64,000 nucleotides of DNA, from positions 1 through 64,000 of the forward strand of contig NZ_WOTA01000012.1 of assembly GCF_011516825.1 (NCBI RefSeq), in the 5' to 3' direction. Under the pieces are notes generated by a model, which saw only the letters and a list, made by a program, of their open reading frames with translations, did no database searches and was not told where the DNA came from. Both the position numbers and the translations under genes were made by a program. Every line of letters begins with the position of its first letter. Position 1 is the stretch's first letter. Of the stretch, positions 1 to 64,000 are shown piece after piece. This DNA comes from Acetobacter oeni. Lineage in GTDB: Bacteria; Pseudomonadota; Alphaproteobacteria; Acetobacterales; Acetobacteraceae.

Positions 1-52
1 CGGAGCAGAAACCAGCCCAAACCCGCAGAAAACCACCATCGAGGATCACCCG

Positions 53-107
53 CTCCGCATAATCCCGGACTCCACATAATCAACCTTATGCGGTGCTCCG
101 CATAAGG
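53..107. repeat. Array of CTCCRCATAA half sites with a perfect palindrome
   Basis: Three direct copies of CTCCRCATAA start at 53, 70 and 96. An inverted copy (TTATGCGG, 86-93) forms a perfect 10-bp inverted repeat with the last one (arms 84-93 and 98-107, loop TGCT). The array ends exactly where the DUF736 fragment begins. Such an arrangement is typical of sites bound by tyrosine recombinases or resolvases at mobile element ends; that role is inference, because no recombinase gene is in view. Confidence 0.55.
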
Positions 108-283
108 TGGAGATCGGAGCGGCCTGGTCCCGGCGCTCCAACGAGGGGCGCGACTATCTGAGCCTCAAGCTCGACGATCCGAGCTTCAACGCCCCGATCT
201 TCGCCAACCTCTTCGATGACGAGGACGGCGAGGGCTACAGCCTGATCTGGTCCCGCCCCAACGGCCGCCGCAACGGCGACTGA
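107..283 (+). pseudogene. DUF736 gene, N-terminally truncated
   Basis: The open frame encodes the C-terminal half of a DUF736 protein: it starts around VEIGAAW and runs through [11 protein letters not shown] and FANLF to WSRPNG. The intact DUF736 protein at 6789-7127 has GPEVGAGW at the matching place, about residue 57, so the first half is missing here. A stop codon lies in frame at 77-79, and the palindrome 84-107 abuts the break. A GTG at 107 could start a 58-residue peptide, but this is best read as a remnant left by recombination. DUF736 proteins are small, of unknown function, and frequent in alphaproteobacterial ICEs. Confidence 0.7.
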
Positions 284-623
284 GGTGCCAGCGATCCCCC
301 GCCCGGCCGGTCCGGGTGGGGCCTTCGCATGACCGATCGCGAACCGGCGGGTGGGCGCACCAGTCGCGCCGCGCCCAATCTGCCAATGTGTGGGCAAGAA
401 AGGGGAACAGGGCTTCCCTCAGCCTTCCCATTGTACCATGCCCGGCGTGAACCGCCTCAAGGACGCGCGGTCCCCCCAATTTTGCCCGGCGCACCCTACG
501 GGCACACCAGACAAAATCGGCTCCCCCGCGCGCCGCTGGGGCGGTCGCCTGCGGCGATCCTTGACCCGATTCACGCGCGCATGAGGCGACGGCCTGTCTT
601 CGAAAAACGAAAGGAGCAGGACG
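284..623. other. Intergenic stretch, no convincing gene
   Basis: GC-rich DNA between the DUF736 remnant and the small ORF at 624. Several frames stay open for 70-120 codons on both strands, but none has a plausible start with a ribosome binding site or any recognisable motif. Short GC-rich inverted repeats just after 284 (around CCGGCCGGTCCGGG) could end transcription of the upstream gene. Confidence 0.4.
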
Positions 624-776
624 ATGACCACGCTACACGACCAGATCCAGATGCTGCGCGCCGAACTGACCAGCTTTCACCTCAGCCGTCGTGAGCGGGC
701 CAAAATCGAGCGTGAACTGAACCAGGTATGCGCGCAATTCGCAGCAAAATGCCACGACGGGGAGGCCTCCGCGTAA
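624..776 (+). CDS. Small hypothetical protein (50 aa), ICE regulator region
   Basis: A 50-codon ORF starting at ATG 624, preceded by a good ribosome binding site (AAGGAG, 611-616) at a workable distance. The peptide is charged and likely helical: it starts MTTLHDQIQML and has the run SRRERAKIERELNQ, then ends with an Ala/Cys-containing tail. No family was recognised. It lies upstream of, and in the same direction as, the XRE regulator at 957, but a separate palindromic promoter region lies between them. The ribosome binding site and helical character favour a real gene; short length keeps confidence moderate. Confidence 0.5.
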   Translation: MTTLHDQIQMLRAELTSFHLSRRERAKIERELNQVCAQFAAKCHDGEASA

Positions 777-896
777 GCGGGGGACTTTTCGTCTGGTCGC
801 CCGTACCGACGGCGGACCCCACTGACGGTCCTATCAGAAGCAGGACGCCGGTGTTTCCTCACTATCCAACTGAAAGAACGATATTGAATCTCCATT

Positions 897-917
897 ATAC
901 GACTATTATAGTCGTAT
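897..917. promoter_or_regulatory. Palindromic operator candidate upstream of XRE gene
   Basis: A perfect inverted repeat with 10-bp arms, ATACGACTAT (897-906) and ATAGTCGTAT (908-917), separated by one base. It lies 39 bp before the ATG at 957, in an AT-rich pocket in otherwise GC-rich DNA. A dyad of this length next to an XRE-type regulator is what an autoregulatory operator looks like; binding is inferred. Confidence 0.6.
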
Positions 918-956
918 TTCTGGTGTGCATGCCCTGCATGTCGGATGTGATCATGG

Positions 957-1241
957 ATGATCACTGGCCGACAGGTAAGGGCGGCACGGGCACTCCTGAA
1001 CTGGACACAGGAACGGCTCGCTGAAAAAGCCCTCGTAGCATTGACCGCGCTCAAGCGCCTTGAATCCGAGCGTGGCCTTGGTGTCCATGAGGGCACGATC
1101 GACCAGGTCCGCCGCGCGCTGGAAGCAGCGGGCATCCTGTTCATCGAGTCCGGGCAAGGGCGTGGTGTCATGTTTCTTCACGAGACTTCCGATCCACAGA
1201 CGCGACAGGATGCGGGCCGTCGCAGACGCGCGCCGTCCTGA
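957..1241 (+). CDS. XRE-family helix-turn-helix regulator
   Basis: A 94-residue DNA-binding protein. Residues 2-60 form the Cro/C1-type helix-turn-helix (ITGRQVRAARALL, then TQERLAEKALVALTALKRLE). The segment GVHEGTIDQVRRALEAAGI is typical of the short alphaproteobacterial XRE regulators in which the fold ends in a GVxF-like beta strand. The start at ATG 957 fits the family N-terminus (MITGRQ). A perfect 21-bp palindrome lies 39 bp upstream and is the obvious autoregulatory site. Position at the left of the replication and transfer genes suggests a role in ICE control, which is inference. Confidence 0.85.
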   Translation: MITGRQVRAARALLNWTQERLAEKALVALTALKRLESERGLGVHEGTIDQVRRALEAAGILFIESGQGRGVMFLHETSDPQTRQDAGRRRRAPS

Positions 1242-1371
1242 TCGGCCTGGCCGCGCAGCCTTCCCACTCGGCCCCGCGTTGTTTTTTGCGTCAGCGCGGA
1301 ACCGTCGAACGGTCGTCATTCCACGAATTTGTTATCGAACCGATCCAACAGCGCTATCACGAGGGATCGTC

Positions 1372-1635
1372 ATGACCCACCCATCCTTCCAGGATCACCC
1401 GCCTCTGACGGCGCGTGTGAACGCCTATGACGAGCAGCATCTCGACCTTTATCTCCGCCTCCTGATCGCCGACGAGGAAGGTGCCGACTGGCGCGAAGTC
1501 GTTGCGGTGCTGTTCAAAATCGATCCTGTCTGTGAACCCGTGCGCGCCAGGGCTGTTTACGACAACCATCTTGCACGGGCGCGCTGGATGACCAAAGCCG
1601 GCTACCGGCATTTGCTGGAGCCGCGCCTGCAATAG
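1372..1635 (+). CDS. Stand-alone DUF2285-like small protein
   Basis: An 87-residue protein starting at ATG 1372; the frame stays open upstream to 1060, but that part overlaps the XRE gene and is not coding-like. The core, ADWREVVAVLF followed by HLARARWMTKAGYRHLL, matches the pattern of the C-terminal part of DUF2285 proteins (a short helix pair, then a GYRxLL ending). Function is unknown; such proteins accompany XRE and HTH genes in alphaproteobacterial ICEs. It lies between the XRE gene and a second, longer DUF2285 gene that is frameshifted. Confidence 0.7.
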   Translation: MTHPSFQDHPPLTARVNAYDEQHLDLYLRLLIADEEGADWREVVAVLFKIDPVCEPVRARAVYDNHLARARWMTKAGYRHLLEPRLQ

Positions 1636-1773
1636 CCGGGCTTCGCCGGCCCACGCGCTGGTCCCCCACGGCACTCTCCCCAATAGAAAATCAGGGTCTA
1701 TGCGCTCGCGGTTCCGATCCGGCTAATTGAGGCTGCCCCCTTGCCGTATGAGGGGCCAGACAGGGAGGTCACC

Positions 1774-2560
1774 ATGCCGACATCCTTCTGGCGTTCACAG
1801 GAAATACGCGACCGTATCAGCACTCTGGACCGTTCCGGTTTCGCCGTCGAGTTCCTGCGCCGCAACGCGACGTACCGTCGCGAGTATGCCCGCCTGCAAC
1901 GACGCATCGCCCGCCGGGCAACGGACGCCGCCGCAGAGCGCGCGGCGTTCGCCGAACGCTGGGGGTTGGGCTTTTGTCCATGCTCCCGATGAACCCGCCC
2001 GCCGCGGCCGCATGGTCTGGAGGCCCGAGGTCTCCCCGGCCACGCTGATTCTCACGCCGGCACCCTCGGGTTTCGCGACGGTGACCCCGATCGAACCCGC
2101 CATGCTGGGGAATATCCTGGCCCGTCACGACGATGCGGATGGCGGGTGGCTTACGATCGGCGACGCGGTTGGCGATCTCTTTCTTCGGCTTCTGGACCCT
2201 TCGGCCTTGCAACGCCCCGCCGTGCTGCTGCCGCTGGACGCTGCCGGCGAGCTTCGTCTCGACGTGGCGTTGCGCTTTTTCCGGCATCTGCGTGGCAGCC
2301 GCGTTGCCCTGCTTCCACGCGCGCTCCAGCTCACGCCGCTCCAGCGTGCGCGGCAGATTCAGCTTCTGATCGCCTTCGACATTCAGGAAATTGGTGGCGG
2401 CCCACGTGAGGTCGCCATAGCCGCCGGCCGTTCATGGCAGGCGATTTTACCTTCCATCGAGTGGAAGAACACTGCGGCGCGGCGCTTTGCGGATCGCCTG
2501 ATTCAGGACGCAGAGAACCGGGTAAACGGCGGTTACCTGGATTTCTTACACGGCAAATAG
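1774..2560 (+). pseudogene. DUF6499-DUF2285 protein gene, split by a +1 frameshift
   Basis: The first frame starts at ATG 1774 behind a strong GGGAGG site and encodes a DUF6499-type N-terminus (FWRSQEIRDR, then GFAVEFLRRNATYRREYARL). It runs to about ERWGLGF and stops at 1990-1992. The second frame continues directly (VHAPDEPARR, then VWRPEV) and carries the rest of the family architecture to a DUF2285-like ending (VNGGYLDFL) at 2560. The two halves join if one base is skipped near 1961-1975, where runs of five G and four T occur. A one-base insertion, a sequencing error or programmed +1 frameshifting would all look like this. Restored length is about 262 residues. Confidence 0.65.
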
Positions 2561-2782
2561 CATCAGCCGTTTTTCGCTCTCCTGCGCTGTTTCCCTCCAT
2601 TTTTTCGACGGTGGCCTGCGCCCGGCTGCGCACGGTAACTCTTGCGCGCGTCATGGTCCGCCGAAGGTGGACACTGAGTCTGAAAAATCTTCGTCCACCC
2701 CCAACGCCTGCTTTCTTCGCCACCGTCATCCCGATCCGCCGCGACTTCGCCGCGACGCTTCAAAACCGGACGGAGGCATATC

Positions 2783-3034
2783 ATGCTCAACAGACCCACG
2801 CCCTCACCGGCGCGCTATCTGCGCACCCATGAGGCTGCGCAAATTCTCGGACTTTCGCCGCGCACACTGGAAAAATATCGCTGCCACGGTACAGGACCGA
2901 CGTTCCGCAAGCTTGGTGGTCGCGTCGTCTATCTGATCGATGACCTCGACGTATGGGCAGCCGCCGGTGCGTGCAAATCCACCTCCGACCCGAATTATGA
3001 CGCGGCGCGTGCCGCCGGGCATGACCCACGATGA
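2783..3034 (+). CDS. AlpA/excisionase-like helix-turn-helix protein
   Basis: An 83-residue protein with the winged-helix excisionase fold seen in HTH_17/AlpA proteins: YLRTHEAAQILGLSPRTLEKYR (two segments) supplies the helix-turn-helix, GTGPTFRKLGGRVVYLIDDLDVW the wing and last helix. Such proteins act as excision or transcription factors in ICEs and plasmids. The stop codon overlaps the repA start by ATGA (3031-3034), so the two genes are translationally coupled, which points to control of replication. An ATG at 2783 is preceded by CGGAGG. Confidence 0.85.
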   Translation: MLNRPTPSPARYLRTHEAAQILGLSPRTLEKYRCHGTGPTFRKLGGRVVYLIDDLDVWAAAGACKSTSDPNYDAARAAGHDPR

Positions 3035-4122
3035 ATGCCGCGCCGGGTATTCCGCGTTCCAGGCGCGCAAGCGAACGCAACAGGCTCGACCCGTTCGTGG
3101 TCTCCGGCGGGGATGCCAGCCCGCGCGATCAGCGCGACCTGATGGAGCGACCGTTCTTCTCGCTCGCGAAGACAAAGCGCACGGTGCCGATCTTCTATGA
3201 AGCCGGTGACGTCCGTGTCGAAGTCTTCGGCATGCCCGACCATGGCATGGCGACGATCTGGGACGCCGATGTGCTGATCTGGGCCGCCAGCCAGATCGTC
3301 GAGGCGGAAAATCTTGGTCTTACGACATCGCGCTTCCTGCGCTTCACGCCCTATCAGCTTCTGAGCAGTATCGGGCGTCAGACGGGAGCGCGGGATTATG
3401 GGCTACTCAAGGCGGCACTGACCCGGCTCCAGTCCACCGTGGTCGCCACTACGATCCGCAACGGCCAGAACTGGCGCCGTCAGCAGTTCTCCTGGATCAC
3501 CGAATGGGAGATCTGTGCCAGCCAGACGGGCCGCGCCGCTGGTGTCGAGATCGTCATTCCCGAATGGTTCTATCGCGGCGTGATCGACCGCTCGCTCGTG
3601 CTTGCCATCGACCCGGCCTATTTCCGCCTCACCGGCGGCATCGAACGCTGGCTCTATCGCATCGCCCGCAAGCATGCTGGCCGCCAGCGTGCGGGCTGGA
3701 CCTTCGAGATCGCCCATCTGCATGCGAAATCCGGCAGCCTGGTGCGTGTCTCGGATTTCGCCATCCAGATCCGGCATATCGCCGCCCGCCAGTCGTTGCC
3801 CGGCTATCGCCTGGGCATCGAGCGCGACGGCGCGCGCGAATTGCTCCGCATCCTGCCGGCCGACTTATCCACAATTCCTGTGGATAACCATGTGAATGGT
3901 ATCGGGATTTCACACGCAACCCTTATCGGGACATCACACGCAGGACTATCGGGACTTCGCACGCACGAATCGCAGCTAAGTCTTTGGCCTGAAACGGCGA
4001 TTCCGGCCCTTAACTTATCTAACTTAGAATCTAACTCTTATGTTGATGGGGCGGGCCGCCTTGCGGATAACGGCCCTGGTCCCTCCGTTTCCGGCCCAAA
4101 AGCACGCGGAGACGGGCCATGA
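3031..4122 (+). CDS. repA: RepA-type replication initiator
   Basis: A 363-residue replication initiator of the plasmid RepA (RPA) family. Diagnostic stretches are ERPFFSLAKTKR near residue 40, the ATIWDADVLIWAASQI region, RFTPYQLL, the ARDYGLLKAALTRLQSTVV helix, and the WLYRIARKHAGRQ block. It would bind iterons and start replication of the circular form of the element. Family similarity fades after about residue 280. From there the reading frame runs through DNA carrying two DnaA boxes, three iterons and an AT-rich tract, so the C-terminal 80 residues are shaped by the origin. The start overlaps the HTH gene and the stop overlaps parA, both by ATGA. Confidence 0.9.
   Translation: MNAAPGIPRSRRASERNRLDPFVVSGGDASPRDQRDLMERPFFSLAKTKRTVPIFYEAGDVRVEVFGMPDHGMATIWDADVLIWAASQIVEAENLGLTTSRFLRFTPYQLLSSIGRQTGARDYGLLKAALTRLQSTVVATTIRNGQNWRRQQFSWITEWEICASQTGRAAGVEIVIPEWFYRGVIDRSLVLAIDPAYFRLTGGIERWLYRIARKHAGRQRAGWTFEIAHLHAKSGSLVRVSDFAIQIRHIAARQSLPGYRLGIERDGARELLRILPADLSTIPVDNHVNGIGISHATLIGTSHAGLSGLRTHESQLSLWPETAIPALNLSNLESNSYVDGAGRLADNGPGPSVSGPKARGDGP
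3865..3887. promoter_or_regulatory. Inverted pair of consensus DnaA boxes
   Basis: TTATCCACA (3865-3873) and its inverted copy TGTGGATAA (3879-3887) are separated by five bases. Both match the strongest DnaA box consensus exactly. They lie inside the repA reading frame, 12 bp before the first iteron, as expected for a DnaA-assisted replication origin. Confidence 0.75.
3900..3965 (+). repeat. Three iterons (RepA binding sites)
   Basis: Three direct repeats of 19 bp with the pattern TATCGGGAnnTCnCACGCA start at 3900, 3924 and 3947, giving spacings of 24 and 23 bp, close to two helical turns. They differ at only a few positions. Repeats of this size beside DnaA boxes and an AT-rich tract in a rep gene are the hallmark of iteron-controlled origins; binding by the RepA encoded around them is inferred. 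Confidence 0.75.
4011..4040. other. AT-rich tract with TAACTTA repeats, candidate unwinding element
   Basis: TAACTTA occurs at 4011 and 4020, and TAACTCTTA at 4032. This is the most AT-rich stretch in the surrounding GC-rich sequence and lies 45 bp after the last iteron. Position and composition fit the strand-opening element of the origin formed with the DnaA boxes and iterons. Confidence 0.55.
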
Positions 4123-4757
4123 TCGTGGCCCTCCTCAACCAGAAGGGCGGCGTCGGCAAGACGACGCTGGCGCTGCATCTCGCGGGCCAATGGGCTCGGG
4201 AAGGCCGGCGCGTGACGGTCATCGATGCCGACCCGCAGGGCTCGGCGCTGGACTGGTCGGCGCAGCGCGCACGGGAGGGACTGCCCCGCCTGTTCGGCGT
4301 GATCGGCCTGGCGCGCGACACGCTGCATCACGAGGCGCCGGAACTGGCTCAGGGGGTGGATCACGTCGTCATCGACGGTCCGCCTCGGGTGGCGGCGCTG
4401 CTGCGCTCCGCCCTGCTGGCGGCCGATCTGGTGCTGATCCCGGTGCAGCCTTCGCCGTTCGACGGCTGGGCCTCGGCCGAAATGCTGCGGCTGCTGGCGG
4501 AAGCGCGGCTCTTCCGTCCCGGTCTGCTGGCCCGTTTCGTGCTGAACCGCTGCGCCGCGCGCACGGTGATCGCCCGCGAAACCCGGCTGGCGCTGGTGGG
4601 GCATGAGCCGGCGGCGCTGGCAGCGCGGATCGGCCAGCGGGTCGCGTTCGCCGACATGGCGCGCACCGGCCGCCTGGTCTGCGACTTGCGCCCGCAGGGG
4701 ATTGCCGCCCGCGAAATCGCCGCACTGACAGCCGAGATTGGGGGGCTGGTGTCATGA
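4119..4757 (+). CDS. parA: ParA-type partition ATPase
   Basis: A 212-residue deviant-Walker ATPase of the short (type Ib-like) ParA kind. The deviant Walker A motif KGGVGKTT is at residues 9-16, DADPQGS at 36-42 and the Walker B region VVIDGPPR near residue 85. It would move or anchor the excised element in the cell together with a small centromere-binding partner; the RHH protein at 5494 is the best candidate. The gene overlaps repA and the following methyltransferase by ATGA on both sides, showing one translationally coupled operon. Confidence 0.92.
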   Translation: MIVALLNQKGGVGKTTLALHLAGQWAREGRRVTVIDADPQGSALDWSAQRAREGLPRLFGVIGLARDTLHHEAPELAQGVDHVVIDGPPRVAALLRSALLAADLVLIPVQPSPFDGWASAEMLRLLAEARLFRPGLLARFVLNRCAARTVIARETRLALVGHEPAALAARIGQRVAFADMARTGRLVCDLRPQGIAAREIAALTAEIGGLVS

Positions 4758-5497
4758 CCCTGCTGACCGGCGACAGCGCGCTCCTGATGCCCTGGCACGG
4801 CCCCTACGACATGATCCTGGTCGATCCCCCCTATGGCGATACGTCGCTCGCATGGGACCGGCGCATAGCGGATTGGCCCGGCAAGGCGCTCGCTGCCCTG
4901 AAACCCAGCGGCTCGCTCTGGGTTTTCGGCTCCCTGCGGAGTTTCCTTGCATCCAACGCGGCATTTCGGAATGCGGGCTGGAAATATGCCCAGGAACTGG
5001 TCTGGGAGAAGCAGAACGGTTCCAGCTTCCATGCCGATCGGTTCCGGCGCGTGCATGAACTGATCGTCCAGTTCTATCGCGACGATACGCCCTGGCGCGC
5101 CGTCTACAACGTGGTTCCGACCACGTCCGACGCACGGGCACGCACGGTACGACGGAAACACCGGCCGCCCCACATGGGTCGGATCGATGCCGGTCGTTAC
5201 GTCAGCGAGGACGGTGGCCCGCGCCTGATGCGCTCCGTGATTCCGGTCCGTAATACGCATGGCCGGGCCATCCACCCGACCGAGAAGCCGGTGGCGTTGC
5301 TGGAGATCCTGATCCGCACGAGCTGCCCACCGGGTGGCCTGGTGGGCGACTGGTTCGCCGGCTCGGGGGCTGCTGGCGTCGCCTGTCGGCTCGCCGGTCG
5401 GCGCTATGTCGGCTGCGAGATCGATCCTGTCATGGCGCAGAAAGCGCGCGACCGTATCGCGTCCGTGCTGCCGCTCGGCGAGGGAATATCGCCATGA
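4754..5497 (+). CDS. DNA methyltransferase (N6-adenine/N4-cytosine type)
   Basis: A 247-residue site-specific DNA methyltransferase. The catalytic motif DPPYGD is at residues 24-29; HPTEKP and the S-adenosylmethionine-binding FAGSGAAG follow near the C-terminus. This order (motif IV first, motif I last) marks the beta class that includes CcrM. No restriction endonuclease is encoded next to it, so it is a solitary methyltransferase. Placed inside the replication and partition operon (ATGA overlaps on both sides), it could mark the element DNA against host restriction or tune replication; both are inference, and its recognition sequence cannot be read from the gene. Confidence 0.9.
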   Translation: MTLLTGDSALLMPWHGPYDMILVDPPYGDTSLAWDRRIADWPGKALAALKPSGSLWVFGSLRSFLASNAAFRNAGWKYAQELVWEKQNGSSFHADRFRRVHELIVQFYRDDTPWRAVYNVVPTTSDARARTVRRKHRPPHMGRIDAGRYVSEDGGPRLMRSVIPVRNTHGRAIHPTEKPVALLEILIRTSCPPGGLVGDWFAGSGAAGVACRLAGRRYVGCEIDPVMAQKARDRIASVLPLGEGISP

Positions 5498-5736
5498 CAG
5501 AGCGTCGCACGCTACCCGGCTTCGCGTCGCGCCCCGCCGACCCGGAACGCTGGGTCAAGGCGCCGGACAAGCCTGCGGCTGCCAACCACTTCACCGCCCG
5601 GCTGACCATCGACGTCACGCCGGCGCTGCGCGCCCGCATCAAGGTCGCGGCGTTCCAGCGCGGCATGACCGTCGCCGACATGCTGCGCGCGCTGCTCGCC
5701 CGTGAGTTCCCTGACAATCCCGGAGACGTGCCATGA
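5494..5736 (+). CDS. Small ribbon-helix-helix protein, candidate ParA partner
   Basis: An 80-residue protein. The N-terminal 35 residues are flexible and basic. Residues 37-72 (ARLTIDVTPALRARIKVAA, then MTVADMLRALLAREFP) form a ribbon-helix-helix DNA-binding fold. In plasmid partition loci a small RHH protein often serves as the centromere-binding partner of a short ParA. Its place in the parA operon, coupled by ATGA at both ends, supports that reading. It could equally be a simple transcriptional regulator of the operon. Confidence 0.75.
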   Translation: MTERRTLPGFASRPADPERWVKAPDKPAAANHFTARLTIDVTPALRARIKVAAFQRGMTVADMLRALLAREFPDNPGDVP

Positions 5737-6233
5737 ACGGACGATTTTCTACGCCGCCGCATCGCCGCGCGGCGTCGCTGACCCATGTCGAACTGACCTG
5801 GATCGAGAAGCGTATCGAGCACTGGTTGCGCTTCGGCCACCGCGTTGACGAACAGATCCTTGATGGTCGCCGCCGCATTTCCAGTTTCGCGCCGGGCAGC
5901 ATCTTCGCCTTCGTTCGCTGGGCGTCGAACGATCTGGGAGCCACGGTCTCCCGCGTGGACATCGTACGGGCGGTGGAGGCAGGAAGCCCGTTCCAGACCC
6001 TCCCGTTTGTGCGTCCCGGTGGCGAAATCCTGCTGCGTGTCGATAGCTGGCCGAGGGTCGAGCGCGTACTCCGGGCGATCGACGTTATTGACGCGCTGGG
6101 CATCGACCCGGCGGATGCCGCACCCGAATACTGGCGGCATCTCCACCATCGCATCAGTGCCGGACATGAGCCCCGCAGCTACACGCGTGAGCAGCAGTCA
6201 GCATGGCTCAAGCGACGGCAGGTGACGTCATGA
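5733..6233 (+). CDS. DUF2840 domain protein
   Basis: A 166-residue protein of the DUF2840 family, recognised from the segment LTHVELTWIEKRIEHWLRFG, the motif SFAPGSIFAFVRW, and the C-terminal PEYWRHLHHRI. The family is almost confined to alphaproteobacterial ICEs and sits directly before traF. Its function is unknown. No signal peptide or membrane segment is visible, so it is probably cytoplasmic. ATGA overlaps link it to the genes on both sides. Confidence 0.82.
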   Translation: MNGRFSTPPHRRAASLTHVELTWIEKRIEHWLRFGHRVDEQILDGRRRISSFAPGSIFAFVRWASNDLGATVSRVDIVRAVEAGSPFQTLPFVRPGGEILLRVDSWPRVERVLRAIDVIDALGIDPADAAPEYWRHLHHRISAGHEPRSYTREQQSAWLKRRQVTS

Positions 6234-6787
6234 CCCGGCGTGGCTGGTTCTTCGCCACCTATTTCGCGGTGCTCGGCGTGGGCATTTCACTGGCCGTGCA
6301 TCCTATGCCCCGGCTGATCTGGAATGAGACGGCGAGCGTGCCAATCGGACTTTATCGGCTGCACACGGACCTTTCGCCGCATGTCGGCGATCTGGTCGCT
6401 GTCCGTCTGCCCGAGCGCGCGGCGACGCTGCTGGCGACGCGCGGCTACCTCCCTCTCGGTGTGCCCCTGCTCAAACCTGTAGCGGCCATCGCAGGGCAGT
6501 CCGTTTGCCGTACCGGACAACGCATCACCATCGACGGAAAATTCGCTGGCGACGCGCAATCCGTCGATCACCGTGGCCGCCCGCTGCCCGTCTGGCAGGG
6601 CTGCCAACACCTCGATCCCGGCCAGGTCTTCGTCATGAACCCGGCCGAACCACGCAGTCTCGACGGTCGATATTTCGGCGTGCTGTCCCTCTCCACCGTC
6701 ATCGGCCGTGCCACCCCGGTCTGGCGTCCATCCGGGAGCGGCCAGGCCGTCGCCTCATCCTCCAATCCATCCTCGAAAGGACAATAA
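6230..6787 (+). CDS. traF: TraF-like conjugal transfer peptidase (S26 family)
   Basis: A 185-residue inner-membrane serine peptidase of the signal peptidase S26/TraF type. An N-terminal membrane segment (about residues 5-25) is followed by the catalytic serine in ETASVPIGLY, and the general-base lysine in LLKPVAAIAG. The substrate of TraF in related systems is the TrbC pilin, which it trims and cyclises. The start chosen is ATG 6230, which overlaps the DUF2840 stop; an in-frame ATG at 6203 would bury the start in the upstream gene. No trbC is adjacent, but one is encoded at 21608. Confidence 0.88.
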   Translation: MTRRGWFFATYFAVLGVGISLAVHPMPRLIWNETASVPIGLYRLHTDLSPHVGDLVAVRLPERAATLLATRGYLPLGVPLLKPVAAIAGQSVCRTGQRITIDGKFAGDAQSVDHRGRPLPVWQGCQHLDPGQVFVMNPAEPRSLDGRYFGVLSLSTVIGRATPVWRPSGSGQAVASSSNPSSKGQ

Positions 6788-6788
6788 G

Positions 6789-7127
6789 ATGGCACAGATC
6801 GGTCTTTTCACCCGCACCAAAACCGGCTTTGCCGGGCGCATCCGCACCCTCACCGTGACGCAGGATCTTACCCTCATTCCGGCCGATTTTTCTGATGCCG
6901 AACATGCTCCGGATTATCGCGTCCATCTCACCGACGCGGACGGCCCGGAGGTCGGCGCAGGCTGGAAACGCACCGGCGAGAGGGCTGGTGAATACATCGC
7001 CGTAGCCCTCGACGATCCCGCCTTCACGCAGCCGATCCGGGCCAATCTCTTCCGCACCGCCGACGACCGCGCGGTCTGGGTGCTGAACTGGACGCGCCCG
7101 TCAAAGCGCGCCGAACGGGGAGATTGA
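6789..7127 (+). CDS. DUF736 protein, full length
   Basis: A 112-residue DUF736 protein with the usual N-terminus (MAQIGLFTRTKTGFAGRIRTL), the DYRVHLTD strand and the GAGWKR block, ending in NWTRPSK. It starts at ATG 6789, one base after the traF stop. DUF736 proteins are small beta-rich proteins of unknown function that accompany conjugation genes. It provides the intact reference for the truncated copy at 107-283; the two are diverged, so the fragment did not come from a recent duplication. Confidence 0.88.
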   Translation: MAQIGLFTRTKTGFAGRIRTLTVTQDLTLIPADFSDAEHAPDYRVHLTDADGPEVGAGWKRTGERAGEYIAVALDDPAFTQPIRANLFRTADDRAVWVLNWTRPSKRAERGD

Positions 7128-7131
7128 GACG

Positions 7132-7803
7132 ATGCGACGCGCCTTCTTCCTCGCTGTCGGCATCACCGCGATCGGCGTATTGGCTGCTGCCGACCAGACA
7201 CGGGCTGCGTCGGTTTCGACACTCGCCGGCACCGATCCTTTTGCTGCCCAGATCGCTGAGGCAGTCCGCCGTTTCGACGTTCCGACCGCCTGGATAAGGG
7301 CGGTGATGCGTGCTGAGAGCGGCGGCGACACCAGCGCGATTTCGTCAAAAGGCGCGGTCGGACTCATGCAGATCATGCCCACGACCTGGGCCAACCTGCG
7401 TGTCCGTTACGGGCTGGGAAGTGATCCATTCGATGTGCATGACAACATTCTCGCGGGTGCTGCGTACCTGCGCGAGATGCACGATCGCTACGGCTCACCG
7501 GGATTTCTCGCAGCCTATAATGCCGGACCGGGACGCTACGAGGACTTCCGCGATCGGCATCGCCCGTTGCCGCCCGAAACACTCGCCTATGTCGCCGGTC
7601 TTCTGCCTCTTCTCGGCCAGAACGGTGACACAATACCGCTTCTGGCGGTGCATCCCGATCCCCTGGCATGGAGGCGCGCGCCGATCTTTATCGCACTCGC
7701 GAACGATGCGTCTGCCAACATCACCGCACGCGATCTGTCGCCTATTGCACCGCACTCCGCTGGCCTGTTCGTGACGGTTTCTGACAGGGAGCCGGCACCA
7801 TGA
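7132..7803 (+). CDS. Lytic transglycosylase (VirB1/TrbN-like)
   Basis: A 223-residue secreted muramidase-like lytic transglycosylase. A signal peptide covers about residues 1-26 (ending near TRAASV). The SLT domain has the catalytic glutamate in RAESGGD, then KGAVGLMQIMP and the AYNAGPG motif. It would open peptidoglycan locally so the type IV secretion channel can be assembled. It lies four bases after DUF736 and before the relaxase gene, the same order as in related ICEs. Confidence 0.92.
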   Translation: MRRAFFLAVGITAIGVLAAADQTRAASVSTLAGTDPFAAQIAEAVRRFDVPTAWIRAVMRAESGGDTSAISSKGAVGLMQIMPTTWANLRVRYGLGSDPFDVHDNILAGAAYLREMHDRYGSPGFLAAYNAGPGRYEDFRDRHRPLPPETLAYVAGLLPLLGQNGDTIPLLAVHPDPLAWRRAPIFIALANDASANITARDLSPIAPHSAGLFVTVSDREPAP

Positions 7804-8097
7804 CCATGCCGAATCCGCCTCTGCTTACCGCCCATTCGCAGCCGGTCGCAGGTCAGCGCATCATCGTGGTCTGGCGTGGTCCAGCGTTTCTCATGAGGGA
7901 TCGTAGCAGGGATCAGGGGGCGCACTGGGTCTGGGCAAAGAAGAGGCGAGATAAAAGGGCGCACATTGCGCCTCGGTTGGGGTGTTGGTTTTCCAGCGTT
8001 TTTACCTTTCCTACACAATGTTTCTCTCTCTCCTCCAATGTTTTCCGACCCTACTTTTCCTTGTTGCACCGGCCTTTTTCGCACATTCGGGGCGCCA
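7804..8097. other. Gap before the relaxase gene, candidate oriT region
   Basis: The stretch between the transglycosylase and relaxase is less GC-rich and becomes pyrimidine-rich towards its right end. It holds a perfect 6-bp inverted repeat, GGCGCA-CAT-TGCGCC (7958-7972). Transfer origins often lie directly upstream of the relaxase gene and carry such repeats. A 104-codon frame (7800-8114) overlaps the transglycosylase stop by ATGA, but its residues show no family pattern and it runs into the relaxase start, so it is left uncalled. The nick site cannot be assigned with confidence. Confidence 0.35.
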
Positions 8098-9837
8098 ATG
8101 GCCCGCGAGAATGATTTCCAGCCCCGTCTGGGCCGCATCCGCTCGCCGCGCGCCCAGCGGCTCAAGCCCTTCGTCGCCCAGGCCCTCGCCTCGGCCCAGC
8201 GTGCCGGAGGCGGTGGGTTCCGATCGGGCCGCAGCGGCGGCGGTTCCCGCTCGTCCTTCGGGCGTGGCCGCGTCGCAGCAGCCAGGGCCAATCGTCTGCT
8301 GACCAGCCGTGCCCGCCGCGTGACCGTCAAGGCCCGTGTCGTGCGCCACAGCGGGCGCAAGGCGCCACTCGCCGCCCATCTGCGTTACCTGCGCCGGGAA
8401 GGGGTCACGAAGGACGGCGAAAAGGCGCGGCTCTTCGGTCCTGGCATCGACGATGCTGACCCGAAGGCGTTCGCCGAGCGCTGCGAGGACGACCGTCACC
8501 ATTTCCGTTTCATCGTCTCACCCGAGGACGCGCCCGACATGGCCGACCTCAAGGGCTATGCCCGCGAGCTGGTCGGGCAGATGGAGAAAGACCTCGGCAC
8601 AAAACTGGACTGGGTGGGGGTGGACCACTGGAACACCCAGCACCCCCATGTCCATATCCTCGTGCGCGGCGTGGCCGAAGATGGCAGCGATCTCGTGATC
8701 TCCCGCGATTACATCCGCGAGGGCCTGCGCGCCCGCGCCCAGGATCTGGTGACGCAGGAACTCGGGCCGCGCAATGACGTCGAAATTCACCGCGCACTCG
8801 AACGCCAGGTCGATGCCGAGCACTGGACCCAGCTTGACCGGCAACTTGCCCGCGACGCGGGCCGCAACGGCATCATCGACATGGCGCCAGCGCCGGATCG
8901 GCAGCCTGATCCGTTCGAGGCCCTGAAGGTCGGGCGCCTGCGCAGCCTGGAAGGGCTTGGCCTCGCCCATCAGGTCGGTCAGGGACAATGGATGCTGGAT
9001 GAATCCGCCGAGGTGACGCTCCGCGAACTCGGGGAGCGCGGCGACATCATCAAGCGTATCCACCGCTCCCTGACCGAGCGCGGCATCGAGCGGAGCGCGT
9101 CGAGCTATGTGCTGGGGGGTGAAAGCCTTGATGTTCCCGTCATCGGCAGGCTGGTCGATCGCGGGCTGGACGATGAACTGAAAGGCACTGCCTACGCCGT
9201 CATCGACGGGGTGGATGGCCGCACGCATCATATCCGCTTTCCCGATCTCGATGCGACCGGTGATGGCAGCATGGGATCGGTTGTGGAGCTTCGCGCCTTC
9301 GATGACAGGAAAGGGCAGCGTCGCGTTGCTCTGGCTGTTCGTTCTGACCTGTCGATTGAGGATCAGGTGACGGCGCGAGGGGCCACCTGGCTCGACCGGC
9401 AAGCAGTGGCGCGCGATCCCGCGGCGCTAGGCCAGAGTGGCTTCGGTGCCGAAGTGCGCGAGGCGATGGAGCGGCGGACCGAGCAACTGATTGAGCAGGG
9501 TCTTGCCGAACGTCGGACGCAGGGGGTGGTCCTTGCGCGCAACCTGATCGGGAAACTCAGGGACCGCGAGGTCCGGGAAGTCGGAGAGCAGCTCGCCGGC
9601 GAGACAGGCCGGGCGTTCAGCCAGTCGGCCTCGGGTGAGTATGTCACCGGCACGTATCGTCAACGCATGACGTTGGCCTCCGGCCGCTATGCGATGATCG
9701 ATGATGGGCTCCAGTTCCAGCTTGTACCATGGACTCCGTCGCTGGAGAAGCAGCGGGGCCAGCACGTCTCCGGCGTCGCACGCGACGATGGCGGGATCGA
9801 CTGGAGCTTCACCCGGAACCGGGGGCTCGGACTGTAG
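8098..9837 (+). CDS. Relaxase (VirD2-like, DUF3363 family)
   Basis: A 579-residue relaxase that should nick oriT and pilot the strand through the channel. The N-terminal 70 residues are Gly/Arg/Ser-rich and disordered. The relaxase core includes VVRHSGRKAPLAAHLRYL and the three-histidine metal site HPHVH (residues 182-186). The C-terminal half carries the DUF3363 region. The start at ATG 8098 (MARENDFQPRLGRI) fits the family; the frame is open upstream to 7966, but that extension is hydrophobic and unlike relaxases. In related ICEs traG follows directly; here an 8-kb insert separates them. Confidence 0.9.
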   Translation: MARENDFQPRLGRIRSPRAQRLKPFVAQALASAQRAGGGGFRSGRSGGGSRSSFGRGRVAAARANRLLTSRARRVTVKARVVRHSGRKAPLAAHLRYLRREGVTKDGEKARLFGPGIDDADPKAFAERCEDDRHHFRFIVSPEDAPDMADLKGYARELVGQMEKDLGTKLDWVGVDHWNTQHPHVHILVRGVAEDGSDLVISRDYIREGLRARAQDLVTQELGPRNDVEIHRALERQVDAEHWTQLDRQLARDAGRNGIIDMAPAPDRQPDPFEALKVGRLRSLEGLGLAHQVGQGQWMLDESAEVTLRELGERGDIIKRIHRSLTERGIERSASSYVLGGESLDVPVIGRLVDRGLDDELKGTAYAVIDGVDGRTHHIRFPDLDATGDGSMGSVVELRAFDDRKGQRRVALAVRSDLSIEDQVTARGATWLDRQAVARDPAALGQSGFGAEVREAMERRTEQLIEQGLAERRTQGVVLARNLIGKLRDREVREVGEQLAGETGRAFSQSASGEYVTGTYRQRMTLASGRYAMIDDGLQFQLVPWTPSLEKQRGQHVSGVARDDGGIDWSFTRNRGLGL

Positions 9838-10302
9838 TCGTCGTAGCGATAAGGACAGTTAAATTCCCCTGGATTGAAGATAGACGCGCCGAGGGACAGG
9901 AAGTTGCTGGCGACATATCCTGACAGTCCAGTCCCAAACGGCGGTCGGAAGAAAAAATCATCGCTGCCACCGGCCCTGCCCAAAAAGCCCCATGAACCTC
10001 CCGCGAGGCGGGGGTGGGCGACGAGAGCGAGCCGAGAGGCCCGCAGAAGCGGCGGGCTGCACCCGCAGGGGCGAAATGGAATGGAGCAGCGTGACGAAGC
10101 CGGGCTTGCAGCGCGCTGTGGCGGGCCACTTCCCCGATCAGGGTCGCCAGACAACCGTCGAGCACGCCACGCTCGATCCAGCGATAATAACTCCGCTTGG
10201 GCATCGCGACCGCGATGATGGTGCTGGCTGACGTTGTTGTGGCCCAGGATCAAGCTGATTGCGGTTGAGGTGCTACGCCGCTGATTTGCGGTGGCTTGCC
10301 AA
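9838..10302. other. Junction region after the relaxase gene, no clear gene
   Basis: About 465 bp between the relaxase stop and the mercury-type genes. A small GC hairpin, CCCGC-GAG-GCGGG, lies near 10003-10015. A long minus-strand frame covers the whole region and beyond, but it also runs through merT and the relaxase end in the wrong frame, so it is a shadow. The minus strand near 10140-10200 reads PKRSYYRWIERGVLD, faintly like the N-terminus of IS5-type transposases. The region probably contains a breakpoint where the metal-resistance insert joined the ICE backbone. Confidence 0.4.
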
Positions 10303-10527
10303 TCAACGGCAGCAGCTATCCTTGCCGTCGGCCTGGACCGGCGGACACGACACGGTTCCATAGGAACAAAATACGCAGCAATCGCCCGGCTTGGGCTTGA
10401 GCACCATACCGCAACCCTTGCAGTAGTAGAAGAACTGGCACGCATTGGTCGGCATGGTCTCGGTCGCCTGATGCCCACAATGTGGACAGGTGAGCGTGGA
10501 GCGCAGTTCGATCGCGGCGTCAGGCAT
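10303..10527 (-). CDS. GDCCVxC domain protein
   Basis: A 74-residue cysteine-rich protein. It has a zinc-ribbon-like CPHCGH near residue 15, a second pair in YYCKGCG, and the signature GDCCVFCSYG at about residues 48-57, then ends KDSCCR. The family occurs in mercury-resistance loci and is annotated by its motif only; binding of Hg or a related soft metal is a reasonable inference. ATG 10527 overlaps the merT stop by eight bases, so the two are translated together. All motif positions are Cys codons; no UGA is read through. Confidence 0.8.
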   Translation of the reverse strand: MPDAAIELRSTLTCPHCGHQATETMPTNACQFFYYCKGCGMVLKPKPGDCCVFCSYGTVSCPPVQADGKDSCCR

Positions 10528-10882
10528 AACGGTAGCCAAGATAGAGCAGCACGACGCCGACCAGCAGGCCAGCAAAGGTGAATATCCGGACCGCCGGCGG
10601 CGTGCAGACACCGTCCGGTCCGCAACGCGATGCCGCAACCTGCTGCCGCCCGAGCAAGACCGCACCGAACAGGAGGAACAGCGCGCCGACGATCAGAAGC
10701 GGCGTGCGGAAGGGCGCAGTTGCGACCGCGATGCCGGAAAGCCAGGCGACGCCGAGTCCGGCTGACGTGAGCAGGATCGGGAGCGCGCAACACGAGGCGA
10801 CGGCGAATGCCGCCGCAATCCCGCCGAGTGTGAGGGAGGCGGCACCGATACCCTTGGGGCGGGGTTGAAGAGGTTGCGACAT
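10520..10882 (-). CDS. merT: MerT mercuric ion transporter
   Basis: A 120-residue membrane protein that brings Hg(II) into the cytoplasm. Three hydrophobic segments are visible (about residues 14-45, 53-75 and 95-118). The vicinal cysteine pair in the first segment (AVASCCALP) and a second cysteine pair in the loop (SRCGPDGVC) are those used for Hg transfer. The start at 10882 is preceded by AAGGA and lies about 20 bases from the inferred transcription start of the MerR-type promoter. No merP or merA is encoded here, so imported mercury has no visible reductase in this window. Confidence 0.88.
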   Translation of the reverse strand: MSQPLQPRPKGIGAASLTLGGIAAAFAVASCCALPILLTSAGLGVAWLSGIAVATAPFRTPLLIVGALFLLFGAVLLGRQQVAASRCGPDGVCTPPAVRIFTFAGLLVGVVLLYLGYRYA

Positions 10883-10909
10883 ACGAATCCTTGTGCGTGA
10901 CCGAACCGA

Positions 10910-10940
10910 GCGATACCATCTGTAGCAACTACAGACTCAA
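10910..10940 (-). promoter_or_regulatory. MerR-type promoter with 19-bp spacer driving merT
   Basis: Read on the minus strand, TTGAGT (10940-10935) and TATCGC (10915-10910) are separated by 19 bp, the over-long spacing that MerR-family activators correct by twisting DNA. A dyad with 7-bp arms, TCTGTAG and CTACAGA (10919-10925 and 10929-10935), fills the spacer. The divergent merR gene starts 12 bp beyond the -35, so the same site can also repress merR. Confidence 0.8.
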
Positions 10941-10951
10941 GCGGAATCTTC

Positions 10952-11383
10952 ATGCCGGCTTCAGAAACGATACCGATCGGCGAACTCTCACGCCAAACCG
11001 GCTGCAACATCGAGACGATCCGCTATTATGAGCGGATCGGCGTGCTTCCTGTCCCGATCCGACGCGGGCGTTATCGCCATTACGGTGCAGGCGACGTGCG
11101 CCGTCTGAGCTTCGTTCGCCGAGCCCGTGAACTCGGCTTCTCGATCGAGGCGATCCGGACGTTTTTGACGCTGGCTGAGGGTGGCGCGCAGTCGTGCCAG
11201 CAAGCGCACGATCTGGCAAAGGACCATCTGGCAGAAGTGCGCTCGAAGCTTGCCGACCTCGAACGGATGGCGAGCGTGCTGACGAGGGCGGTGCAGGCCT
11301 GCGAACGCGGCGACAATAGCGGCTGCCCGCTGCTCGAAACCCTCGCCGAGGTGACCCCGTCAGCCGCACCCTCAGACGGCTGA
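10952..11383 (+). CDS. merR: MerR mercury-responsive regulator
   Basis: A 143-residue MerR-family regulator. The winged helix-turn-helix covers residues 7-75 ([20 protein letters not shown]). The three cysteines that bind Hg(II) in MerR are all present in the right context: SCQQA near residue 82, QACERG near 117 and GCPLL near 126. This supports mercury rather than zinc, copper or lead as inducer. It is divergent from merT across a 19-bp-spacer promoter. Its 3' end overlaps the convergent ACR3 remnant by 12 bases. Confidence 0.9.
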
Positions 11384-11583
11384 ACGCACCTCATACCAGA
11401 GTCGCGTGCGCTTCACGAGTCCAACGACCGAAAGCATAACCGGGACCTCGACGAGCACACCCACGACGATCGCGAGCGCAGCGCCCGAGCCCAGGCCGAA
11501 CAGGCTGATCGCGGCAGCGACGGCCAGCCCGAAAACGTTGGACGCACCGATCAACGCGGCGGGTGCAGCGACGCACCCGATCG
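11372..11583 (-). pseudogene. ACR3-type arsenite transporter, C-terminal remnant
   Basis: The minus-strand frame encodes only the last membrane segments of an ACR3-family arsenite permease: [16 protein letters not shown], then [18 protein letters not shown] and [12 protein letters not shown]. This is about 65 residues of a protein that is normally 340-400. An in-frame stop lies just upstream of the conserved part, and no start or remaining transporter is present. It converges on and overlaps merR. It shows that an older arsenic locus was here before, or was trimmed when the present arsR-arsB operon was joined. Confidence 0.75.
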
Positions 11584-11775
11584 GCGATCATGGCAGGCAA
11601 AGGCCCAAGCTTGACGGCGGCATCGTCGAGCGTCCGTGTGATGCGCGGTCCCGCCGGCCCGCCATCAGTGGAATAGAGAATGATGAATGGCCGATGTCGG
11701 GAAAGCAGCCAGTCGGAAATCGGCAATGACGCTGAGCAATCCGGCGACAGGAACGGTCCATCGGGCGAAAGGGGT

Positions 11776-11814
11776 TTGACAATATTCCATATATCCGTGA
11801 GTAAGGATATATGG
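11776..11814 (+). promoter_or_regulatory. arsR promoter/operator overlapping the start codon
   Basis: A consensus -35 box TTGACA lies at 11776-11781. A perfect 10-bp inverted repeat, CCATATATCC (11787-11796) and GGATATATGG (11805-11814), with an 8-base loop fills the -10 region and includes the arsR ATG at 11811. Bound ArsR would cover both promoter and translation start. No clear -10 consensus is visible; the only purine-rich tract, AAGGA, lies just three bases before the ATG, so the transcript may be leaderless or nearly so. Confidence 0.65.
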
Positions 11815-12152
11815 ATACCGAATCGAGCCTATCAGCCCTGAGCGCACTGTCGCAATCCACGCGACTGGAAATCTTCCGCCTGCTGGTGCGCCACGAACCG
11901 GACGGGCTGCCGGCCGGAGACGTCGCGCGGCATCTCAATGTCCCGCAGAACACGATCTCGGCCCATCTCGCCACCCTGACGCGGGCTGGCCTGCTGACCT
12001 CGCAGCGCCATAGCCGTGTGATTGTCTATCGTGCCTGCCTGCCGCGCCTGCGGGAACTGATGCTGTTTCTCGTCAAGGACTGCTGCGGGCGAAGCCCCGA
12101 ACTCTGTGAGCCACTGGTTGCAGAACTGTCCTCCTGCTGCCCATCCGAGTGA
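11811..12152 (+). CDS. arsR: ArsR/SmtB-family arsenic-responsive repressor
   Basis: A 113-residue winged-helix repressor. The DNA-binding part runs from STRLEIFRLLV through LPAGDVARHLNVPQNTISAHLATL. The As(III)-binding cysteines are not in the recognition helix as in E. coli ArsR. Instead cysteines cluster at the C-terminus, DCCGRSPELC and SSCCPSE, as in ArsR types with C-terminal sites. It is the first gene of the ars operon, and the next gene can start from a GTG overlapping its stop. A large operator dyad overlaps its start codon. Confidence 0.9.
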   Translation: MDTESSLSALSALSQSTRLEIFRLLVRHEPDGLPAGDVARHLNVPQNTISAHLATLTRAGLLTSQRHSRVIVYRACLPRLRELMLFLVKDCCGRSPELCEPLVAELSSCCPSE

Positions 12153-12160
12153 GCCCCCCA

Positions 12161-13077
12161 ATGACCGATCGCGTCTTCAATGTCTTGTTTCTGTGTACGG
12201 GTAATTCCGCACGTTCAATCTTGGCCGAGAGCATCCTGCGCAAGGATGGTGCCGGCCATTTCAGAGTCTTCTCCGCCGGAAGCCATCCCAAGGGGCAGGT
12301 CAATCCTCTCGCCTTGAAAGTACTGACGAGCTTCGACTACCCGACCGAGGGGCTGCGTTCCAAGCCCTGGGATGAGTTCGCTGTTGCGAACGCTCCCGTT
12401 ATGGATTTCGTTTTTACCGTCTGCGATGACGCCGCAGGAGAAGTCTGTCCGGTATGGCCAGGAAAACCCATCACGGCCCATTGGGGCATTCCCGATCCGA
12501 GTAGTGTTTCGGGAACCGATGCCGACCGGGAACGCGCGTTCGTCTCGGCGTTCAAGGGTCTGAAGAATCGTATTTCCCTGCTTGTCGCGTTGCCGATCGC
12601 CAAGCTTGAGACTGCCAGTCTGGTGACGAAATTGCGCGACATTGGCACCGAGACAACCGGCGTTACGATCTATCACAACCCGGATTGCGGCACATCGCGC
12701 AATACACTTGCCCTGATCCGCAATGCGGGGATCGAGCCGACCATCATCGAATACCTCAAAACTCCGCCATCGCGCGCCGAACTGGTCAGTCTCATCACGC
12801 GCATGGGAATCTCGGTTCGCGATCTCCTGCGGCGCAAGGGCACGCCCTATGATGCGCTTGGCCTCGACAATCCATCCCTGACCGATGACGACCTGATCGA
12901 CGCCATGATGGCGCATCCAATCCTGATGAACCGGCCGATCGTCGTCACCCCGCTCGGTGTTGCGCTCTGCCGTCCGTCCGAGGCGGTACTGGACATCCTG
13001 CCCAACCCGCAGCGAGGCGCTTTCGTCAAAGAGGACGGCGAGAAGATCGTCGATGAATCCGGAAAGCGGATCTCCTG

Positions 13078-13078
<1 letters not shown>
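12161..13078 (+). CDS. arsC: Double-domain arsenate reductase (LMW-PTP type fused to glutaredoxin type)
   Basis: A 305-residue fusion of two unrelated arsenate reductases. Residues 1-145 are the low-molecular-weight phosphatase type: CTGNSAR (CX5R, Cys12) plus the redox cysteines Cys88 and Cys96 in [12 protein letters not shown], with HWGIPDPS. Residues 168-305 are the glutaredoxin-dependent type with HNPDCGTSR (HX3CX3R, Cys176) and [15 protein letters not shown]. Both active sites look intact, so the protein could reduce As(V) to As(III) with either thioredoxin or glutaredoxin/glutathione. ATG 12161 gives the normal N-terminus; a GTG at 12149 overlaps arsR. It feeds ArsB with arsenite. Confidence 0.9.
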
Positions 13079-14372
<1,294 letters not shown>

Positions 14373-14373
<1 letters not shown>

Positions 14374-15095
14374 TGCACGAATGGACCGATATCACAATGA
14401 CTGAACCTGACTTGCCGGCCCTCCACCCCGAATATCTTGAACGGGTCGATCTCGCGCGGCTGGAACCGCAACCGCGTGTGGACCATCCGCCGCGTATCCT
14501 TCTGCTCTTCGGCTCTTTGCGTCCCCGATCCTTCAGCCGGTTGCTGGTGCTTGAGGCAGAACGCATCCTGAAGGTGCTGGGGGCCGAGACACGGGTGTTC
14601 GACCCGACCGGCCTGCCGGTAGCGGATTCCGTGCCTGCGACCCATCCGAAAGTGCAGGAACTGCGGGACCTCTCAATCTGGTCGGAAGGCCAGGTCTGGT
14701 GCAGCCCTGAACGGCACGGCAACATGACGGCAGTATTCAAAAACCAGATCGACTGGTTGCCCCTCACCGAAGGCTCGATCCGCCCGACGCAGGGCCGCAC
14801 GCTGGCGGTCATGCAGGTCTCGGGCGGATCGCAGAGCTTCAATTCCGTCAATGCCCTGCGGGTGCTGGGCCGGTGGATGCGGATGTTTACCATCCCCAAC
14901 CAGTCCAGCGTGCCAATGGCCTATACGCAGTTCGGTGACGATGACCGGATGAAGCCGTCCCCCCTCTATGACCGGATGGTGGATGTCATGGAAGAGTTGG
15001 TGAAGTTCACATGGCTTTTGCGCGACCGGGCCGACTACCTCGTGGATCGCTACAGTGAACGCAAGGCGGAATTTCGTCTCCCGGAAAGTCTGTGA
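14373..15095 (+). CDS. arsH: ArsH NADPH-dependent FMN oxidoreductase
   Basis: A 240-residue flavodoxin-fold protein of the ArsH family. The FMN phosphate loop is [15 protein letters not shown]. Further family motifs are [20 protein letters not shown] and [25 protein letters not shown] (in pieces). ArsH oxidises trivalent methylated and aromatic arsenicals. ATG 14373 overlaps the arsB stop (TAATG); a second in-frame ATG at 14397 would give the more usual N-terminus MTEPDLPAL and is a fair alternative. Confidence 0.93.
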
Positions 15096-16183
15096 GCCGG
15101 GCAATGGCGGAACCGTTCGATGTCGTGATCGTGGGCGGCGGTCAGGCAGCGCTCGCCGCGTCCTATTTCCTGCGCCGGACCGGGCTGACCTACGTCATTC
15201 TGGACAACGGGACGCAGGCGGGAGGGGCATGGGTCCACGGCTGGGACTCCCTGCATCTGTTTTCACCCGCGTCCTACAGTTCACTGCCCGGCTGGCCGAT
15301 GCCCGACACGCCCGATGGCAGCTACCCCACCCGCGACGAGGTGCTGGACTATCTGTACCGGTATGAGGCGCGCTATGCGCCGCCGATCCACCGCCCCGTA
15401 TCGGTCGATCGCGTGGAGCGCGCGGAAGGAAAACTCCTGAATGTCCGGACGAACACAGGTGATTTCCTCAGCCGTGCGGTTATCGGGGCGACCGGTACGT
15501 GGTCAGCCCCTTTCATTCCCGATGTCGCGGGGCATGACCTCTTTGGCGGGACGCAACTCCATTCCAGCCATTACCGGAATGCCGCGCCCTTTGCTGGCCG
15601 GCGTGTGCTTGTGGTGGGAGGCGGCAATTCCGGGGCGCAGATCCTGGCGGAGATGTCGCTTGTCGCCCAGGCAACATGGGTCACGCTGCATGACCCCGTC
15701 TTCTTGCCCGATGACGTGGATGGACGGGTTCTGTTCGAGCGGGCGACCGCTCGCGTTCTCGGCGGCCCGTCGGCCATGCCTGCCGGCGGTTTTGGCGATA
15801 TCGTCATGGTACCACCTGTGCGCGCCGCCATGGAGCGAGGCGTGCTCCACGCGGTGCGCCCGTTTGTACGTATGACCGCAACGGGCGTCGTCTGGCCCGA
15901 CGGGCGGGAAGAAGCCATCGACGCGATCATCTGGTGTACCGGCTTCCGACCCGCGCTCTCCGCATTTGCGCCGCTCGACGTGATCGAGCCGGACGGGCTG
16001 ATTCGCGTTAACGGACAGCAGGCCGTCAGGGAGCCACGTCTCTGGCTGCTGGGTTATGGATCCTGGTGCGGCCCCGCATGCGCCACCCTGCTGGGGGCAG
16101 GCCGCGTCGCACGATCTATGGTCAGGCAACTGGCGGCCTGGCTTGCGTCGCCGACACAGGATGTCCGATTAACGAAGAACTGA
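15092..16183 (+). CDS. arsO: ArsO-like flavin-dependent monooxygenase
   Basis: A 363-residue flavoprotein monooxygenase. The FAD-binding Rossmann motif is [14 protein letters not shown] near the start, a second nucleotide-binding motif is [15 protein letters not shown], and WCTGFRPAL lies near the C-terminus. Members that sit with arsH in ars operons are called ArsO; their substrate is not settled. The first codon is GTG 15092 overlapping the arsH stop, with ATG 15104 as alternative. It is the last gene of the operon; no clear terminator follows. Confidence 0.85.
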
Positions 16184-16315
16184 ATGGATATTCCGGCGGC
16201 CGGGGCGCGACTACGACCGTCCGTTTGCCGCGCGCAGCGGCCAGCATAGAACTTGCTATCAACCACGAACTTTAGGCACTTCACACGATCCGATATCCCT
16301 GCGGATAAAGAAATC

Positions 16316-16732
16316 TCACGCGACGACTGTCGTTTTATTCTGATTGTTCGTATCGTACTCTGCGAGAGTGCTGCGCAATGCCTTGAGGGACGCAACCGTA
16401 TCTTTCACATCGCCGATGCCGTTCGTTTCCTGATAGTTGATCATTGTATCAAGCAAGGAATAGGCATTGAGATTGCCGGTGGATGACTGGCGAAGCTGGC
16501 CGCCATTGACGCCTTGGAGTGCCCATCCGTCCAGTAGTGAGAGTTCACCGCTTTGACGGAGAGTAATTTTCCCCTGATCATAAAGTTCTGCATTCACGTC
16601 TTGCAGGTTCGATGCGGAAATGTTGCTGAAGTCAAGGGACGAAGATTGCAGAATTCCTGTCTTTTCTGTTGCGGCTCCTGATGAGGATTGTGTCGCATTG
16701 CCGATAATCGAAGATATGCCGCTGATGCGCAT
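16316..16732 (-). CDS. Hypothetical protein, 138 aa, Ser/Asn-rich
   Basis: A 138-residue protein with no family recognised. It starts MRISGISSIIG, is rich in Ser, Asn, Gln and Thr, and has no cysteine or membrane segment. The middle reads ITLRQSGELSLLDG and the C-terminal half is helical (SLLDTMINYQET, then VASLKALRSTLAEYD). Composition and the absence of a signal peptide resemble small secreted axial or effector-like proteins, but that is only an impression. It is transcribed opposite to the ars operon and lies in DNA visibly less GC-rich than its neighbours, suggesting separate acquisition. Confidence 0.65.
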   Translation of the reverse strand: MRISGISSIIGNATQSSSGAATEKTGILQSSSLDFSNISASNLQDVNAELYDQGKITLRQSGELSLLDGWALQGVNGGQLRQSSTGNLNAYSLLDTMINYQETNGIGDVKDTVASLKALRSTLAEYDTNNQNKTTVVA

Positions 16733-16850
16733 TTTCAGTCCTTTCCCATGGAGAGACAGAGGCCGAAGACCTCACCTGCATGATGTCCGATGTTCTCTTC
16801 TGTCTATGTCATTTCACCGTTGTCGCCAACCATGGCGTTTGAATCCCACA

Positions 16851-17051
16851 CTAACCTTCCTGTGCGGTAGATGTCGGTCCGTCAGGATCCGGCCGATCAT
16901 CAGTAATTTCAAAATCTGTACACGCGTTCGATCCATGAAGAAGACATAGAAGTGCATCAGGAACGGCCTCATTGATAATGCTGCCAAACCGCGCGCGAAG
17001 ATGCTGTTTTATCCAGAATTTGACTATCTGATCCTCAGAATCGATGTCCAT
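16851..17051 (-). CDS. Hypothetical protein, 66 aa
   Basis: A short acidic ORF beginning MDIDSEDQIVKFWIKQHLRARFG and ending PTSTAQEG. The first 40 residues look like an ordered helical protein; no family was recognised. It lies in the same direction as the genes at 16316 and 17075 and could form a three-gene unit with them. Small size and lack of a strong ribosome binding site keep it tentative. Confidence 0.4.
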   Translation of the reverse strand: MDIDSEDQIVKFWIKQHLRARFGSIINEAVPDALLCLLHGSNACTDFEITDDRPDPDGPTSTAQEG

Positions 17052-17074
17052 CTCCGAATACTTTCTATGACCGT

Positions 17075-17329
17075 TCAGTGAATTAAGTCACGGTCCTGCG
17101 GCCCCAACGTCGTGAGGTGATCCACGATATTTCGTACATTCATCCAGAATTGCGCGCTGTCTCTATGACCCGCCTCAACACATCGCAACACATGCGCATG
17201 AGCTTTGTTCCACGCTCCACTCCATCCGAAGGAACGGATCAAGGCGTCTGCCATGTCTGACGCACAACACGCATTGGAAATTTCGTCATCTTTTTCTATC
17301 GCCAATCCGCTCTCCGCCTCGCACGACAT
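17075..17329 (-). CDS. Small conserved-looking protein, 84 aa
   Basis: The frame is open upstream to 17452, but the protein-like part begins at ATG 17329 (MSCEAESGLAIEKD). The rest reads as a compact helical protein: MADALIRSFGWSGAWNKAHAHVLRCVEAGHRDSAQFW (two pieces), then VRNIVDHLTTL. That spacing of a helix, a basic turn, FW and a last helix resembles small uncharacterised alphaproteobacterial proteins; no function is known. It may form a unit with the two ORFs downstream at 16851 and 16316. Confidence 0.5.
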   Translation of the reverse strand: MSCEAESGLAIEKDDEISNACCASDMADALIRSFGWSGAWNKAHAHVLRCVEAGHRDSAQFWMNVRNIVDHLTTLGPQDRDLIH

Positions 17330-18041
17330 GACGACGACGGAAGCGAATTGAGGGCGTGACTCCCCGTTACCCGCCTGGCGTCGGGCGGGTCGAAAGGTGT
17401 TTTGCACTGGGCGTAGCCACCTCCTGCCTATTCCCCTGCTGAGAACAGCCAAGGCTGTTCACCGCAGGACCATAGGTCCGGGTGTTCTATTCGGCAGGCC
17501 ACCCGACATAGGAGGCCGCCCAGTTGCAAAAAGCGTTTCGACACGCCGATTTCAGAATAACACATGGGATATCCCCGTGTCACCCTCCGTAAGCACACGT
17601 GCGCACAGCACCTTCGCGATGTATATCCGTCAATTCAACAAGAATTTTGGAAACCAACAGAGTATTGGTTAATGAAGTCGCAGCATTTCAGGCGCCGGCC
17701 AACACGGCCTTCACAAGGCACAGCACTCTGTTATTCTTTCCCAGAGAAATGAAAAGTCTCTTTGTGCAATAATACTATGATTTTTCACATATTTTCCATC
17801 CGAAGGCAGGCTGCGCTGCCGATCGTCCATTCCTCATTGTCATTGCCGTCACCGTGCTTTTGAAGCTCAGCCCTATGTCCGAATCGCCTGCTACCGGTGT
17901 GTCCCAGGATCGGCTGGGCGGACCTTGTCCGCACAGCGCAAGTATTTTTTCGCTCTGGTTTGCCCGGCTGCGAACAACGCTTAAAAGCACTTGAACGCAG
18001 GAATCCGCCGTTCCTTCCTCCTCTAAAAGGGAGGGCTCCCG
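17330..18041. other. Intergenic region before traG, no convincing gene
   Basis: About 710 bp of mixed composition, with an AT-rich part around 17640-17790. Open frames of 60-90 codons exist on the plus strand (17397-17672, 17564-17752) but lack good starts or recognisable residues. The word CGCAAGTATTTTT at 17937-17949 recurs upstream of trbB at 20499-20511. The right end, with GGGAGG at 18030-18035, supplies the traG ribosome binding site. The junction between the insert and the conjugation backbone must lie in here. Confidence 0.45.
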
Positions 18042-20033
18042 ATGTCGGGCACCAAGATTCTTTGGGGGCAGATCATCGTCGTCTTGGCGATCATCCTGCT
18101 GACCATGTGGGCTGCGACCGAATGGATCGCTTGGAAGCTGGCCTTCCAGGCCGAACTCGGGCGACCCTGGTTCATAATCCTGCGGTTTCCATTCTACTTG
18201 CCGCCCGCGTTCTTCTGGTGGTGGTATGCGTATGACGCCTATGCGCCGGAGGTCTTCGCACGGGGTGCCTATATCGCCGCGTCGGGCGGCATCCTGGCTG
18301 CGCTTACTGCGATCGGCCTCTCGGTCTGGCGGGCGCGCGAGGCGAAGCGGATCGAGACATATGGCTCGGCCCGTTGGGCTGACGCCAAGGAGATCGCCCA
18401 GGCCGGTTTGCTTGACCCCGACGGCGTGGTACTAGGCCGCTATCGTCGAGAGTACCTGCGGCATGACGGGCCAGAGCACGTCCTGACCTTTGCACCAACG
18501 CGCAGCGGCAAGGGTGTCGGCATGGTCATCCCCACGCTCCTGACCTGGCCCGGTTCGGCCATCGTCCACGACATCAAGGGTGAGAACTGGGAACTGACGG
18601 CGGGATTCCGCGCCCGTTTCGGCCACGTCGTGCTGTTCGATCCAACCAATGCAGCCTCCGCGGCCTACAACCCGTTGCTGGAGATCCGGCGTGGGGAGTG
18701 GGAAGTCCGTGATGCCCAGAACGTCGCCGATATCCTCGTCGACCCGGAGGGCAGCCTGGAGAAGCGCAACCATTGGGAGAAGACTTCGCACTCCCTGCTG
18801 GTCGGCGCCATCCTGCACGTCCTCTACGCCGAGCCCGACAAGACCCTGGCCGGTGTCGCCAATTTCCTGTCGGACCCGAAGCGCCCCATCGCCACCACGC
18901 TGTCAGCGATGATGCGGACGAAGCATCTCGGTGACGCCGGTCCGCATCCCGTCGTGGCCTCGGCCGCGCGCGAGTTGCTGAACAAATCCCCCAACGAGCG
19001 CTCGGGTGTGCTGTCCACCGCCATGTCCTTCCTCGGCCTCTATCGCGATCCAGTGGTCGCGGAAGTGACGCGGCGCTGCGAATGGCGCATCGCCGACATT
19101 GTCGGCGCCGATCGCCCGGTGACGCTCTACCTGACCGTGCCGCCGTCGGACATCAGCCGCACCAAGCCACTGATCCGTCTGGTGCTGAACCAGATCGGCC
19201 GGCGCCTGACGGAAGACCTTGATGCCGCGGCGCGGCGGCGACGTGTGCTGCTGATGCTCGACGAATTCCCGGCCCTCGGGCGGCTGGATTTCTTTGAATC
19301 GGCGCTGGCCTTCATGGCGGGCTACCGGATCAAGAGCTTCCTGATCGCCCAGTCCCTCAACCAGATCGAGCGGGCCTACGGGCCGAACAATTCGATCCTC
19401 GACAACTGTCATGTCCGGGTGAGCTTCGCCACCAACGACGAACGGACGGCAAAACGTGTCTCCGACGCGCTCGGGACCGCCACCGAGATGAAGGCGATGA
19501 AGAACTACGCGGGCCACCGTCTTTCGCCCTGGCTGGGCCATCTGATGGTTTCGCGCTCGGAGACGGCACGCCCGCTGCTGACGGCGGGAGAAGTCATGCA
19601 GCTCCCGCCAGCGGATGAGATCGTCATGGCCTCCGGCCTCTATCCGATCCGTGCGAAGAAGGCCCGTTACTTCGAGGATGCGCGCTTCCAGGAACGCATT
19701 CTGCCGCCGCCAAAGCCTACGCCCCCGAAGGATGGGTGCCCGGACGACTGGAGTAGCCGTCCCCTGCCGCCCAGGCCGCCGGCACCCGATGCGGCGGCCG
19801 AAACGCGGACAGGGGACGATGAGGAAGAAGACCCGAAGCAGTCCGCCCGACGCCATCAGCCCGAACTGGACGAAGGCACTGTCGAGAAAAAGGAGCCGAT
19901 GGAGAACGAGTTCACGCCCGATCCGGTCGATGAGTTCGACGACATCGCGCCCCGCAACAACCGGATGAACGATCTCAGGCGCGGCATCGCCCGGCAGGCG
20001 TCGCTCGACCGTGGCGATGAGCTTGGACTGTGA
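18042..20033 (+). CDS. traG: TraG/VirD4 type IV coupling protein
   Basis: A 663-residue hexameric ATPase that brings the relaxase-DNA complex to the secretion channel. Two or three N-terminal membrane segments (about residues 9-30, 45-65 and 75-95) precede the ATPase. Walker A is APTRSGKGVG with Lys157, and the Walker B region is LLMLDEFPALG. The all-alpha domain and VSFATNDERTAKRVSDALG follow. The last 110 residues are charged and Pro-rich. A GGGAGG site lies just upstream. It opens the transfer operon that continues through trbI. Confidence 0.95.
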   Translation: MSGTKILWGQIIVVLAIILLTMWAATEWIAWKLAFQAELGRPWFIILRFPFYLPPAFFWWWYAYDAYAPEVFARGAYIAASGGILAALTAIGLSVWRAREAKRIETYGSARWADAKEIAQAGLLDPDGVVLGRYRREYLRHDGPEHVLTFAPTRSGKGVGMVIPTLLTWPGSAIVHDIKGENWELTAGFRARFGHVVLFDPTNAASAAYNPLLEIRRGEWEVRDAQNVADILVDPEGSLEKRNHWEKTSHSLLVGAILHVLYAEPDKTLAGVANFLSDPKRPIATTLSAMMRTKHLGDAGPHPVVASAARELLNKSPNERSGVLSTAMSFLGLYRDPVVAEVTRRCEWRIADIVGADRPVTLYLTVPPSDISRTKPLIRLVLNQIGRRLTEDLDAAARRRRVLLMLDEFPALGRLDFFESALAFMAGYRIKSFLIAQSLNQIERAYGPNNSILDNCHVRVSFATNDERTAKRVSDALGTATEMKAMKNYAGHRLSPWLGHLMVSRSETARPLLTAGEVMQLPPADEIVMASGLYPIRAKKARYFEDARFQERILPPPKPTPPKDGCPDDWSSRPLPPRPPAPDAAAETRTGDDEEEDPKQSARRHQPELDEGTVEKKEPMENEFTPDPVDEFDDIAPRNNRMNDLRRGIARQASLDRGDELGL

Positions 20034-20040
20034 GGCAGAC

Positions 20041-20487
20041 ATGGCGATACCGAAAAAGAAGGCCCAGATCTCCGTCTATCTCGATCCCGATGTGATGAAG
20101 ACCCTGTCTGCCTATGCCGCGCGACGCGCGCAGCCGATGTCGCTGATCGTCGAGGCCGCCGTTGCTTCCTTCCTCTCGCCCGACGGGGAAGAGCGCCGCG
20201 AGGCTGCTACATCGAAGCGCCTCGACCGGCAGGACCGACGTCTCGCGCGGCTGGAGCGCGATATCGGCATCACGGTGGAGACACTAGCGCTGTTCATCCG
20301 TTTCTGGCTGACCACGACCCCGCCGCTGCCCGAACCGGCCGCGAAGGCGGCGCGCGCGCAGGCCGGGGTGCGCTACGATAATTTTGTCGCCGCCCTCGGC
20401 CGTAGGCTGGCCCAGGGGCCAAGACTCCAGCAGGAAATCCCGGAGGATGTTTTGGACCCCGGCGCACGGGATGAACCGGAGGCGTAA
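20041..20487 (+). CDS. CopG-like ribbon-helix-helix protein
   Basis: A 148-residue protein. The first 50 residues are a ribbon-helix-helix domain (KKAQISVYLDPDVMKTLSAYAARRAQPMSLIVEAA in pieces), followed by a charged helical region (TSKRLDRQDRRLARLERDI) and a C-terminal tail. A CopG-type gene between traG and trbB is standard in this ICE family, where it probably regulates the trb genes. The start is ATG 20041, eight bases after traG; an upstream in-frame ATG at 20011 lies inside traG. Confidence 0.82.
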   Translation: MAIPKKKAQISVYLDPDVMKTLSAYAARRAQPMSLIVEAAVASFLSPDGEERREAATSKRLDRQDRRLARLERDIGITVETLALFIRFWLTTTPPLPEPAAKAARAQAGVRYDNFVAALGRRLAQGPRLQQEIPEDVLDPGARDEPEA

Positions 20488-20498
20488 AATCCGCACCC

Positions 20499-20569
20499 CG
20501 CAAGTATTTTTGCCCTGTGTTTCGCCGCCGTTCTACGACCTCTGAATTCTTGTTGAAACGCGCTGTTTC
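20499..20569 (+). promoter_or_regulatory. Candidate trb promoter/operator region
   Basis: This gap before trbB carries the word CGCAAGTATTTTT (20499-20511), also present upstream of traG, and a small dyad GAAAC-GCGCT-GTTTC (20555-20569). TTGAAA at 20553-20558 followed after 17 bp by TTCTTA could be a promoter. All are weak signals that gain some weight from their position. Confidence 0.3.
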
Positions 20570-20633
20570 CAGCCTTTCTTAATGATCCCCGTCGCTGTTC
20601 GTCCGTCGCGTGCGGCCCATACGGGGGAAGGTC

Positions 20634-21611
20634 ATGTCGGTTTCCGTCATCCATGAAGGGGCCAGAGTGCGCGGCGTGTCCATGCTGCGCACAGCGATGG
20701 GGCCGGCGATTGCCCGGCACCTTGCCGATCCCTCTGTGGTCGAGGTCATGCTTAATCCCGATGGGCGGCTGTGGATCGATCGGCTGTCAGAGGGCATGGC
20801 CAACACGGGCGAAACCATCACACCTGCCGACGCCGAGCGCATCGTGCGTCTGGTTGCACACCACGTCGGGGCTGAGGTGCATGAGGGTGCGCCCCGTGTC
20901 TCGGCCGAGTTGCCAACCGGCGAACGGTTCGAGGGATTGCTGCCGCCCGTGGTGACGGCCCCCAGTTTCGCGATCCGCAAGCCCGCCGTCGCGGTGTTCA
21001 CCCTCGATGACTATGTCGCCGCCGGGATCATGACAGAAGGGCTGGCGGTGTCTCTGCGCCGCGCTGTTTCGGAACGGAAGAACATCCTGGTCGCAGGCGG
21101 CACATCCACGGGCAAGACCACGCTGGTCAACGCCCTGCTGGCCGAGGTCGCGAAAACCGGCGATCGCGTCGTCCTGATCGAGGACACGCGCGAGTTGCAA
21201 TGCATGGCGCCCAATCTCATTGCCCTGCGGACCCGCGAAGGGGTCATCACGCTGTCGGATCTCGTCCGGTCCGGTCTGCGCCTGCGTCCCGACCGTATTC
21301 CCATCGGTGAGGTGCGTGGTGCCGAAGCCCTTGATCTGGTCAAGGCATGGGGCACCGGCCATCCGGGCGGCATCGGTACGCTGCATGCGGGATCAGTGCT
21401 CGCCGCTCTCTACCGTCTCGAACAACTGATCCAGGAAGCGGTGGTAACGGTGCCACGCGCCATGATCGCGGACACCATCGACGTGATCGCTGTCCTGTCC
21501 GGGCGAGGCAATGCCCGCCGGCTCTCCGAACTCGCCACCGTGGACGGGCTCGATCCCGCCACCGGCGCCTATCGCATTCATCCCTTCCAGAATTCGGGAG
21601 ATTCCCAATGA
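20634..21611 (+). CDS. trbB: TrbB secretion ATPase (VirB11 family)
   Basis: A 325-residue hexameric ATPase that powers pilus assembly and DNA transfer. Walker A is GGTSTGKTT with Lys161; [11 protein letters not shown], the His box [13 protein letters not shown] and the arginine-rich [14 protein letters not shown] all match VirB11/TrbB. The start is ATG 20634 behind GGGGGAAGG. It opens the trbBCDEJLFGI run, in which nearly all junctions overlap by a few bases. Confidence 0.95.
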
Positions 21612-21940
21612 CCCATGCCATAATCCGCGTGCGTCGGCACGCGCCCGCCATTTCCGCCATGTTGCTGCTTTCGGTCGCATGGTGTTCCTCGGCCCTGGCG
21701 TCCGGGTCGGACATGCCGTGGGAAACGCCCCTGAACGAGATCCTGCAATCCGTGCAGGGACCGGTCGCCAAGATTATCTCGGTGATCATCATCACGGTCA
21801 CGGGTCTGACCCTGGCGTTCGGGGAAACATCGGGTGGGTTCCGCCGCCTGATCCAGATCGTCTTCGGCCTGTCGATCGCTTTTGCGGCGTCCAGCTTCTT
21901 CCTGTCGTTCTTCTCCTTCTCGGGCGGGGCGCTGATCTGA
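21608..21940 (+). CDS. trbC: TrbC pilin precursor (VirB2-like)
   Basis: A 110-residue pilin precursor. A long signal peptide ends near SALASG (about residue 32), and two hydrophobic segments follow (KIISVIIITVTGLTLAF and IVFGLSIAFAASSFFLSFF), the standard pilin hairpin. TrbC is processed and cyclised by TraF, which is encoded at 6230. It overlaps trbB by ATGA and trbD by TGATG. Confidence 0.9.
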   Translation: MTHAIIRVRRHAPAISAMLLLSVAWCSSALASGSDMPWETPLNEILQSVQGPVAKIISVIIITVTGLTLAFGETSGGFRRLIQIVFGLSIAFAASSFFLSFFSFSGGALI

Positions 21941-22215
21941 TGGCGGGATACGACGATGACGCGGTGCCGGGCTTTCATGTCCCGGTGCATCGCTCCCTGA
22001 CCGACCCGATCCTGTTGGGTGGCGCTCCCCGTGCCGTGGCCATCGCCAATGGCACGCTGGCGGCGGCCATAACACTCGGCCTGCGTCTCTGGCTGATCGG
22101 GGCCGCCTTCTGGATCGTCGGCCACGGGCTGGCGCTCTGGGGCGCGAAACGCGATCCGCTGTTCATCGAGGTCGGGCGGCGGCATCTCCGCTATCCCGCC
22201 TGGCTGCGGGCATAG
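21940..22215 (+). CDS. trbD: TrbD (VirB3-like) membrane protein
   Basis: A 91-residue inner-membrane protein with two hydrophobic segments (about residues 32-50 and 50-68). The N-terminal PGFHVPVHRSLTDPILLGGAPR is the conserved VirB3/TrbD sequence. VirB3 proteins sit with the VirB4 ATPase at the base of the channel; trbE follows 12 bp downstream. Confidence 0.9.
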   Translation: MAGYDDDAVPGFHVPVHRSLTDPILLGGAPRAVAIANGTLAAAITLGLRLWLIGAAFWIVGHGLALWGAKRDPLFIEVGRRHLRYPAWLRA

Positions 22216-22227
22216 GGGAGATCGGCC

Positions 22228-24660
22228 ATGATGTCCCTTGGCGAGTACCGTAATCGCAGTGCCCTTCTATCTGATTTCCTGCCCTGGGCCGCGCTGGTCG
22301 AAAAGGGTGTGGTCCTGAACAAGGACGGCAGTTTCCAGCGCACGGCGCGCATCCGTGGCCCCGATATGGACAGCGCCACGCCCGCCGAACTGGTCGGTGT
22401 CACCGCACGGCTCAACAGTAATCTCCGCCGTCTGGGCTCCGGATGGGCGGTGTTCGTCGAGGCGCAGCGCGTCCCGGCCACACTCTATCCCGAGAGCGAT
22501 TTTCCGGATGCCGCCTCGCACATGGTCGATCTGGAACGGCGTGAGCAGTTCGAGGATGAGGGCGCACATTTCGTGAGCCGGTATTTTCTGACCCTTGTCT
22601 GGCTGCCACCGGCGGAATCATCTGATCGCGCTGCCCGGTTCCTGTTCGAGGGCAGGGAGCGCGAAGGGCCGGACCCACACGGCATGCTCCATGCGTTCGT
22701 GGATCGCTCCGACCGGATGCTGGCGTTGCTGGACGGTTTCATGCCCGAGGCCACCTGGCTCAATGACGGTGAGACGCTGACCTATTTACATTCGACCATT
22801 TCGACGCGGAACCAGCGTGTCCGGGTGCCGGAAATCCCTATGCATCTTGACGCGCTGCTGGTCGATCAGCCGCTTTCGGGCGGGTTGGAGCCAAAACTCG
22901 GCGATGCCTTCCTGAAAACGCTGACGATCACCGGTTTCCCGTCGCGGACCTTTCCCGGAATCCTGGATGACCTGAACCGGCTGGCGATGCCCTATCGCTG
23001 GTCCACCCGCGCGATCCTGCTGGACAAGACGGATGCGACGAAAGTGCTGATAAAAATCCGTCGCCAGTGGTTCGCAAAGCGCAAGAGCATTACGGCGATT
23101 GTTCGGGAGGTGATGACCAACGAGGCGTCGGTTCTGGTGGATAACGACGCCGCCAACAAGGCGGCGGATGCGGACCTTGCCTTGCAGTCCCTCGGTGCTG
23201 ATGACGTCGGGCAGGCCTACATCACCGCCACGGTAACGGTCTGGGATGGTTCCGCTTCCATCGCTACAGAAAAACTCCGTTTGGTCGAAAAGATCATCCA
23301 GGGCCGCGACTTCACTTGCATGGCGGAAAGCCTCAACGCCGTGGAGGCATGGCTCGGCTCTCTTCCCGGCCATATCTATGCCAATGTGCGCCAGCCACCC
23401 GTCTCGACGTTGAACCTGGCGCATATGATTCCGCTGTCAGCGGTGTGGGCTGGACCGGAGCGCGACACCCACTTCAACGCCCCGCCTCTTTTCTACGGCA
23501 GGACGGCGGGCGCTACACCGTTTCGTTTCTCGCTCCATGTCGGCGATGTCGGCCACACGCTGATCGCAGGACCGACAGGAGCTGGCAAATCTGTCCTGCT
23601 AGCGCTGATGGCGCTCCAGTTCCGGCGTTATGCGGGATCGCAGATTTTTGCCTTCGATTTCGGCGGGTCCATGCGTGCGGCGACGATGGCGATGGACGGG
23701 GACTGGCACGATCTTGGAGGCGGGCTGACGGACGAGGGCGATGGGCATTCCGCCGTTTCCCTTCAGCCGCTGGCACAGATTGACGATCCCGACGAGCGCA
23801 AATGGGCCAGTGAATGGCTGGGGCAGATCCTTGTCGGTGAAGGGGTAACGCTGACCCCCGAGGTGAAGTCTCACCTCTGGTCGGCGCTGAATTCCCTGGC
23901 ATCGTCGCCTGTGCCGGAACGTACATTGTCCGGGCTGGTAGCACTGCTTCAATCCAACGCTTTGAAGCAGGCTCTGGCCCCATACTGCCTCGGTGGTCCT
24001 TATGGCCGCCTGCTCGATGCAGACGCCGAACGTCTGGGTGACGCCGATGTCGTGGTGTTCGAGACCGAAGGGCTGATCGGCTCCAGCGCGGCATCATTCG
24101 TTCTGTCGTACCTGTTCCACCGCATCGAAGGGCGACTGGACGGGAGGCCGACGCTGCTGGTCATCGACGAAGGCTGGCTGGTGCTGGATGACGGGGACTT
24201 TGCCGGCCAGCTCCGAGAGTGGCTAAAGACGCTGCGCAAGAAGAACGCATCGGTGATTTTCGCCACCCAGTCGCTGTCCGATATCGCCAATTCCCGCATT
24301 GCGCCTGCCGTGGTGGAAAGCTGCCCGACCCGGATCTTCCTGCCCAACGAACGGGCGATCGAGCCACAGATCGCGGCCATCTATCGCGACTTCGGGCTGA
24401 ATGACCGGCAGATCGCCATCATCGCCCGCGCGGCATCCAAGCGGGAATATTACTGCCAGACCCAGCGGGGGAACCGGCTGTTCGAACTGGGGCTCGGCCC
24501 TGTCGCCCTGGCGCTGTGCGCGGCCTCCGGCAAGGACGACCACAGGCTGATCGATCGGGTGCTGGCGGAGCACGGGCGGGTTGGGTTCCTGCCCGCCTGG
24601 TTCGAGGCGCGTGATGTCATGTGGGCGGCTGATCTTCTGCGGGAAGGGGAGGTGCCGTGA
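22228..24660 (+). CDS. trbE: TrbE secretion ATPase (VirB4 family)
   Basis: An 810-residue ATPase of the VirB4/TrbE family. It begins MMSLGEYRNRSALLSDFLPW, typical of TrbE. Walker A is AGPTGAGKSVLL with Lys454; the Walker B region is TLLVIDEGWLVLDD and the downstream motif IFATQSLSDI is present. It drives pilus biogenesis and substrate transfer on the cytoplasmic face. Length is normal and no interruption is visible. Confidence 0.95.
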   Translation: MMSLGEYRNRSALLSDFLPWAALVEKGVVLNKDGSFQRTARIRGPDMDSATPAELVGVTARLNSNLRRLGSGWAVFVEAQRVPATLYPESDFPDAASHMVDLERREQFEDEGAHFVSRYFLTLVWLPPAESSDRAARFLFEGREREGPDPHGMLHAFVDRSDRMLALLDGFMPEATWLNDGETLTYLHSTISTRNQRVRVPEIPMHLDALLVDQPLSGGLEPKLGDAFLKTLTITGFPSRTFPGILDDLNRLAMPYRWSTRAILLDKTDATKVLIKIRRQWFAKRKSITAIVREVMTNEASVLVDNDAANKAADADLALQSLGADDVGQAYITATVTVWDGSASIATEKLRLVEKIIQGRDFTCMAESLNAVEAWLGSLPGHIYANVRQPPVSTLNLAHMIPLSAVWAGPERDTHFNAPPLFYGRTAGATPFRFSLHVGDVGHTLIAGPTGAGKSVLLALMALQFRRYAGSQIFAFDFGGSMRAATMAMDGDWHDLGGGLTDEGDGHSAVSLQPLAQIDDPDERKWASEWLGQILVGEGVTLTPEVKSHLWSALNSLASSPVPERTLSGLVALLQSNALKQALAPYCLGGPYGRLLDADAERLGDADVVVFETEGLIGSSAASFVLSYLFHRIEGRLDGRPTLLVIDEGWLVLDDGDFAGQLREWLKTLRKKNASVIFATQSLSDIANSRIAPAVVESCPTRIFLPNERAIEPQIAAIYRDFGLNDRQIAIIARAASKREYYCQTQRGNRLFELGLGPVALALCAASGKDDHRLIDRVLAEHGRVGFLPAWFEARDVMWAADLLREGEVP

Positions 24661-25391
24661 GATATCGTCTGATTCCTGCCGTTATGGTCGTTGCTTTTAC
24701 GGTTTCTGCTTCTCAATCCGCCCATGCCCAATGGGCGGTGTATGATGGCGCGAACCATGTCGAGAACGTGCTGATCGCGGCGCGCACGCTCCAGCAGATC
24801 GACAACCAGATCACGTCACTGGCCAATCAGGCGCAGATGCTGGTCAATCAGGGTCGCAATCTGGCGAGCCTCCCGCTTTCGACACTGTCGACGCTGCAAT
24901 CGACGATTTCCCAGACGACGGCGTTGCTCGCGCAGGCGCAGAATATCGCATACAGCGTCCAGTCCGTTGAGCAGCAGTACCAGCAGTCATACACATCGTT
25001 ATCGTCAGGCATGTCAGACAGCGCCCTGTTCAGTCAGGCGCAGACGCGGTGGCAGAATTCCGTGGGTGGGTTCGAGGATGCCCTGAAGCTTCAGGCGCGG
25101 GTGGTAGGAAATATCCCGAGCGACAGCTCGGCCATGACGCAACTGGTCTCGGCGAGCCAGAGTTCGGCCGGGGCGCTACAGGCCGCACAGGCGGGAAACC
25201 AGCTTCTCGCGCTTCAGTCTCGCCAGCTTTCCGACATCCAGGCCGAACTCGCGGCTAATGGCCGGGCCGCGGACCTCGAACGGGCGCGACAGGCGGCGAA
25301 CGAGGCCGGTGCGGAAGCCCAATATCAGCATTTCTCGCAGTATGACGCCTATGTTCCCCAGGCCGTCGCCATCCCAAGTTCTGGATATTGA
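24657..25391 (+). CDS. trbJ: TrbJ (VirB5-like) pilus-associated protein
   Basis: A 244-residue periplasmic protein with a signal peptide ending at about SAHAQW (residue 24). The mature part is Gln/Ser/Ala-rich and strongly helical (ARTLQQIDNQITSLANQAQ, then SVEQQYQQSYTSL), as in TrbJ/VirB5 proteins that cap or nucleate the pilus. The start is GTG 24657 overlapping the trbE stop. Only three bases separate its stop from trbL, so there is no room for trbK, the entry exclusion lipoprotein. Confidence 0.9.
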   Translation: MRYRLIPAVMVVAFTVSASQSAHAQWAVYDGANHVENVLIAARTLQQIDNQITSLANQAQMLVNQGRNLASLPLSTLSTLQSTISQTTALLAQAQNIAYSVQSVEQQYQQSYTSLSSGMSDSALFSQAQTRWQNSVGGFEDALKLQARVVGNIPSDSSAMTQLVSASQSSAGALQAAQAGNQLLALQSRQLSDIQAELAANGRAADLERARQAANEAGAEAQYQHFSQYDAYVPQAVAIPSSGY

Positions 25392-25394
25392 GCA

Positions 25395-26819
25395 ATGGCG
25401 AGCGACAATGTCGGCATCATCGACGGCTTCCTGAATACCTTCGAGACCACGATCGACAGCGGTTTCGGTCTGGTCCGGGGAAGCGTGGTGTCGCTCGCGG
25501 GTTCGCTCTCGGTGCTGGACATCGTGCTGGCGGGGCTGTTCTGGGCGTGGGCGGCCGACGAGGACATCGTCCAGCGTCTCGTGAAGAAGACGCTGTATAT
25601 CGGCTTCTTTGCCTTCATCATCGACCATTTCAGCGGCCTGTCGGGGATCGTTTTCAACAGTTTCGCGGCCCTCGGTCTCAAGGCCGGCGGCGGCACGCTG
25701 GCAATTGCGGACTTCATGCACCCCGGCCGACTGGCGGCGACCGGGCTCGATGCCGCGCAACCGCTTCTGGATGCGGCGAGTAAACTGGCGTTTTCGTTCG
25801 GTGCGCTGGCCAGCATCGTGCAGATCCTCGTCCTGGTCCTGTGCTGGTTCATCGTGCTGGCGGCCTTCTTCATTCTCGCGGTGCAACTCTTCGTGGCGAT
25901 CGTCGAGTTCAAGCTGACCAGCCTAGCCGGTTTCGTGCTGATCCCGTTCGCCCTGTTCAATCGCACCGCTTTCCTGGCCGAGAAGGCGCTGGGCAATGTC
26001 GTATCGTCCGGTGTGAAGATCATGGTGCTGGCGGTCATTTCCGCCATCGCCTCCGTGCTGTTCAGGCAGTTCACGACGTCCTACGGTGATAGTGCGCCCA
26101 CCATCGGCCAGGCGCTGTCCGTTGTTCTGGCGTCGCTCTGCATCGTGGGTCTCGCCATTTTCGGCGGCTCTCTCGCCAATGGGCTGATCTCCGGTGCCCC
26201 GCAGCTTGGTGCCGGGGCAGCGGCCGGAACCGCAATGGCGGTGGGCGCGATGGGTGCTGCGGCTGTTGCCGCGCCCGCTGCCCTGGCGTCTGGGGGCGCT
26301 GCCGCGCTTGGTGCGACGGCCGCGGCAGCGCGCGGCGGGGCTGCCGTCGCAGGTGCCGCCACGACAGCCTACTCCATGGGAGCAGCCGGACAGACCGGCG
26401 CGGCGGGCATGGCGTCGGCGGCTGGCAATGTCGGTCGCGCCGCTGGTGGTGCTGCGATGAACGCCGTGAAGAACAAGGTCGGCGCGGCAACATCCTCGTT
26501 GAAGGAAAGCTACTCTGCTGGCGGACGCTGGGCCGCCGGTGCGATGGGCGCCGGCGGAGAAGGCGATAGGCCATCGGGTGACGGTGGATCTTCAGGCCCG
26601 TCCGGCGGCGGAGGTGATCCCGGTACCGGGCCTGCCGGTAGCGGTAACCCTGGCGGCGGCCCCGATGGCGGCGACGGCTCCGACGGCAAGCCGCCCCGCT
26701 GGGCGCGAAAGATGAAGCGCCGCAACGCCGCCACCCATGCTGCCGAGGCCGCCCATATCATCCGCTCCGCCGATGGCGGGGGCGGGTCCACGTCCATCGA
26801 TCTCTCGGAGAAAGAATGA
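25395..26819 (+). CDS. trbL: TrbL (VirB6-like) polytopic membrane protein
   Basis: A 474-residue protein. Residues 30-270 hold about six membrane segments and the conserved EFKLTSLAGFVLIPFALF and FLAEKALGNVVSSGVK blocks of TrbL/VirB6. Residues 270-474 are Ala/Gly-rich, then Gly/Pro/Asp-rich and probably disordered. TrbL forms part of the inner-membrane pore through which DNA passes. It overlaps trbF by ATGA. Confidence 0.92.
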   Translation: MASDNVGIIDGFLNTFETTIDSGFGLVRGSVVSLAGSLSVLDIVLAGLFWAWAADEDIVQRLVKKTLYIGFFAFIIDHFSGLSGIVFNSFAALGLKAGGGTLAIADFMHPGRLAATGLDAAQPLLDAASKLAFSFGALASIVQILVLVLCWFIVLAAFFILAVQLFVAIVEFKLTSLAGFVLIPFALFNRTAFLAEKALGNVVSSGVKIMVLAVISAIASVLFRQFTTSYGDSAPTIGQALSVVLASLCIVGLAIFGGSLANGLISGAPQLGAGAAAGTAMAVGAMGAAAVAAPAALASGGAAALGATAAAARGGAAVAGAATTAYSMGAAGQTGAAGMASAAGNVGRAAGGAAMNAVKNKVGAATSSLKESYSAGGRWAAGAMGAGGEGDRPSGDGGSSGPSGGGGDPGTGPAGSGNPGGGPDGGDGSDGKPPRWARKMKRRNAATHAAEAAHIIRSADGGGGSTSIDLSEKE

Positions 26820-27502
26820 TGTTCCGTCGCTCCACAACACGCTACGGGACCACGCCCGAGCCCGTCACGCCCTACCAGAAAGCCGCACAGATCTGGGATG
26901 AGCGCATCGGCTCGGCCCGTGTGCAGGCCCGCAACTGGCGGTTGATGGCGTTCGGTTCCCTGTTCCTGTCCGCAGGTCTCGGGGCCGGGCTGGTCTGGCA
27001 GTCCGCGCGCGGCACCATCACGCCGTGGGTCGTGCAGGTCGACACGCTCGGTCAGGCGCAGGTCGTGGCGCCGGCGACGTCCGGCTACATGCCCGCTGAT
27101 CCGCAGATTGCCTGGTATCTGGCACAGTTCGTCCACGACGTGCGCTCCCTGTCATCCGATGCCGTCGTGGTCCGGCATAACTGGCTGCGCGCCTATAATT
27201 TCACCAGCGTTTCTGGTGCCGTGGCGCTGAACGATTATGCCCGCCTGAATGATCCGTTTTCGCGGATCGGGCACGAGCAGGTCGAGCTGGACATCGCTTC
27301 GGTAATCCGGGCCTCGCCCGCCAGCTTCCGCGTCGCCTGGACCGAGCGCCATTACCGTGACGGCGCGTTCACCGGCACCGAACGCTGGACCGCCATCGTG
27401 TCGGTTGTTCTGCGCACGCCGCGCGACGCTGATCATCTTCGGAAAAACCCGCTTGGAATCTACGTCTCTGCCATCAACTGGTCGAAGGAACTCGGGCAAT
27501 GA
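26816..27502 (+). CDS. trbF: TrbF (VirB8-like) protein
   Basis: A 228-residue bitopic inner-membrane protein. A short cytoplasmic N-terminus (TPYQKAAQIWDERIGSARVQ) precedes one membrane segment (about residues 42-62). The periplasmic NTF2-like domain has AWYLAQFVHDVRSLSSDAVV, RAYNFTS and NPLGIYVSAINWSKEL, all characteristic of TrbF/VirB8. It links the inner-membrane complex to the TrbG/TrbI core. Confidence 0.92.
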   Translation: MMFRRSTTRYGTTPEPVTPYQKAAQIWDERIGSARVQARNWRLMAFGSLFLSAGLGAGLVWQSARGTITPWVVQVDTLGQAQVVAPATSGYMPADPQIAWYLAQFVHDVRSLSSDAVVVRHNWLRAYNFTSVSGAVALNDYARLNDPFSRIGHEQVELDIASVIRASPASFRVAWTERHYRDGAFTGTERWTAIVSVVLRTPRDADHLRKNPLGIYVSAINWSKELGQ

Positions 27503-28500
27503 TCCGTCGCGCTCTTCGTGCTTTGCCGTTGCTAACCCTGCCCCTGGCGGGTTGCGCGCAACAGTACCATCCACCCGTCATACGATATGACGACGCGGCC
27601 CAGGCCACGCTCCTGCCTGATCCGCCGAAGCCTGTGCGGGTGGCGGAGGTGCCACAGCCACTCCCGCTGCCGGGCCAGCTCAAGCCGCTTCCGCCCTTAC
27701 GGCGTACCCATGTCGTGCCCGAGGCGGCTGACCCTACCGTGCGCGTGACCCAGGCCAATCTTGCCGCTCGCATCCAGCCGACGCGGGCCGGTTACGTGAA
27801 CGCGGTGCAGGTTTACCCCTACAGCGCGGGAGCGCTCTATCAGGTCTATGCTTCGCCCGGCGAGATCACCGACGTTATGCTCCAGCCGGGTGAAAAACTG
27901 GTGGGTACCGGCCCGGTCGCGGTGGGTGATACCGTGCGCTGGATCGTCGGCGATACCACCAGTGGCGCGGGCACGACCAGGCGCGTGCATATCCTGGTCA
28001 AGCCGACGCGACCGGATCTCATCACCAATCTGATCGTCAATACCGACCGGAGGAGCTACCTTGCCGAACTGCGGGCGACACCCACGACCTATATGGCGTC
28101 GGTGTCCTGGGATTATCCCGAGGACGACCTGATTGCCCTGCATCGGCAGGACAGCGACGCCGATGATGCAGCCCCGGTGGATGCGGGGCTGGCTCTGAAT
28201 GCGCTGAATTTCCGTTACGCTATTCAGCCGGTGAAAGGTGGCACGCCGCCCTGGCTGCCCAGCCGGGCGTTTGACGATGGCCACAAGGTCTATATCGCGT
28301 TTCCGTCCGGTATCGGGCAGGGCGAACTGCCGCCGCTGTTCGTGTTGGGGGCCGATGGCGGGCCGGAATTGGTGAACTACCGCGTCCGGCAGAACTGGAT
28401 GATCGTCGATCGCCTGTTTGCCGCCGCCGAATTGCGGCTGGGCGACAGGCATTCCGAGCAGCGGGTACGGATCGTGCGCACGGATGGCAGGAAGTCATGA
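27499..28500 (+). CDS. trbG: TrbG (VirB9-like) protein with a lipobox
   Basis: A 333-residue outer-membrane-complex protein of the TrbG/VirB9 family: YPYSAGALYQVYASPGEITDVMLQPGE, then VGDTVRWIVGDT and the C-terminal FDDGHKVYIAFP with VNYRVRQNWMIVDRLF. Its N-terminus has a lipobox, LPLAGC, so the mature protein should be lipid-anchored. Since no TrbH (the VirB7-like lipoprotein) is encoded, TrbG may anchor the complex itself; that is inference. It overlaps trbF and trbI by ATGA. Confidence 0.92.
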   Translation: MIRRALRALPLLTLPLAGCAQQYHPPVIRYDDAAQATLLPDPPKPVRVAEVPQPLPLPGQLKPLPPLRRTHVVPEAADPTVRVTQANLAARIQPTRAGYVNAVQVYPYSAGALYQVYASPGEITDVMLQPGEKLVGTGPVAVGDTVRWIVGDTTSGAGTTRRVHILVKPTRPDLITNLIVNTDRRSYLAELRATPTTYMASVSWDYPEDDLIALHRQDSDADDAAPVDAGLALNALNFRYAIQPVKGGTPPWLPSRAFDDGHKVYIAFPSGIGQGELPPLFVLGADGGPELVNYRVRQNWMIVDRLFAAAELRLGDRHSEQRVRIVRTDGRKS

Positions 28501-29699
28501 GCGGCGCGGAAGAGCGCCCGGAAGGGAATACGGGAGCCACCACAAGCGGAAGCGGAACAGGACCATCATCCCCGCCGCCCTCTCCCGATCTGCGGCTGCG
28601 CGCGCAGCGTCCGCCGGTGGTCCGGCTCTCGCGCCCCGTCATCTGGACGCTGGGTGGTGCGGGGATGCTCGCGATCGGTCTTGCGCTGGGCTACGCGCTG
28701 CAAAATGGTGCGCAGAAGGGGCCGCTCCAGGGGGCACAGGACACCGACACCCGCCCCTCGGCCGACGGGCTGGCCGCACTCCCCAATGACTATACCGCCA
28801 CCCCGAAACTCGGGCCGCCTTTGCCCGGCGATCTCGGCAAGCCGATCCTCGATGCACAGCGGAACGGTCGCGCGGGACCGGTTTCCGGCATGGGAGACCG
28901 GCGTGGCGATCAGGAGATCGAGGCGGCACGCACCAGCAGGCTCTTCGCGCAGATCGAGGCGCGGGAGGGCCAGGCTGCGCAGACGATTCCGGTCATGGCC
29001 ACCGCTCCCGGAGCACAGGCATCACCGACCGGCCCCGACCAGCAGACCGGCAATCGCGCCTTTCTGGCAGGTCAGCCGGATCGCGCGACGGTCAGCCCGG
29101 ACCGGATCGTATCTCCCGCCTCGCCCTATATGCTCCAGGCCGGGACCGTCATTGCCGGCGCGCTGAACACGAAGATCAGTTCCGATCTGCCCGGCCAGAT
29201 CGTGGGGCATGTGACCCAGAACGTCTATGACAGTCCGACAGGCCGGTTCTTGCTCGTCCCGCAGGGTAGCACCCTGTTCGGAGCCTATAACAGCGGCATT
29301 TCCTTCGGGCAGCAGCGCACCCAGATCATCTGGACGCGGCTGATCTATCCGAATGGCGAAAGCCTCGTCCTGGAAAAGCTGCCCGGTGGCGACGCCATCG
29401 GCCAGTCTGGCCTGTCCGATGAGGTGAACAATCATTGGGGGCAACTGTTCAAGGCGGCCCTCGTCACGACCCTCCTCAGCGTGGGCTCCGAGGCCGGGAC
29501 GTCATGGAACGAGAACAACCTGATGCAGGCCATCCGCTCCGGCGCGAGCAACGGGTTTTCTATGGTCGGCAACCGGCTGATTGATCGCAGCCTGAATATT
29601 CAGCCGACGCTGACAGACCGCCCGGGCCTGCCGTTCACGCTTATCCTGAATCGCGACCTTGTCCTGAAACCCTGGCACCCAAAGGAACCGGCTCCATGA
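28497..29699 (+). CDS. trbI: TrbI (VirB10-like) protein
   Basis: A 400-residue protein that spans the envelope. A cytoplasmic Gly/Ser/Pro-rich N-terminus leads to one membrane segment (about residues 50-68). A long flexible periplasmic part follows, then the VirB10 beta-barrel domain with LQAGTVIAGALNTKISSDLPGQI, PQGSTLFGAYNSGISFGQQR and the final PFTLILNRDLVL. It forms the channel core with TrbG. It overlaps the DUF2274 gene by ATGA. Confidence 0.94.
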   Translation: MSGAEERPEGNTGATTSGSGTGPSSPPPSPDLRLRAQRPPVVRLSRPVIWTLGGAGMLAIGLALGYALQNGAQKGPLQGAQDTDTRPSADGLAALPNDYTATPKLGPPLPGDLGKPILDAQRNGRAGPVSGMGDRRGDQEIEAARTSRLFAQIEAREGQAAQTIPVMATAPGAQASPTGPDQQTGNRAFLAGQPDRATVSPDRIVSPASPYMLQAGTVIAGALNTKISSDLPGQIVGHVTQNVYDSPTGRFLLVPQGSTLFGAYNSGISFGQQRTQIIWTRLIYPNGESLVLEKLPGGDAIGQSGLSDEVNNHWGQLFKAALVTTLLSVGSEAGTSWNENNLMQAIRSGASNGFSMVGNRLIDRSLNIQPTLTDRPGLPFTLILNRDLVLKPWHPKEPAP

Positions 29700-29956
29700 C
29701 GAAGCTGCGCATCACCGAAATTCCCGACGAGAAGCCGGTCCGTGTCACCGTGGACCTGCCTGCGGACCTGCATCGCGATCTCGTCGCTTATGCTGCCCTG
29801 GTCAGCCAGAACGGCCAGTCCGTCGATCCGGCCCGTCTCGTACCGCACATGATCCGTGGCTTTATCACCTCCGACCGCGCGTTCCGAAAGCTCCGGCAGG
29901 AGCCACGGCGGGCACCCGTTAAAACGCAGTCGCCTGCTGCTCCAGAAAACGGATGA
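29696..29956 (+). CDS. DUF2274 protein
   Basis: An 86-residue protein of the DUF2274 family, seen from KLRITEIPDEKPVRVTVDLPADLHRDLVAYAAL and the PARLVPHMIRGFITSDRAF ending. The fold looks like a ribbon-helix-helix. The gene is the usual last member of trb operons in these ICEs, and is probably regulatory. Its 3' end overlaps the convergent LysR gene by 38 bases. Confidence 0.88.
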   Translation: MTKLRITEIPDEKPVRVTVDLPADLHRDLVAYAALVSQNGQSVDPARLVPHMIRGFITSDRAFRKLRQEPRRAPVKTQSPAAPENG

Positions 29957-30845
29957 CTGTCCTCGCGGCCGGTGGGCAGCGCTCACGGTGCCAAGCCGCG
30001 CCATAGGCGAAGTGGGAAAATCCGTCCCCGTCGATGACTTCCACTACCGCGATCCGCTCCCGGATGGCAGCGGGCAGAAAACCCAGCCAGGCATCCGGCA
30101 ACAGAGCGATGCCGCTGCCATTCGCTGCCAATGCGACGACCCGCAGGCTTCTGACCGCCTCCTGACGTGTCACCGGCACGAATCCCGCCTGCCGCATCTT
30201 GCGCATCAAGAGCGCGAGCAGTTCCTCGCCGGTATCATCCTTGCCGATCAGAAAGATTCCATCATGCAACTCAGCCCATGACGCGGTTCCGACCTGTGCG
30301 ATCGGATGTTCGGCCGACATGATCGCAACGACACGATCGCTCCAGAGCGGGACGGTGGCCACCATGCTGCCGGGCAGGGGCAGCGTCATTATCGCGAGGT
30401 CGATCTCCTCCTGTTCCAGGGCCTGGAACAGTTCTTTTTTCGCATTATCCCGATAAGTGAAGGAGATACCGGGTTGCGCAAGGCTGTACGACTCCAGTAT
30501 CGCCGAGATCCGGCCGGGTGGGATGCTGCCCTGGACGCCCACGGAGATGACGCCGGTCTCGCCCCGGCTCCAACGCCGCGTGCGCTCGTACAGTCCGACT
30601 GTTCCATCGAGCAACTTCTCAGCCTCTCGCAGAAAGGCAACTCCCGCCGGGGTGAGCCGGGCACCGCTCGACGTGCGTCGAAAAAGGGAGACGCCAAGTC
30701 GCTCTTCCAGTAACCGCAAGGACCGGCTTACGGCAGATTGTTTGCCTCCCAGCGCCCGTGCGGCTCCATGGATACTTCCCTCCCTCGCGATGACACGCAC
30801 GAACAGCAATTCCCGCAGATCGAGAGGTGGTCGCCGAACCGACAT
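29919..30845 (-). CDS. LysR-type transcriptional regulator
   Basis: A 308-residue LysR-family regulator. The helix-turn-helix lies in residues 10-68 (LLFVRVIAREGSIHGAARALGGKQSAVSRSLRLLEERLG in pieces), followed by the periplasmic-binding-like sensor domain. A LysR gene convergent with the trb operon is a constant part of Tn4371-like conjugation modules, where it is sometimes called traR. It is also divergent from the SRPBCC-like gene at 31060, so it may control that gene, the transfer genes, or both. Its inducer is unknown. Confidence 0.88.
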   Translation of the reverse strand: MSVRRPPLDLRELLFVRVIAREGSIHGAARALGGKQSAVSRSLRLLEERLGVSLFRRTSSGARLTPAGVAFLREAEKLLDGTVGLYERTRRWSRGETGVISVGVQGSIPPGRISAILESYSLAQPGISFTYRDNAKKELFQALEQEEIDLAIMTLPLPGSMVATVPLWSDRVVAIMSAEHPIAQVGTASWAELHDGIFLIGKDDTGEELLALLMRKMRQAGFVPVTRQEAVRSLRVVALAANGSGIALLPDAWLGFLPAAIRERIAVVEVIDGDGFSHFAYGAAWHRERCPPAARTVIRFLEQQATAF

Positions 30846-31059
30846 TTTCTGTCTATCCCGATTTTTTGAAGACCTTCGGCATGACCTGCCAAAATCCAGT
30901 CATTGTGCTTTCAAGTCTGCAACAATAATTCGTTCACGATATATTATGACGTTACTCTCTGCCTTCGCCATGAAGCCATCGCAATATCCGCGCTGCGGTG
31001 CAAAATGCTCTTGTGGCATAGTGCGCTAATGTACCACCTCGCCGAAGAGAAATGGAAGC

Positions 31060-31629
31060 ATGATGAACCTATTGGACGAATTCATCCCGCGCTTCGATTT
31101 CAGCGAGCGACACAGTGTCGATATCTCCGCCCCGGCCAGTCGCATCATGAACGCGGTGGCTGCATGGCGGAATCAGGACGATCCGCTGGTTCGTGCCGCC
31201 ATCCGCCTGCGCGAAATGCCCGCCCGGCTGTTAGGCCATGCGCGGCAACGGAATCTGGACCTCACCGACTTCACGCTGCTGGAACGGCGAGGCGATGCCG
31301 CCCTGGTCTACGGCCTCGTCGGCGCGTTCTGGCGGGCGGATTACGGATTGTGCGACATTCCCACAACGGACGCTTTTCTCACCCCTTGCCATGATGACGT
31401 CTGCAAGCTCGCTCTGGGCTTCTCCATCCAGCCGGGACCACACGGTACCCAGTTGCTGGTGACGGAAACCCGCGTGTTTTGCGCCATGGACCGGGCCAGG
31501 CGTCGCTTCACGCCCTATTGGTATCTGATCCGCCCGGTCAGCGGCCTGATCCGCCGCCGCATGCTCGCGACCATCCGGGAACAGTCGGAGTCTCCGCCCT
31601 CTCATCACCCGCGCGCAGCATTGCCATGA
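31060..31629 (+). CDS. SRPBCC-like protein (DUF2867-type)
   Basis: A 189-residue soluble protein. The start (DFSERHSVDISAPASRIMNAV) and the sequence of alternating strands resemble SRPBCC/DUF2867 ligand-binding proteins: FTLLERRGDAALVYGLVGAFWR, FLTPCHDD and TQLLVTETRVFCAMDRARRRF. No catalytic motif is evident. The GST gene starts within its stop codon (ATGA), so the two are expressed together, plausibly in handling a small hydrophobic molecule. It is divergent from the LysR gene. Confidence 0.7.
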   Translation: MMNLLDEFIPRFDFSERHSVDISAPASRIMNAVAAWRNQDDPLVRAAIRLREMPARLLGHARQRNLDLTDFTLLERRGDAALVYGLVGAFWRADYGLCDIPTTDAFLTPCHDDVCKLALGFSIQPGPHGTQLLVTETRVFCAMDRARRRFTPYWYLIRPVSGLIRRRMLATIREQSESPPSHHPRAALP

Positions 31630-32258
31630 AGCTTTACGACTACCCCACCGCCCCCAATCCACGGCGTGTGCGCTTCTTCATCGCCGAGAAAGGGCTGACG
31701 ATTCCTATCGTTACAGTTGATCTGGCGAAGCACGAGCAGTTCGCGCCCACGTTCCGCCTCCTTAACCCCTCCTGCACCGTTCCCGTCCTGGAACTGGACG
31801 ACGGCACCGCGATCAGCGAGGTGCCCGTCATCTGCCGTTATCTGGAGGAGTTGCATCCCGATCCCCCTCTGATGGGCGCGACGCGAGAACAACGCGCCAT
31901 CATCGGCATGTGGGACCGGCGCATGGAGATCGACGGCTATCTTGCCGCGATGGAAGCCGTACGGAACAGCCTGCCGGGACTGTCGGGCCGCGCACTGGTC
32001 GGACCACACGGCTATGCGCAAATCCCCGAGCTTACCGCGCGCGGCCGTCAGAGGCTGGCCGATTTCATGGCCGATCTGGACACCCGGCTGCGCGATGTAC
32101 CCTATGTCGCGGGCAATGCCTTCTCGATCGCTGACATCACCGCGTTCGTCACGCTGGATTTCGCCCGTAGCCGACTGAAGCTGGCATTGCCAGACGAGGC
32201 CTCCGCCCTGCATGCATGGGTCACGAGCATCGCGAAACGGCCAGGAGCACAGGCATGA
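31626..32258 (+). CDS. Glutathione S-transferase
   Basis: A 210-residue cytosolic glutathione S-transferase. The thioredoxin-like N-terminal domain has YPTAPNPRRVRFFIAEKG at the active site, then PSCTVPVLELDDGTAISE with the cis-Pro (TVPVL) and ISE glutathione-binding loop. The helical C-terminal domain carries the FSIADITAF motif. ATG 31626 overlaps the upstream stop, and a third frame overlaps its own stop by ATGA. It is cargo at the right end of the ICE. Confidence 0.9.
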   Translation: MKLYDYPTAPNPRRVRFFIAEKGLTIPIVTVDLAKHEQFAPTFRLLNPSCTVPVLELDDGTAISEVPVICRYLEELHPDPPLMGATREQRAIIGMWDRRMEIDGYLAAMEAVRNSLPGLSGRALVGPHGYAQIPELTARGRQRLADFMADLDTRLRDVPYVAGNAFSIADITAFVTLDFARSRLKLALPDEASALHAWVTSIAKRPGAQA

Positions 32259-32499
32259 CGGCCTTTGCCATACTCTTGTTAGCCGGCATCTCGTTCAAGA
32301 GCGCTGTTCTACTTATGAACATCACCCGCCCGAACATCCTGACGATGTGTGCCACGGGATTCGGCACGCTACGCCGTAGCCACCCCCGATTTGCTCCGGG
32401 CTGCTTACAAAATGCTTACATTCCTGTGCTACGGCACACTGTAAACAAAAAACGGTCCCGAAGGAACGTCTTTAACCGCCTGATTTTCCTTGGAAAATC
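32255..32499 (+). pseudogene. Broken ORF running into the tRNA at the ICE end
   Basis: An ORF starts at ATG 32255 overlapping the GST stop and begins MTAFAILLLAGISFKSAVLL, a plausible membrane segment. Recognisable protein character fades after about 20-30 codons. The frame continues to 32563 only by passing through tRNA-Gly, where it gives the well known artefact GAGDGIRTHDPN. It looks like the first part of a third gene of the SRPBCC-GST operon whose remainder was lost at the element end. Confidence 0.4.
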
Positions 32500-32574
32500 T
32501 GGAGCGGGCGATGGGATTCGAACCCACGACCCCAACCTTGGCAAGGTTGTGCTCTACCCCTGAGCTACGCCCGC
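32500..32574 (-). tRNA. tRNA-Gly (GCC), ICE integration site
   Basis: On the minus strand the sequence folds as a tRNA: acceptor GCGGGCG paired with CGCCCGC, D-loop with AGCTCAGGGGTAGAGC, anticodon loop TTGCCAA (anticodon GCC at 32542-32540), T-arm GGGTTCGAATCCC and an encoded CCA end at 32502-32500. Its 3' end faces the ICE, as expected if the element integrated into the tRNA 3' part and restored it. The other attachment copy is not in the window. Confidence 0.97.
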
Positions 32575-32703
32575 GTCCTGTGCGACGAGGGCTCGTTTAG
32601 ATCAGTCATCCGGACTGCGCAAGAGACAAAACGCGTTTTGCACCCGAAAAAAACGGAGCCCGATCATTCACTTCTCCATTTCCGGAAAAATACGAACAGA
32701 CTT

Positions 32704-33402
32704 TCAGATTCCAGGCAGTTCGTTCACCGTCACCACACGCCAGGCTCCGTCATGACACTCGAGGATCGTAAGGGAAAGATTCTGGACTGAAAAATGCAGA
32801 GCTGTATCCGGTGAAATCCTGAGAGCGTGCGCCAGCGCGGCACGTATCGCGCCACCGTGGCTCACAACAACCATATCGCGAGACGCATTTTCCTCAGCCA
32901 GCCGGTCCAGAGCCGCGCCCACGCGGGTGCAGACCGTGACCATGCTTTCCCCGCCCGGTGGACATTCACTCCCGGAAAGAGGCCAGAACTGATGTGGCGG
33001 CAGCTTCAGTTTTCCCGGTAACTCCCCATGTGGCAGCCCCTGCCAGTTCCCGAGATCCTGCTCGACCAGATCCGACTCGACGATGAGACCACGCGCTCCG
33101 TATCCTGCATTCTGAATTGTTTCCGCCGTCCGGCGCGTGCGCCTTAAAGGCGTGATAAACCATAAAGCCTCTGAAGGCAGACGTCGGGCCAGCGCCTCAT
33201 ACATTGATTGCTGCGCAATCAGACTTTCCGGACACAGCGGAACGTCCATGGTTCCATAAAGCATGGCCCGGGCGTTTTGCTCCACCAAGGCATGACGTAT
33301 GAGCCAGAAACGCGTAATCCCGGCTTCCAGCTTTGGCGCATCCAGAAAATTACCGTGATTTTGCTGTCCTTCAGGAATAAATCCGGAGGAAACCACACCC
33401 AT
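32704..33402 (-). CDS. Histidine phosphatase (phosphoglycerate mutase-like)
   Basis: A 232-residue branch 1 histidine phosphatase. The catalytic histidine is His37 in FWLIRHALVEQN, where the usual RHG is RHA as in many CobC-like enzymes. Further active-site parts are YGTMDVPLCPES, a conserved TPLRRTRRTAE and VVVSHGGAIRA with the second histidine. The first 25 residues extend beyond the fold. The start codon overlaps the stop of the upstream PLP-fold gene (TGATG). The substrate is unknown; alpha-ribazole phosphate or a sugar phosphate are possibilities only. Confidence 0.85.
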   Translation of the reverse strand: MGVVSSGFIPEGQQNHGNFLDAPKLEAGITRFWLIRHALVEQNARAMLYGTMDVPLCPESLIAQQSMYEALARRLPSEALWFITPLRRTRRTAETIQNAGYGARGLIVESDLVEQDLGNWQGLPHGELPGKLKLPPHQFWPLSGSECPPGGESMVTVCTRVGAALDRLAEENASRDMVVVSHGGAIRAALAHALRISPDTALHFSVQNLSLTILECHDGAWRVVTVNELPGI

Positions 33403-35600
33403 CAGACGTCTCCGTTTTGTTTCAGCAGATTACCCGCGATCTTATCCACATCCTGAAGTGGTGCGTAAGTCGGCAGGGGATCAACGGCCAGAATCCGGTC
33501 CCAATGCCGTCGGATCAGACCAATTTTTGCAATAACCTCGCGCGCGTCATCGATTTCTCGCGCCAGGCGCAAATCCGTATCAAGCTTTCTGTGAGACGGC
33601 TCGCCTGATACCAAGCGAGCTCCGGCTGAAATTCGCAACGCACCCGCACATGCACCGCCGAGCGCAGCGGAAGGAACAGCAACTGGCTGGCCGATATGGC
33701 ACAACAGCCTTGCCAGACCACTCACTCTTTCCGGCTCGTTCGCCGCGAATACATGGCTCAGATCTGCATTCAGCCAGCGATAAAGCCGCCGGGCATCAGC
33801 AAGCCCCAGCGGCGTCATTTCCTCTTTCCTAAGGGAATTCCGAATGCCTGAATCCGGTGCTCTCACAAGAAAGCTGAGGATTGTCGTCATATCATCCCAT
33901 GCACCAGGCAAAGCAGGCCGCACAGGAACCGGTGCCTCTAGCAGAGCGATATCATCGCACTCCGTCAGCGCCGAGCGCACTTCCCGAAGAAACCGCTCAA
34001 GGCGCATGCGCGTCTCTGTCGCCGGAACGGCCCGGAATGCCTCCATTTCGGCGATCGCCGCATGCCATCTCAGGGTCAGGCCGCAATTCGTTGCCTGCGG
34101 CAAATTTTCCGTCGCCTGGCAAGCCGGCCACTCAGTGCGCCCGGCATAATCGGACAAACCTGCCGGCAGACCACCGTGGTTCAGCCTTTTACGCCAGTGA
34201 GCCGGAAGAAGCAGCGCCCCGCAAAATGGCGGCCCGGTGATAAACTTCGATCCGGTAATCATGACAGCCCGGCCTCTGGCGACCCAGTTCCCAATTCGCT
34301 CCCGCGTCAGCCGATCCTGGCAGGCATCAACGACAATATCGATTCTCTCACCGAATTTCTGTTCGAAATTTTCCAGTGTCTCCTCATCCGGCGCCAGCAG
34401 ACCGGTTTTCGACAGATCCAGTTGATGCAGGAGAATGTGGTGTCCCCGTGCAATCGCACCCGCGATCTGTTCCCGACATCGATCAGCCAGGATATCGGGA
34501 GCCACAGCATCGCCATTCGCTTCGCGCAACCGGATGGCTTCGACCTCAGTACGGGCCTCCCTGTTTTCCGGATCAGCAAATCCGAAACCGTCGATGATTT
34601 CACCATGAACCACTTTCGAACGCCGGGCCGTATCGTCCGCGAAGTGACGCCCGGCAGCCGCGAGCGGCACACCACTCCCTGTTTCGTCCGGTGCAATCAG
34701 AATATTTGTAACCGGCCTCGTTCCCGCTCCAAGCAACGAAATCGCCAGAGCAGCGAGTTCACAATCGGTGCCTGACGGGGCAAGCACGACCCGGTCCTCG
34801 CCAGGCAGGTTGAAATATGAAGCAAGGAACATACGGGCTTCACTGGCAAGCGCTGCAAGAAGGACTTCGCCATCATCACGGATTAAAGCCCGCTGCAAAC
34901 GCTGACGTGCTTTTTCCGCGCCGGCAAAACCCCGCTCCGATACGGACGATGCGGTCGAAGACGCAAATGTAATCGCCCAGGGCCGCGGCCGATGTGAACA
35001 GCCGTAGTGATTAAGTCCGGTCCGCGGATCAAGCAGCAACCGTGCGTCTCCGCCCGTCGCCATCAGGGTCTCGGTCGGACCAATAAGACCCCACGAACGA
35101 TCCAGCCATGACGTCAGGTCTTCCAGATCCTGCCCGGAAAGCTGTTTCGGCACGTGCGACGGGACGGGAAGCAGAAGCCGCAACATCGGCCAGAGTTCAT
35201 TGATAGCATCCTGCTGAAGTGGCGTGTCGTCGCCGAGCAGATCCACCCAGTCCGGCTTGCGGGTTTCTTTATCCGGAGATCCTGCATCCAGCCCGTAGAA
35301 CAGCGCTGCTGTTCGTGACGCGGCAAAACTCGCCCTTACGATCCATCTCTCCGGCGATAACTCCGGCATTCCATCCAGCAGACTCGCCAGTTCGAGAGCA
35401 TGCCTCAGAACGAAAGCCTGATAGCGCGCGGTGTTATGGCTGACAGCGTCCTCACTGATATCGATCGTTCCGTCAGACCTGACACGGAAGGAACCGGGAG
35501 TCGTGGAAATGAGGCGAATATTGCGTTCTTCCGCAATAACTCTCAGATCCGGCCGATCGGAACCCTTTAAAAGTTCCGGAGTGGGAAAGCCTGCAAGCAT
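33402..35600 (-). CDS. Large PLP-fold (fold type I) protein of unknown function
   Basis: A 732-residue protein with the features of a fold-type-I pyridoxal-phosphate enzyme in its middle. APSGTDCELAALAISL resembles the cofactor phosphate-binding loop. VVDACQ has the conserved Asp425, and MITGSKFITGPP offers Lys452 as the Schiff-base lysine, followed by CGALLLP as in class V aminotransferases. The first 190 and last 220 residues match no family I recognise. No signal peptide is seen. It is coupled by TGATG to the histidine phosphatase, and is divergent from rfbB. Enzyme class is inferred; substrate is unknown. Confidence 0.75.
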   Translation of the reverse strand: MLAGFPTPELLKGSDRPDLRVIAEERNIRLISTTPGSFRVRSDGTIDISEDAVSHNTARYQAFVLRHALELASLLDGMPELSPERWIVRASFAASRTAALFYGLDAGSPDKETRKPDWVDLLGDDTPLQQDAINELWPMLRLLLPVPSHVPKQLSGQDLEDLTSWLDRSWGLIGPTETLMATGGDARLLLDPRTGLNHYGCSHRPRPWAITFASSTASSVSERGFAGAEKARQRLQRALIRDDGEVLLAALASEARMFLASYFNLPGEDRVVLAPSGTDCELAALAISLLGAGTRPVTNILIAPDETGSGVPLAAAGRHFADDTARRSKVVHGEIIDGFGFADPENREARTEVEAIRLREANGDAVAPDILADRCREQIAGAIARGHHILLHQLDLSKTGLLAPDEETLENFEQKFGERIDIVVDACQDRLTRERIGNWVARGRAVMITGSKFITGPPFCGALLLPAHWRKRLNHGGLPAGLSDYAGRTEWPACQATENLPQATNCGLTLRWHAAIAEMEAFRAVPATETRMRLERFLREVRSALTECDDIALLEAPVPVRPALPGAWDDMTTILSFLVRAPDSGIRNSLRKEEMTPLGLADARRLYRWLNADLSHVFAANEPERVSGLARLLCHIGQPVAVPSAALGGACAGALRISAGARLVSGEPSHRKLDTDLRLAREIDDAREVIAKIGLIRRHWDRILAVDPLPTYAPLQDVDKIAGNLLKQNGDV

Positions 35601-35771
35601 AAATGCTACCCATTCTGTCGTTAAATAAAAATCATCGCCCCAGGGCTATGGTTAATGTGAGACGTAACGCGTAGCTCGTTCAGTAACGTATAAGGTGCTT
35701 CTAGTGATTGAGTCCGCTCTCCGCTATACGCAAAGCGCAGCCCCTTCGGGCATTCGAAACGGGATGGTTTG

Positions 35772-36854
35772 ATGCGTATTCTATTAACCGGCGGATGTGG
35801 ATTCATCGGATCCGCCGTAATCCGGCACCTGATTGGCGGAACCGAACACTCAGTCATGAACGTGGACTGCATGACTTATGCAGCATCACCTGAAACGGTG
35901 CAGAGTGCCGCATCATCGGATCGGTACCAGTTTGCTCAGGTGAACATCTGTGATGCTCCGGCGCTGGCGGAACTGTTCACCACCTTCCGCCCCGACGCGG
36001 TGATGCACCTCGCGGCCGAAAGCCACGTAGACCGCTCTATCGACGGCCCGGATGTCTTTATCCAGACCAATGTCGTCGGCACATATACTATGCTGGAGGC
36101 AGCGCGCGCTTACTGGCAGACGCTGGGTGACGACGCACGCAAGGCTTTTCGCTTCCATCACATCTCCACGGACGAAGTGTTCGGCGCACTGGAACCGGGC
36201 GAACCGCCGTTCACGGAAACCACGTCCTACGATCCGCGCAGCCCTTATTCAGCATCGAAGGCCTCATCCGACCATCTGGTGCGCGCCTGGTATCATACTT
36301 ATGGGCTGCCGACTTTCGTCACCAACACCACAAACAACTACGGAATCTGGCACTTCCCGGAAAAACTGATCCCGCTGGTAACGATCAACGCGATCGAAGG
36401 CAAGGAACTGCCTGTTTACGGGAAAGGCGAAAATATCCGCGACTGGCTCTTTGTCGAGGATCATGCTGAAGCTCTCGTACGGGCCGTTGAAATCGGGATA
36501 CCCGGTGAGACCTACGCCATCGGGGCACGGCAGCCGCGCTCCAACCTTGAGGTCGTCAGAACCATTTGTCAGGTTCTTGATGAGCTTTCACCTGATCCGG
36601 CAGGGCCACGCGAGCGTCTTATCCGTTTCGTATCCGATCGTCCGGGACATGATTTCAAATACGAAATCGATCCCACACACGCAGAAAAATCGCTCGGCTG
36701 GAAAGCAAAACATAACTTCGAGTCCGGCATTCGTCGCACAGTGCAATGGTATCTTGATAACCATTCATGGTGGCAGTCCATACGGGAACGTCGATATACT
36801 GGTGAACGCCTCGGCCAGACCGTAAAAACAAAATCCGGAACTGATTCCAAATGA
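35772..36854 (+). CDS. rfbB: dTDP-glucose 4,6-dehydratase
   Basis: A 360-residue NAD-dependent dehydratase, second step of dTDP-L-rhamnose synthesis. The Rossmann motif is TGGCGFIGS (usually TGGAGFIGS). The catalytic region has HISTDEVFG and [15 protein letters not shown], then NNYG and [22 protein letters not shown] 35772 gives the usual N-terminus; a TTG three bases earlier extends the frame. It overlaps rfbA by ATGA and heads the rhamnose operon rfbB-A-C-D. Confidence 0.95.
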
Positions 36855-37750
36855 GTAAGACCCCACCCGTTCAGACAAATATGAAGGGCATTCTGCTGGC
36901 AGGAGGATCGGGGACACGCCTTTATCCTATGACCCTTGCGGCAAGTAAGCAGCTGCTCCCGGTTTATGATAAACCGATGATTTATTATCCGCTGACGACA
37001 CTTATGCTCGCCGGCATCCGGGATATCATGATCATCTCCACGCCGGCGGATCTGCCGCAGTTTAAGCGTCTCCTGGGCGACGGATCTCAGTTCGGTGTCC
37101 GTTTTGAATACCGCGAACAGCCAAGCCCCGACGGAATCGCGCAGGCCTTTCTCATCGCAGGAGACTGGATTGAAGGGTGTCCCTGCGCGCTGGTGCTCGG
37201 AGACAATCTGATCTTCGCCGATCATCTGTCAGTGCTGCTGCGTGCTGCCGCCACACGCCCAAAAGGTGCTACGGTTTTTGCCTACCAGGTTCGTGACCCT
37301 GAGCGTTATGGCGTCGTCAGCTTCGATGAAACAGGAAAGGCCCTGTCTGTCGAAGAAAAGCCCGCTTACCCGGCTTCGAACTGGGCCATTACAGGGCTTT
37401 ATTTCTATGACAATCGCGTTGCGGAATTTGCCCGTCAGGTCCGGCCATCGGCACGCGGTGAACTGGAAATCACCGACCTCAACCGCTTTTATCTTGAAGA
37501 GGGAAGTCTGCACGTTGATCGTCTGAGCCGTGGCTGTGCATGGCTGGATGCCGGCCTTCCGGAGAGTCTGATGCAGGCCGGGCAGTTTGTGCACACTATT
37601 CAGGCCCGGCAGGGGATGCTGGTCGGCTCACCTGCGGAAGTCGCATTCCGCATGGGATATATTGATGCCGATGCCCTGCGTGCTCATGCTGCGAAGATGG
37701 GCAAAACCGAACTGGGACGGATGCTCAGAGAACTGGCCGATCAGGGCTGA
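36851..37750 (+). CDS. rfbA: Glucose-1-phosphate thymidylyltransferase
   Basis: A 299-residue nucleotidyltransferase that makes dTDP-glucose, the first step of dTDP-L-rhamnose synthesis. The signature [14 protein letters not shown] is followed by the conserved [39 protein letters not shown] and [13 protein letters not shown] also match. The first ten residues are extra; an internal Met (MKGILLAGG) would match the common start. A strong terminator-like hairpin lies just downstream, before rfbC. Confidence 0.95.
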
Positions 37751-37799
37751 TTTCATCGCGCAGACGCCGCGGATTTATCCCGCCGGTGGTCTGCTGCAT

Positions 37800-37836
37800 A
37801 AAAACACACCCTCAGGCATAGCCAGGGTGTGTTTTT
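37800..37836 (+). terminator. Terminator-like hairpin between rfbA and rfbC
   Basis: A perfect 13-bp stem, AAAAACACACCCT (37800-37812) and AGGGTGTGTTTTT (37824-37836), with an 11-base loop, ending in a run of T on the top strand. A and T runs on both sides make it potentially bidirectional. It lies in the 130-bp gap between rfbA and rfbC and could reduce or uncouple expression of the distal genes. Confidence 0.8.
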
Positions 37837-37880
37837 CTGTATCACAAAATTACCGCATTATTATTCTACGGAGCTGAAGT

Positions 37881-38441
37881 ATGAAGGTAGAACGCCTGGA
37901 AATTCCTGATGTCATTCTCATTACACCTCCGCGCTTTTCCGATAATCGTGGTTTTTTTTCAGAGACCTATAATATCCAGCGCATGATGGACGCCGGAATT
38001 ACACAGCCTTTCGTTCAGGATAACCAGAGCCTTTCACGTCAGAAAGGAGTCGTTCGAGGCCTTCATTGTCAGCTTGACCCGCATGCTCAGGGCAAACTCA
38101 TACGTTGTACCAGAGGTGCGATTTGGGATGTGGCAATCGACGCCCGAACCGGCTCTCCCACTTATGGTAAATGGGTCGCGGCAGAACTGTCAGAAGAAAA
38201 CTGGTCTCAACTCTGGATTCCGCCCGGTTTTCTGCACGGGTTTTGTACACTGGCAGAAGATTCAGAGGTGCAGTACAAATGTACCGGTCTCTACGATAAA
38301 GCTTCTGAACGCGCTGTAATCTGGAACAGCCAGGAACTCGCCATTGACTGGCCTGTTCAGCCCGGCGCTGCAGTACTGTCCGGAAAAGATCTCGAAGCAC
38401 CGGATTTTTCGGCTGCAAAAGACTGGTTTCATTACAAATGA
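37881..38441 (+). CDS. rfbC: dTDP-4-dehydrorhamnose 3,5-epimerase
   Basis: A 186-residue cupin-fold epimerase, third step of dTDP-L-rhamnose synthesis. Family motifs are RGFFSETYN, VQDNQSLSRQKGVVRGLHCQ with the catalytic histidine in GLHCQ, GAIWDVAIDAR, LWIPPGFLHGFC and YKCTGLYDKASERAV. Length is normal. It overlaps rfbD by ATGA. Confidence 0.95.
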   Translation: MKVERLEIPDVILITPPRFSDNRGFFSETYNIQRMMDAGITQPFVQDNQSLSRQKGVVRGLHCQLDPHAQGKLIRCTRGAIWDVAIDARTGSPTYGKWVAAELSEENWSQLWIPPGFLHGFCTLAEDSEVQYKCTGLYDKASERAVIWNSQELAIDWPVQPGAAVLSGKDLEAPDFSAAKDWFHYK

Positions 38442-39346
38442 CAAGTACAGATTCCGATACCCGCTCTATTCTCGTCACAGGTGGAAACGGTCAGCTTGCC
38501 ACCTCCCTTGCCAATCTCGGAGGGGAAAAGATCCGTCGCGTCGGGCGCCCGGAATTCGATTTCGAGCGTCCTGAAACAATTGAAGCCACAATCAAAGCCT
38601 GTAATCCCGCAGCGATCGTGAACGCCGCCGCATGGACAGCGGTTGATCTCGCTGAGAAAGAAGTTGCCGGCGCGGAAGCAGCAAACCGTGATGGCCCGGC
38701 TCTGCTCGCTGCCATTTGCGCAGAGCGGAACATCCCTTTCATCCACGTCTCAACAGATTATGTTTTTTCCGGGGATAAGGGATCACCCTATACAGAGACG
38801 GACGCCGTTTCCCCGGAAACTGTTTACGGGCTCACAAAAGCAGAAGGCGAGCGGCTCGTACTCCGCGCGGACCCAAAAGCAATCATCCTTCGGACTTCCT
38901 GGGTCTATTCCGCTCACGGCAAAAATTTTGTGCGTACCATGATCAGTGCAGGCGCCAGAAACTCTGTTTTGAAGGTCGTGGGGGATCAGCGCGGAAATCC
39001 GACCAGTTCGGATGATCTGGCGAAAGCCATTCTGGCGATCCTGGCTTTGATTGAGGAAAGCGGCTGGAAGGATGAATATGCAGGCATTTATCATGCCTGC
39101 GGCACGGGTGAAGCCACCTGGCATGAACTCGCCGTTGCAGCGCTCGAACAGGCAGCCCGCCACAGACAACGGATGCCGGAAATTACATCGATCCGAACTG
39201 AAGACTGGCCCACTCCGGCAAAACGTCCGGCAGATTCACGCATGGACAACAGCAGGCTTGCTCAGGTCTTCAACGTGTACATGCCGGAATGGCGTGAAAG
39301 CGTCGCGCGAACTGTGGACTCTCTGTTCGCGGAAAAAATATCCTGA
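38438..39346 (+). CDS. rfbD: dTDP-4-dehydrorhamnose reductase
   Basis: A 302-residue NAD(P)H-dependent SDR-type reductase that completes dTDP-L-rhamnose. It has VTGGNGQLATSL at the nucleotide site, NAAAWTAVDLAEKE, VSTDYVFSGDKG and the catalytic YGLTKAEGE. YHACGTGEATWHELA and RPADSRMDNSRL near the C-terminus are typical. It overlaps rfbC, and a glycosyltransferase gene follows after 45 bp. Confidence 0.95.
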   Translation: MTSTDSDTRSILVTGGNGQLATSLANLGGEKIRRVGRPEFDFERPETIEATIKACNPAAIVNAAAWTAVDLAEKEVAGAEAANRDGPALLAAICAERNIPFIHVSTDYVFSGDKGSPYTETDAVSPETVYGLTKAEGERLVLRADPKAIILRTSWVYSAHGKNFVRTMISAGARNSVLKVVGDQRGNPTSSDDLAKAILAILALIEESGWKDEYAGIYHACGTGEATWHELAVAALEQAARHRQRMPEITSIRTEDWPTPAKRPADSRMDNSRLAQVFNVYMPEWRESVARTVDSLFAEKIS

Positions 39347-39356
39347 ACGATATGAA

Positions 39357-39384
39357 ATTGCGTACAATATTGTAATGACGCAAT
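39357..39384. promoter_or_regulatory. Nested palindrome before the glycosyltransferase gene
   Basis: ATTGCGT (39357-39363) and ACGCAAT (39378-39384) form an inverted repeat whose 14-base centre contains a second palindrome, ACAATATTGT (39364-39373). It occupies the rfbD-glycosyltransferase gap and could be an operator or RNA hairpin. Role unknown. Confidence 0.35.
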
Positions 39385-39391
39385 ACATCCG

Positions 39392-40387
39392 ATGAGTGCC
39401 GCTCCCATAACCTCCGCTCCCTGGGTTCCACGCCTCATCGGAGCCGGTCATGATCCGACAGACGGACCGCCTGTCGCGATCCTGCTTTCGCTCTACAATG
39501 GCGAAACATTCCTTAACCGTCAGCTCGATTCGTTTCTTGACCAAAATTATCAAAACTGGATTCTGCTCTGGCGTGATGACGGCTCAGCCGATGCGTCCCG
39601 GGCAATTCTGAGAGCGTTTCAGGCAAACCGGGGTGCCGGCCGTTGTCTGGAGATCGATAGTGAATCAGATACGAATATCGGCATAGCAGCTTCTTACTGG
39701 CGTCTTATGGACTGTGCGCCCGCAGGACATCTGATTGCTTTCGCAGACCAGGATGATGTCTGGCTTCCGGAAAAACTGTCGCGAGGTGTCGCTGCTCTTA
39801 AAGACGTTCCCGCAAATACACCAGGCATGTATTTCGGTCGACAGATTCTGACAGACCGACAGTTGAAGCCGATTATGATCTCTCCCCCCATCACGAACCT
39901 TCGCGGCATTTTCTCCGCGCTCGCACAAAACGTTGCAACGGGTTGCACGGTCATCCTGAACGAAAAGGCCCTGAGCCTTCTGGACGCAATGCGGCCGCCA
40001 CCACCTTTTATTCTCCACGACTGGGCAGCTTATCTCGCTGTCTCTGCCGCCGAAGGAACTGTGTGCGTTGATGAGCATCCCGCCATATTATATCGGCAAC
40101 ATTCCGGAAATGCCGTAGGCGCTCCGTCTTCGTGGCTGCGGCGCAGTTATGCCGCGGCCCGCAGAGGTCCAACCGCATTTATGACAATTTTTCGTTCAAA
40201 TCTTGTATGGCTTCTCAGACACCGGGGTCTCGTAACCCCATTAACCACGTTACGCCTTGAAAAGCTGGAAAGAGGTCTAGCGGGAACACGCCGCGAACGA
40301 TTACAGTTACTGAGACAATTCCCTGACCTGACACGTTCCGGCTTTAGCGAAAAACTACTTTTCCGCCTGTGGTTCCTCTTTGGATAG
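39392..40387 (+). CDS. Family 2 glycosyltransferase
   Basis: A 331-residue GT-A-fold glycosyltransferase. The nucleotide-sugar site begins VAILLSLYNGETFLNRQLDS, with WRDDGSADAS and the DxD-like FADQDDVWLPEKL, as in rhamnosyltransferases acting on O-antigen or exopolysaccharide. A C-terminal basic helix region is present but no clear transmembrane segment. Position behind rfbBACD suggests it transfers rhamnose from dTDP-rhamnose; that donor is inferred. Confidence 0.9.
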   Translation: MSAAPITSAPWVPRLIGAGHDPTDGPPVAILLSLYNGETFLNRQLDSFLDQNYQNWILLWRDDGSADASRAILRAFQANRGAGRCLEIDSESDTNIGIAASYWRLMDCAPAGHLIAFADQDDVWLPEKLSRGVAALKDVPANTPGMYFGRQILTDRQLKPIMISPPITNLRGIFSALAQNVATGCTVILNEKALSLLDAMRPPPPFILHDWAAYLAVSAAEGTVCVDEHPAILYRQHSGNAVGAPSSWLRRSYAAARRGPTAFMTIFRSNLVWLLRHRGLVTPLTTLRLEKLERGLAGTRRERLQLLRQFPDLTRSGFSEKLLFRLWFLFG

Positions 40388-40434
40388 CCGGTCGCCGGCG
40401 ACCGACCTGTCAGCGCTTTACCTTCCCCTCTGTT

Positions 40435-40617
40435 TCACGATTCCCGCCGCAATGCCGTTCTGTTTTCTCCGGATGTGTCGGCCAGATCTTTCATATAACT
40501 GAGCAGCGATGCTGTGCGCGTCACCGTGAAACCAAGAGTTTGCAATGTGGTGAGCATATCAGGTGTCACACCGGCTTTATCACGCAGCAACGCGATATCA
40601 TCGTTCTCCAGATCCAT
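40435..40617 (-). CDS. Small hypothetical protein, 60 aa
   Basis: A short minus-strand ORF. From ATG 40617 it reads MDLENDDIALLRDKAGVTPDMLTTLQTLGF (in two pieces), a plausible helical protein, then KDLADTSGENRTALRRES. The frame is open further upstream to 40782, but that part is irregular and overlaps the corA leader. No family was recognised. It is convergent with the glycosyltransferase gene. Confidence 0.4.
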   Translation of the reverse strand: MDLENDDIALLRDKAGVTPDMLTTLQTLGFTVTRTASLLSYMKDLADTSGENRTALRRES

Positions 40618-40808
40618 TACCCATTTTCCCGCCTGCGCATCCCTGTCCGGGGATCTTTCATATATTCTTAACCGCAAAACGATTGACCAACGATTAAAGC
40701 CCTGTTCCGGCACAACGTTACAGCCACGGAAATTGATGATAGACCCCGACCTCATGCCGGGGTTTTTACAGCCTGTGTGCAAAGTGAAATCATCGCAGGA
40801 GTGGGTTT

Positions 40809-41780
40809 ATGTTTCTGGCTCACAGAACTGGCCAGCCGGCACGTGCCGTCGAAACGGAGGCCGATGCTGCCGGCGCTACGTGGCTTGATCTGATTGACCC
40901 GACCGATGCGGAACATGCTCTGGCAACTAAAATTGCCAGCCAGGATATTCCACGCCGTGCCAATCTCGATGAAATCGAGAGTTCCTCACGTCTTTTCACT
41001 CATGACGATGCCGTTTACCTGTCAACGCCGCTCGTACGACGGACGGAAACCGAACTTGTCTGCCCGCCGATTGGCTTTGTACTTACACCCAAAATTCTCA
41101 TCAGCGTCCGTTTTTCACAATATGCGTCGTTCGATATTGCAGCGCGCCAGCTTGCAGACTCTGCTACACCTCTGAGCAGCGATGACGTTCTGATTCTGCT
41201 GCTCGAGGCGATCGTAGACCGCCTGGCAGACGTCCTTGAGCATGTAGGACTGGCACTGAACCAGCTCTCGAGAGATGTTTTCGCTGGCTATAGTCCCCAA
41301 GCCGGAAGGATAGCTGCGTGGCAGCGTGCAATTCTGCGTCGCGTCGGGCACTCAGAGGATTTTTCCTCCCTCGTCAGAGACAGTCTGCTCGGTCTCGACC
41401 GTATCGCCATTTTTGTCAGTGAAACGACGAAGCACCGCCTTGCTCACTCTCTCACCACGCGACTGGCCACAGTAAATCGCGATATCGCCTCGCTTAATGA
41501 CTTTGTGTCACAGCAGTCTAATAAGGTTCAGTTCCTGCTTGATGCTGCTCTGGGTTTCATCAGCATCGAGCAAAACGACGGAATGAAGATTCTGACCGTG
41601 GTCAGTTTTATTGGTGTGGCGCCAACGCTGATCGCGGGTGTCTACGGGATGAATTTTAAGGATATTCCCGAACTGACATGGAGCTTTGGCTACTGGTACG
41701 CTCTGACAGCCATGGCGTCTTCGGTCATCCTGCCGCTTCTGTGGTTCTGGAGACGTGGCTGGCTGGGAGAAGTAAAATAA
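40809..41780 (+). CDS. corA: CorA-family magnesium/cobalt transporter
   Basis: A 323-residue CorA-type channel. A large cytoplasmic domain of strands and long helices (ATWLDLIDPTDAEHALATKI, LLLEAIVDRLADVLEHVG) leads to two C-terminal membrane segments. The signature YGMNF lies between them (VSFIGVAPTLIAGVYGMNF), and the second segment is followed by the basic C-terminus FWRRGWLGEVK. It forms a pentamer in the inner membrane and imports Mg2+ or Co2+. Confidence 0.92.
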   Translation: MFLAHRTGQPARAVETEADAAGATWLDLIDPTDAEHALATKIASQDIPRRANLDEIESSSRLFTHDDAVYLSTPLVRRTETELVCPPIGFVLTPKILISVRFSQYASFDIAARQLADSATPLSSDDVLILLLEAIVDRLADVLEHVGLALNQLSRDVFAGYSPQAGRIAAWQRAILRRVGHSEDFSSLVRDSLLGLDRIAIFVSETTKHRLAHSLTTRLATVNRDIASLNDFVSQQSNKVQFLLDAALGFISIEQNDGMKILTVVSFIGVAPTLIAGVYGMNFKDIPELTWSFGYWYALTAMASSVILPLLWFWRRGWLGEVK

Positions 41781-42384
41781 ACCGAAGTTCAGATATGCGA
41801 TTACTACAAATGAGATACCGCCCCACAGCATTGCTCATTACGGGGCTCTGAGTCCTGCTTCTTTCCGGACTGTCCGCAAAATCCGTCACGAAATCAGGCG
41901 GCGCGTTGCCATCCGCTGCCGGGTCCGCACAGCCTCTGATTGACCGATAGGAACAACCCCTGGCGTTATGGCGGATCATCGCCGGGCAGCACACACCGGA
42001 TTATCGTTGGACTGCGGCAAAGCGGAGAACACAGCATGCCGGTAGAATGTGCAGTTCCTGATCGCAATCTGCGGGCGTTGATGTTCGGCACCCTGTCCGG
42101 CTCGTTCGATATGCCAACAGCAGGCAGAGGGTCTGTTCACTGCCGGATGACCGTTCCCCTGAGTGACCGGATACTGCCTCTGGAGGGCATCTGCAGTCCC
42201 GGCACACCGGGAGGTTCGGTGGCCACCCGACAAACGCCGGTATTGCTCAGCGCACAGCTGAATAACTTCCTGTCGCCGGATACTTCAACTGCTGAGTACT
42301 GGCTGACTGCCAGAGGTTTTCCCGAAGCCTTTCACAAGGCCAGCTCCGTTCAGGCACGGTAATTCCTGCCCCGGAACCTTACGC

Positions 42385-42413
42385 TTGACAACGCCCGACA
42401 CTCCCACTACTCG
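42385..42413 (+). promoter_or_regulatory. Possible rho promoter
   Basis: A perfect -35 TTGACA (42385-42390) is followed after 17 bp by TACTCG (42408-42413), a poor -10. If used, it gives a leader of about 165 bases before the rho ATG, in line with the long attenuated leaders of rho genes. Confidence 0.3.
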
Positions 42414-42504
42414 ACTGTCCACCACTGGCGGCCTTCATCCGCCCAGTGCGTTCCTTATATCAGGATTTTCGCCATCAGACGCGGCACGTCAGTCCCGCGT
42501 TATG

Positions 42505-42523
42505 CTGTCCCGTTCCGGGACAG
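42505..42523 (+). promoter_or_regulatory. Hairpin in the rho leader
   Basis: A perfect 8-bp stem, CTGTCCCG and CGGGACAG, with loop TTC, 60 bases before the rho start. No T run follows, so it is not an intrinsic terminator. It may stabilise the leader or take part in autoregulation by Rho. Confidence 0.45.
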
Positions 42524-42583
42524 AACTGCGAAAGCCTTGATTCTCCCCGGTAGTCCCGTTTGCCACATCAAGGCGCATTTTAC

Positions 42584-43882
42584 ATGCATCTCGCTGAACT
42601 TAAGGCCAAAACCCCGGCCGATCTTCTTTCTTACGCCGAAAGTCTCAATATCGAGAACGCGTCGTCACTCCGTAAACAGGAGCTGATGTTCGCGATCCTG
42701 AAGACTCTGGCCGATAACGACCAGGCTATTTACGGCGAGGGGACACTTGAAATCCTTTCGGATGGCTTCGGTTATCTCCGCTCACCGGAAGCCAATTACC
42801 TGCCCGGTCCGGATGATATTTATATCTCTCCTGTTCAGGTACGCCGTTTCGGCCTCCGGACAGGCGATACGGTAGAAGGCCAGATCCGCGCGCCACGCGA
42901 CGGAGAGCGTTACTTCTCGCTCCTCAAAGTCAACACGATTAACTTTGAGTCGCCGGATGCCGTTCGCCACAGAATTAACTTCGACAATCTGACGCCGCTC
43001 TATCCGGAGCGCCGCCTGCAGATGGAAGTTGAAGGCCAGACGCCTCCGGAAGCGGAAACGCCGTCCAAAGGCAAAAAAAGCCAGCCGCGCGACTTTACGT
43101 CCCGCGTCATCGATCTTGTTGCACCGATCGGTATGGGGCAGCGCGCACTCATAGTGGCGCCCCCCAGAACCGGTAAGACTGTGATGCTGCAGAGTATCGC
43201 CTCATCCATCAGCGCCAATCACCCGGAAGTCTTCCTGATCGTTCTGCTCATTGATGAACGCCCGGAAGAAGTCACCGACATGGCCCGCTCCGTGCGCGGC
43301 GAAGTGGTCGCATCCACGTTTGACGAGCCGGCTCAGCGTCATGTCCAGGTCACGGAAATGGTGCTCGAGAAGGCCAAGCGTCTTGTCGAGCATAAGCGTG
43401 ACGTGGTCATTCTGCTTGACTCGATTACGCGCCTTGCACGCGCTTACAACACCGTTGTCCCGTCATCGGGTAAAGTGCTGACCGGTGGTGTGGACGCGAA
43501 TGCGTTGCAGCGCCCGAAACGCTTCTTCGGTGCGGCCCGTAACATCGAAGAAGGCGGCTCGCTGACCATCATCGCAACGGCACTGATCGATACCGGTTCG
43601 CGCATGGATGAAGTCATCTTCGAAGAGTTCAAAGGCACGGGCAACTCCGAACTGATCCTCGACCGCAAACTGGCTGACAAGCGCACCTTCCCCGCTATCG
43701 ACATCACCAAGAGCGGCACACGCAAGGAAGAGCTTCTGGTGGATCGGGCAACGTTGTCGAAGATGTGGGTACTTCGCCGCATCCTGGCGCCCATGGGCAC
43801 GATGGACGCCATGGAATTTCTGCTGGACAAGCTGAAATACAGCAAATCCAATCATGACTTCTTCGAAGCGATGAATAACTGA
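42584..43882 (+). CDS. rho: Transcription termination factor Rho
   Basis: A 432-residue RNA helicase that ends transcription at Rho-dependent sites. The N-terminal helical part ([21 protein letters not shown]) is followed by the cold-shock-like RNA-binding domain with [15 protein letters not shown]. The hexameric ATPase has Walker [11 protein letters not shown] with Lys198, [14 protein letters not shown] and the Q/R-loop region [23 protein letters not shown] 42584 matches the family start; an in-frame TTG at 42560 is less likely. A strong terminator follows the stop. Confidence 0.97.
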
Positions 43883-43889
43883 CAGTTAA

Positions 43890-43935
43890 ACGGGGCTCGC
43901 AGCAGCATGCAATCTGCGCTGCGAACCCCGTTTTT
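43890..43935 (+). terminator. Intrinsic terminator of rho
   Basis: ACGGGGCTCGCAGC (43890-43903) pairs with GCTGCGAACCCCGT (43918-43931) with one internal mismatch, followed by a run of five T. It lies eight bases after the rho stop, and also separates rho from the convergent SDR gene. Confidence 0.85.
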
Positions 43936-44024
43936 CGTCAGAAGCACAAAGAAAAATCCGCCGGACTCTCCCGATCGGTATCGGCGCGGGAATGAATACC
44001 CGCCGAAACTCCGGCACTATAGAT

Positions 44025-44975
44025 TCAGTCAAATCCAACGTCAGTCAGGCGTTCCGATACGTCCCACAGACGTTTCGCGATGTCAGGGCGCTGAGCAGAA
44101 GGCGGAATCACGGCGGGTCCCGGCGGCCCGCGCCGCTCACCGGCACCTGTCGGGCCGTAATACTGTCCGTCTTCAGCCTGAGACGATGCCGCTGCATAAA
44201 CAAAAGGTTCGGCACCTTCCGCAGCCGATTGCCCAAGCAACTGAAATGCAATGTTGGCGCCCAGTTCTGTCACGAGCGTCAGTACGCCGCCAGTCCCGCT
44301 GCCCATTCCGTTAACAATGAGCCGGGTCCGTGCCCAGCCCGGATGGGCGATACGGGCATGCAGTTTCCACCCCTCAATCTTTGCCCGCCGGGCAAGCTCC
44401 ATCCCGAACATGAGATTGGCCAGCTTGCTCTGATTGTAAGCATGAAACGGCACGTAGCGGTACCGGGACTGCAGATCGTCGAACCGTATCTGGCCTTTCC
44501 AGGCGGCCAGACTGGCGATCGCCACGACGATACCTCCGTCAGGCGCACACTCCAGAAGCGGCTTCAGGCGTGCCGTCAGCGCAAAATGTCCCAGATGATT
44601 GACGCCGAACTGGAGTTCGAATCCGTCTTTCGTTTCCAGGCGGCGGGGAGGCGCCATAACACCGGCGTTGTTAATAAGCACGTCAACCGCCGAAACACGC
44701 CCGGCCAGTCTGTCAGAAAATTCCGCGACGGAAGCGAGGGATGCCAGGTTCAGCGGTGCCGCTTCAACGCGTGCGCCGGGAACACGACTGGCAAGTTCCC
44801 TGACAGCCGCATCGTTGCGTTCCACATTACGCGAAGCGAGAATCACGCGGGCCCCCAGCAGAGCCAGATCACACGCGGCCTCAAACCCCAGTCCGCTGTT
44901 GGCGCCGGTAACCACGGCAACTTTGCCATCCAGCCGTTCGAGGGAACTCAGAAAAGAGCCACGTTCATCTGTCAT
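44025..44975 (-). CDS. Short-chain dehydrogenase/reductase
   Basis: A 316-residue classical-like SDR. The NAD(P) site is VVTGANSGLGFEAA, with NNAGVM, the serine in VAIASLAAWKG and the catalytic YNQSK. The sequence resembles the retinol dehydrogenase/protochlorophyllide reductase-like SDRs of wide substrate range. The physiological substrate is unknown. The start overlaps the stop of the DedA-family gene by ATGA, so they share an operon. Confidence 0.9.
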   Translation of the reverse strand: MTDERGSFLSSLERLDGKVAVVTGANSGLGFEAACDLALLGARVILASRNVERNDAAVRELASRVPGARVEAAPLNLASLASVAEFSDRLAGRVSAVDVLINNAGVMAPPRRLETKDGFELQFGVNHLGHFALTARLKPLLECAPDGGIVVAIASLAAWKGQIRFDDLQSRYRYVPFHAYNQSKLANLMFGMELARRAKIEGWKLHARIAHPGWARTRLIVNGMGSGTGGVLTLVTELGANIAFQLLGQSAAEGAEPFVYAAASSQAEDGQYYGPTGAGERRGPPGPAVIPPSAQRPDIAKRLWDVSERLTDVGFD

Positions 44976-45655
44976 TGTTTCAGTTCCGCTTCCATTCCAT
45001 GCACAAGCGCCGGATCATTTTCGGCCGCTTCAAGTGCTTCTTTTGTCAGCCGCTTTTCATTCTTTTTCAAAAAGACAAGCATACCGACAATAACAGCCAC
45101 GCCGATCGGTATGACGATCCAGGCAGCGGGTCCCGAGAGCCGGAGAGCTTCATGACCCAGATAATAGGTAATCAGACTGTACCCACCGGCCCAGCACAAA
45201 CCTCCCATGGCGTTGAAAATCAGGAAACTGCGCCAGTGCATATGATTCGCGCCGGCCATCAGAGCCACGAAAACGCGCAGAATGGCAATAAACCGTCCGA
45301 AGAACACCACGATACCGCCGTGCTGACGGAAAACGTATCGCCCGAGAAGCAGTCTCTGCGGTGTCAGACCTACTTTGCGGCCATGACGGAGGAGCAGGTG
45401 AAATCCGAGCGCCTTGCCGATCAGATAGCCGAAATTGTCGCCCATGATGGCGCCGGTTACACCTGCGGTTGCAACGCCGTAGATATTCAGTCTGTGTGTT
45501 GTCGCCGCATAGAGCGCCGCAGTGATGAGCAGGCTTTCCGCCGGAAGAGGCAGGCCCATGCTTTCAAACATCACGACGACACCGATCACACCGTAACCAT
45601 ATTCAGAGAGAAGCGTATCCAGATAATGTAACAGGGCAGAGGTTCCCGAATGCAC
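44972..45655 (-). CDS. DedA-family membrane protein
   Basis: A 227-residue inner-membrane protein of the DedA (SNARE-associated) family. It shows VVMFESMGLPLPAESLLITAAL, the conserved acidic motif in an early membrane segment, GDNFGYLIGKALG and the arginine motif FFGRFIAILRVFVALMAG. DedA proteins flip lipid carriers or phospholipids and help maintain the membrane potential. The gene is divergent from the S9 peptidase gene and coupled to the SDR gene. Confidence 0.92.
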   Translation of the reverse strand: MHSGTSALLHYLDTLLSEYGYGVIGVVVMFESMGLPLPAESLLITAALYAATTHRLNIYGVATAGVTGAIMGDNFGYLIGKALGFHLLLRHGRKVGLTPQRLLLGRYVFRQHGGIVVFFGRFIAILRVFVALMAGANHMHWRSFLIFNAMGGLCWAGGYSLITYYLGHEALRLSGPAAWIVIPIGVAVIVGMLVFLKKNEKRLTKEALEAAENDPALVHGMEAELKQ

Positions 45656-45762
45656 AATAAAGGAGCCCTGAGGAACCGTCTGGACACGGGACTGTCAAGC
45701 CTGCAAACCATTATCAACATTTTATAAATAACGCGCAGGGCGGCGCAGACATCGGAGGCCTC

Positions 45763-47757
45763 ATGATGCAACACGCCAGACCATGCGGCACGTGGCCTTC
45801 ACCCGTGACAGTCGGACTGGCTGCGGGAAAAACCGTCACACTTTCCTCCGTTTCAGTGGTCGGAAACTCTGTTTTCTGGCTGGAGCGGCGACCTGCGGAA
45901 GGCGGACGAACCGCACTGGTTTGCAGTTGTGACGGTGATGCGCCTCGCGATGTGACACCCCCTGACATGGATGTGGCGACTAAAGTCCACGAATACGGCG
46001 GCAAGGCCTACACTCTCAGCGACAGCAGTCTGGTGTTCAGCAATCACCGTGACAACGGCGTGTATCTGCTGCCGGTCAACGCTCCGTCCGGAAAAAAACC
46101 ACAGCTTGTCGCCGGGGGTGCGGCGCTCCGTTACGCCAGTCTGGCGATCGATCCGCTTAACCGGGCTGTTTTCGGGGTCCGCGAGGATCACCGTGCTGAA
46201 GGAGAACCCCGCTCCACACTGGTTGCTCTGCCGCTGTCGCCCGATTCCAGGGGAGGTGAAGGCACGGTCCTGGTCAGCGGGGCAGATTTCTACTCAACAC
46301 CCGTGGCAGCGCCGGACGGATCGTTGCTGGCCTGGATCGAGTGGGATCACCCGGCCATGCCTTGGACCTCCACCCGTCTGTGCGTAGCGCCGATTCTCTA
46401 TGCCGATGGTCGCATGGAACTCGGCCCGAAACGCGTTCTTGCCGGTCTGAACATAAATGAGTCGGTCACGGAACCCCAATGGGCCGACCCTCAGACGCTG
46501 ATTGCCGTATCGGATCGGAGTGGCTGGTGGAATCTCTGTCGCTTTTCCGTGGCCCTCCCTGCCTCTGAACCGGAAGCTCTTTGTCCCATGGAGGCGGAAA
46601 CAGGCCAGCCGCACTGGGTTTTCGGACAAAGCAGCTACACGCTTTTACCGCACAACCGCATCCTGGCATTGAGCGTGCGGGAGGGGCAGTCGCAGACGCT
46701 TATGCTCACTCCGGCGAAAAACGGCTTTTCCGTGCGATCCGTCTCTCTCGGTCAGCCGGACCAGTGCCCGCTCCGTCTGGGGGGCGCCGGCGAGCAGGAG
46801 ATTTACGCCTGGCTTAATCAGCCTGCCGACGGGCCTGCTGCGGTCGTGATCGGCAGGGCTGACAAAACGCCACGTATTCTGAAGGCTGCCGCCACGCTTC
46901 CTTTCGGATCGCGCGATATCGCACTGCCACAGCCCGTGCGCTTCCCCATCCCGGGGGGAGATAAGGGTTATGCTTTCTTCTATGCGCCGGCCAATGCGCA
47001 TTACACCATTCCGGACAATGAATTGCCGCCCATGATCGTTACCGCTCACGGCGGGCCGACAGCGCGGGCGAGTGAAGCTTTTTTACTCAAAGTCCAGTGG
47101 TGGACGAGCCGGGGCTTTGCGGTACTGGATGTCAATTACAGCGGCTCGACCGGCTTTGGCCGGGCGTATCGTGAGCGTCTGGACGGGAAGTGGGGAGTTC
47201 GCGATGTGGCGGACTGTGTTGCCGCCGCACGTTATATAGCCGGCACCGGTAAGGTTGACCCGAAGCGCATTGCCATCAGAGGGGCCAGTGCGGGGGGCCT
47301 GACGGTGCTGGTCGGGCTGGCGACATCCGATGTTTTCGCCGCTGGCGTCAGTCTGTATGGCGTGACCGATCTCCGGGCTCTTGCACAGGAAACTCACAAA
47401 TTTGAAGCACGTTATCTGGACAGCCTGGTAGGTCCATGGCCGGATGCGGAGGCTGTCTATCGTGAACGCTCGCCTCTCTTCATGGCTGACCGGATCAGGT
47501 GCCCGGTGCTGTTTCTGCAGGGTCTCGACGACAGAGTCGTGCCGCCGGAACAGGCGAGGGCCATGGTGCTCGCCCTTCGGGAAAACGCCGCTCCATGCGC
47601 ATTGTATGAATTTCCGGGAGAAGGCCACGGTTTTCGGGGAGAAGCCACCATCGGACAGGCGCTGCTGCTCGAGCTGGATTTCTACGGGCAGGTTTTCGGC
47701 TTTGTGCCCGCAGAGCAGGATCGCACGCCGGCAACCCACGTTCATCTGGAACCATGA
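45763..47757 (+). CDS. S9-family prolyl oligopeptidase-like peptidase
   Basis: A 664-residue serine peptidase. The N-terminal two thirds form a beta-propeller of WD-like repeats (for instance KVHEYGGKAYTL, TEPQWADPQTLIAV). The C-terminal alpha/beta hydrolase carries the catalytic triad: Ser509 in RGASAGG, an Asp near 589-590 in GLDDRVVPPEQ, and His622 in GEGHGF. TAHGGPTA precedes it. No signal peptide is visible, so it probably acts on short peptides in the cytoplasm, as dipeptidyl or acylaminoacyl peptidases do. Confidence 0.92.
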   Translation: MMQHARPCGTWPSPVTVGLAAGKTVTLSSVSVVGNSVFWLERRPAEGGRTALVCSCDGDAPRDVTPPDMDVATKVHEYGGKAYTLSDSSLVFSNHRDNGVYLLPVNAPSGKKPQLVAGGAALRYASLAIDPLNRAVFGVREDHRAEGEPRSTLVALPLSPDSRGGEGTVLVSGADFYSTPVAAPDGSLLAWIEWDHPAMPWTSTRLCVAPILYADGRMELGPKRVLAGLNINESVTEPQWADPQTLIAVSDRSGWWNLCRFSVALPASEPEALCPMEAETGQPHWVFGQSSYTLLPHNRILALSVREGQSQTLMLTPAKNGFSVRSVSLGQPDQCPLRLGGAGEQEIYAWLNQPADGPAAVVIGRADKTPRILKAAATLPFGSRDIALPQPVRFPIPGGDKGYAFFYAPANAHYTIPDNELPPMIVTAHGGPTARASEAFLLKVQWWTSRGFAVLDVNYSGSTGFGRAYRERLDGKWGVRDVADCVAAARYIAGTGKVDPKRIAIRGASAGGLTVLVGLATSDVFAAGVSLYGVTDLRALAQETHKFEARYLDSLVGPWPDAEAVYRERSPLFMADRIRCPVLFLQGLDDRVVPPEQARAMVLALRENAAPCALYEFPGEGHGFRGEATIGQALLLELDFYGQVFGFVPAEQDRTPATHVHLEP

Positions 47758-47932
47758 GAATGGGGGTTTCCGGAACATTGCTTTCAGGCACCGGCGCAGG
47801 GGAAACATCTGAAAGTTTCGACTTCCGGTTACGTTTCAGGTATTAAGAACCATGCACACCGTCACACTGAACGGATATAAGAACAATAAACCGGCTTTTG
47901 AAGCACGTTGGGAAGAGACGGAATAATACTAT

Positions 47933-49276
47933 ATGAATGACAGTTTCATCGTCGGCATCATCGCCGTCGTTGCTGCCACGGGCGGCCTTCTCTTCGGGTA
48001 TGATACAGGGATCATTTCTGCGGCGTTGCTGCAGATCACCCGTGACTTCTCTCTTTCAGTCATGGGGCAGCAGATTGTTACCTCGGCAATTATTGCCGGA
48101 GCCCTTATCGGCTGTCTCGGCTCAGCCCCGGTTTCCGATCATTTCGGGCGCCGTCGTACGATCATGATTGCCGCGGCGATCTTTCTCGTCGGTACGATCG
48201 GAGCGACTCTCTCCGGGACAGTTCCGCTTCTGACGCTCTCACGCTTTATTCTTGGGCTTGCCGTCGGCGCTTCTTCACAGATTGTGCCTGTCTATATCGC
48301 TGAAATCGTCCCCGCGAACCGGCGCGGTCAGCTTGTTGTTCTGTTCCAGATGGCGGTTGTCTTCGGCATTACGGTCTCTTTCATCACCGGTTATCTTCTG
48401 CGTGACCATTCCTGGCGGCTTATGTTCGGTCTCGGCGCAATCCCGGCGATTCTTCTGTTGCTGGGCATGGCGTTTCTGCCCAACAGCCCGCGCTGGATGA
48501 CCATGCAGGGCGACGTTCCCGGTGCCCGCAAGGTTCTGCGTCTTGTCCGGAGCTCCGACAGAGTGGCGGAACGGGAACTGGACAGCATCATCTCGGCACT
48601 GGGGAATCAGGCGGGCTGGCCCGAGATCTTCAAGTCGTGGCTGCGTCCCGCCGTGGTCGCCGCTGTCGGCGTGGCGCTGCTGACCCAGATTACCGGAATC
48701 AATGCGGTGCTTTATTACGCGCCGACCATCTTTGCGAGCGTCGGTTTTGGTCAGGGGTCGGCTATTCTGGCTTCCATTCCGATCGGTGTTGCCATGATTC
48801 TGGCGACCGTATTTGGAAGCTGGGCCGTGGATGCGTGGGGCCGGCGAGCGTTGATGCTTCGTCTGTTACCGTTTTCGGCCCTGTCGCTGGCTGTGCTGGC
48901 CGTTGTGTTCATGCTTGGGGCCACGCAGGGCGCCAATCCCTGGATCGCTGTCGGCTCACTCGTCGCTTATGCCATTTTCAATGCGGGCAGTCTGTCTGTG
49001 ACGATCTGGCTGATCGGAGCGGAAGTCTTTCCGCTTTCAGTCCGTAGCAAAGGAATGAGTCTGGTCGCGGGAAGTCATTGGGCGGCCGATCTGCTGGTTT
49101 CACTTTTCACACTTTCCCTGATCGGGGCGATCGGCGCGGCCGGGACGTTCTGGCTGTTTGCCGGCGTCAACCTGGCGGCAGCGGGCTTTGTTTATAAATT
49201 TGTGCCGGAAACAAAGGGACGGTCGCTCGAAGAAATCGAGACCAGCCTGCGCGAGCATCGCTTCAGCGAAGGCTGA
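47933..49276 (+). CDS. MFS sugar porter
   Basis: A 447-residue 12-segment transporter of the sugar porter family. GLLFGYDTGIISAALL in segment 1, DHFGRRRTIM in the first loop, PNSPRWM after segment 6 and the final PETKGRSLEEIE are the family signatures. Relatives such as GalP and XylE import hexoses or pentoses with protons. The specific sugar cannot be told from sequence. A 65-bp repeat lies just downstream. Confidence 0.93.
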   Translation: MNDSFIVGIIAVVAATGGLLFGYDTGIISAALLQITRDFSLSVMGQQIVTSAIIAGALIGCLGSAPVSDHFGRRRTIMIAAAIFLVGTIGATLSGTVPLLTLSRFILGLAVGASSQIVPVYIAEIVPANRRGQLVVLFQMAVVFGITVSFITGYLLRDHSWRLMFGLGAIPAILLLLGMAFLPNSPRWMTMQGDVPGARKVLRLVRSSDRVAERELDSIISALGNQAGWPEIFKSWLRPAVVAAVGVALLTQITGINAVLYYAPTIFASVGFGQGSAILASIPIGVAMILATVFGSWAVDAWGRRALMLRLLPFSALSLAVLAVVFMLGATQGANPWIAVGSLVAYAIFNAGSLSVTIWLIGAEVFPLSVRSKGMSLVAGSHWAADLLVSLFTLSLIGAIGAAGTFWLFAGVNLAAAGFVYKFVPETKGRSLEEIETSLREHRFSEG

Positions 49277-49319
49277 GCGGGTCCCGCTCCGGACCTGTGG
49301 TTCCTCGTGGCTCTGGTGG

Positions 49320-49384
49320 CTGTTTTTCTCAGGGCCTTGCCCTGAAACCCACCGAAGGCCGGGGCCTTTGGAAACCGATTTATT
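49320..49384. repeat. 65-bp interspersed repeat, copy A
   Basis: A 65-bp element with internal hairpins (CAGGG/CCCTG and AAGGCC/GGCCTT). It matches the reverse complement of 55115-55179 with four mismatches. It lies between the convergent sugar porter and peroxidase genes, and may act as a bidirectional terminator or a REP-like element. Confidence 0.85.
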
Positions 49385-49445
49385 CAGGCAAAAATCGGGC
49401 TGTTTCTGATTTCCGGATAAATCACACAGTGAACTGCAACACCCG

Positions 49446-50744
49446 TCAGCGGTCTTTCTGATCCGGATTATCGGTCAGTGTTTTGAGAAATGCGACAATG
49501 GCATCGATCTCATCATCGCTCAGCGAGGGGTGTTTCTGACCGACGCCGCCAAAGGGCGGGTCTGAATTGATGTTGCTCCGGTATTTGCGCGGAAGATCAT
49601 CATAGCGCAGGGGCCCATTCGGTCCTTTGCCATACCAGCGCCCCGGATCGCTGTCGCGGGTTGCATAAAAGGCTACGGCATCGCGCAGGCTGTGCATGAC
49701 CCCGTTATGAAAGAAGGTCTTTCGCAGCGCGACGTTTCTCAGCGAAGGCGTGCGGAACAGACCGCAATACTCCGGCCGGTCGCTAAAATCCGTGCGCAGC
49801 GGACCGCAGAGACCGAGATCGTGGAAATTCGGGTTCCGGTTGGCCGGAATGGCCATGTTCCGCGGCACGGCCAGAGCGATCATCCCATAATCGCTCAGTT
49901 GTGGCGGGGTGCCGTCTTTGCCCGGCGCGCTGATATGGCAGGAGGCACAGTTGCCTTTTTCCGGATCGCTGAAGAGGGCCAACCCCCTCGCTTCGACTGG
50001 CGTAAGTGTCGCTTTCCCGGCCAGAAACAGGTCATATTTGCTGTTGTAGGGGTAAAATGTCTTCCAGTCCTGCTGATAGGCCTCAAGCGCCTCCAGAGCG
50101 ACGGACAGCCTCGACTGGAGAAGGGGAGCGCCGGAGGAGGGCCTGCTACGTGCGGCGGGCAGGCGCAGGAGATCGAGTTCCGGGCCGTAACCGGCGGCAA
50201 CCAGACGCTTTTCGGCGTCATCTTCCGTGCGGTTCGCCATCTCCACGGGTGACAGGAGCGGAATCAGAGCCTGAGCAGCGCCGGTATCGACGCGACCATC
50301 CCAGGTCAGGCCCCCTGTCGGGCCATTATCAATACTTTCATCGGCTTCCTCGTCGGAATCGAAGGCATGTTCCGTGAAGCGCGGCACGGCTTCCAGATAA
50401 GTCAGGGACGGCGGCGCCCTGAACCCCCGGAGGGTCATGGACGGGCCGCCGGGCTCTACCGGACGGGTGTCGGGCGGCCCGTAGGCATAGCGCGGATCGT
50501 GGCAGGACGCGCAGGACTGGCGGCCTGATGCGGAAAGGCGCGGGTCACGGAACAGGCGGGCACCGAGCGTCGTGAGGGTCTGCGCACGCCGGAACGCGGC
50601 CTGTCGGGAGAGAGCGGCTCTGGCGGGCATGGCGGTCGGGAGGACCGATGCCGGCAGGACCATCAGGCAGGCGGCAGCCAGTATGAACCTTTGAAGCACG
50701 CGGGTTATACGGCCTTGCGGCTTCTTCCGCTTCCGATACAACAT
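49446..50744 (-). CDS. Di-haem cytochrome c peroxidase (MauG/CcpA type)
   Basis: A 432-residue secreted cytochrome c peroxidase. A signal peptide ends near MPARAALS (about residue 44). Two CxxCH haem sites are present: CASCH at residues 78-82 and a second CASCH near residue 280. TFFHNGVMHSLRDAVAFY and the C-terminal LSDDEIDAIVAFLKTL are typical. It reduces H2O2 in the periplasm or modifies proteins as MauG does. ATG 50744 with AGAGGA upstream is preferred to the longer frame starting at 50837, which would overlap the divergent phospholipase start. Confidence 0.9.
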   Translation of the reverse strand: MLYRKRKKPQGRITRVLQRFILAAACLMVLPASVLPTAMPARAALSRQAAFRRAQTLTTLGARLFRDPRLSASGRQSCASCHDPRYAYGPPDTRPVEPGGPSMTLRGFRAPPSLTYLEAVPRFTEHAFDSDEEADESIDNGPTGGLTWDGRVDTGAAQALIPLLSPVEMANRTEDDAEKRLVAAGYGPELDLLRLPAARSRPSSGAPLLQSRLSVALEALEAYQQDWKTFYPYNSKYDLFLAGKATLTPVEARGLALFSDPEKGNCASCHISAPGKDGTPPQLSDYGMIALAVPRNMAIPANRNPNFHDLGLCGPLRTDFSDRPEYCGLFRTPSLRNVALRKTFFHNGVMHSLRDAVAFYATRDSDPGRWYGKGPNGPLRYDDLPRKYRSNINSDPPFGGVGQKHPSLSDDEIDAIVAFLKTLTDNPDQKDR

Positions 50745-50805
50745 GATCCTCTTTCCGGAACAGGCGGTCGCCTGCTTTCTGCTTCTGATACGGGAGACTG
50801 AAGCG

Positions 50806-52359
50806 ATGCATCGCAGCCTGCAAGCCGCACTGTCCACCGCGGGACTGTGCCTGCTGCTCCTTTACCCGGCGGACACGGGTTTCGCGGCTTCCTCGCAGAC
50901 AGCGGACACTCTGTCACAGATTCAGACCGTGGTGGTGATCTATGATGAGAACCGCTCTTTTGACAGTCTCTATGGTCGTTTTCCAGGCGCTGAAGGTCTG
51001 GATCAGGCTCCGGACAGTGCGAAGATCCAGCGGGACCGGGACGGCAGCGTGCTGCCGGAGCTGCCGCCGGTCTGGGGCGGCATCACCGCTTTCGGCGTAA
51101 AGCCGGCCATCACGCAGGCCATGAGCGCGCATCTGCCGAACGGGCCGTTTCAGGTCGATGCAACAGACGGGCTCAATGTCGCCGACGGGGTTCCGACGAC
51201 GGATCTCTGGCACCGATTTTATCAGAACCAGGCGCAGATCAACGGTGGCCGGAACGATCAGTTCGTGGCCTGGACGAATGTCGGCGCGATGGTCATGGCC
51301 AACTGGGACGGATCACGCATGAAGATGTGGAAGATCGCGCAGCGCTACACGCTGGCGGATCACTTCTTCATGGGCGGGTTCGGCGGGTCTTTCTTCAACC
51401 ATCAGTGGCTGATCTGCGCCTGCGCGCCCTATTACCCGCACGCGGACAAGAGCCCGGCGGCGGCGCTGATTGCCGAGACCGGGGCGGATCGCGCAAAGCT
51501 CCTTCTCGCCGCCAACTCGCCGAAATCAGTCCTGGACGGGCCACCGAAATATGCTCATGACGGCGATCTGACACCGGATTTCTACGCCGTGAATACGATG
51601 CAGCCGCCGTATCAGCCGAGCGAGGGGCCGGTGAACAAAGGGGGTGATCCGGCATTTGCCGATCCTGCGCGGCCAACGACCCTGGTGCCCCAGACGGCGG
51701 CGACGATCGGCGACCGTCTTTCGGACGCGGGTGTGAGCTGGGCGTGGTATGCCGGGGCCTGGAGTGAGGTGCTGACACATGGGTTTCACAGTCCGGTGCC
51801 GGACTTTCAGACCCATCATCAGCCACTCAACTATTATAAGTCTTTTGCGCCGGGGACCGCGGCGCGACAGGAACACCTCCGGGATGGTGGGATGGCCGGT
51901 CGGGCGCTGATTGCCGATATCGATGCCGGGCGGCTGCCGCAGGTGGCTTTTTACAAGCCTCAGGGTAATCTGAACGAACATTCAGGCTACACCGATATCA
52001 TGTCGGGCGACGCGCATCTGGCCGAGGTAATCGGCCATCTCGAACACAGTCCGCAATGGCCGCACATGCTGGTGATCGTGACCTATGATGAGAACGGCGG
52101 GTTGTGGGACCATGTGGCGCCGCCGAAAGCGGATCGCTGGGGGCCGGGGTCGCGGATTCCGGCGATCATCATTTCGCCGTTTGCGAAAAAAGGGGTCGTG
52201 GATCACACGCCTTATGACACGACGTCGATCCAGCGGTTTCTGAACCGGCGTTTCGGGCTGAAGCCCCTGCCCGGTCTTGTGGTGCGCGATGAATCGGTGC
52301 GGAAACGCAGCGGGATTGCGCTCGGGGATCTGACCGGGGCGCTCACGCTGACGCCATGA
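50806..52359 (+). CDS. Phospholipase C/acid phosphatase (AcpA-like)
   Basis: A 517-residue secreted phosphoesterase of the phospholipase C/AcpA family. A signal peptide covers about residues 1-28 (ending GFAAS). Metal and catalytic motifs are YDENRSFDSLYG near the start, FFMGGFGGSFFNHQWL, EHSGYTDIMSGD, and TYDENGGLWDHVAPP with GPGSRIPAIIISP. It would hydrolyse phosphate esters in the periplasm or outside. ATG 50806 with GGGAG upstream gives a proper signal peptide; the frame is open to 50743, but that would overlap the divergent peroxidase. Confidence 0.9.
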   Translation: MHRSLQAALSTAGLCLLLLYPADTGFAASSQTADTLSQIQTVVVIYDENRSFDSLYGRFPGAEGLDQAPDSAKIQRDRDGSVLPELPPVWGGITAFGVKPAITQAMSAHLPNGPFQVDATDGLNVADGVPTTDLWHRFYQNQAQINGGRNDQFVAWTNVGAMVMANWDGSRMKMWKIAQRYTLADHFFMGGFGGSFFNHQWLICACAPYYPHADKSPAAALIAETGADRAKLLLAANSPKSVLDGPPKYAHDGDLTPDFYAVNTMQPPYQPSEGPVNKGGDPAFADPARPTTLVPQTAATIGDRLSDAGVSWAWYAGAWSEVLTHGFHSPVPDFQTHHQPLNYYKSFAPGTAARQEHLRDGGMAGRALIADIDAGRLPQVAFYKPQGNLNEHSGYTDIMSGDAHLAEVIGHLEHSPQWPHMLVIVTYDENGGLWDHVAPPKADRWGPGSRIPAIIISPFAKKGVVDHTPYDTTSIQRFLNRRFGLKPLPGLVVRDESVRKRSGIALGDLTGALTLTP

Positions 52360-52442
52360 GAGGCGGTGTGGCTCTGGTGAGCGGTCCGCGGGAAGCGGGT
52401 TCGACATTCACAATCGGGCGGTGCTGGGGTAGAGCACCGGGC

Positions 52443-53222
52443 ATGACATCCTTTCTTCGTTCCCTCCCGTTCCGCACCCTGGGCCGCGCGATTGCCCTGC
52501 CCGCTCTGGCCCTTGTCTCATCCGGTCTTCTGGCCACCACGCCCGCGCGGGCGGATGAGACGTTCACGGCGGCCCAGCGGCAGGAGATCGTCTCGATTGT
52601 CCGGCAGGCGCTGAAGACCGATCCGTCGATTCTCGCGGATGCGATCACGACGCTGCGGGCACAGGGCGAGGCGACGAAGCAGGCCGACGCGCTGAAGGCG
52701 GTTCGTGAGAACCATGTGAAGCTCGCGGGCAGCGCAACGGATGTGGTTCTCGGCAACCCGCAGGGGACGCAGACGATCGTTGAGTTTTACGATCCGCGCT
52801 GCCCTTACTGCCGGAAGGTGCTGCCGGATCTGGACCGGCTGGTGGCGGACGAACCCGGGCTGAAGCTGGTCGAAAAAGTAATTCCGGTTCTGGGCGCCAA
52901 CAGCCAGCTTGAGGCGCAGGCGCTGCTCGCGGCGGCTTTGCAGGGTGGCTACATGAAGCTCCAGCATGTGCTGATGAATGACAGCGAGACGCCGTCGCTG
53001 CCGCGTATCCGCACGCTGGCGGGATCGGTCGGTCTGGATGCGAACCGGCTGGAGCAGGACATGAAGAGCCCGGCGGTTGCCGCCGCGATGCGGGAGAATA
53101 TGGCGCTCGCGCAGAAGGTCGGCGTGGACGGAACACCGACCTTTGTGATTGACGAGAAGATGATCATTCCGGGCGCGGCCTCTGTCGATGACCTGAAGAA
53201 CGCACTGAAGGCAGCCCGCTAA
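52443..53222 (+). CDS. DsbA-family thiol oxidoreductase (Com1-like)
   Basis: A 259-residue periplasmic thioredoxin-fold protein. The signal peptide ends near TPARADE (about residue 37). A helical N-terminal extension (IVSIVRQALKTDPSILADAI) precedes the fold, as in the Com1/DsbA-like DSBA_CGTX proteins. The redox motif is CPYC at residues 120-123 (YDPRCPYCRK), with the cis-Pro in DGTPTFVI. It should form or isomerise disulfides in secreted proteins, perhaps including the upstream phosphatase, with which it is co-directional. Confidence 0.9.
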   Translation: MTSFLRSLPFRTLGRAIALPALALVSSGLLATTPARADETFTAAQRQEIVSIVRQALKTDPSILADAITTLRAQGEATKQADALKAVRENHVKLAGSATDVVLGNPQGTQTIVEFYDPRCPYCRKVLPDLDRLVADEPGLKLVEKVIPVLGANSQLEAQALLAAALQGGYMKLQHVLMNDSETPSLPRIRTLAGSVGLDANRLEQDMKSPAVAAAMRENMALAQKVGVDGTPTFVIDEKMIIPGAASVDDLKNALKAAR

Positions 53223-53721
53223 AGGGGCTGAGAGCGTGCATGGGGCGGGGTTGTCCTTCCGGGGCGATGTTCACGGGAGCTGATGAGCCGTGTCCCTGCG
53301 CGCCGGAGCCATGGGTTTTTCTTTTCCGCCCGGTATTGGATGATTTTGGGGACGGGACGATCGGCCGGACCGATTCCAGAGAGTTACGGACATTTCCGTT
53401 CCGGATATGGAATGGAAAAAGGGCGGTCGGAGGATTTCGGGCTTGCGGTCCGGACGGGGACACGGGTGCGTCTGTGCGGCCTGTCTGATTCCAGGCTGGA
53501 TGGAGTGTTCGTTTTCGGGAATGGCGAGCCGGAAGATCAGGTGACGGGGGACGTAACGGTTCAGCCGACGGGTCTGCGTGTTGCACGTGGAAGATGAGTC
53601 ATCGCGTAGTGTTCCTTCTTCACGTTGACGCGGTGCGGCGTCACCCTTAAAAGCCCGCATTCTGACCCAGCGAAGCCCGCTCAGGCGCAACCTTACTCAG
53701 CGCCGGAGGCGCCGCTTAATC
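53223..53721. other. Gap before the DEAD-box gene, no convincing gene
   Basis: About 500 bp. A 104-codon plus-strand frame (53283-53597) and longer minus-strand frames exist, but their residues show no family pattern and starts are poor. The right part carries a good promoter candidate at 53625-53653 for the helicase gene. Confidence 0.4.
53625..53653 (+). promoter_or_regulatory. Candidate promoter of the DEAD-box helicase gene
   Basis: TTGACG (53625-53630) and TAAAAG (53648-53653) are separated by exactly 17 bp, about 70 bases before the ATG at 53722. This is the best sigma-70-like match in the gap. Confidence 0.45.
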
Positions 53722-55014
53722 ATGACCATGACTTTCGCCGATCTCGCTCTGGCCCCCGACCTGCTAAGTGCTCTGGCCGAGGAGGGGTATGTCTGCCCTA
53801 CTCCGATCCAGGCGCGGTCAATCCCGCTTCTGCTGGAAGGCCGCGATCTGCTGGGCATGGCCCAGACCGGCACAGGCAAGACCGCTTCCTTCGCGCTGCC
53901 GCTGCTGCATCGGCTTGCCGAAGCGCCCCGGTCCGCACCTGCGGGGGGTGCCCGCGTTCTGGTGCTCGCGCCCACGCGCGAGCTGGTCTCTCAGATCGCC
54001 GATGGTTTCGGGAATTTTGGTCGGTATCTGAAGCCCGAGGTGACAACGATCTTTGGCGGTGTCAGCCAGTTTCACCAGATCAATGCGCTCAGGGCCGGCG
54101 TGGACATCATTGTGGCGACCCCGGGGCGGTTGCTGGACCTGATCGAACAGGGCCACTGCGATCTCTCGCAGCTTGAGGCGCTGGTGCTGGATGAGGCCGA
54201 CCAGATGCTCGATATGGGCTTCGCCAAACCGATCGAGCGCATCGTCGCGACATTGCCGAAGGACCGGCATACACTGCTGTTTTCGGCGACGATGCCGAAA
54301 TCCATCACCGCGCTGGCCGAGAGTCTCCTGCGCGATCCGGCGAAAGTCGAGATCGCTCCGCCCTCGACCACCGTCGACCGGATCGAGCAGTCAGTCATGT
54401 TTCTCGATGCCGCTGACAAGAAAACGGCGTTGCTGGCACAGTTGCAGATGCCGGGGATTGGTCAGGCTGTGGTCTTCACTTTGCAGAAGAACATCGCCAA
54501 CGAAGTCTGCGCTTTTCTCACCGGTGCAGGCATCACGGCTGAAGCGCTGCACGGCAACAGATCGCAGGGCCAGCGGGAGCGTGCGCTGAACGCCTTTCGC
54601 GAAGGAACCGTGCAGGTTCTGGTGGCGACGGATATCGCGGCGCGTGGCATCGATGTTGACACGGTCACGCATGTTTTCAACCACGATCTGCCGAGCCTGC
54701 CGGAAAGCTATGTTCACCGCATAGGCCGCACCGGTCGCGCGGGACGCAGCGGCTTCGCCGTCACGCTCTGTGATGCCGAACAGCGGGCCTGGCTGCATGA
54801 TGTGGAGCGGGAGATCGGCCGGACTCTGACCGTTCAGACCGATCACCCGTGGCATTCGGAAGAGGCGCAGAACTCGACCATGCGCGCTCCCGTGCTGGGC
54901 GGTGGTCCGGCGAAGAAAATCAAGCCGCCGAAAATCCGTGAGCGTAAAGTGTGGACCGAGGAAGAGAAGGCTGCCGCGCGGGCAGCGGCCATGGCGGTCA
55001 AAGAGGAAGTCTGA
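53722..55014 (+). CDS. DEAD-box ATP-dependent RNA helicase
   Basis: A 430-residue RNA helicase of the RhlE-like group. The Q motif (YVCPTPIQARSIPLLLEGRD) precedes motif I AQTGTGKT (residues 47-54). Then come PTRELVSQI, motif II DEAD (157-160), motif III SAT, the C-terminal RecA domain with VLVATDIAARGIDVDTV and HRIGRTGRAGRSG. A basic tail ends the protein. Roles in ribosome assembly or cold adaptation are usual; which one applies is not visible. Confidence 0.94.
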   Translation: MTMTFADLALAPDLLSALAEEGYVCPTPIQARSIPLLLEGRDLLGMAQTGTGKTASFALPLLHRLAEAPRSAPAGGARVLVLAPTRELVSQIADGFGNFGRYLKPEVTTIFGGVSQFHQINALRAGVDIIVATPGRLLDLIEQGHCDLSQLEALVLDEADQMLDMGFAKPIERIVATLPKDRHTLLFSATMPKSITALAESLLRDPAKVEIAPPSTTVDRIEQSVMFLDAADKKTALLAQLQMPGIGQAVVFTLQKNIANEVCAFLTGAGITAEALHGNRSQGQRERALNAFREGTVQVLVATDIAARGIDVDTVTHVFNHDLPSLPESYVHRIGRTGRAGRSGFAVTLCDAEQRAWLHDVEREIGRTLTVQTDHPWHSEEAQNSTMRAPVLGGGPAKKIKPPKIRERKVWTEEEKAAARAAAMAVKEEV

Positions 55015-55076
55015 TGAATCCGGGACCGGTTTTGGCGTCCCGGCGATAGTTACGCAGAGGGCTCTGCCCGAACCCG

Positions 55077-55097
55077 GCAGGGGCCAAAGGCCCCTGC
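55077..55097. terminator. Perfect GC hairpin downstream of the helicase gene
   Basis: GCAGGGGCC and GGCCCCTGC form a 9-bp stem with loop AAA, preceded by a weaker GGGC/GCCC pair. No T run follows. It belongs to the intergenic repeat cluster and may terminate or stabilise transcripts. Confidence 0.45.
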
Positions 55098-55114
55098 ACC
55101 CCAATCTGCTGATA

Positions 55115-55179
55115 AATAAACCGGTTTCCAAAGGCCCCGGCCTTTGGTGGGTTTCAGGGCAAAGCCCTGAGAAAAGCAG
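55115..55179. repeat. 65-bp interspersed repeat, copy B
   Basis: Reverse-complement copy of 49320-49384, with four mismatches over 65 bp. Together with the hairpin at 55077-55097 it makes a back-to-back arrangement like the paired units of REP elements. Confidence 0.85.
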
Positions 55180-55282
55180 TAATATTTAATAAGAAACAGC
55201 CAGATCTGGCGCGGGTGTCGGCCAGACCAAGCTTGTACACATCATTACGAACAGATCCTGATGTAGCTGCCGGCTCCCGTGA

Positions 55283-55318
55283 ACGGCTTTTCCTGTAGCA
55301 TTGCGCCGGAAAAGCCGT
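55283..55318 (-). terminator. Hairpin directly after metH
   Basis: A perfect 11-bp stem, ACGGCTTTTCC and GGAAAAGCCGT, with a 14-base loop, beginning two bases after the metH stop. On the metH strand no T run follows, so efficiency as an intrinsic terminator is uncertain. Confidence 0.5.
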
Positions 55319-55320
55319 GA

Positions 55321-58300
55321 TCAGACTGTAAAGTATTTGGCATGGGGGTTGAGGATCACCAGGGCCGAAGTCGATTGTTCGGGGTGGAGCTGGTAGCCAT
55401 CCGAGAGGGAGACGCCGATGCGTTCGGCATCGAGAAGTTTCAGAATGGGTTCCTGATCTTCCAGACGCGGGCAGGCGGGATAGCCGAAGGAGTAGCGGGA
55501 GCCGCGATAGCCCTGGCTGAGGAGCTTATCCATATCGCGGTCGTCTTCGGCGGAGAAGCCGAGTTCGGCTCGGATGCGTTTATGAGTGTATTCGGCCATG
55601 GCCTCGGCGATCTCGACGGAGAGGCCGTGGAGATAGAGGTAGTCCTGATAACGATTTTCCTCGAACCAGTCGCGGGCGATGTCGGAGGCTTTCTGGCCGA
55701 CGGTAACGACCTGGAGACCGATGACGTCGCGCTGCTCGTCGTCCACGTCACGCACGAAATCAGCGATGCACTCACCGTCCTCGCGGGGCTGGCGGGGCAT
55801 GGTGAAGCGGGCGACTTCGGTGGTACCGTCCTCAGCGAAAAGAATAAGATCGTTGGCCTGCCCTGCGGCTTTCCAGTATCCGTAGGAAGCGCGGGGTGTG
55901 AGGATGTTATCGGCTTCAGCAAGGGTGAGCATGCGGCGCAGCACCGGACGGAGTTCCTGATCGGCCCATACCAGGAAATCATCAAGTGAGCGGCCCTGTT
56001 TTTTGAAGCCCCACTGAAACTGATAGAGTGAGCGTTTGTTCAGGAAGGGCAGAACCGCGTTCGTATCGGCTTCGAGCTTGCGCGGTCCCCAGAAAGGCGG
56101 CGTGATGACGGGTTCGTCTTTTGTCAGACGATGACGGCGTTTTTGCACGGCGATGACATCGACGGGACCGAAGCCGCGCTCTTCGGCGGTCTCGGGCGTG
56201 CGCGGGGTATTACGGCTGGCCTTGCCCTCGCGACGTCTGGCGATGGCGGCGCAGTAATCGTCGAATTTGCCCTGAACGACGTGATCCATGAGGGAAAGAC
56301 CGTCGAAGGCGTCCCGGGCATACACGACGCGGCCGGTTGTGCCGTAAGCGGCGACACAGTCTTCCTCGACATAATTCCGGGTGAGCGCCGCGCCGCCGAG
56401 GATGACGGGGAGGTCCATATCCTGACGGGCGATCTCCTGGAGATTTTCCCTCATGATGACAGTAGATTTCACAAGCAGGCCGGACATGCCGATGGCATCC
56501 GCCTTGTGGATGCGGGCGGCTTCGATCATGTCGGCGACGGGGATTTTGATGCCGAGATTGATGACACGGTAGCCGTTATTGGTGAGGATGATATCGACAA
56601 GGTTCTTGCCGATGTCATGCACGTCGCCCTTGACGGTGGCCAGCACGATGATGCCGCGCGCCTGCCCTTCCTTCCGCTCCATATGCGGTTCAAGGTAAGC
56701 GACGGCGGTTTTCATGGTTTCGGCGGATTGCAGCACGAAAGGGAGCTGCATTTTGCCGGAGCCGAAGAGTTCGCCGACGACTTTCATGCCATCGAGCAGG
56801 ACGGTGTTGATGATGTCGAGCGGAGCCATGGTCTGCATCGCCTCTTCGAGATCGGCTTCCAGACCTTTGCGGTCGCCGTCGACGATGCGGTCTTTGAGAC
56901 GCTCAGGGGCGGTTTCGGCTTTAACTTTCTTGGCGACATCGGCGGCCTTGCGACCCGCGAAGAGTTCGAGCAGGCGCTGGAGCGGGTCGTAATCTTCGGT
57001 TCTGCGATCGAAGATAAGATCTTCGGCGACGCGGACTTCTTCTTCGGCGATGAGGTGCAGCGGGCGGATTTTCGAGACGTGGACGATGGCGCCGGTCATG
57101 CCGGCTTTGACGGCGTGGTCGAGGAAGACGGAGTTGAGCACGGCGCGGGCGGCGCGGTTCAGGCCGAAGGAGATGTTCGACAGGCCGAGGACGATCTGGA
57201 TCTCGGGGAACCGCTCGCGGATGAGGCGGATGCCTTCGAGGGTCCATTCGCCGAGTTTGCGGTCATCCTCCACGCCGGTGGCGATGGTGAAGGTCAGCGG
57301 ATCGATCATGAGATCGGACTGCGGCAGGCCGTACTGCGTGCAGGCGAATTCGACGAGGCGGGTGGCGATCCGGAGTTTGTCTTCCGGGGTTTTGGCCATT
57401 CCGACTTCATCGATGGTGAGTGCGACGACGGCGGCGCCAAATTTACGGGCCAGTTTCATGCGCTCATGCGCGATGTCTTCGCCGTCCTCGAAGTTGATCG
57501 AGTTGATGATCGGTTTGCCGCCATGGAGTTTAAGGGCGGATTCGATGACGGGTGTTTCGGTGGAGTCGATGACCAGCGGGGCGTTCACTGAGGAGGTGAA
57601 GCGGCGGACGACCTCGTCCATTTCGACGATTTCGTTACGGCCGACGAAGGCGGTGCAGATATCGAGTGCGTTGGAGCCTTCGGTGGCCTGTTCGCGGCCG
57701 ACGGCGACGCAGCCGTCCCAGTCGTTAGCTTCCTGGAGTTCGCGCCATTTCTTCGAGCCGTTGGCGTTGCAGCGTTCGCCTATGGAGAAGTAGGCGTTTT
57801 CCTGACGCAGCGGGGTCTGGCTGTAGAGGCTGGCGACGGAGGGGACCCAGTTCGGGCTGCGCTTTACGGGCGCGGGGCGGTGTTTTCCGCTCGGCGCGCG
57901 GCTGCGGAGCATGGCGTCGAGGGCGGCGATATGGGGGGTGGAGGTGCCGCAGCAGCCGCCGACGATGTTCAGGCCGTCTTCGACGACGAAGCGCTCGACC
58001 CAGCTGGCCATTTCGTCCGGGCCGAGGGGGTAACAGGTCTCGCCGTTGACGAGTTCGGGCAGGCCGGCGTTTGGCTGGACGGAGAGCAGGCCGGGCCAGT
58101 TTTCGGCGAGCCAGCGGACGTGTTCGGCCATTTCCTGCGGGCCTGTGGCGCAGTTGAGGCCCATCAGATCCACGTCGAGACTGTGGATGACAGTGGTGGC
58201 GGCGGCGATATCCGGGCCGACGAGGAGGGTCCCTGTGGTTTCGACGGTGACCTGAACGAAGATCGGGGTTTTCGTGCCGAGTTCGTCGCGGGCGATTTTC

Positions 58301-58836
58301 ATGCCGTTGACGGCGGCCTTGATTTGCAGCGTGTCCTGGCAGGTTTCGATGAGGATGGCATCGACGCCGCCTTCGATCAGTCCCCTGCCCTGCTCGGCGA
58401 GACCGGCTTCGAGCGTGTCGTAGTCGATATTACCGAGGGAGGGCAGTTTGGTGCCGGGGCCGACGGAGCCGATGACGTAGCGGTGCCGGTTGTCATCGAA
58501 GCTGTCGGCGGCCTCACGCGCCAGGGTTGCGGCGATGCGGTTGATGTCGCGGGCCTGATCCTGGAGGCCGAATTCGGAGAGGGTGAGGGGCGAGCCGCCG
58601 AAGCTGTTGGTCTCGACCATGTCGGCCCCGGCCTCGAAATAGCCGCGATGGATTTCCCGGATGAGTTCGGGCCGGGAGAGGTTGAGGATTTCGGTGCAGT
58701 TCTCCTGTCCCCGGTAATCCCGTTCGGTATCGAGGTCGAGAACCTGGACACGTGAGCCCATGCCGCCGTCGCAGAGGAGGACCTGTTCGCGGAGGGCTTC
58801 GAGGAGAGGGGGGCGCGGGGATCTGGCCGAGGTCAT
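55321..58836 (-). CDS. metH: Cobalamin-dependent methionine synthase
   Basis: A 1171-residue enzyme that transfers a methyl group from methyltetrahydrofolate to homocysteine through cobalamin. The four modules are in order: the homocysteine domain (about 10-320) with zinc cysteines in GLNCATGP and GGCCGTSTPH; the folate domain (about 345-620) with FSIGERCNANGSKKW; the cobalamin domain (about 650-890) with GDVHDIGKNLV; and the reactivation domain (about 910-1171) with ASYGYWKAAGQ and SFGYPACPRLEDQ. Long open frames on the opposite strand are shadows. No riboswitch was recognised in the 140-bp leader. Confidence 0.96.
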   Translation of the reverse strand: MTSARSPRPPLLEALREQVLLCDGGMGSRVQVLDLDTERDYRGQENCTEILNLSRPELIREIHRGYFEAGADMVETNSFGGSPLTLSEFGLQDQARDINRIAATLAREAADSFDDNRHRYVIGSVGPGTKLPSLGNIDYDTLEAGLAEQGRGLIEGGVDAILIETCQDTLQIKAAVNGMKIARDELGTKTPIFVQVTVETTGTLLVGPDIAAATTVIHSLDVDLMGLNCATGPQEMAEHVRWLAENWPGLLSVQPNAGLPELVNGETCYPLGPDEMASWVERFVVEDGLNIVGGCCGTSTPHIAALDAMLRSRAPSGKHRPAPVKRSPNWVPSVASLYSQTPLRQENAYFSIGERCNANGSKKWRELQEANDWDGCVAVGREQATEGSNALDICTAFVGRNEIVEMDEVVRRFTSSVNAPLVIDSTETPVIESALKLHGGKPIINSINFEDGEDIAHERMKLARKFGAAVVALTIDEVGMAKTPEDKLRIATRLVEFACTQYGLPQSDLMIDPLTFTIATGVEDDRKLGEWTLEGIRLIRERFPEIQIVLGLSNISFGLNRAARAVLNSVFLDHAVKAGMTGAIVHVSKIRPLHLIAEEEVRVAEDLIFDRRTEDYDPLQRLLELFAGRKAADVAKKVKAETAPERLKDRIVDGDRKGLEADLEEAMQTMAPLDIINTVLLDGMKVVGELFGSGKMQLPFVLQSAETMKTAVAYLEPHMERKEGQARGIIVLATVKGDVHDIGKNLVDIILTNNGYRVINLGIKIPVADMIEAARIHKADAIGMSGLLVKSTVIMRENLQEIARQDMDLPVILGGAALTRNYVEEDCVAAYGTTGRVVYARDAFDGLSLMDHVVQGKFDDYCAAIARRREGKASRNTPRTPETAEERGFGPVDVIAVQKRRHRLTKDEPVITPPFWGPRKLEADTNAVLPFLNKRSLYQFQWGFKKQGRSLDDFLVWADQELRPVLRRMLTLAEADNILTPRASYGYWKAAGQANDLILFAEDGTTEVARFTMPRQPREDGECIADFVRDVDDEQRDVIGLQVVTVGQKASDIARDWFEENRYQDYLYLHGLSVEIAEAMAEYTHKRIRAELGFSAEDDRDMDKLLSQGYRGSRYSFGYPACPRLEDQEPILKLLDAERIGVSLSDGYQLHPEQSTSALVILNPHAKYFTV

Positions 58837-58978
58837 TGCCTGTGTACCGGAACTGGGGGAAAACGGAGGGTGCCCGTCATGCGAGGCATCGGAAGACGGC
58901 GGTTATCACAGAGGGTGTGGCGGCTGTCCAGAATGCATTGGCTGCGTTTTGCCGGGGCGGGAGACAGCCGGGCGGTTC

Positions 58979-59428
58979 ATGACAGGCGATTCTTATCAAA
59001 TTCCACTTATTATTACGACGCCGGAGCAGGTTTCGGACTGGTCCGGCGAGCGCAGAAGCACGGCGCTGCTTCTGGATGCGACGGAATCCGGGTTTTTCGA
59101 TGATGTGAGGGGATGGCTGGAGGTCGTATCGGCTGACAGGGCGAGGTCCGGGTTCATGGCTGTGTCGGCCGGACCGTCACCCGTCAGAGCGGGACACGCT
59201 GTCGGGAAGATGCGGGCATCGCATGGGACCGCCTGTACCTGCTGTGTGGTGCGAGCGCCGGTCGCCGCTCAGATGCTGGCGCTGTTTCAGGCGCGTGCGC
59301 GGGGGCTGCGCGGATTTTTCCGGTCGATTGTACTTGTTGTCTCTCCGGGGCAGGTTACGGCGGTCGAAGCCTCGCTTCAGGCGGATTCTCCCGTGCTCAG
59401 TCTGTTTAAAATTCAGGCTGAGAGGTAA
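58979..59428 (+). CDS. Small protein with a CobW-like CxCC motif
   Basis: A 149-residue protein from ATG 58979; the frame is open upstream into metH but that part is not protein-like. It reads PLIITTPEQVSDWSG, then SHGTACTCCVVRAP with CTCC at residues 86-89, then FFRSIVLVVSPGQVTAVEASLQAD. The CxCC motif and the strand after it resemble the middle of COG0523 (CobW-like) metallochaperone GTPases. The P-loop and other GTPase motifs are absent. It is divergent from metH, a cobalamin enzyme, which makes a metal- or cobalamin-related role an attractive but unproven idea. Confidence 0.65.
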   Translation: MTGDSYQIPLIITTPEQVSDWSGERRSTALLLDATESGFFDDVRGWLEVVSADRARSGFMAVSAGPSPVRAGHAVGKMRASHGTACTCCVVRAPVAAQMLALFQARARGLRGFFRSIVLVVSPGQVTAVEASLQADSPVLSLFKIQAER

Positions 59429-59634
59429 CGAAAAATCATTCTTCTTAATATAAATTGCTGCGGGAGCCGTGAAATGCAGCGGATATCCGGGTAATAAGCC
59501 GGCACTGTTGCCGGAAAACAGGTCGTGACGTCGTAATTCATGCATTGGGCAGCGACATTCCGGTTTGTGTGGTAGAGGCCGTTCAGCGTTTTGCCGGGGG
59601 GTGAGACGCTGACAAGTTTTGTAGAGGACGATCT

Positions 59635-61929
59635 GTGGATCCAGACGATCACGCGCTTGGCGCTCCTGACCCGGACGGGTATTCCCGTGAGACATCCGGC
59701 GAGGACACAGCTGAGTCTTCCTCTGGCCAGACGGCGCGCCCTTCTCCGGCGATGATCCGGTTGCGGGCCGTCATCGCCGCAGCCCATTTCCACGGACTTG
59801 AACTGGACGTCCGGGATTTTGCGGCCGAACCGGGAGAAGCATCTCCCTCCCCCGCGACGCTGGCGCGCTGGCTGAACGACCAGGGCGCGGTCGCCAAGGG
59901 CATGAACATCAAATGGCGTTATCTCATCAGGATGAGCAATTCGCCGCCCATCGTTCTGATGTTCCGCGACGGTTCCGCCGCGATCATGGTCAACGCGGAT
60001 GCGGAGCGGGGTGTTGTCTGGCTGCGCGATCCGCTGACGGGTGAGAGCCAGCCGCCTGTTCCGGTCGATGAAATGCGGCTGACGCAAATCTGGACCGGCG
60101 ATATTCTTCTGATCAAGCGCCGCAAGGATCAGAGCGAGGCGGATGCGCCGATCAATGTGGGCTGGCTTGCCAAGATGGTGCTGCGCGAGAAGAAATCTCT
60201 GCGCGACATCGCTTTTGCCTCCATGACGCTCAGTATTCTGCAGATTTTTCCGCCGCTGATCGTCATGCAGGTCATCGACCGCGTGGTGAACAACCGGTCG
60301 ATGGCGACGCTGGTCTCCATTGTGGCGATCGTGCTGGTTCTGTCCTTCTATGAAGTCCTGCTGTCCTACGGGCGCCGGGAACTGACGCTCGTTCTGACCA
60401 CCCGCATTGATACACGGCTTTCGCTGCATATTTTCTCGCGCCTTCTCGCGCTGCCTCTGGAGTATTTCGAGCGGCAGCAGGCGGGTAACATCATCGGTCG
60501 TGTGATGGCGATCTATAAGGTGCGTGACTTCATGACCGGTCGGCTCATGTCGACATTTCTCGACATGTTCACGCTGGTGGTCATCCTGCCTTTCCTTTTC
60601 TATCTCAGTTCCACCCTGGCCTGGATGACGGTTGCGGCATCGGGTGTGATCGGTCTGATCATCGTGGTCTTCATGGGACCGATGGCCCGGGTTTTCACCA
60701 AGCTGATCCATGCCGAGATGGAGCGGAATTCGGTCATGTATGAGACGGTGGCCGGTATCCGCACGATCAAGACGCTGGCGCTCGAGCCGACCCGCAAGCA
60801 GGACTGGGATGTCCGGACGGCGGACGTGGTGCGCTGGAAGCTGGCGGCGGGCCGGATGGGGAACTGGCCTTCGACGCTGACCATGCCGCTTGAGATGTTC
60901 ATCAATCGCGGCATCATTCTTGTGGGCGCCTATCTTGTTCTGACCAACGCAAGCAATGTCGGGATCGGCGCTCTGGTGGCGTTCATGATGCTGGGTGGCC
61001 GTGTGGCAGCGCCTCTGACCGGTCTGGCGAAACTGCTCGACGATCTGAACGAGGTGACGACATCGCTGGGCGAGGCGGGATCGGTGCTGAATCAGCCGAC
61101 CGAAACGAAGGCGCTGACGACCGGCATGCGGCCCCGGATCAAGGGGGCATTGTCCTTCATTGATGTGAACTTCTGCTATCCGGGCAGCACCACCAAGGCG
61201 CTGAACGACGTGTGCTTCGAAATCCCGGCCGGCACGATGCTTGGCCTGGTCGGGCGCTCGGGCTCGGGTAAATCAACGATTACGCGTCTGCTTCAGGGTG
61301 TGAGCCGGTCGTATACCGGTTATCTGAAGCTCGATGGCGTGGATCTGCGCGAGATCAATCTGACTCATCTCCGCCGGTCTTTCGGCGTGGTGTTGCAGGA
61401 TAACTTCCTGTTTCGCGGCACAATCCGGGAGAACATCACGGCCGGGCGGCCGGGCCTGACGATTGACGATGTGGTGAGGGCGGCCCGGCTTGCGGGTGCT
61501 GAAGAGTTCATCGAGCGGATGCCCGCCGGGTATGAGACGTGGATTGAAGAGGGATCGACCAATATCTCCGGTGGTCAGAGGCAGCGGCTTGCCATTGCCC
61601 GCGCGGTGATTTCAGATCCGAAGCTAATGATTCTTGACGAGGCGACATCGGCGCTCGATCCGGAGAGTGAGGCGCTGGTCAATGCGAATCTTGAGCGCAT
61701 CGGCCAGGGACGCACGATGGTCATCGTATCTCACCGCCTGTCTTCTCTTGTGAACTGTGATCAGATTATGGTTATGGAACGGGGTGAGGTCGCGGATATC
61801 GGACCACATGAAGTCCTGCTTGAACGCTGCGCGATCTATCGTACTTTGTGGATGCAGCAGAACCGGCATACCAGCAGTCGCGGCGCTGCGAAGAATAGTG
61901 CTGCACCGCTGATTGCCGAGGAAGACTGA
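59635..61929 (+). CDS. Type I secretion ABC transporter with degenerate C39 domain
   Basis: A 764-residue exporter ATPase-permease. Residues about 40-165 form a C39-peptidase-like domain with no cysteine at all, so it can bind but not cut a substrate, as in HlyB and LapB. Six membrane segments follow (about 195-470). The ATPase has Walker A GRSGSGKST (Lys546), the signature NISGGQRQRLAIARA, Walker B LMILDEATS and the H-loop VSHR. The start is GTG 59635, supported by AGAGGA at 59623-59628. The adaptor gene follows after two bases. No substrate or outer-membrane TolC-like gene is in view. Confidence 0.92.
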   Translation: MDPDDHALGAPDPDGYSRETSGEDTAESSSGQTARPSPAMIRLRAVIAAAHFHGLELDVRDFAAEPGEASPSPATLARWLNDQGAVAKGMNIKWRYLIRMSNSPPIVLMFRDGSAAIMVNADAERGVVWLRDPLTGESQPPVPVDEMRLTQIWTGDILLIKRRKDQSEADAPINVGWLAKMVLREKKSLRDIAFASMTLSILQIFPPLIVMQVIDRVVNNRSMATLVSIVAIVLVLSFYEVLLSYGRRELTLVLTTRIDTRLSLHIFSRLLALPLEYFERQQAGNIIGRVMAIYKVRDFMTGRLMSTFLDMFTLVVILPFLFYLSSTLAWMTVAASGVIGLIIVVFMGPMARVFTKLIHAEMERNSVMYETVAGIRTIKTLALEPTRKQDWDVRTADVVRWKLAAGRMGNWPSTLTMPLEMFINRGIILVGAYLVLTNASNVGIGALVAFMMLGGRVAAPLTGLAKLLDDLNEVTTSLGEAGSVLNQPTETKALTTGMRPRIKGALSFIDVNFCYPGSTTKALNDVCFEIPAGTMLGLVGRSGSGKSTITRLLQGVSRSYTGYLKLDGVDLREINLTHLRRSFGVVLQDNFLFRGTIRENITAGRPGLTIDDVVRAARLAGAEEFIERMPAGYETWIEEGSTNISGGQRQRLAIARAVISDPKLMILDEATSALDPESEALVNANLERIGQGRTMVIVSHRLSSLVNCDQIMVMERGEVADIGPHEVLLERCAIYRTLWMQQNRHTSSRGAAKNSAAPLIAEED

Positions 61930-61931
61930 GC

Positions 61932-63392
61932 ATGAGCGCACATGACATTGTCCCGGCTCCCGAAGGCGACGAAAAAGACGGCGACAGGAAACCGAAAGAT
62001 TTTCTGCCTCAGGCGGATGACCCTTTCGCGCCGGGGGATCTGCCGCCGGCGCTGCTGGAGTTTCATTCGCCGAGCGCGGCGCTTGTCAACATGCCGCCCA
62101 CACCGACGGCACAGTATATTTCATGGATCATCGGCGCGCTGACACTGGCCAGTGTCATTGTTATGGCCGTGTTCCCGCTGAACAGGGTCGTGACCTCTCC
62201 GGGGAAAATCGTCTCGACGCAGCAGACGCTTGTTGTACAGCCGCTTGAGACGTCGATCATTCACAGTATCGATGTGCGCGAGGGGGATTTTGTCCATAAA
62301 GGGCAGATACTGGCGCATCTCGATCCCACGATTAACGATGCCGATCTGACCAACATGCAGGCTCTGTCCGAGAGCTATGGCGCTGAAGTGGATCGTCTGA
62401 CGGCTGAAGCGCAGGGGCGTGACTATACGGCGGATAAGAACAACCCGTCCTCGCTTCAGCAGGTTGCGACGTTCCTGCGCCGCAAGGCCGAGTATGATGC
62501 GAAGATCAGCGGTTATCAGGAGCAGATGGCCGCGCAGGCCAGTGATCTTCAGGGATATCAGGCCAATGCCGCGATGTATGCCGCGCGTGCGAAGGTCGCA
62601 AGGGATGTTCACAGCATGCGGGCGCGGCTGCAGGCCGATCAGGTGGGCAGTCGTCTGTCCACTCTTGGCGCGCAGAACGATCTGATGGAAGTCGAGCGGT
62701 CCGAGATTTCGTCCCGGCAACAGGCCACCTCCGCCCAGAGCAAGATACGGGCGCTGGCGGCGGAGCGTCAGGGTTACATCGAGACGTGGAAAGCCGAGGT
62801 TTACAAGGATCTCAGTGACGCACAGCGCCGGCTGTCCGAGGCGGAGAGCAACTATCAGAAAGCAAAACTCCGCAAGAGCATGATTCTGCTCAAATCCGGG
62901 GAAGACGCGATCGTGCTGACCGTTGCCAAACTGTCGATGGGCTCGGTCATGACCACGGGATCGGAACTGATGACACTGGTTCCGGTCGGCAGCGGGCTTG
63001 AGGTCGAGGCAACGCTTCGCGGGTCCGATGCCGGGTTTATCCGGCTTGGTGACAAGGCGCTGCTGAAATTCGCGACTTTCCCCTTTGCGCAGTATGGCGG
63101 TGCCGAGGCAACAGTCCGTGAGATCAGCGCCGACTCTTTCGGAGCGCAGGGCAAACCGGAATCCGGCGCGGGATCGCCGGCGGGACAGGCGCCTGATCAG
63201 AACCCGGCAGAGACCTATTACCGGCTTCGGTTGCGGATTGACCGTTACACCCTGCACGGCGTGCCTGCCTTCTTTCATCCGCAGCCCGGCATGCCGGTTA
63301 CGGCGGATATTCAGGTTGGCAAGCGCACGATCATGCAGTTTCTGCTGAACAGCATCATGCCTATGGTGACTGACGGCATGAGAGAGCCCTGA
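61932..63392 (+). CDS. HlyD-family membrane fusion protein
   Basis: A 486-residue periplasmic adaptor. A cytoplasmic N-terminus of about 65 residues leads to one membrane segment (about 66-84, IIGALTLASVIVMAVF). The first half of the lipoyl domain follows (RVVTSPGKIVSTQQTLVVQPLETSIIHSIDV in pieces, DGDFVHKGQIL-like). A long coiled coil spans about 130-320, then the barrel and C-terminal FHPQPGMPVTADIQVGKRT. It joins the ABC transporter to an outer-membrane channel. A Gly/Pro-rich insert near residue 415 is unusual. Confidence 0.92.
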   Translation: MSAHDIVPAPEGDEKDGDRKPKDFLPQADDPFAPGDLPPALLEFHSPSAALVNMPPTPTAQYISWIIGALTLASVIVMAVFPLNRVVTSPGKIVSTQQTLVVQPLETSIIHSIDVREGDFVHKGQILAHLDPTINDADLTNMQALSESYGAEVDRLTAEAQGRDYTADKNNPSSLQQVATFLRRKAEYDAKISGYQEQMAAQASDLQGYQANAAMYAARAKVARDVHSMRARLQADQVGSRLSTLGAQNDLMEVERSEISSRQQATSAQSKIRALAAERQGYIETWKAEVYKDLSDAQRRLSEAESNYQKAKLRKSMILLKSGEDAIVLTVAKLSMGSVMTTGSELMTLVPVGSGLEVEATLRGSDAGFIRLGDKALLKFATFPFAQYGGAEATVREISADSFGAQGKPESGAGSPAGQAPDQNPAETYYRLRLRIDRYTLHGVPAFFHPQPGMPVTADIQVGKRTIMQFLLNSIMPMVTDGMREP

Positions 63393-63629
63393 GGATTATA
63401 CGGCAGAAATTTTTGCCGGACTAAGAGCGTGATCCGGACGGGGCGAGTGAAGTAGCCACGGCATCCGGCCGGCACGCCATACGATGTATTTTATTATCGG
63501 CAACGGATATGGTGTGGCCCGGACAGCCAGGAGCTCCGTTCGGGTCACACATGCTGAATTTCAGACAGGCTGGCGGCACGATCCGGCTTATCTTCCACAG
63601 ATGGCATAATGTGACCGTGGCCAGGGAGG

Positions 63630-64000
63630 ATGAATTTGGGACTGCTTTCACGTCTGCTCGCGCGCCGGTCGCCAAAAGCAAGGCTGCAACATGGCCTTGA
63701 TCTGATTGAGCAGGAAGATTTTACCGCCGGCTTTGCAGAAATCAGTGCCGCGGCGAAGGCTGGCCTGCCTGAAGCGGGATTTCGCCTCGGGCGGCTGTAT
63801 CTCGATGGGGTCGGCGTTCCGCGTGATCTCGTCGAAGGCGCCCGCTGGATGCGCCGTTCGGGGCAGGCTGGCTGGACTGAGTCCCGGTTTGTACTGGCGA
63901 CGCTTTATCTGATCGGTCTTCCGGACGCCGTTGAAAACGATGAATTCGGACTGTCCGACGTGGCGCAGCCTGTCACCGGAACGCCGGATTATCGCAAGGC
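63630..64000 (+). CDS. Sel1-repeat protein, 5' part
   Basis: The gene is cut by the window end; at least 123 codons are present. The first part is basic and helical (LLSRLLARRSPKARLQHGLDL). It is followed by Sel1-like tetratricopeptide repeats: AAAKAGLPEAGFRLGRLYLDGVGVPRDLVEGARWM in pieces, then the start of another. AGGGAGG touches the ATG at 63630; a TTG at 63636 has better spacing and may be the true start. Sel1 proteins serve as interaction scaffolds; proximity to the secretion genes suggests a link, unproven. Confidence 0.8.
   Translation, partial: MNLGLLSRLLARRSPKARLQHGLDLIEQEDFTAGFAEISAAAKAGLPEAGFRLGRLYLDGVGVPRDLVEGARWMRRSGQAGWTESRFVLATLYLIGLPDAVENDEFGLSDVAQPVTGTPDYRK

Follow-up and report, generated by a model that had tools for sequence, protein, structure and literature searches.

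The window analysed here is a stretch of 64,000 nucleotides from Acetobacter oeni (NCBI RefSeq assembly GCF_011516825.1, contig NZ_WOTA01000012.1, positions 1 to 64,000 of the forward strand), in which a large open reading frame (ORF) is followed by a histidine phosphatase gene and faces a divergently transcribed pol cluster (Table 1). The junction of the two co-directional ORFs reads ...CGGAGACGTCTGATGGGTGTG...; the TGA of the first and the ATG of the second overlap by one base (TGATG), and a GGAG stands 7 nt before the phosphatase ATG. Both the ORF calls and this junction agree with the initial annotation, which had described a 732-residue protein whose stop overlaps the start of a histidine phosphatase. 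On sequence grounds the 732-aa ORF is a real gene because it has matches in 35 of 37 congeneric genomes (a count that includes G029, where just 88 residues match, as well as G002, G003, G005 and G010, each matching in two or three pieces) and in 127 of 397 Acetobacteraceae genomes, and because 26 columns are invariant in the 40-row family alignment A1. The two Acetobacter genomes that gave no match are 1.5-1.7 Mb in size.

Table 1. Predicted genes and features at the locus; residue counts refer to the 73 aligned relatives.
Feature	Position in window	Strand	Evidence
Large class V-like PLP enzyme, unnamed family	33402..35600	-	732-aa ORF, ATG start; conserved alignment; hhalign to class V
N-terminal extension, residues 1-165	35106..35600	-	helical in low-confidence model; only Acetobacteraceae among rows compared
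Predicted PLP phosphate loop, S276-G-T-D279	34764..34775	-	S276 73/73, T278 71/73, D279 71/73; aligned with class V loop
D425-A-C-Q428, predicted pyridine-N aspartate and ring glutamine	34317..34328	-	D425 73/73, Q428 73/73; aligned with class V Asp...Gln
K452, expected Schiff-base lysine (TGSKFxxGPP)	34245..34247	-	72/73; aligned with class V lysine
R656, candidate carboxylate-binding arginine, C-terminal domain	33633..33635	-	72/73, one gap
CobC-like histidine phosphatase of branch 1, operon neighbour	32704..33402	-	232-aa ORF; PF00300, E 8.7e-43
rmlB-rmlA-rmlC-rmlD (polABCD), divergent	35769..39346	+	TIGR01181, TIGR01207, TIGR01221 and TIGR01214, all over cut-off
Glycosyltransferase at the place of polE	39392..40387	+	sub-cut-off glycosyltransferase matches only; position as in the pol cluster described in PMC5553594 and PMC5050591

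No annotated family claims the 732-aa protein. A Pfam search returned no family at E 1, PF00266 included, a Pfam scan of nine relatives gave no PLP family, NCBIfam held no match for the protein and PADLOC none for five family proteins, and PDB sequences searched with the protein and with a 40-row profile gave no match (E 1 and E 10). The literature searches made, with the terms chosen for them, found no paper, and a search of viral contigs found no relatives. When the profile built from 73 relatives, 72 of which were used, was compared with 37 class V rows, hhalign gave a score of 53.9 (E 5.8e-6, probability 85%), with the phosphate loop, the Asp/Gln pair and the lysine all in register. The 93 controls scored at most 29.5 against this 53.9 (13.1 for the reversed profile, 28.7 for the highest of 60 column-shuffles and 29.5 for the highest of 32 other gene families), ATP-grasp profiles used as controls against the family profile reached E values of 0.3 and 0.59, and a positive control, class V against the group II decarboxylases, gave E 6.3e-12. 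Kinship with the group II PLP decarboxylases themselves (PF00282), which are likewise of fold-type I and of which a separate member is often an operon partner of the family, was considered and set aside as not significant (E 0.088 with the 40-row alignment, 0.48 with the core). The protein resembles the class V/cysteine desulfurase superfamily (PF00266) in the order and spacing of the phosphate loop, the Asp-x-x-Gln pair and the S-x-K / SK-x-x-GP-x-x-GAL motif, but differs from it by additional conserved GGDxR...N-x-Y and SSTAS segments and, in its Acetobacteraceae members, by an N-terminal extension. Since the PF00266 cut-off was not reached, we refer to the protein as class V-like and not as a member of PF00266. 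AlphaFold2 run on three-row alignments (the window protein and two relatives) gave a pLDDT of 38.3 for the full length and 41.3 for a cropped version, and we therefore base the fold assignment on sequence profiles only.

The predicted active site is almost completely conserved. In class V enzymes a histidine or aromatic residue usually stacks on the PLP ring, whereas the aligned position is atypical in this family (Thr in 55, Val in 16 and Ser in 2 of the 73 relatives), and a residue other than this Thr or Val could take over the stacking here. The arginine of the class V R-x-S-x-G motif binds the substrate carboxylate; R656 lined up with it only in a weak sub-alignment (E 0.043). The sole exception to K452 is an arginine in the second gene copy found in genome G501 (locus L086), so this copy can do without the lysine. 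It would fit a PLP fold that has degenerated and taken on a non-enzymatic role, a reading that we nevertheless regard as highly improbable for the 732-aa protein, given that the remaining rows hardly vary in the lysine, aspartate, glutamine and phosphate loop. A cysteine-desulfurase-like sulfur donor is suggested by the matched class V rows, which from their sequence we take to resemble SufS and IscS, and by Cys634, present in 30 of the 33 long forms. However, the cysteine is found in only 46 of the 73 relatives (16 of 40 short forms) and aligns weakly with the class V Cys loop, and the window genome holds four separate PF00266 matches, all of which make a role in sulfur donation improbable.

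The initial annotation had placed a PLP core at SGTDCE, D425 and K452, pointed to class V as the comparison to make and called the protein an orphan. These residues were correctly named (SGTDCE being 276-281), the profile match above controls argues for a PLP-type protein of the class V kind, and the orphan status holds for Pfam, NCBIfam, PDB and PADLOC. It had also spoken of long unassigned ends, which is true of the N-terminal ~165 residues; the C-terminal end, in contrast, belongs to the conserved core and carries the GQPV and LR656 motifs. At least 76 residues of the N-terminal region 15-164 are covered in 33 of the 73 aligned relatives, all from Acetobacteraceae, compared with at most 43 in the others. 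The low-confidence model places helices at residues 57-76, 83-105, 130-143 and 156-181, with 10-residue pLDDT means of 41-82 over residues 81-170.

The tight junction with the phosphatase had led to the proposal that the two proteins form a dedicated two-step pathway acting on a phosphorylated amino compound; compounds resembling phosphoserine or threonine-phosphate would be examples. Beyond the coupling in the window, this idea draws on 24 loci of a single clade in which the two genes adjoin on the same strand. In at least nine of them the phosphatase ATG overlaps the preceding stop codon by 1 or 4 bases, and for five of the 24 no start is listed in range. The co-occurrence of the two genes, however, revealed no mutual dependence: the phosphatase is present in 54 of 58 Acetobacteraceae genomes tested, namely in 23 of 24 without a detected PLP gene and in 31 of 34 with one. 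Of the 33 long-form loci examined, 24 have it next to the PLP gene, and in the tree these 24 make up a single supported clade but for one of its 25 rows; at locus L063, where the two genes are not adjacent, the phosphatase lies ~57 kb away on the same contig. No phosphatase homologue turned up in the stretches fetched around short forms. The best NCBIfam match of the 232-aa protein is ribazole_cobC (TIGR03162), and alpha-ribazole phosphatase CobC and glucosyl-3-phosphoglycerate phosphatase are its best NCBIfam and PDB relatives, although its 103.8 bits fall below the CobC cut-off of 162.9. We found nothing that points to a phosphorylated amino substrate, and with the pairing confined to one clade we consider the proposed pathway quite unlikely. 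The phosphatase looks like an ordinary neighbour, a general gene of Acetobacteraceae, and the locus illustrates that translational coupling alone can mislead.

On its other side, the PLP gene could be linked to the pol cluster by making an amino-modified residue for a rhamnose-containing pellicle or capsule polysaccharide. This would be in line with the genomic context, as 19 of 41 loci, exclusively long-form ones, have a divergent rmlB that either adjoins the PLP gene or is separated from it by one small ORF, and with PMC5553594, which reports that the capsular pellicle polysaccharide of A. tropicalis needs the pol cluster. Yet the PLP gene has no rmlB beside it at further loci of acetic acid bacteria (L057-L060, L067 and L069) or in the clustered loci outside the Acetobacteraceae. 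Class V enzymes are, to our knowledge, not the usual sugar aminotransferases, and we judge a role in polysaccharide synthesis to be unlikely.

Outside the acetic acid bacteria, the PLP gene keeps different company. In all 19 PLP-bearing genomes of family f13 it adjoins a divergently oriented gene for a D-Ala-D-Ala-ligase-like ATP-grasp protein; among the other 100 genomes, 24 match the ATP-grasp profile and only G992 does so above 590 bits (Fisher p 4e-21 for the high-scoring type and 1.6e-10 for any match, with a profile built from such loci). It is this partner, not the PLP protein itself, that matches PF07478 (E 2.2e-11), although with 61.5 against 245.65 bits it stays far under the cut-off for a D-Ala-D-Ala ligase. 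Families f171, f60 and f78 contribute 18 loci, of which 16 have a same-strand ATP-grasp-like gene within the stretch fetched and 15 have a PLP decarboxylase gene. That the f171/f60 partner is an ATP-grasp protein is suggested by weak matches (PDB, E 0.004; Synapsin_C, 20.6 bits for a cut-off of 22.5), and its profile displays no similarity to the f13 ATP-grasp. In Sinorhizobium medicae and Rhizobium jaguaris an NRPS (nonribosomal peptide synthetase) or NRPS/PKS and a phosphopantetheinyl transferase are encoded near the PLP relative, and in Neorhizobium a D-aminopeptidase and a D-alanine aminotransferase. The loci from which the partner profiles (A3, A4 and A5) were made lie beside the PLP gene, so high scores there arise partly by construction. 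None of the three profiles matched in 10 of 12 plasmid loci, and neither the window stretch 27001-42000 nor the 31 Acetobacteraceae loci searched (L048-L078) gave an ATP-grasp or decarboxylase profile match. A distant homologue of the f171/f60 ATP-grasp-like partner is encoded elsewhere in the window genome (C6:175663-176565), beside other genes, and matches occur in 12 of 27 PLP-bearing genomes searched; we therefore rejected it as a general partner in acetic acid bacteria.

Taken together, we favour, with a probability of about 0.55, a reading of the 732-aa protein as an intact PLP enzyme, class V-like and of fold-type I, that turns an amino acid into a building block. The family, the active-site residues, the distribution and the partners are shown by sequence, whereas PLP binding, an amino-acid substrate and the building-block role are inferred. 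K452 would form the internal aldimine, the PLP ring would be held by D425 and Q428 and its phosphate by the S276GTD loop, and R656 perhaps grips the substrate carboxylate. The reaction would take place at the alpha-carbon of a small amino acid and be a transamination, racemisation or beta-elimination. Relatives outside the acetic-acid-bacteria clade would supply an amino-acid building block to amide-forming enzymes, namely ATP-grasp ligases, often together with a PLP decarboxylase, or in single cases an NRPS. In acetic acid bacteria the predicted enzyme carries its N-terminal, probably helical extension and is encoded in a gene coupled to, or closely before, the unrelated and near-universal phosphatase. 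The family would represent a widely kept enzyme with an intact predicted active site and no name in Pfam, NCBIfam or PDB; the tight ATP-grasp pairing of its relatives offers a concrete handle on the substrate, and relatives listed as "hypothetical protein" could be renamed amino-acid enzymes.

More tentatively, this putative building-block enzyme might be part of an unrecognised alphaproteobacterial biosynthetic module. The PLP family would provide an unusual amino acid, perhaps a D-form or one with a modified side chain, and two unlike types of ATP-grasp protein or an NRPS would attach it through an amide bond to build surface structures (at the flagellar loci of some f171/f60 members) or small peptides. 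Acetic acid bacteria would then have retained only the PLP half, extended by an N-terminal domain, for a lineage-specific amino acid. A flagellar function as the common theme was rejected, because 5 of the 18 loci from f171/f60/f78 have a FlbT-type gene cluster and no clustered f13 or Acetobacteraceae locus does; Pfam identifies FlbT and flagellin at L094 and L096, and further genes of these clusters are putative hook genes.

When we compared a core profile of the family of the 732-residue pyridoxal-phosphate (PLP) protein (73 relatives, 72 used) by hhalign with 37 class V rows, taken as the proteins of PF00266 loci with a BLAST match to a SufS- or IscS-like seed, the two aligned with a score of 53.9 (E 5.8e-6, probability 85%), against 13.1 for the reversed profile, at most 28.7 for 60 column shuffles and at most 29.5 for 32 other gene families drawn from the same loci. 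This comparison, proposed in the initial annotation, supports the PLP core described there, and the residues it cited (S276GTDCE, D425 and K452) are in place. In the register obtained, the phosphate loop, the 'SKTG' segment, D425-A-C-Q428 and S451-K452 align with their class V equivalents; D425 and Q428 are present in all 73 relatives, and K452 and R656 in 72 each. The position aligned with the usual class V stacking residue is Thr or Val. Pfam assigns no PLP family to the window protein or to any of nine relatives, NCBIfam and PADLOC place the window protein in none, and PDB sequence searches with it, including a 40-row profile, returned nothing. Because the profiles match, yet no Pfam PLP family is reached and the stacking position carries Thr/Val, the sequence evidence argues for a class V-like protein that is not a member of PF00266. 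The N-terminal segment of about 165 residues occurs in 33 of the 73 rows, all from Acetobacteraceae. The sole Lys-to-Arg case at K452 is a second, divergent PLP copy in one genome, G501 (L086:5986-8163), which also has a changed SGTD loop and adjoins an MFS transporter; it is perhaps a PLP-independent or dead paralogue.

Of 37 genomes of the genus, 35 contain a match to the PLP gene (five such matches are short or fragmented); across Acetobacteraceae it was matched in 127 of 397 genomes. Class-wide the gene is rare, with 3 of 289 genomes by single-sequence search (window genome counted) and 6 of 385 by profile search, four of these outside Acetobacteraceae. It recurs in other genome families, namely f171 (11/119), f60 (7/39) and f13 (19/119), the last of which may be sphingomonad-like, and in 33 plasmid records, all from Rhizobium, Sinorhizobium or Neorhizobium; a search of viral contigs confirmed no member. 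In a tree of 80 rows the window protein clusters with the other sequences of its genus, within a supported clade (100/99) of 25 Acetobacteraceae rows, and, read from the gene tree alone, this looks like vertical descent. Literature searches on the family returned no paper, which does not show that it is undescribed.

Features of the window around the PLP gene
Feature	Position	Strand	Remarks
PLP gene	33402-35600	-	ORF, 732 aa
Phosphatase gene	32704-33402	-	ORF, 232 aa
tRNA-Gly	32500-32574	-	downstream of the pair
rmlB, rmlA, rmlC, rmlD and glycosyltransferase gene			divergent, upstream of PLP gene; four rml genes all over cut-offs
TrbG and TrbI/VirB10-type genes	27499-29699		conjugative type IV secretion system type; few kb from pair; TrbG (TIGR02775) over cut-off, TrbI/VirB10 below cut-offs
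LysR-type regulator	29919-30845	-	best matches AlsR, GltC, CidR, all far below cut-off
Glutathione-transferase-like protein	31605-32258	+	best match FtsZ-binding FzlA, far below cut-off

The overlap between the PLP stop and the phosphatase start claimed in the initial annotation is real: they have one base in common (TGATG), and a GGAG lies 7 nt upstream of the ATG. Promoter and terminator scans of the locus yielded no more than shuffles did. The phosphatase adjoins the PLP gene in 24 of the 25 rows of the supported Acetobacteraceae clade, always on the same strand; in at least nine of these 24 loci its ATG and the PLP stop codon overlap by 1 or 4 bases (in five, none of the listed starts falls in range). 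Among named proteins it is closest to CobC-type and glucosyl-3-phosphoglycerate phosphatases; it scores under the CobC cut-off. The proposal that the pair forms a two-step pathway on a phosphorylated amino compound fared less well. Among 58 chosen genomes the phosphatase occurs in 54: it is present in 31 of the 34 that carry the PLP gene and in 23 of the 24 in which that gene was not detected (absence was judged by single-sequence or profile searches, at single-sequence sensitivity only for 19 genomes). The phosphatase is thus a general gene, kept with or without the PLP gene, and therefore, while the coupling is real, a dedicated pathway is not indicated.

The divergent rmlB-rmlA-rmlC-rmlD and glycosyltransferase genes match the published polABCDE cluster, which is reported to be required for capsular pellicle polysaccharide (PMC5553594, PMC5050591). 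That the PLP enzyme acts in polysaccharide formation, as would suit the 19 of 41 loci in which rmlB adjoins its gene or lies one small ORF away, stays a rival reading because rmlB is missing beside the PLP gene in other acetic acid bacteria. Among 39 Acetobacteraceae loci, chosen from genus and family search hits, a PLP decarboxylase was found in two, both with relatives lacking the N-terminal extension, and profile searches of the fetched loci found neither of the two ATP-grasp types described below.

Outside the acetic acid bacteria, the theme common to the PLP loci is amino-acid chemistry feeding amide formation. Coordinates place an ATP-grasp gene (PF07478), whose PDB relatives are mostly D-Ala-D-Ala ligases, divergent from and adjoining the PLP gene in all 19 PLP-bearing f13 genomes. 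Of the other 100 f13 genomes, 24 have a match to it, scoring over 590 bits only in G992 (Fisher p 1.6e-10 for any match and 4e-21 for the high-scoring type, the latter partly circular because the profile was built from such PLP loci). A MobA-like NTP transferase lies near the PLP gene in 6 of the 16 f13 loci sampled from the 19, and three f13 genomes (G1015, G924, G1021) carry a D-Ala-D-Ala-ligase-like copy on each side of it.

In f171, f60 and f78 (all 11 f171 loci, six of seven f60 and one f78), 16 of 18 loci encode, on the PLP strand of the region retrieved, a protein whose ATP-grasp signal is weak, and 15 likewise encode a PLP decarboxylase (PF00282). The signal consists of a PDB D-Ala-D-Ala ligase match at E 0.004, and one relative reaches Synapsin_C at 20.6 bits, under the cut-off; profile comparison detected no similarity between this type and that of f13. 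In one locus (L096) the ATP-grasp-like gene and decarboxylase are 2.4 and 3.6 kb distant, a flagellin gene intervening, and an FlbT-type gene is present in 5 of the 18. A distant homologue of the f171/f60 partner occurs elsewhere in the window genome (L174, G000:C6:167000-185000); upstream of it, and likewise in matching stretches of G015 and G018, lies a protein of 462-466 aa whose N-terminus is similar.

A free amino acid would be the substrate of the PLP enzyme, and racemisation, as a candidate reaction only, would fit best with the D-Ala-ligase-like and D-amino-acid neighbours. The latter are seen in Neorhizobium, where a D-aminopeptidase and a D-alanine aminotransferase precede the PLP gene. 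In R. tumorigenes it has a TPR protein gene on one side and a PLP decarboxylase gene on the other. In Sinorhizobium medicae and Rhizobium jaguaris it comes after a giant NRPS or NRPS/PKS gene, and a phosphopantetheinyl transferase is encoded close by. Ten of the 12 plasmid loci sampled from the 33 records, R. tropici and kin included, contain none of the three partner profiles. On the R. jaguaris plasmid, roughly 4 kb away from the NRPS and PLP genes, genes for a phosphocholine cytidylyltransferase-family protein, a weak SelA match, a GHMP kinase and a CDP-alcohol phosphatidyltransferase stand consecutively (L216:17247-21154), in what looks like a phospholipid head-group cluster.
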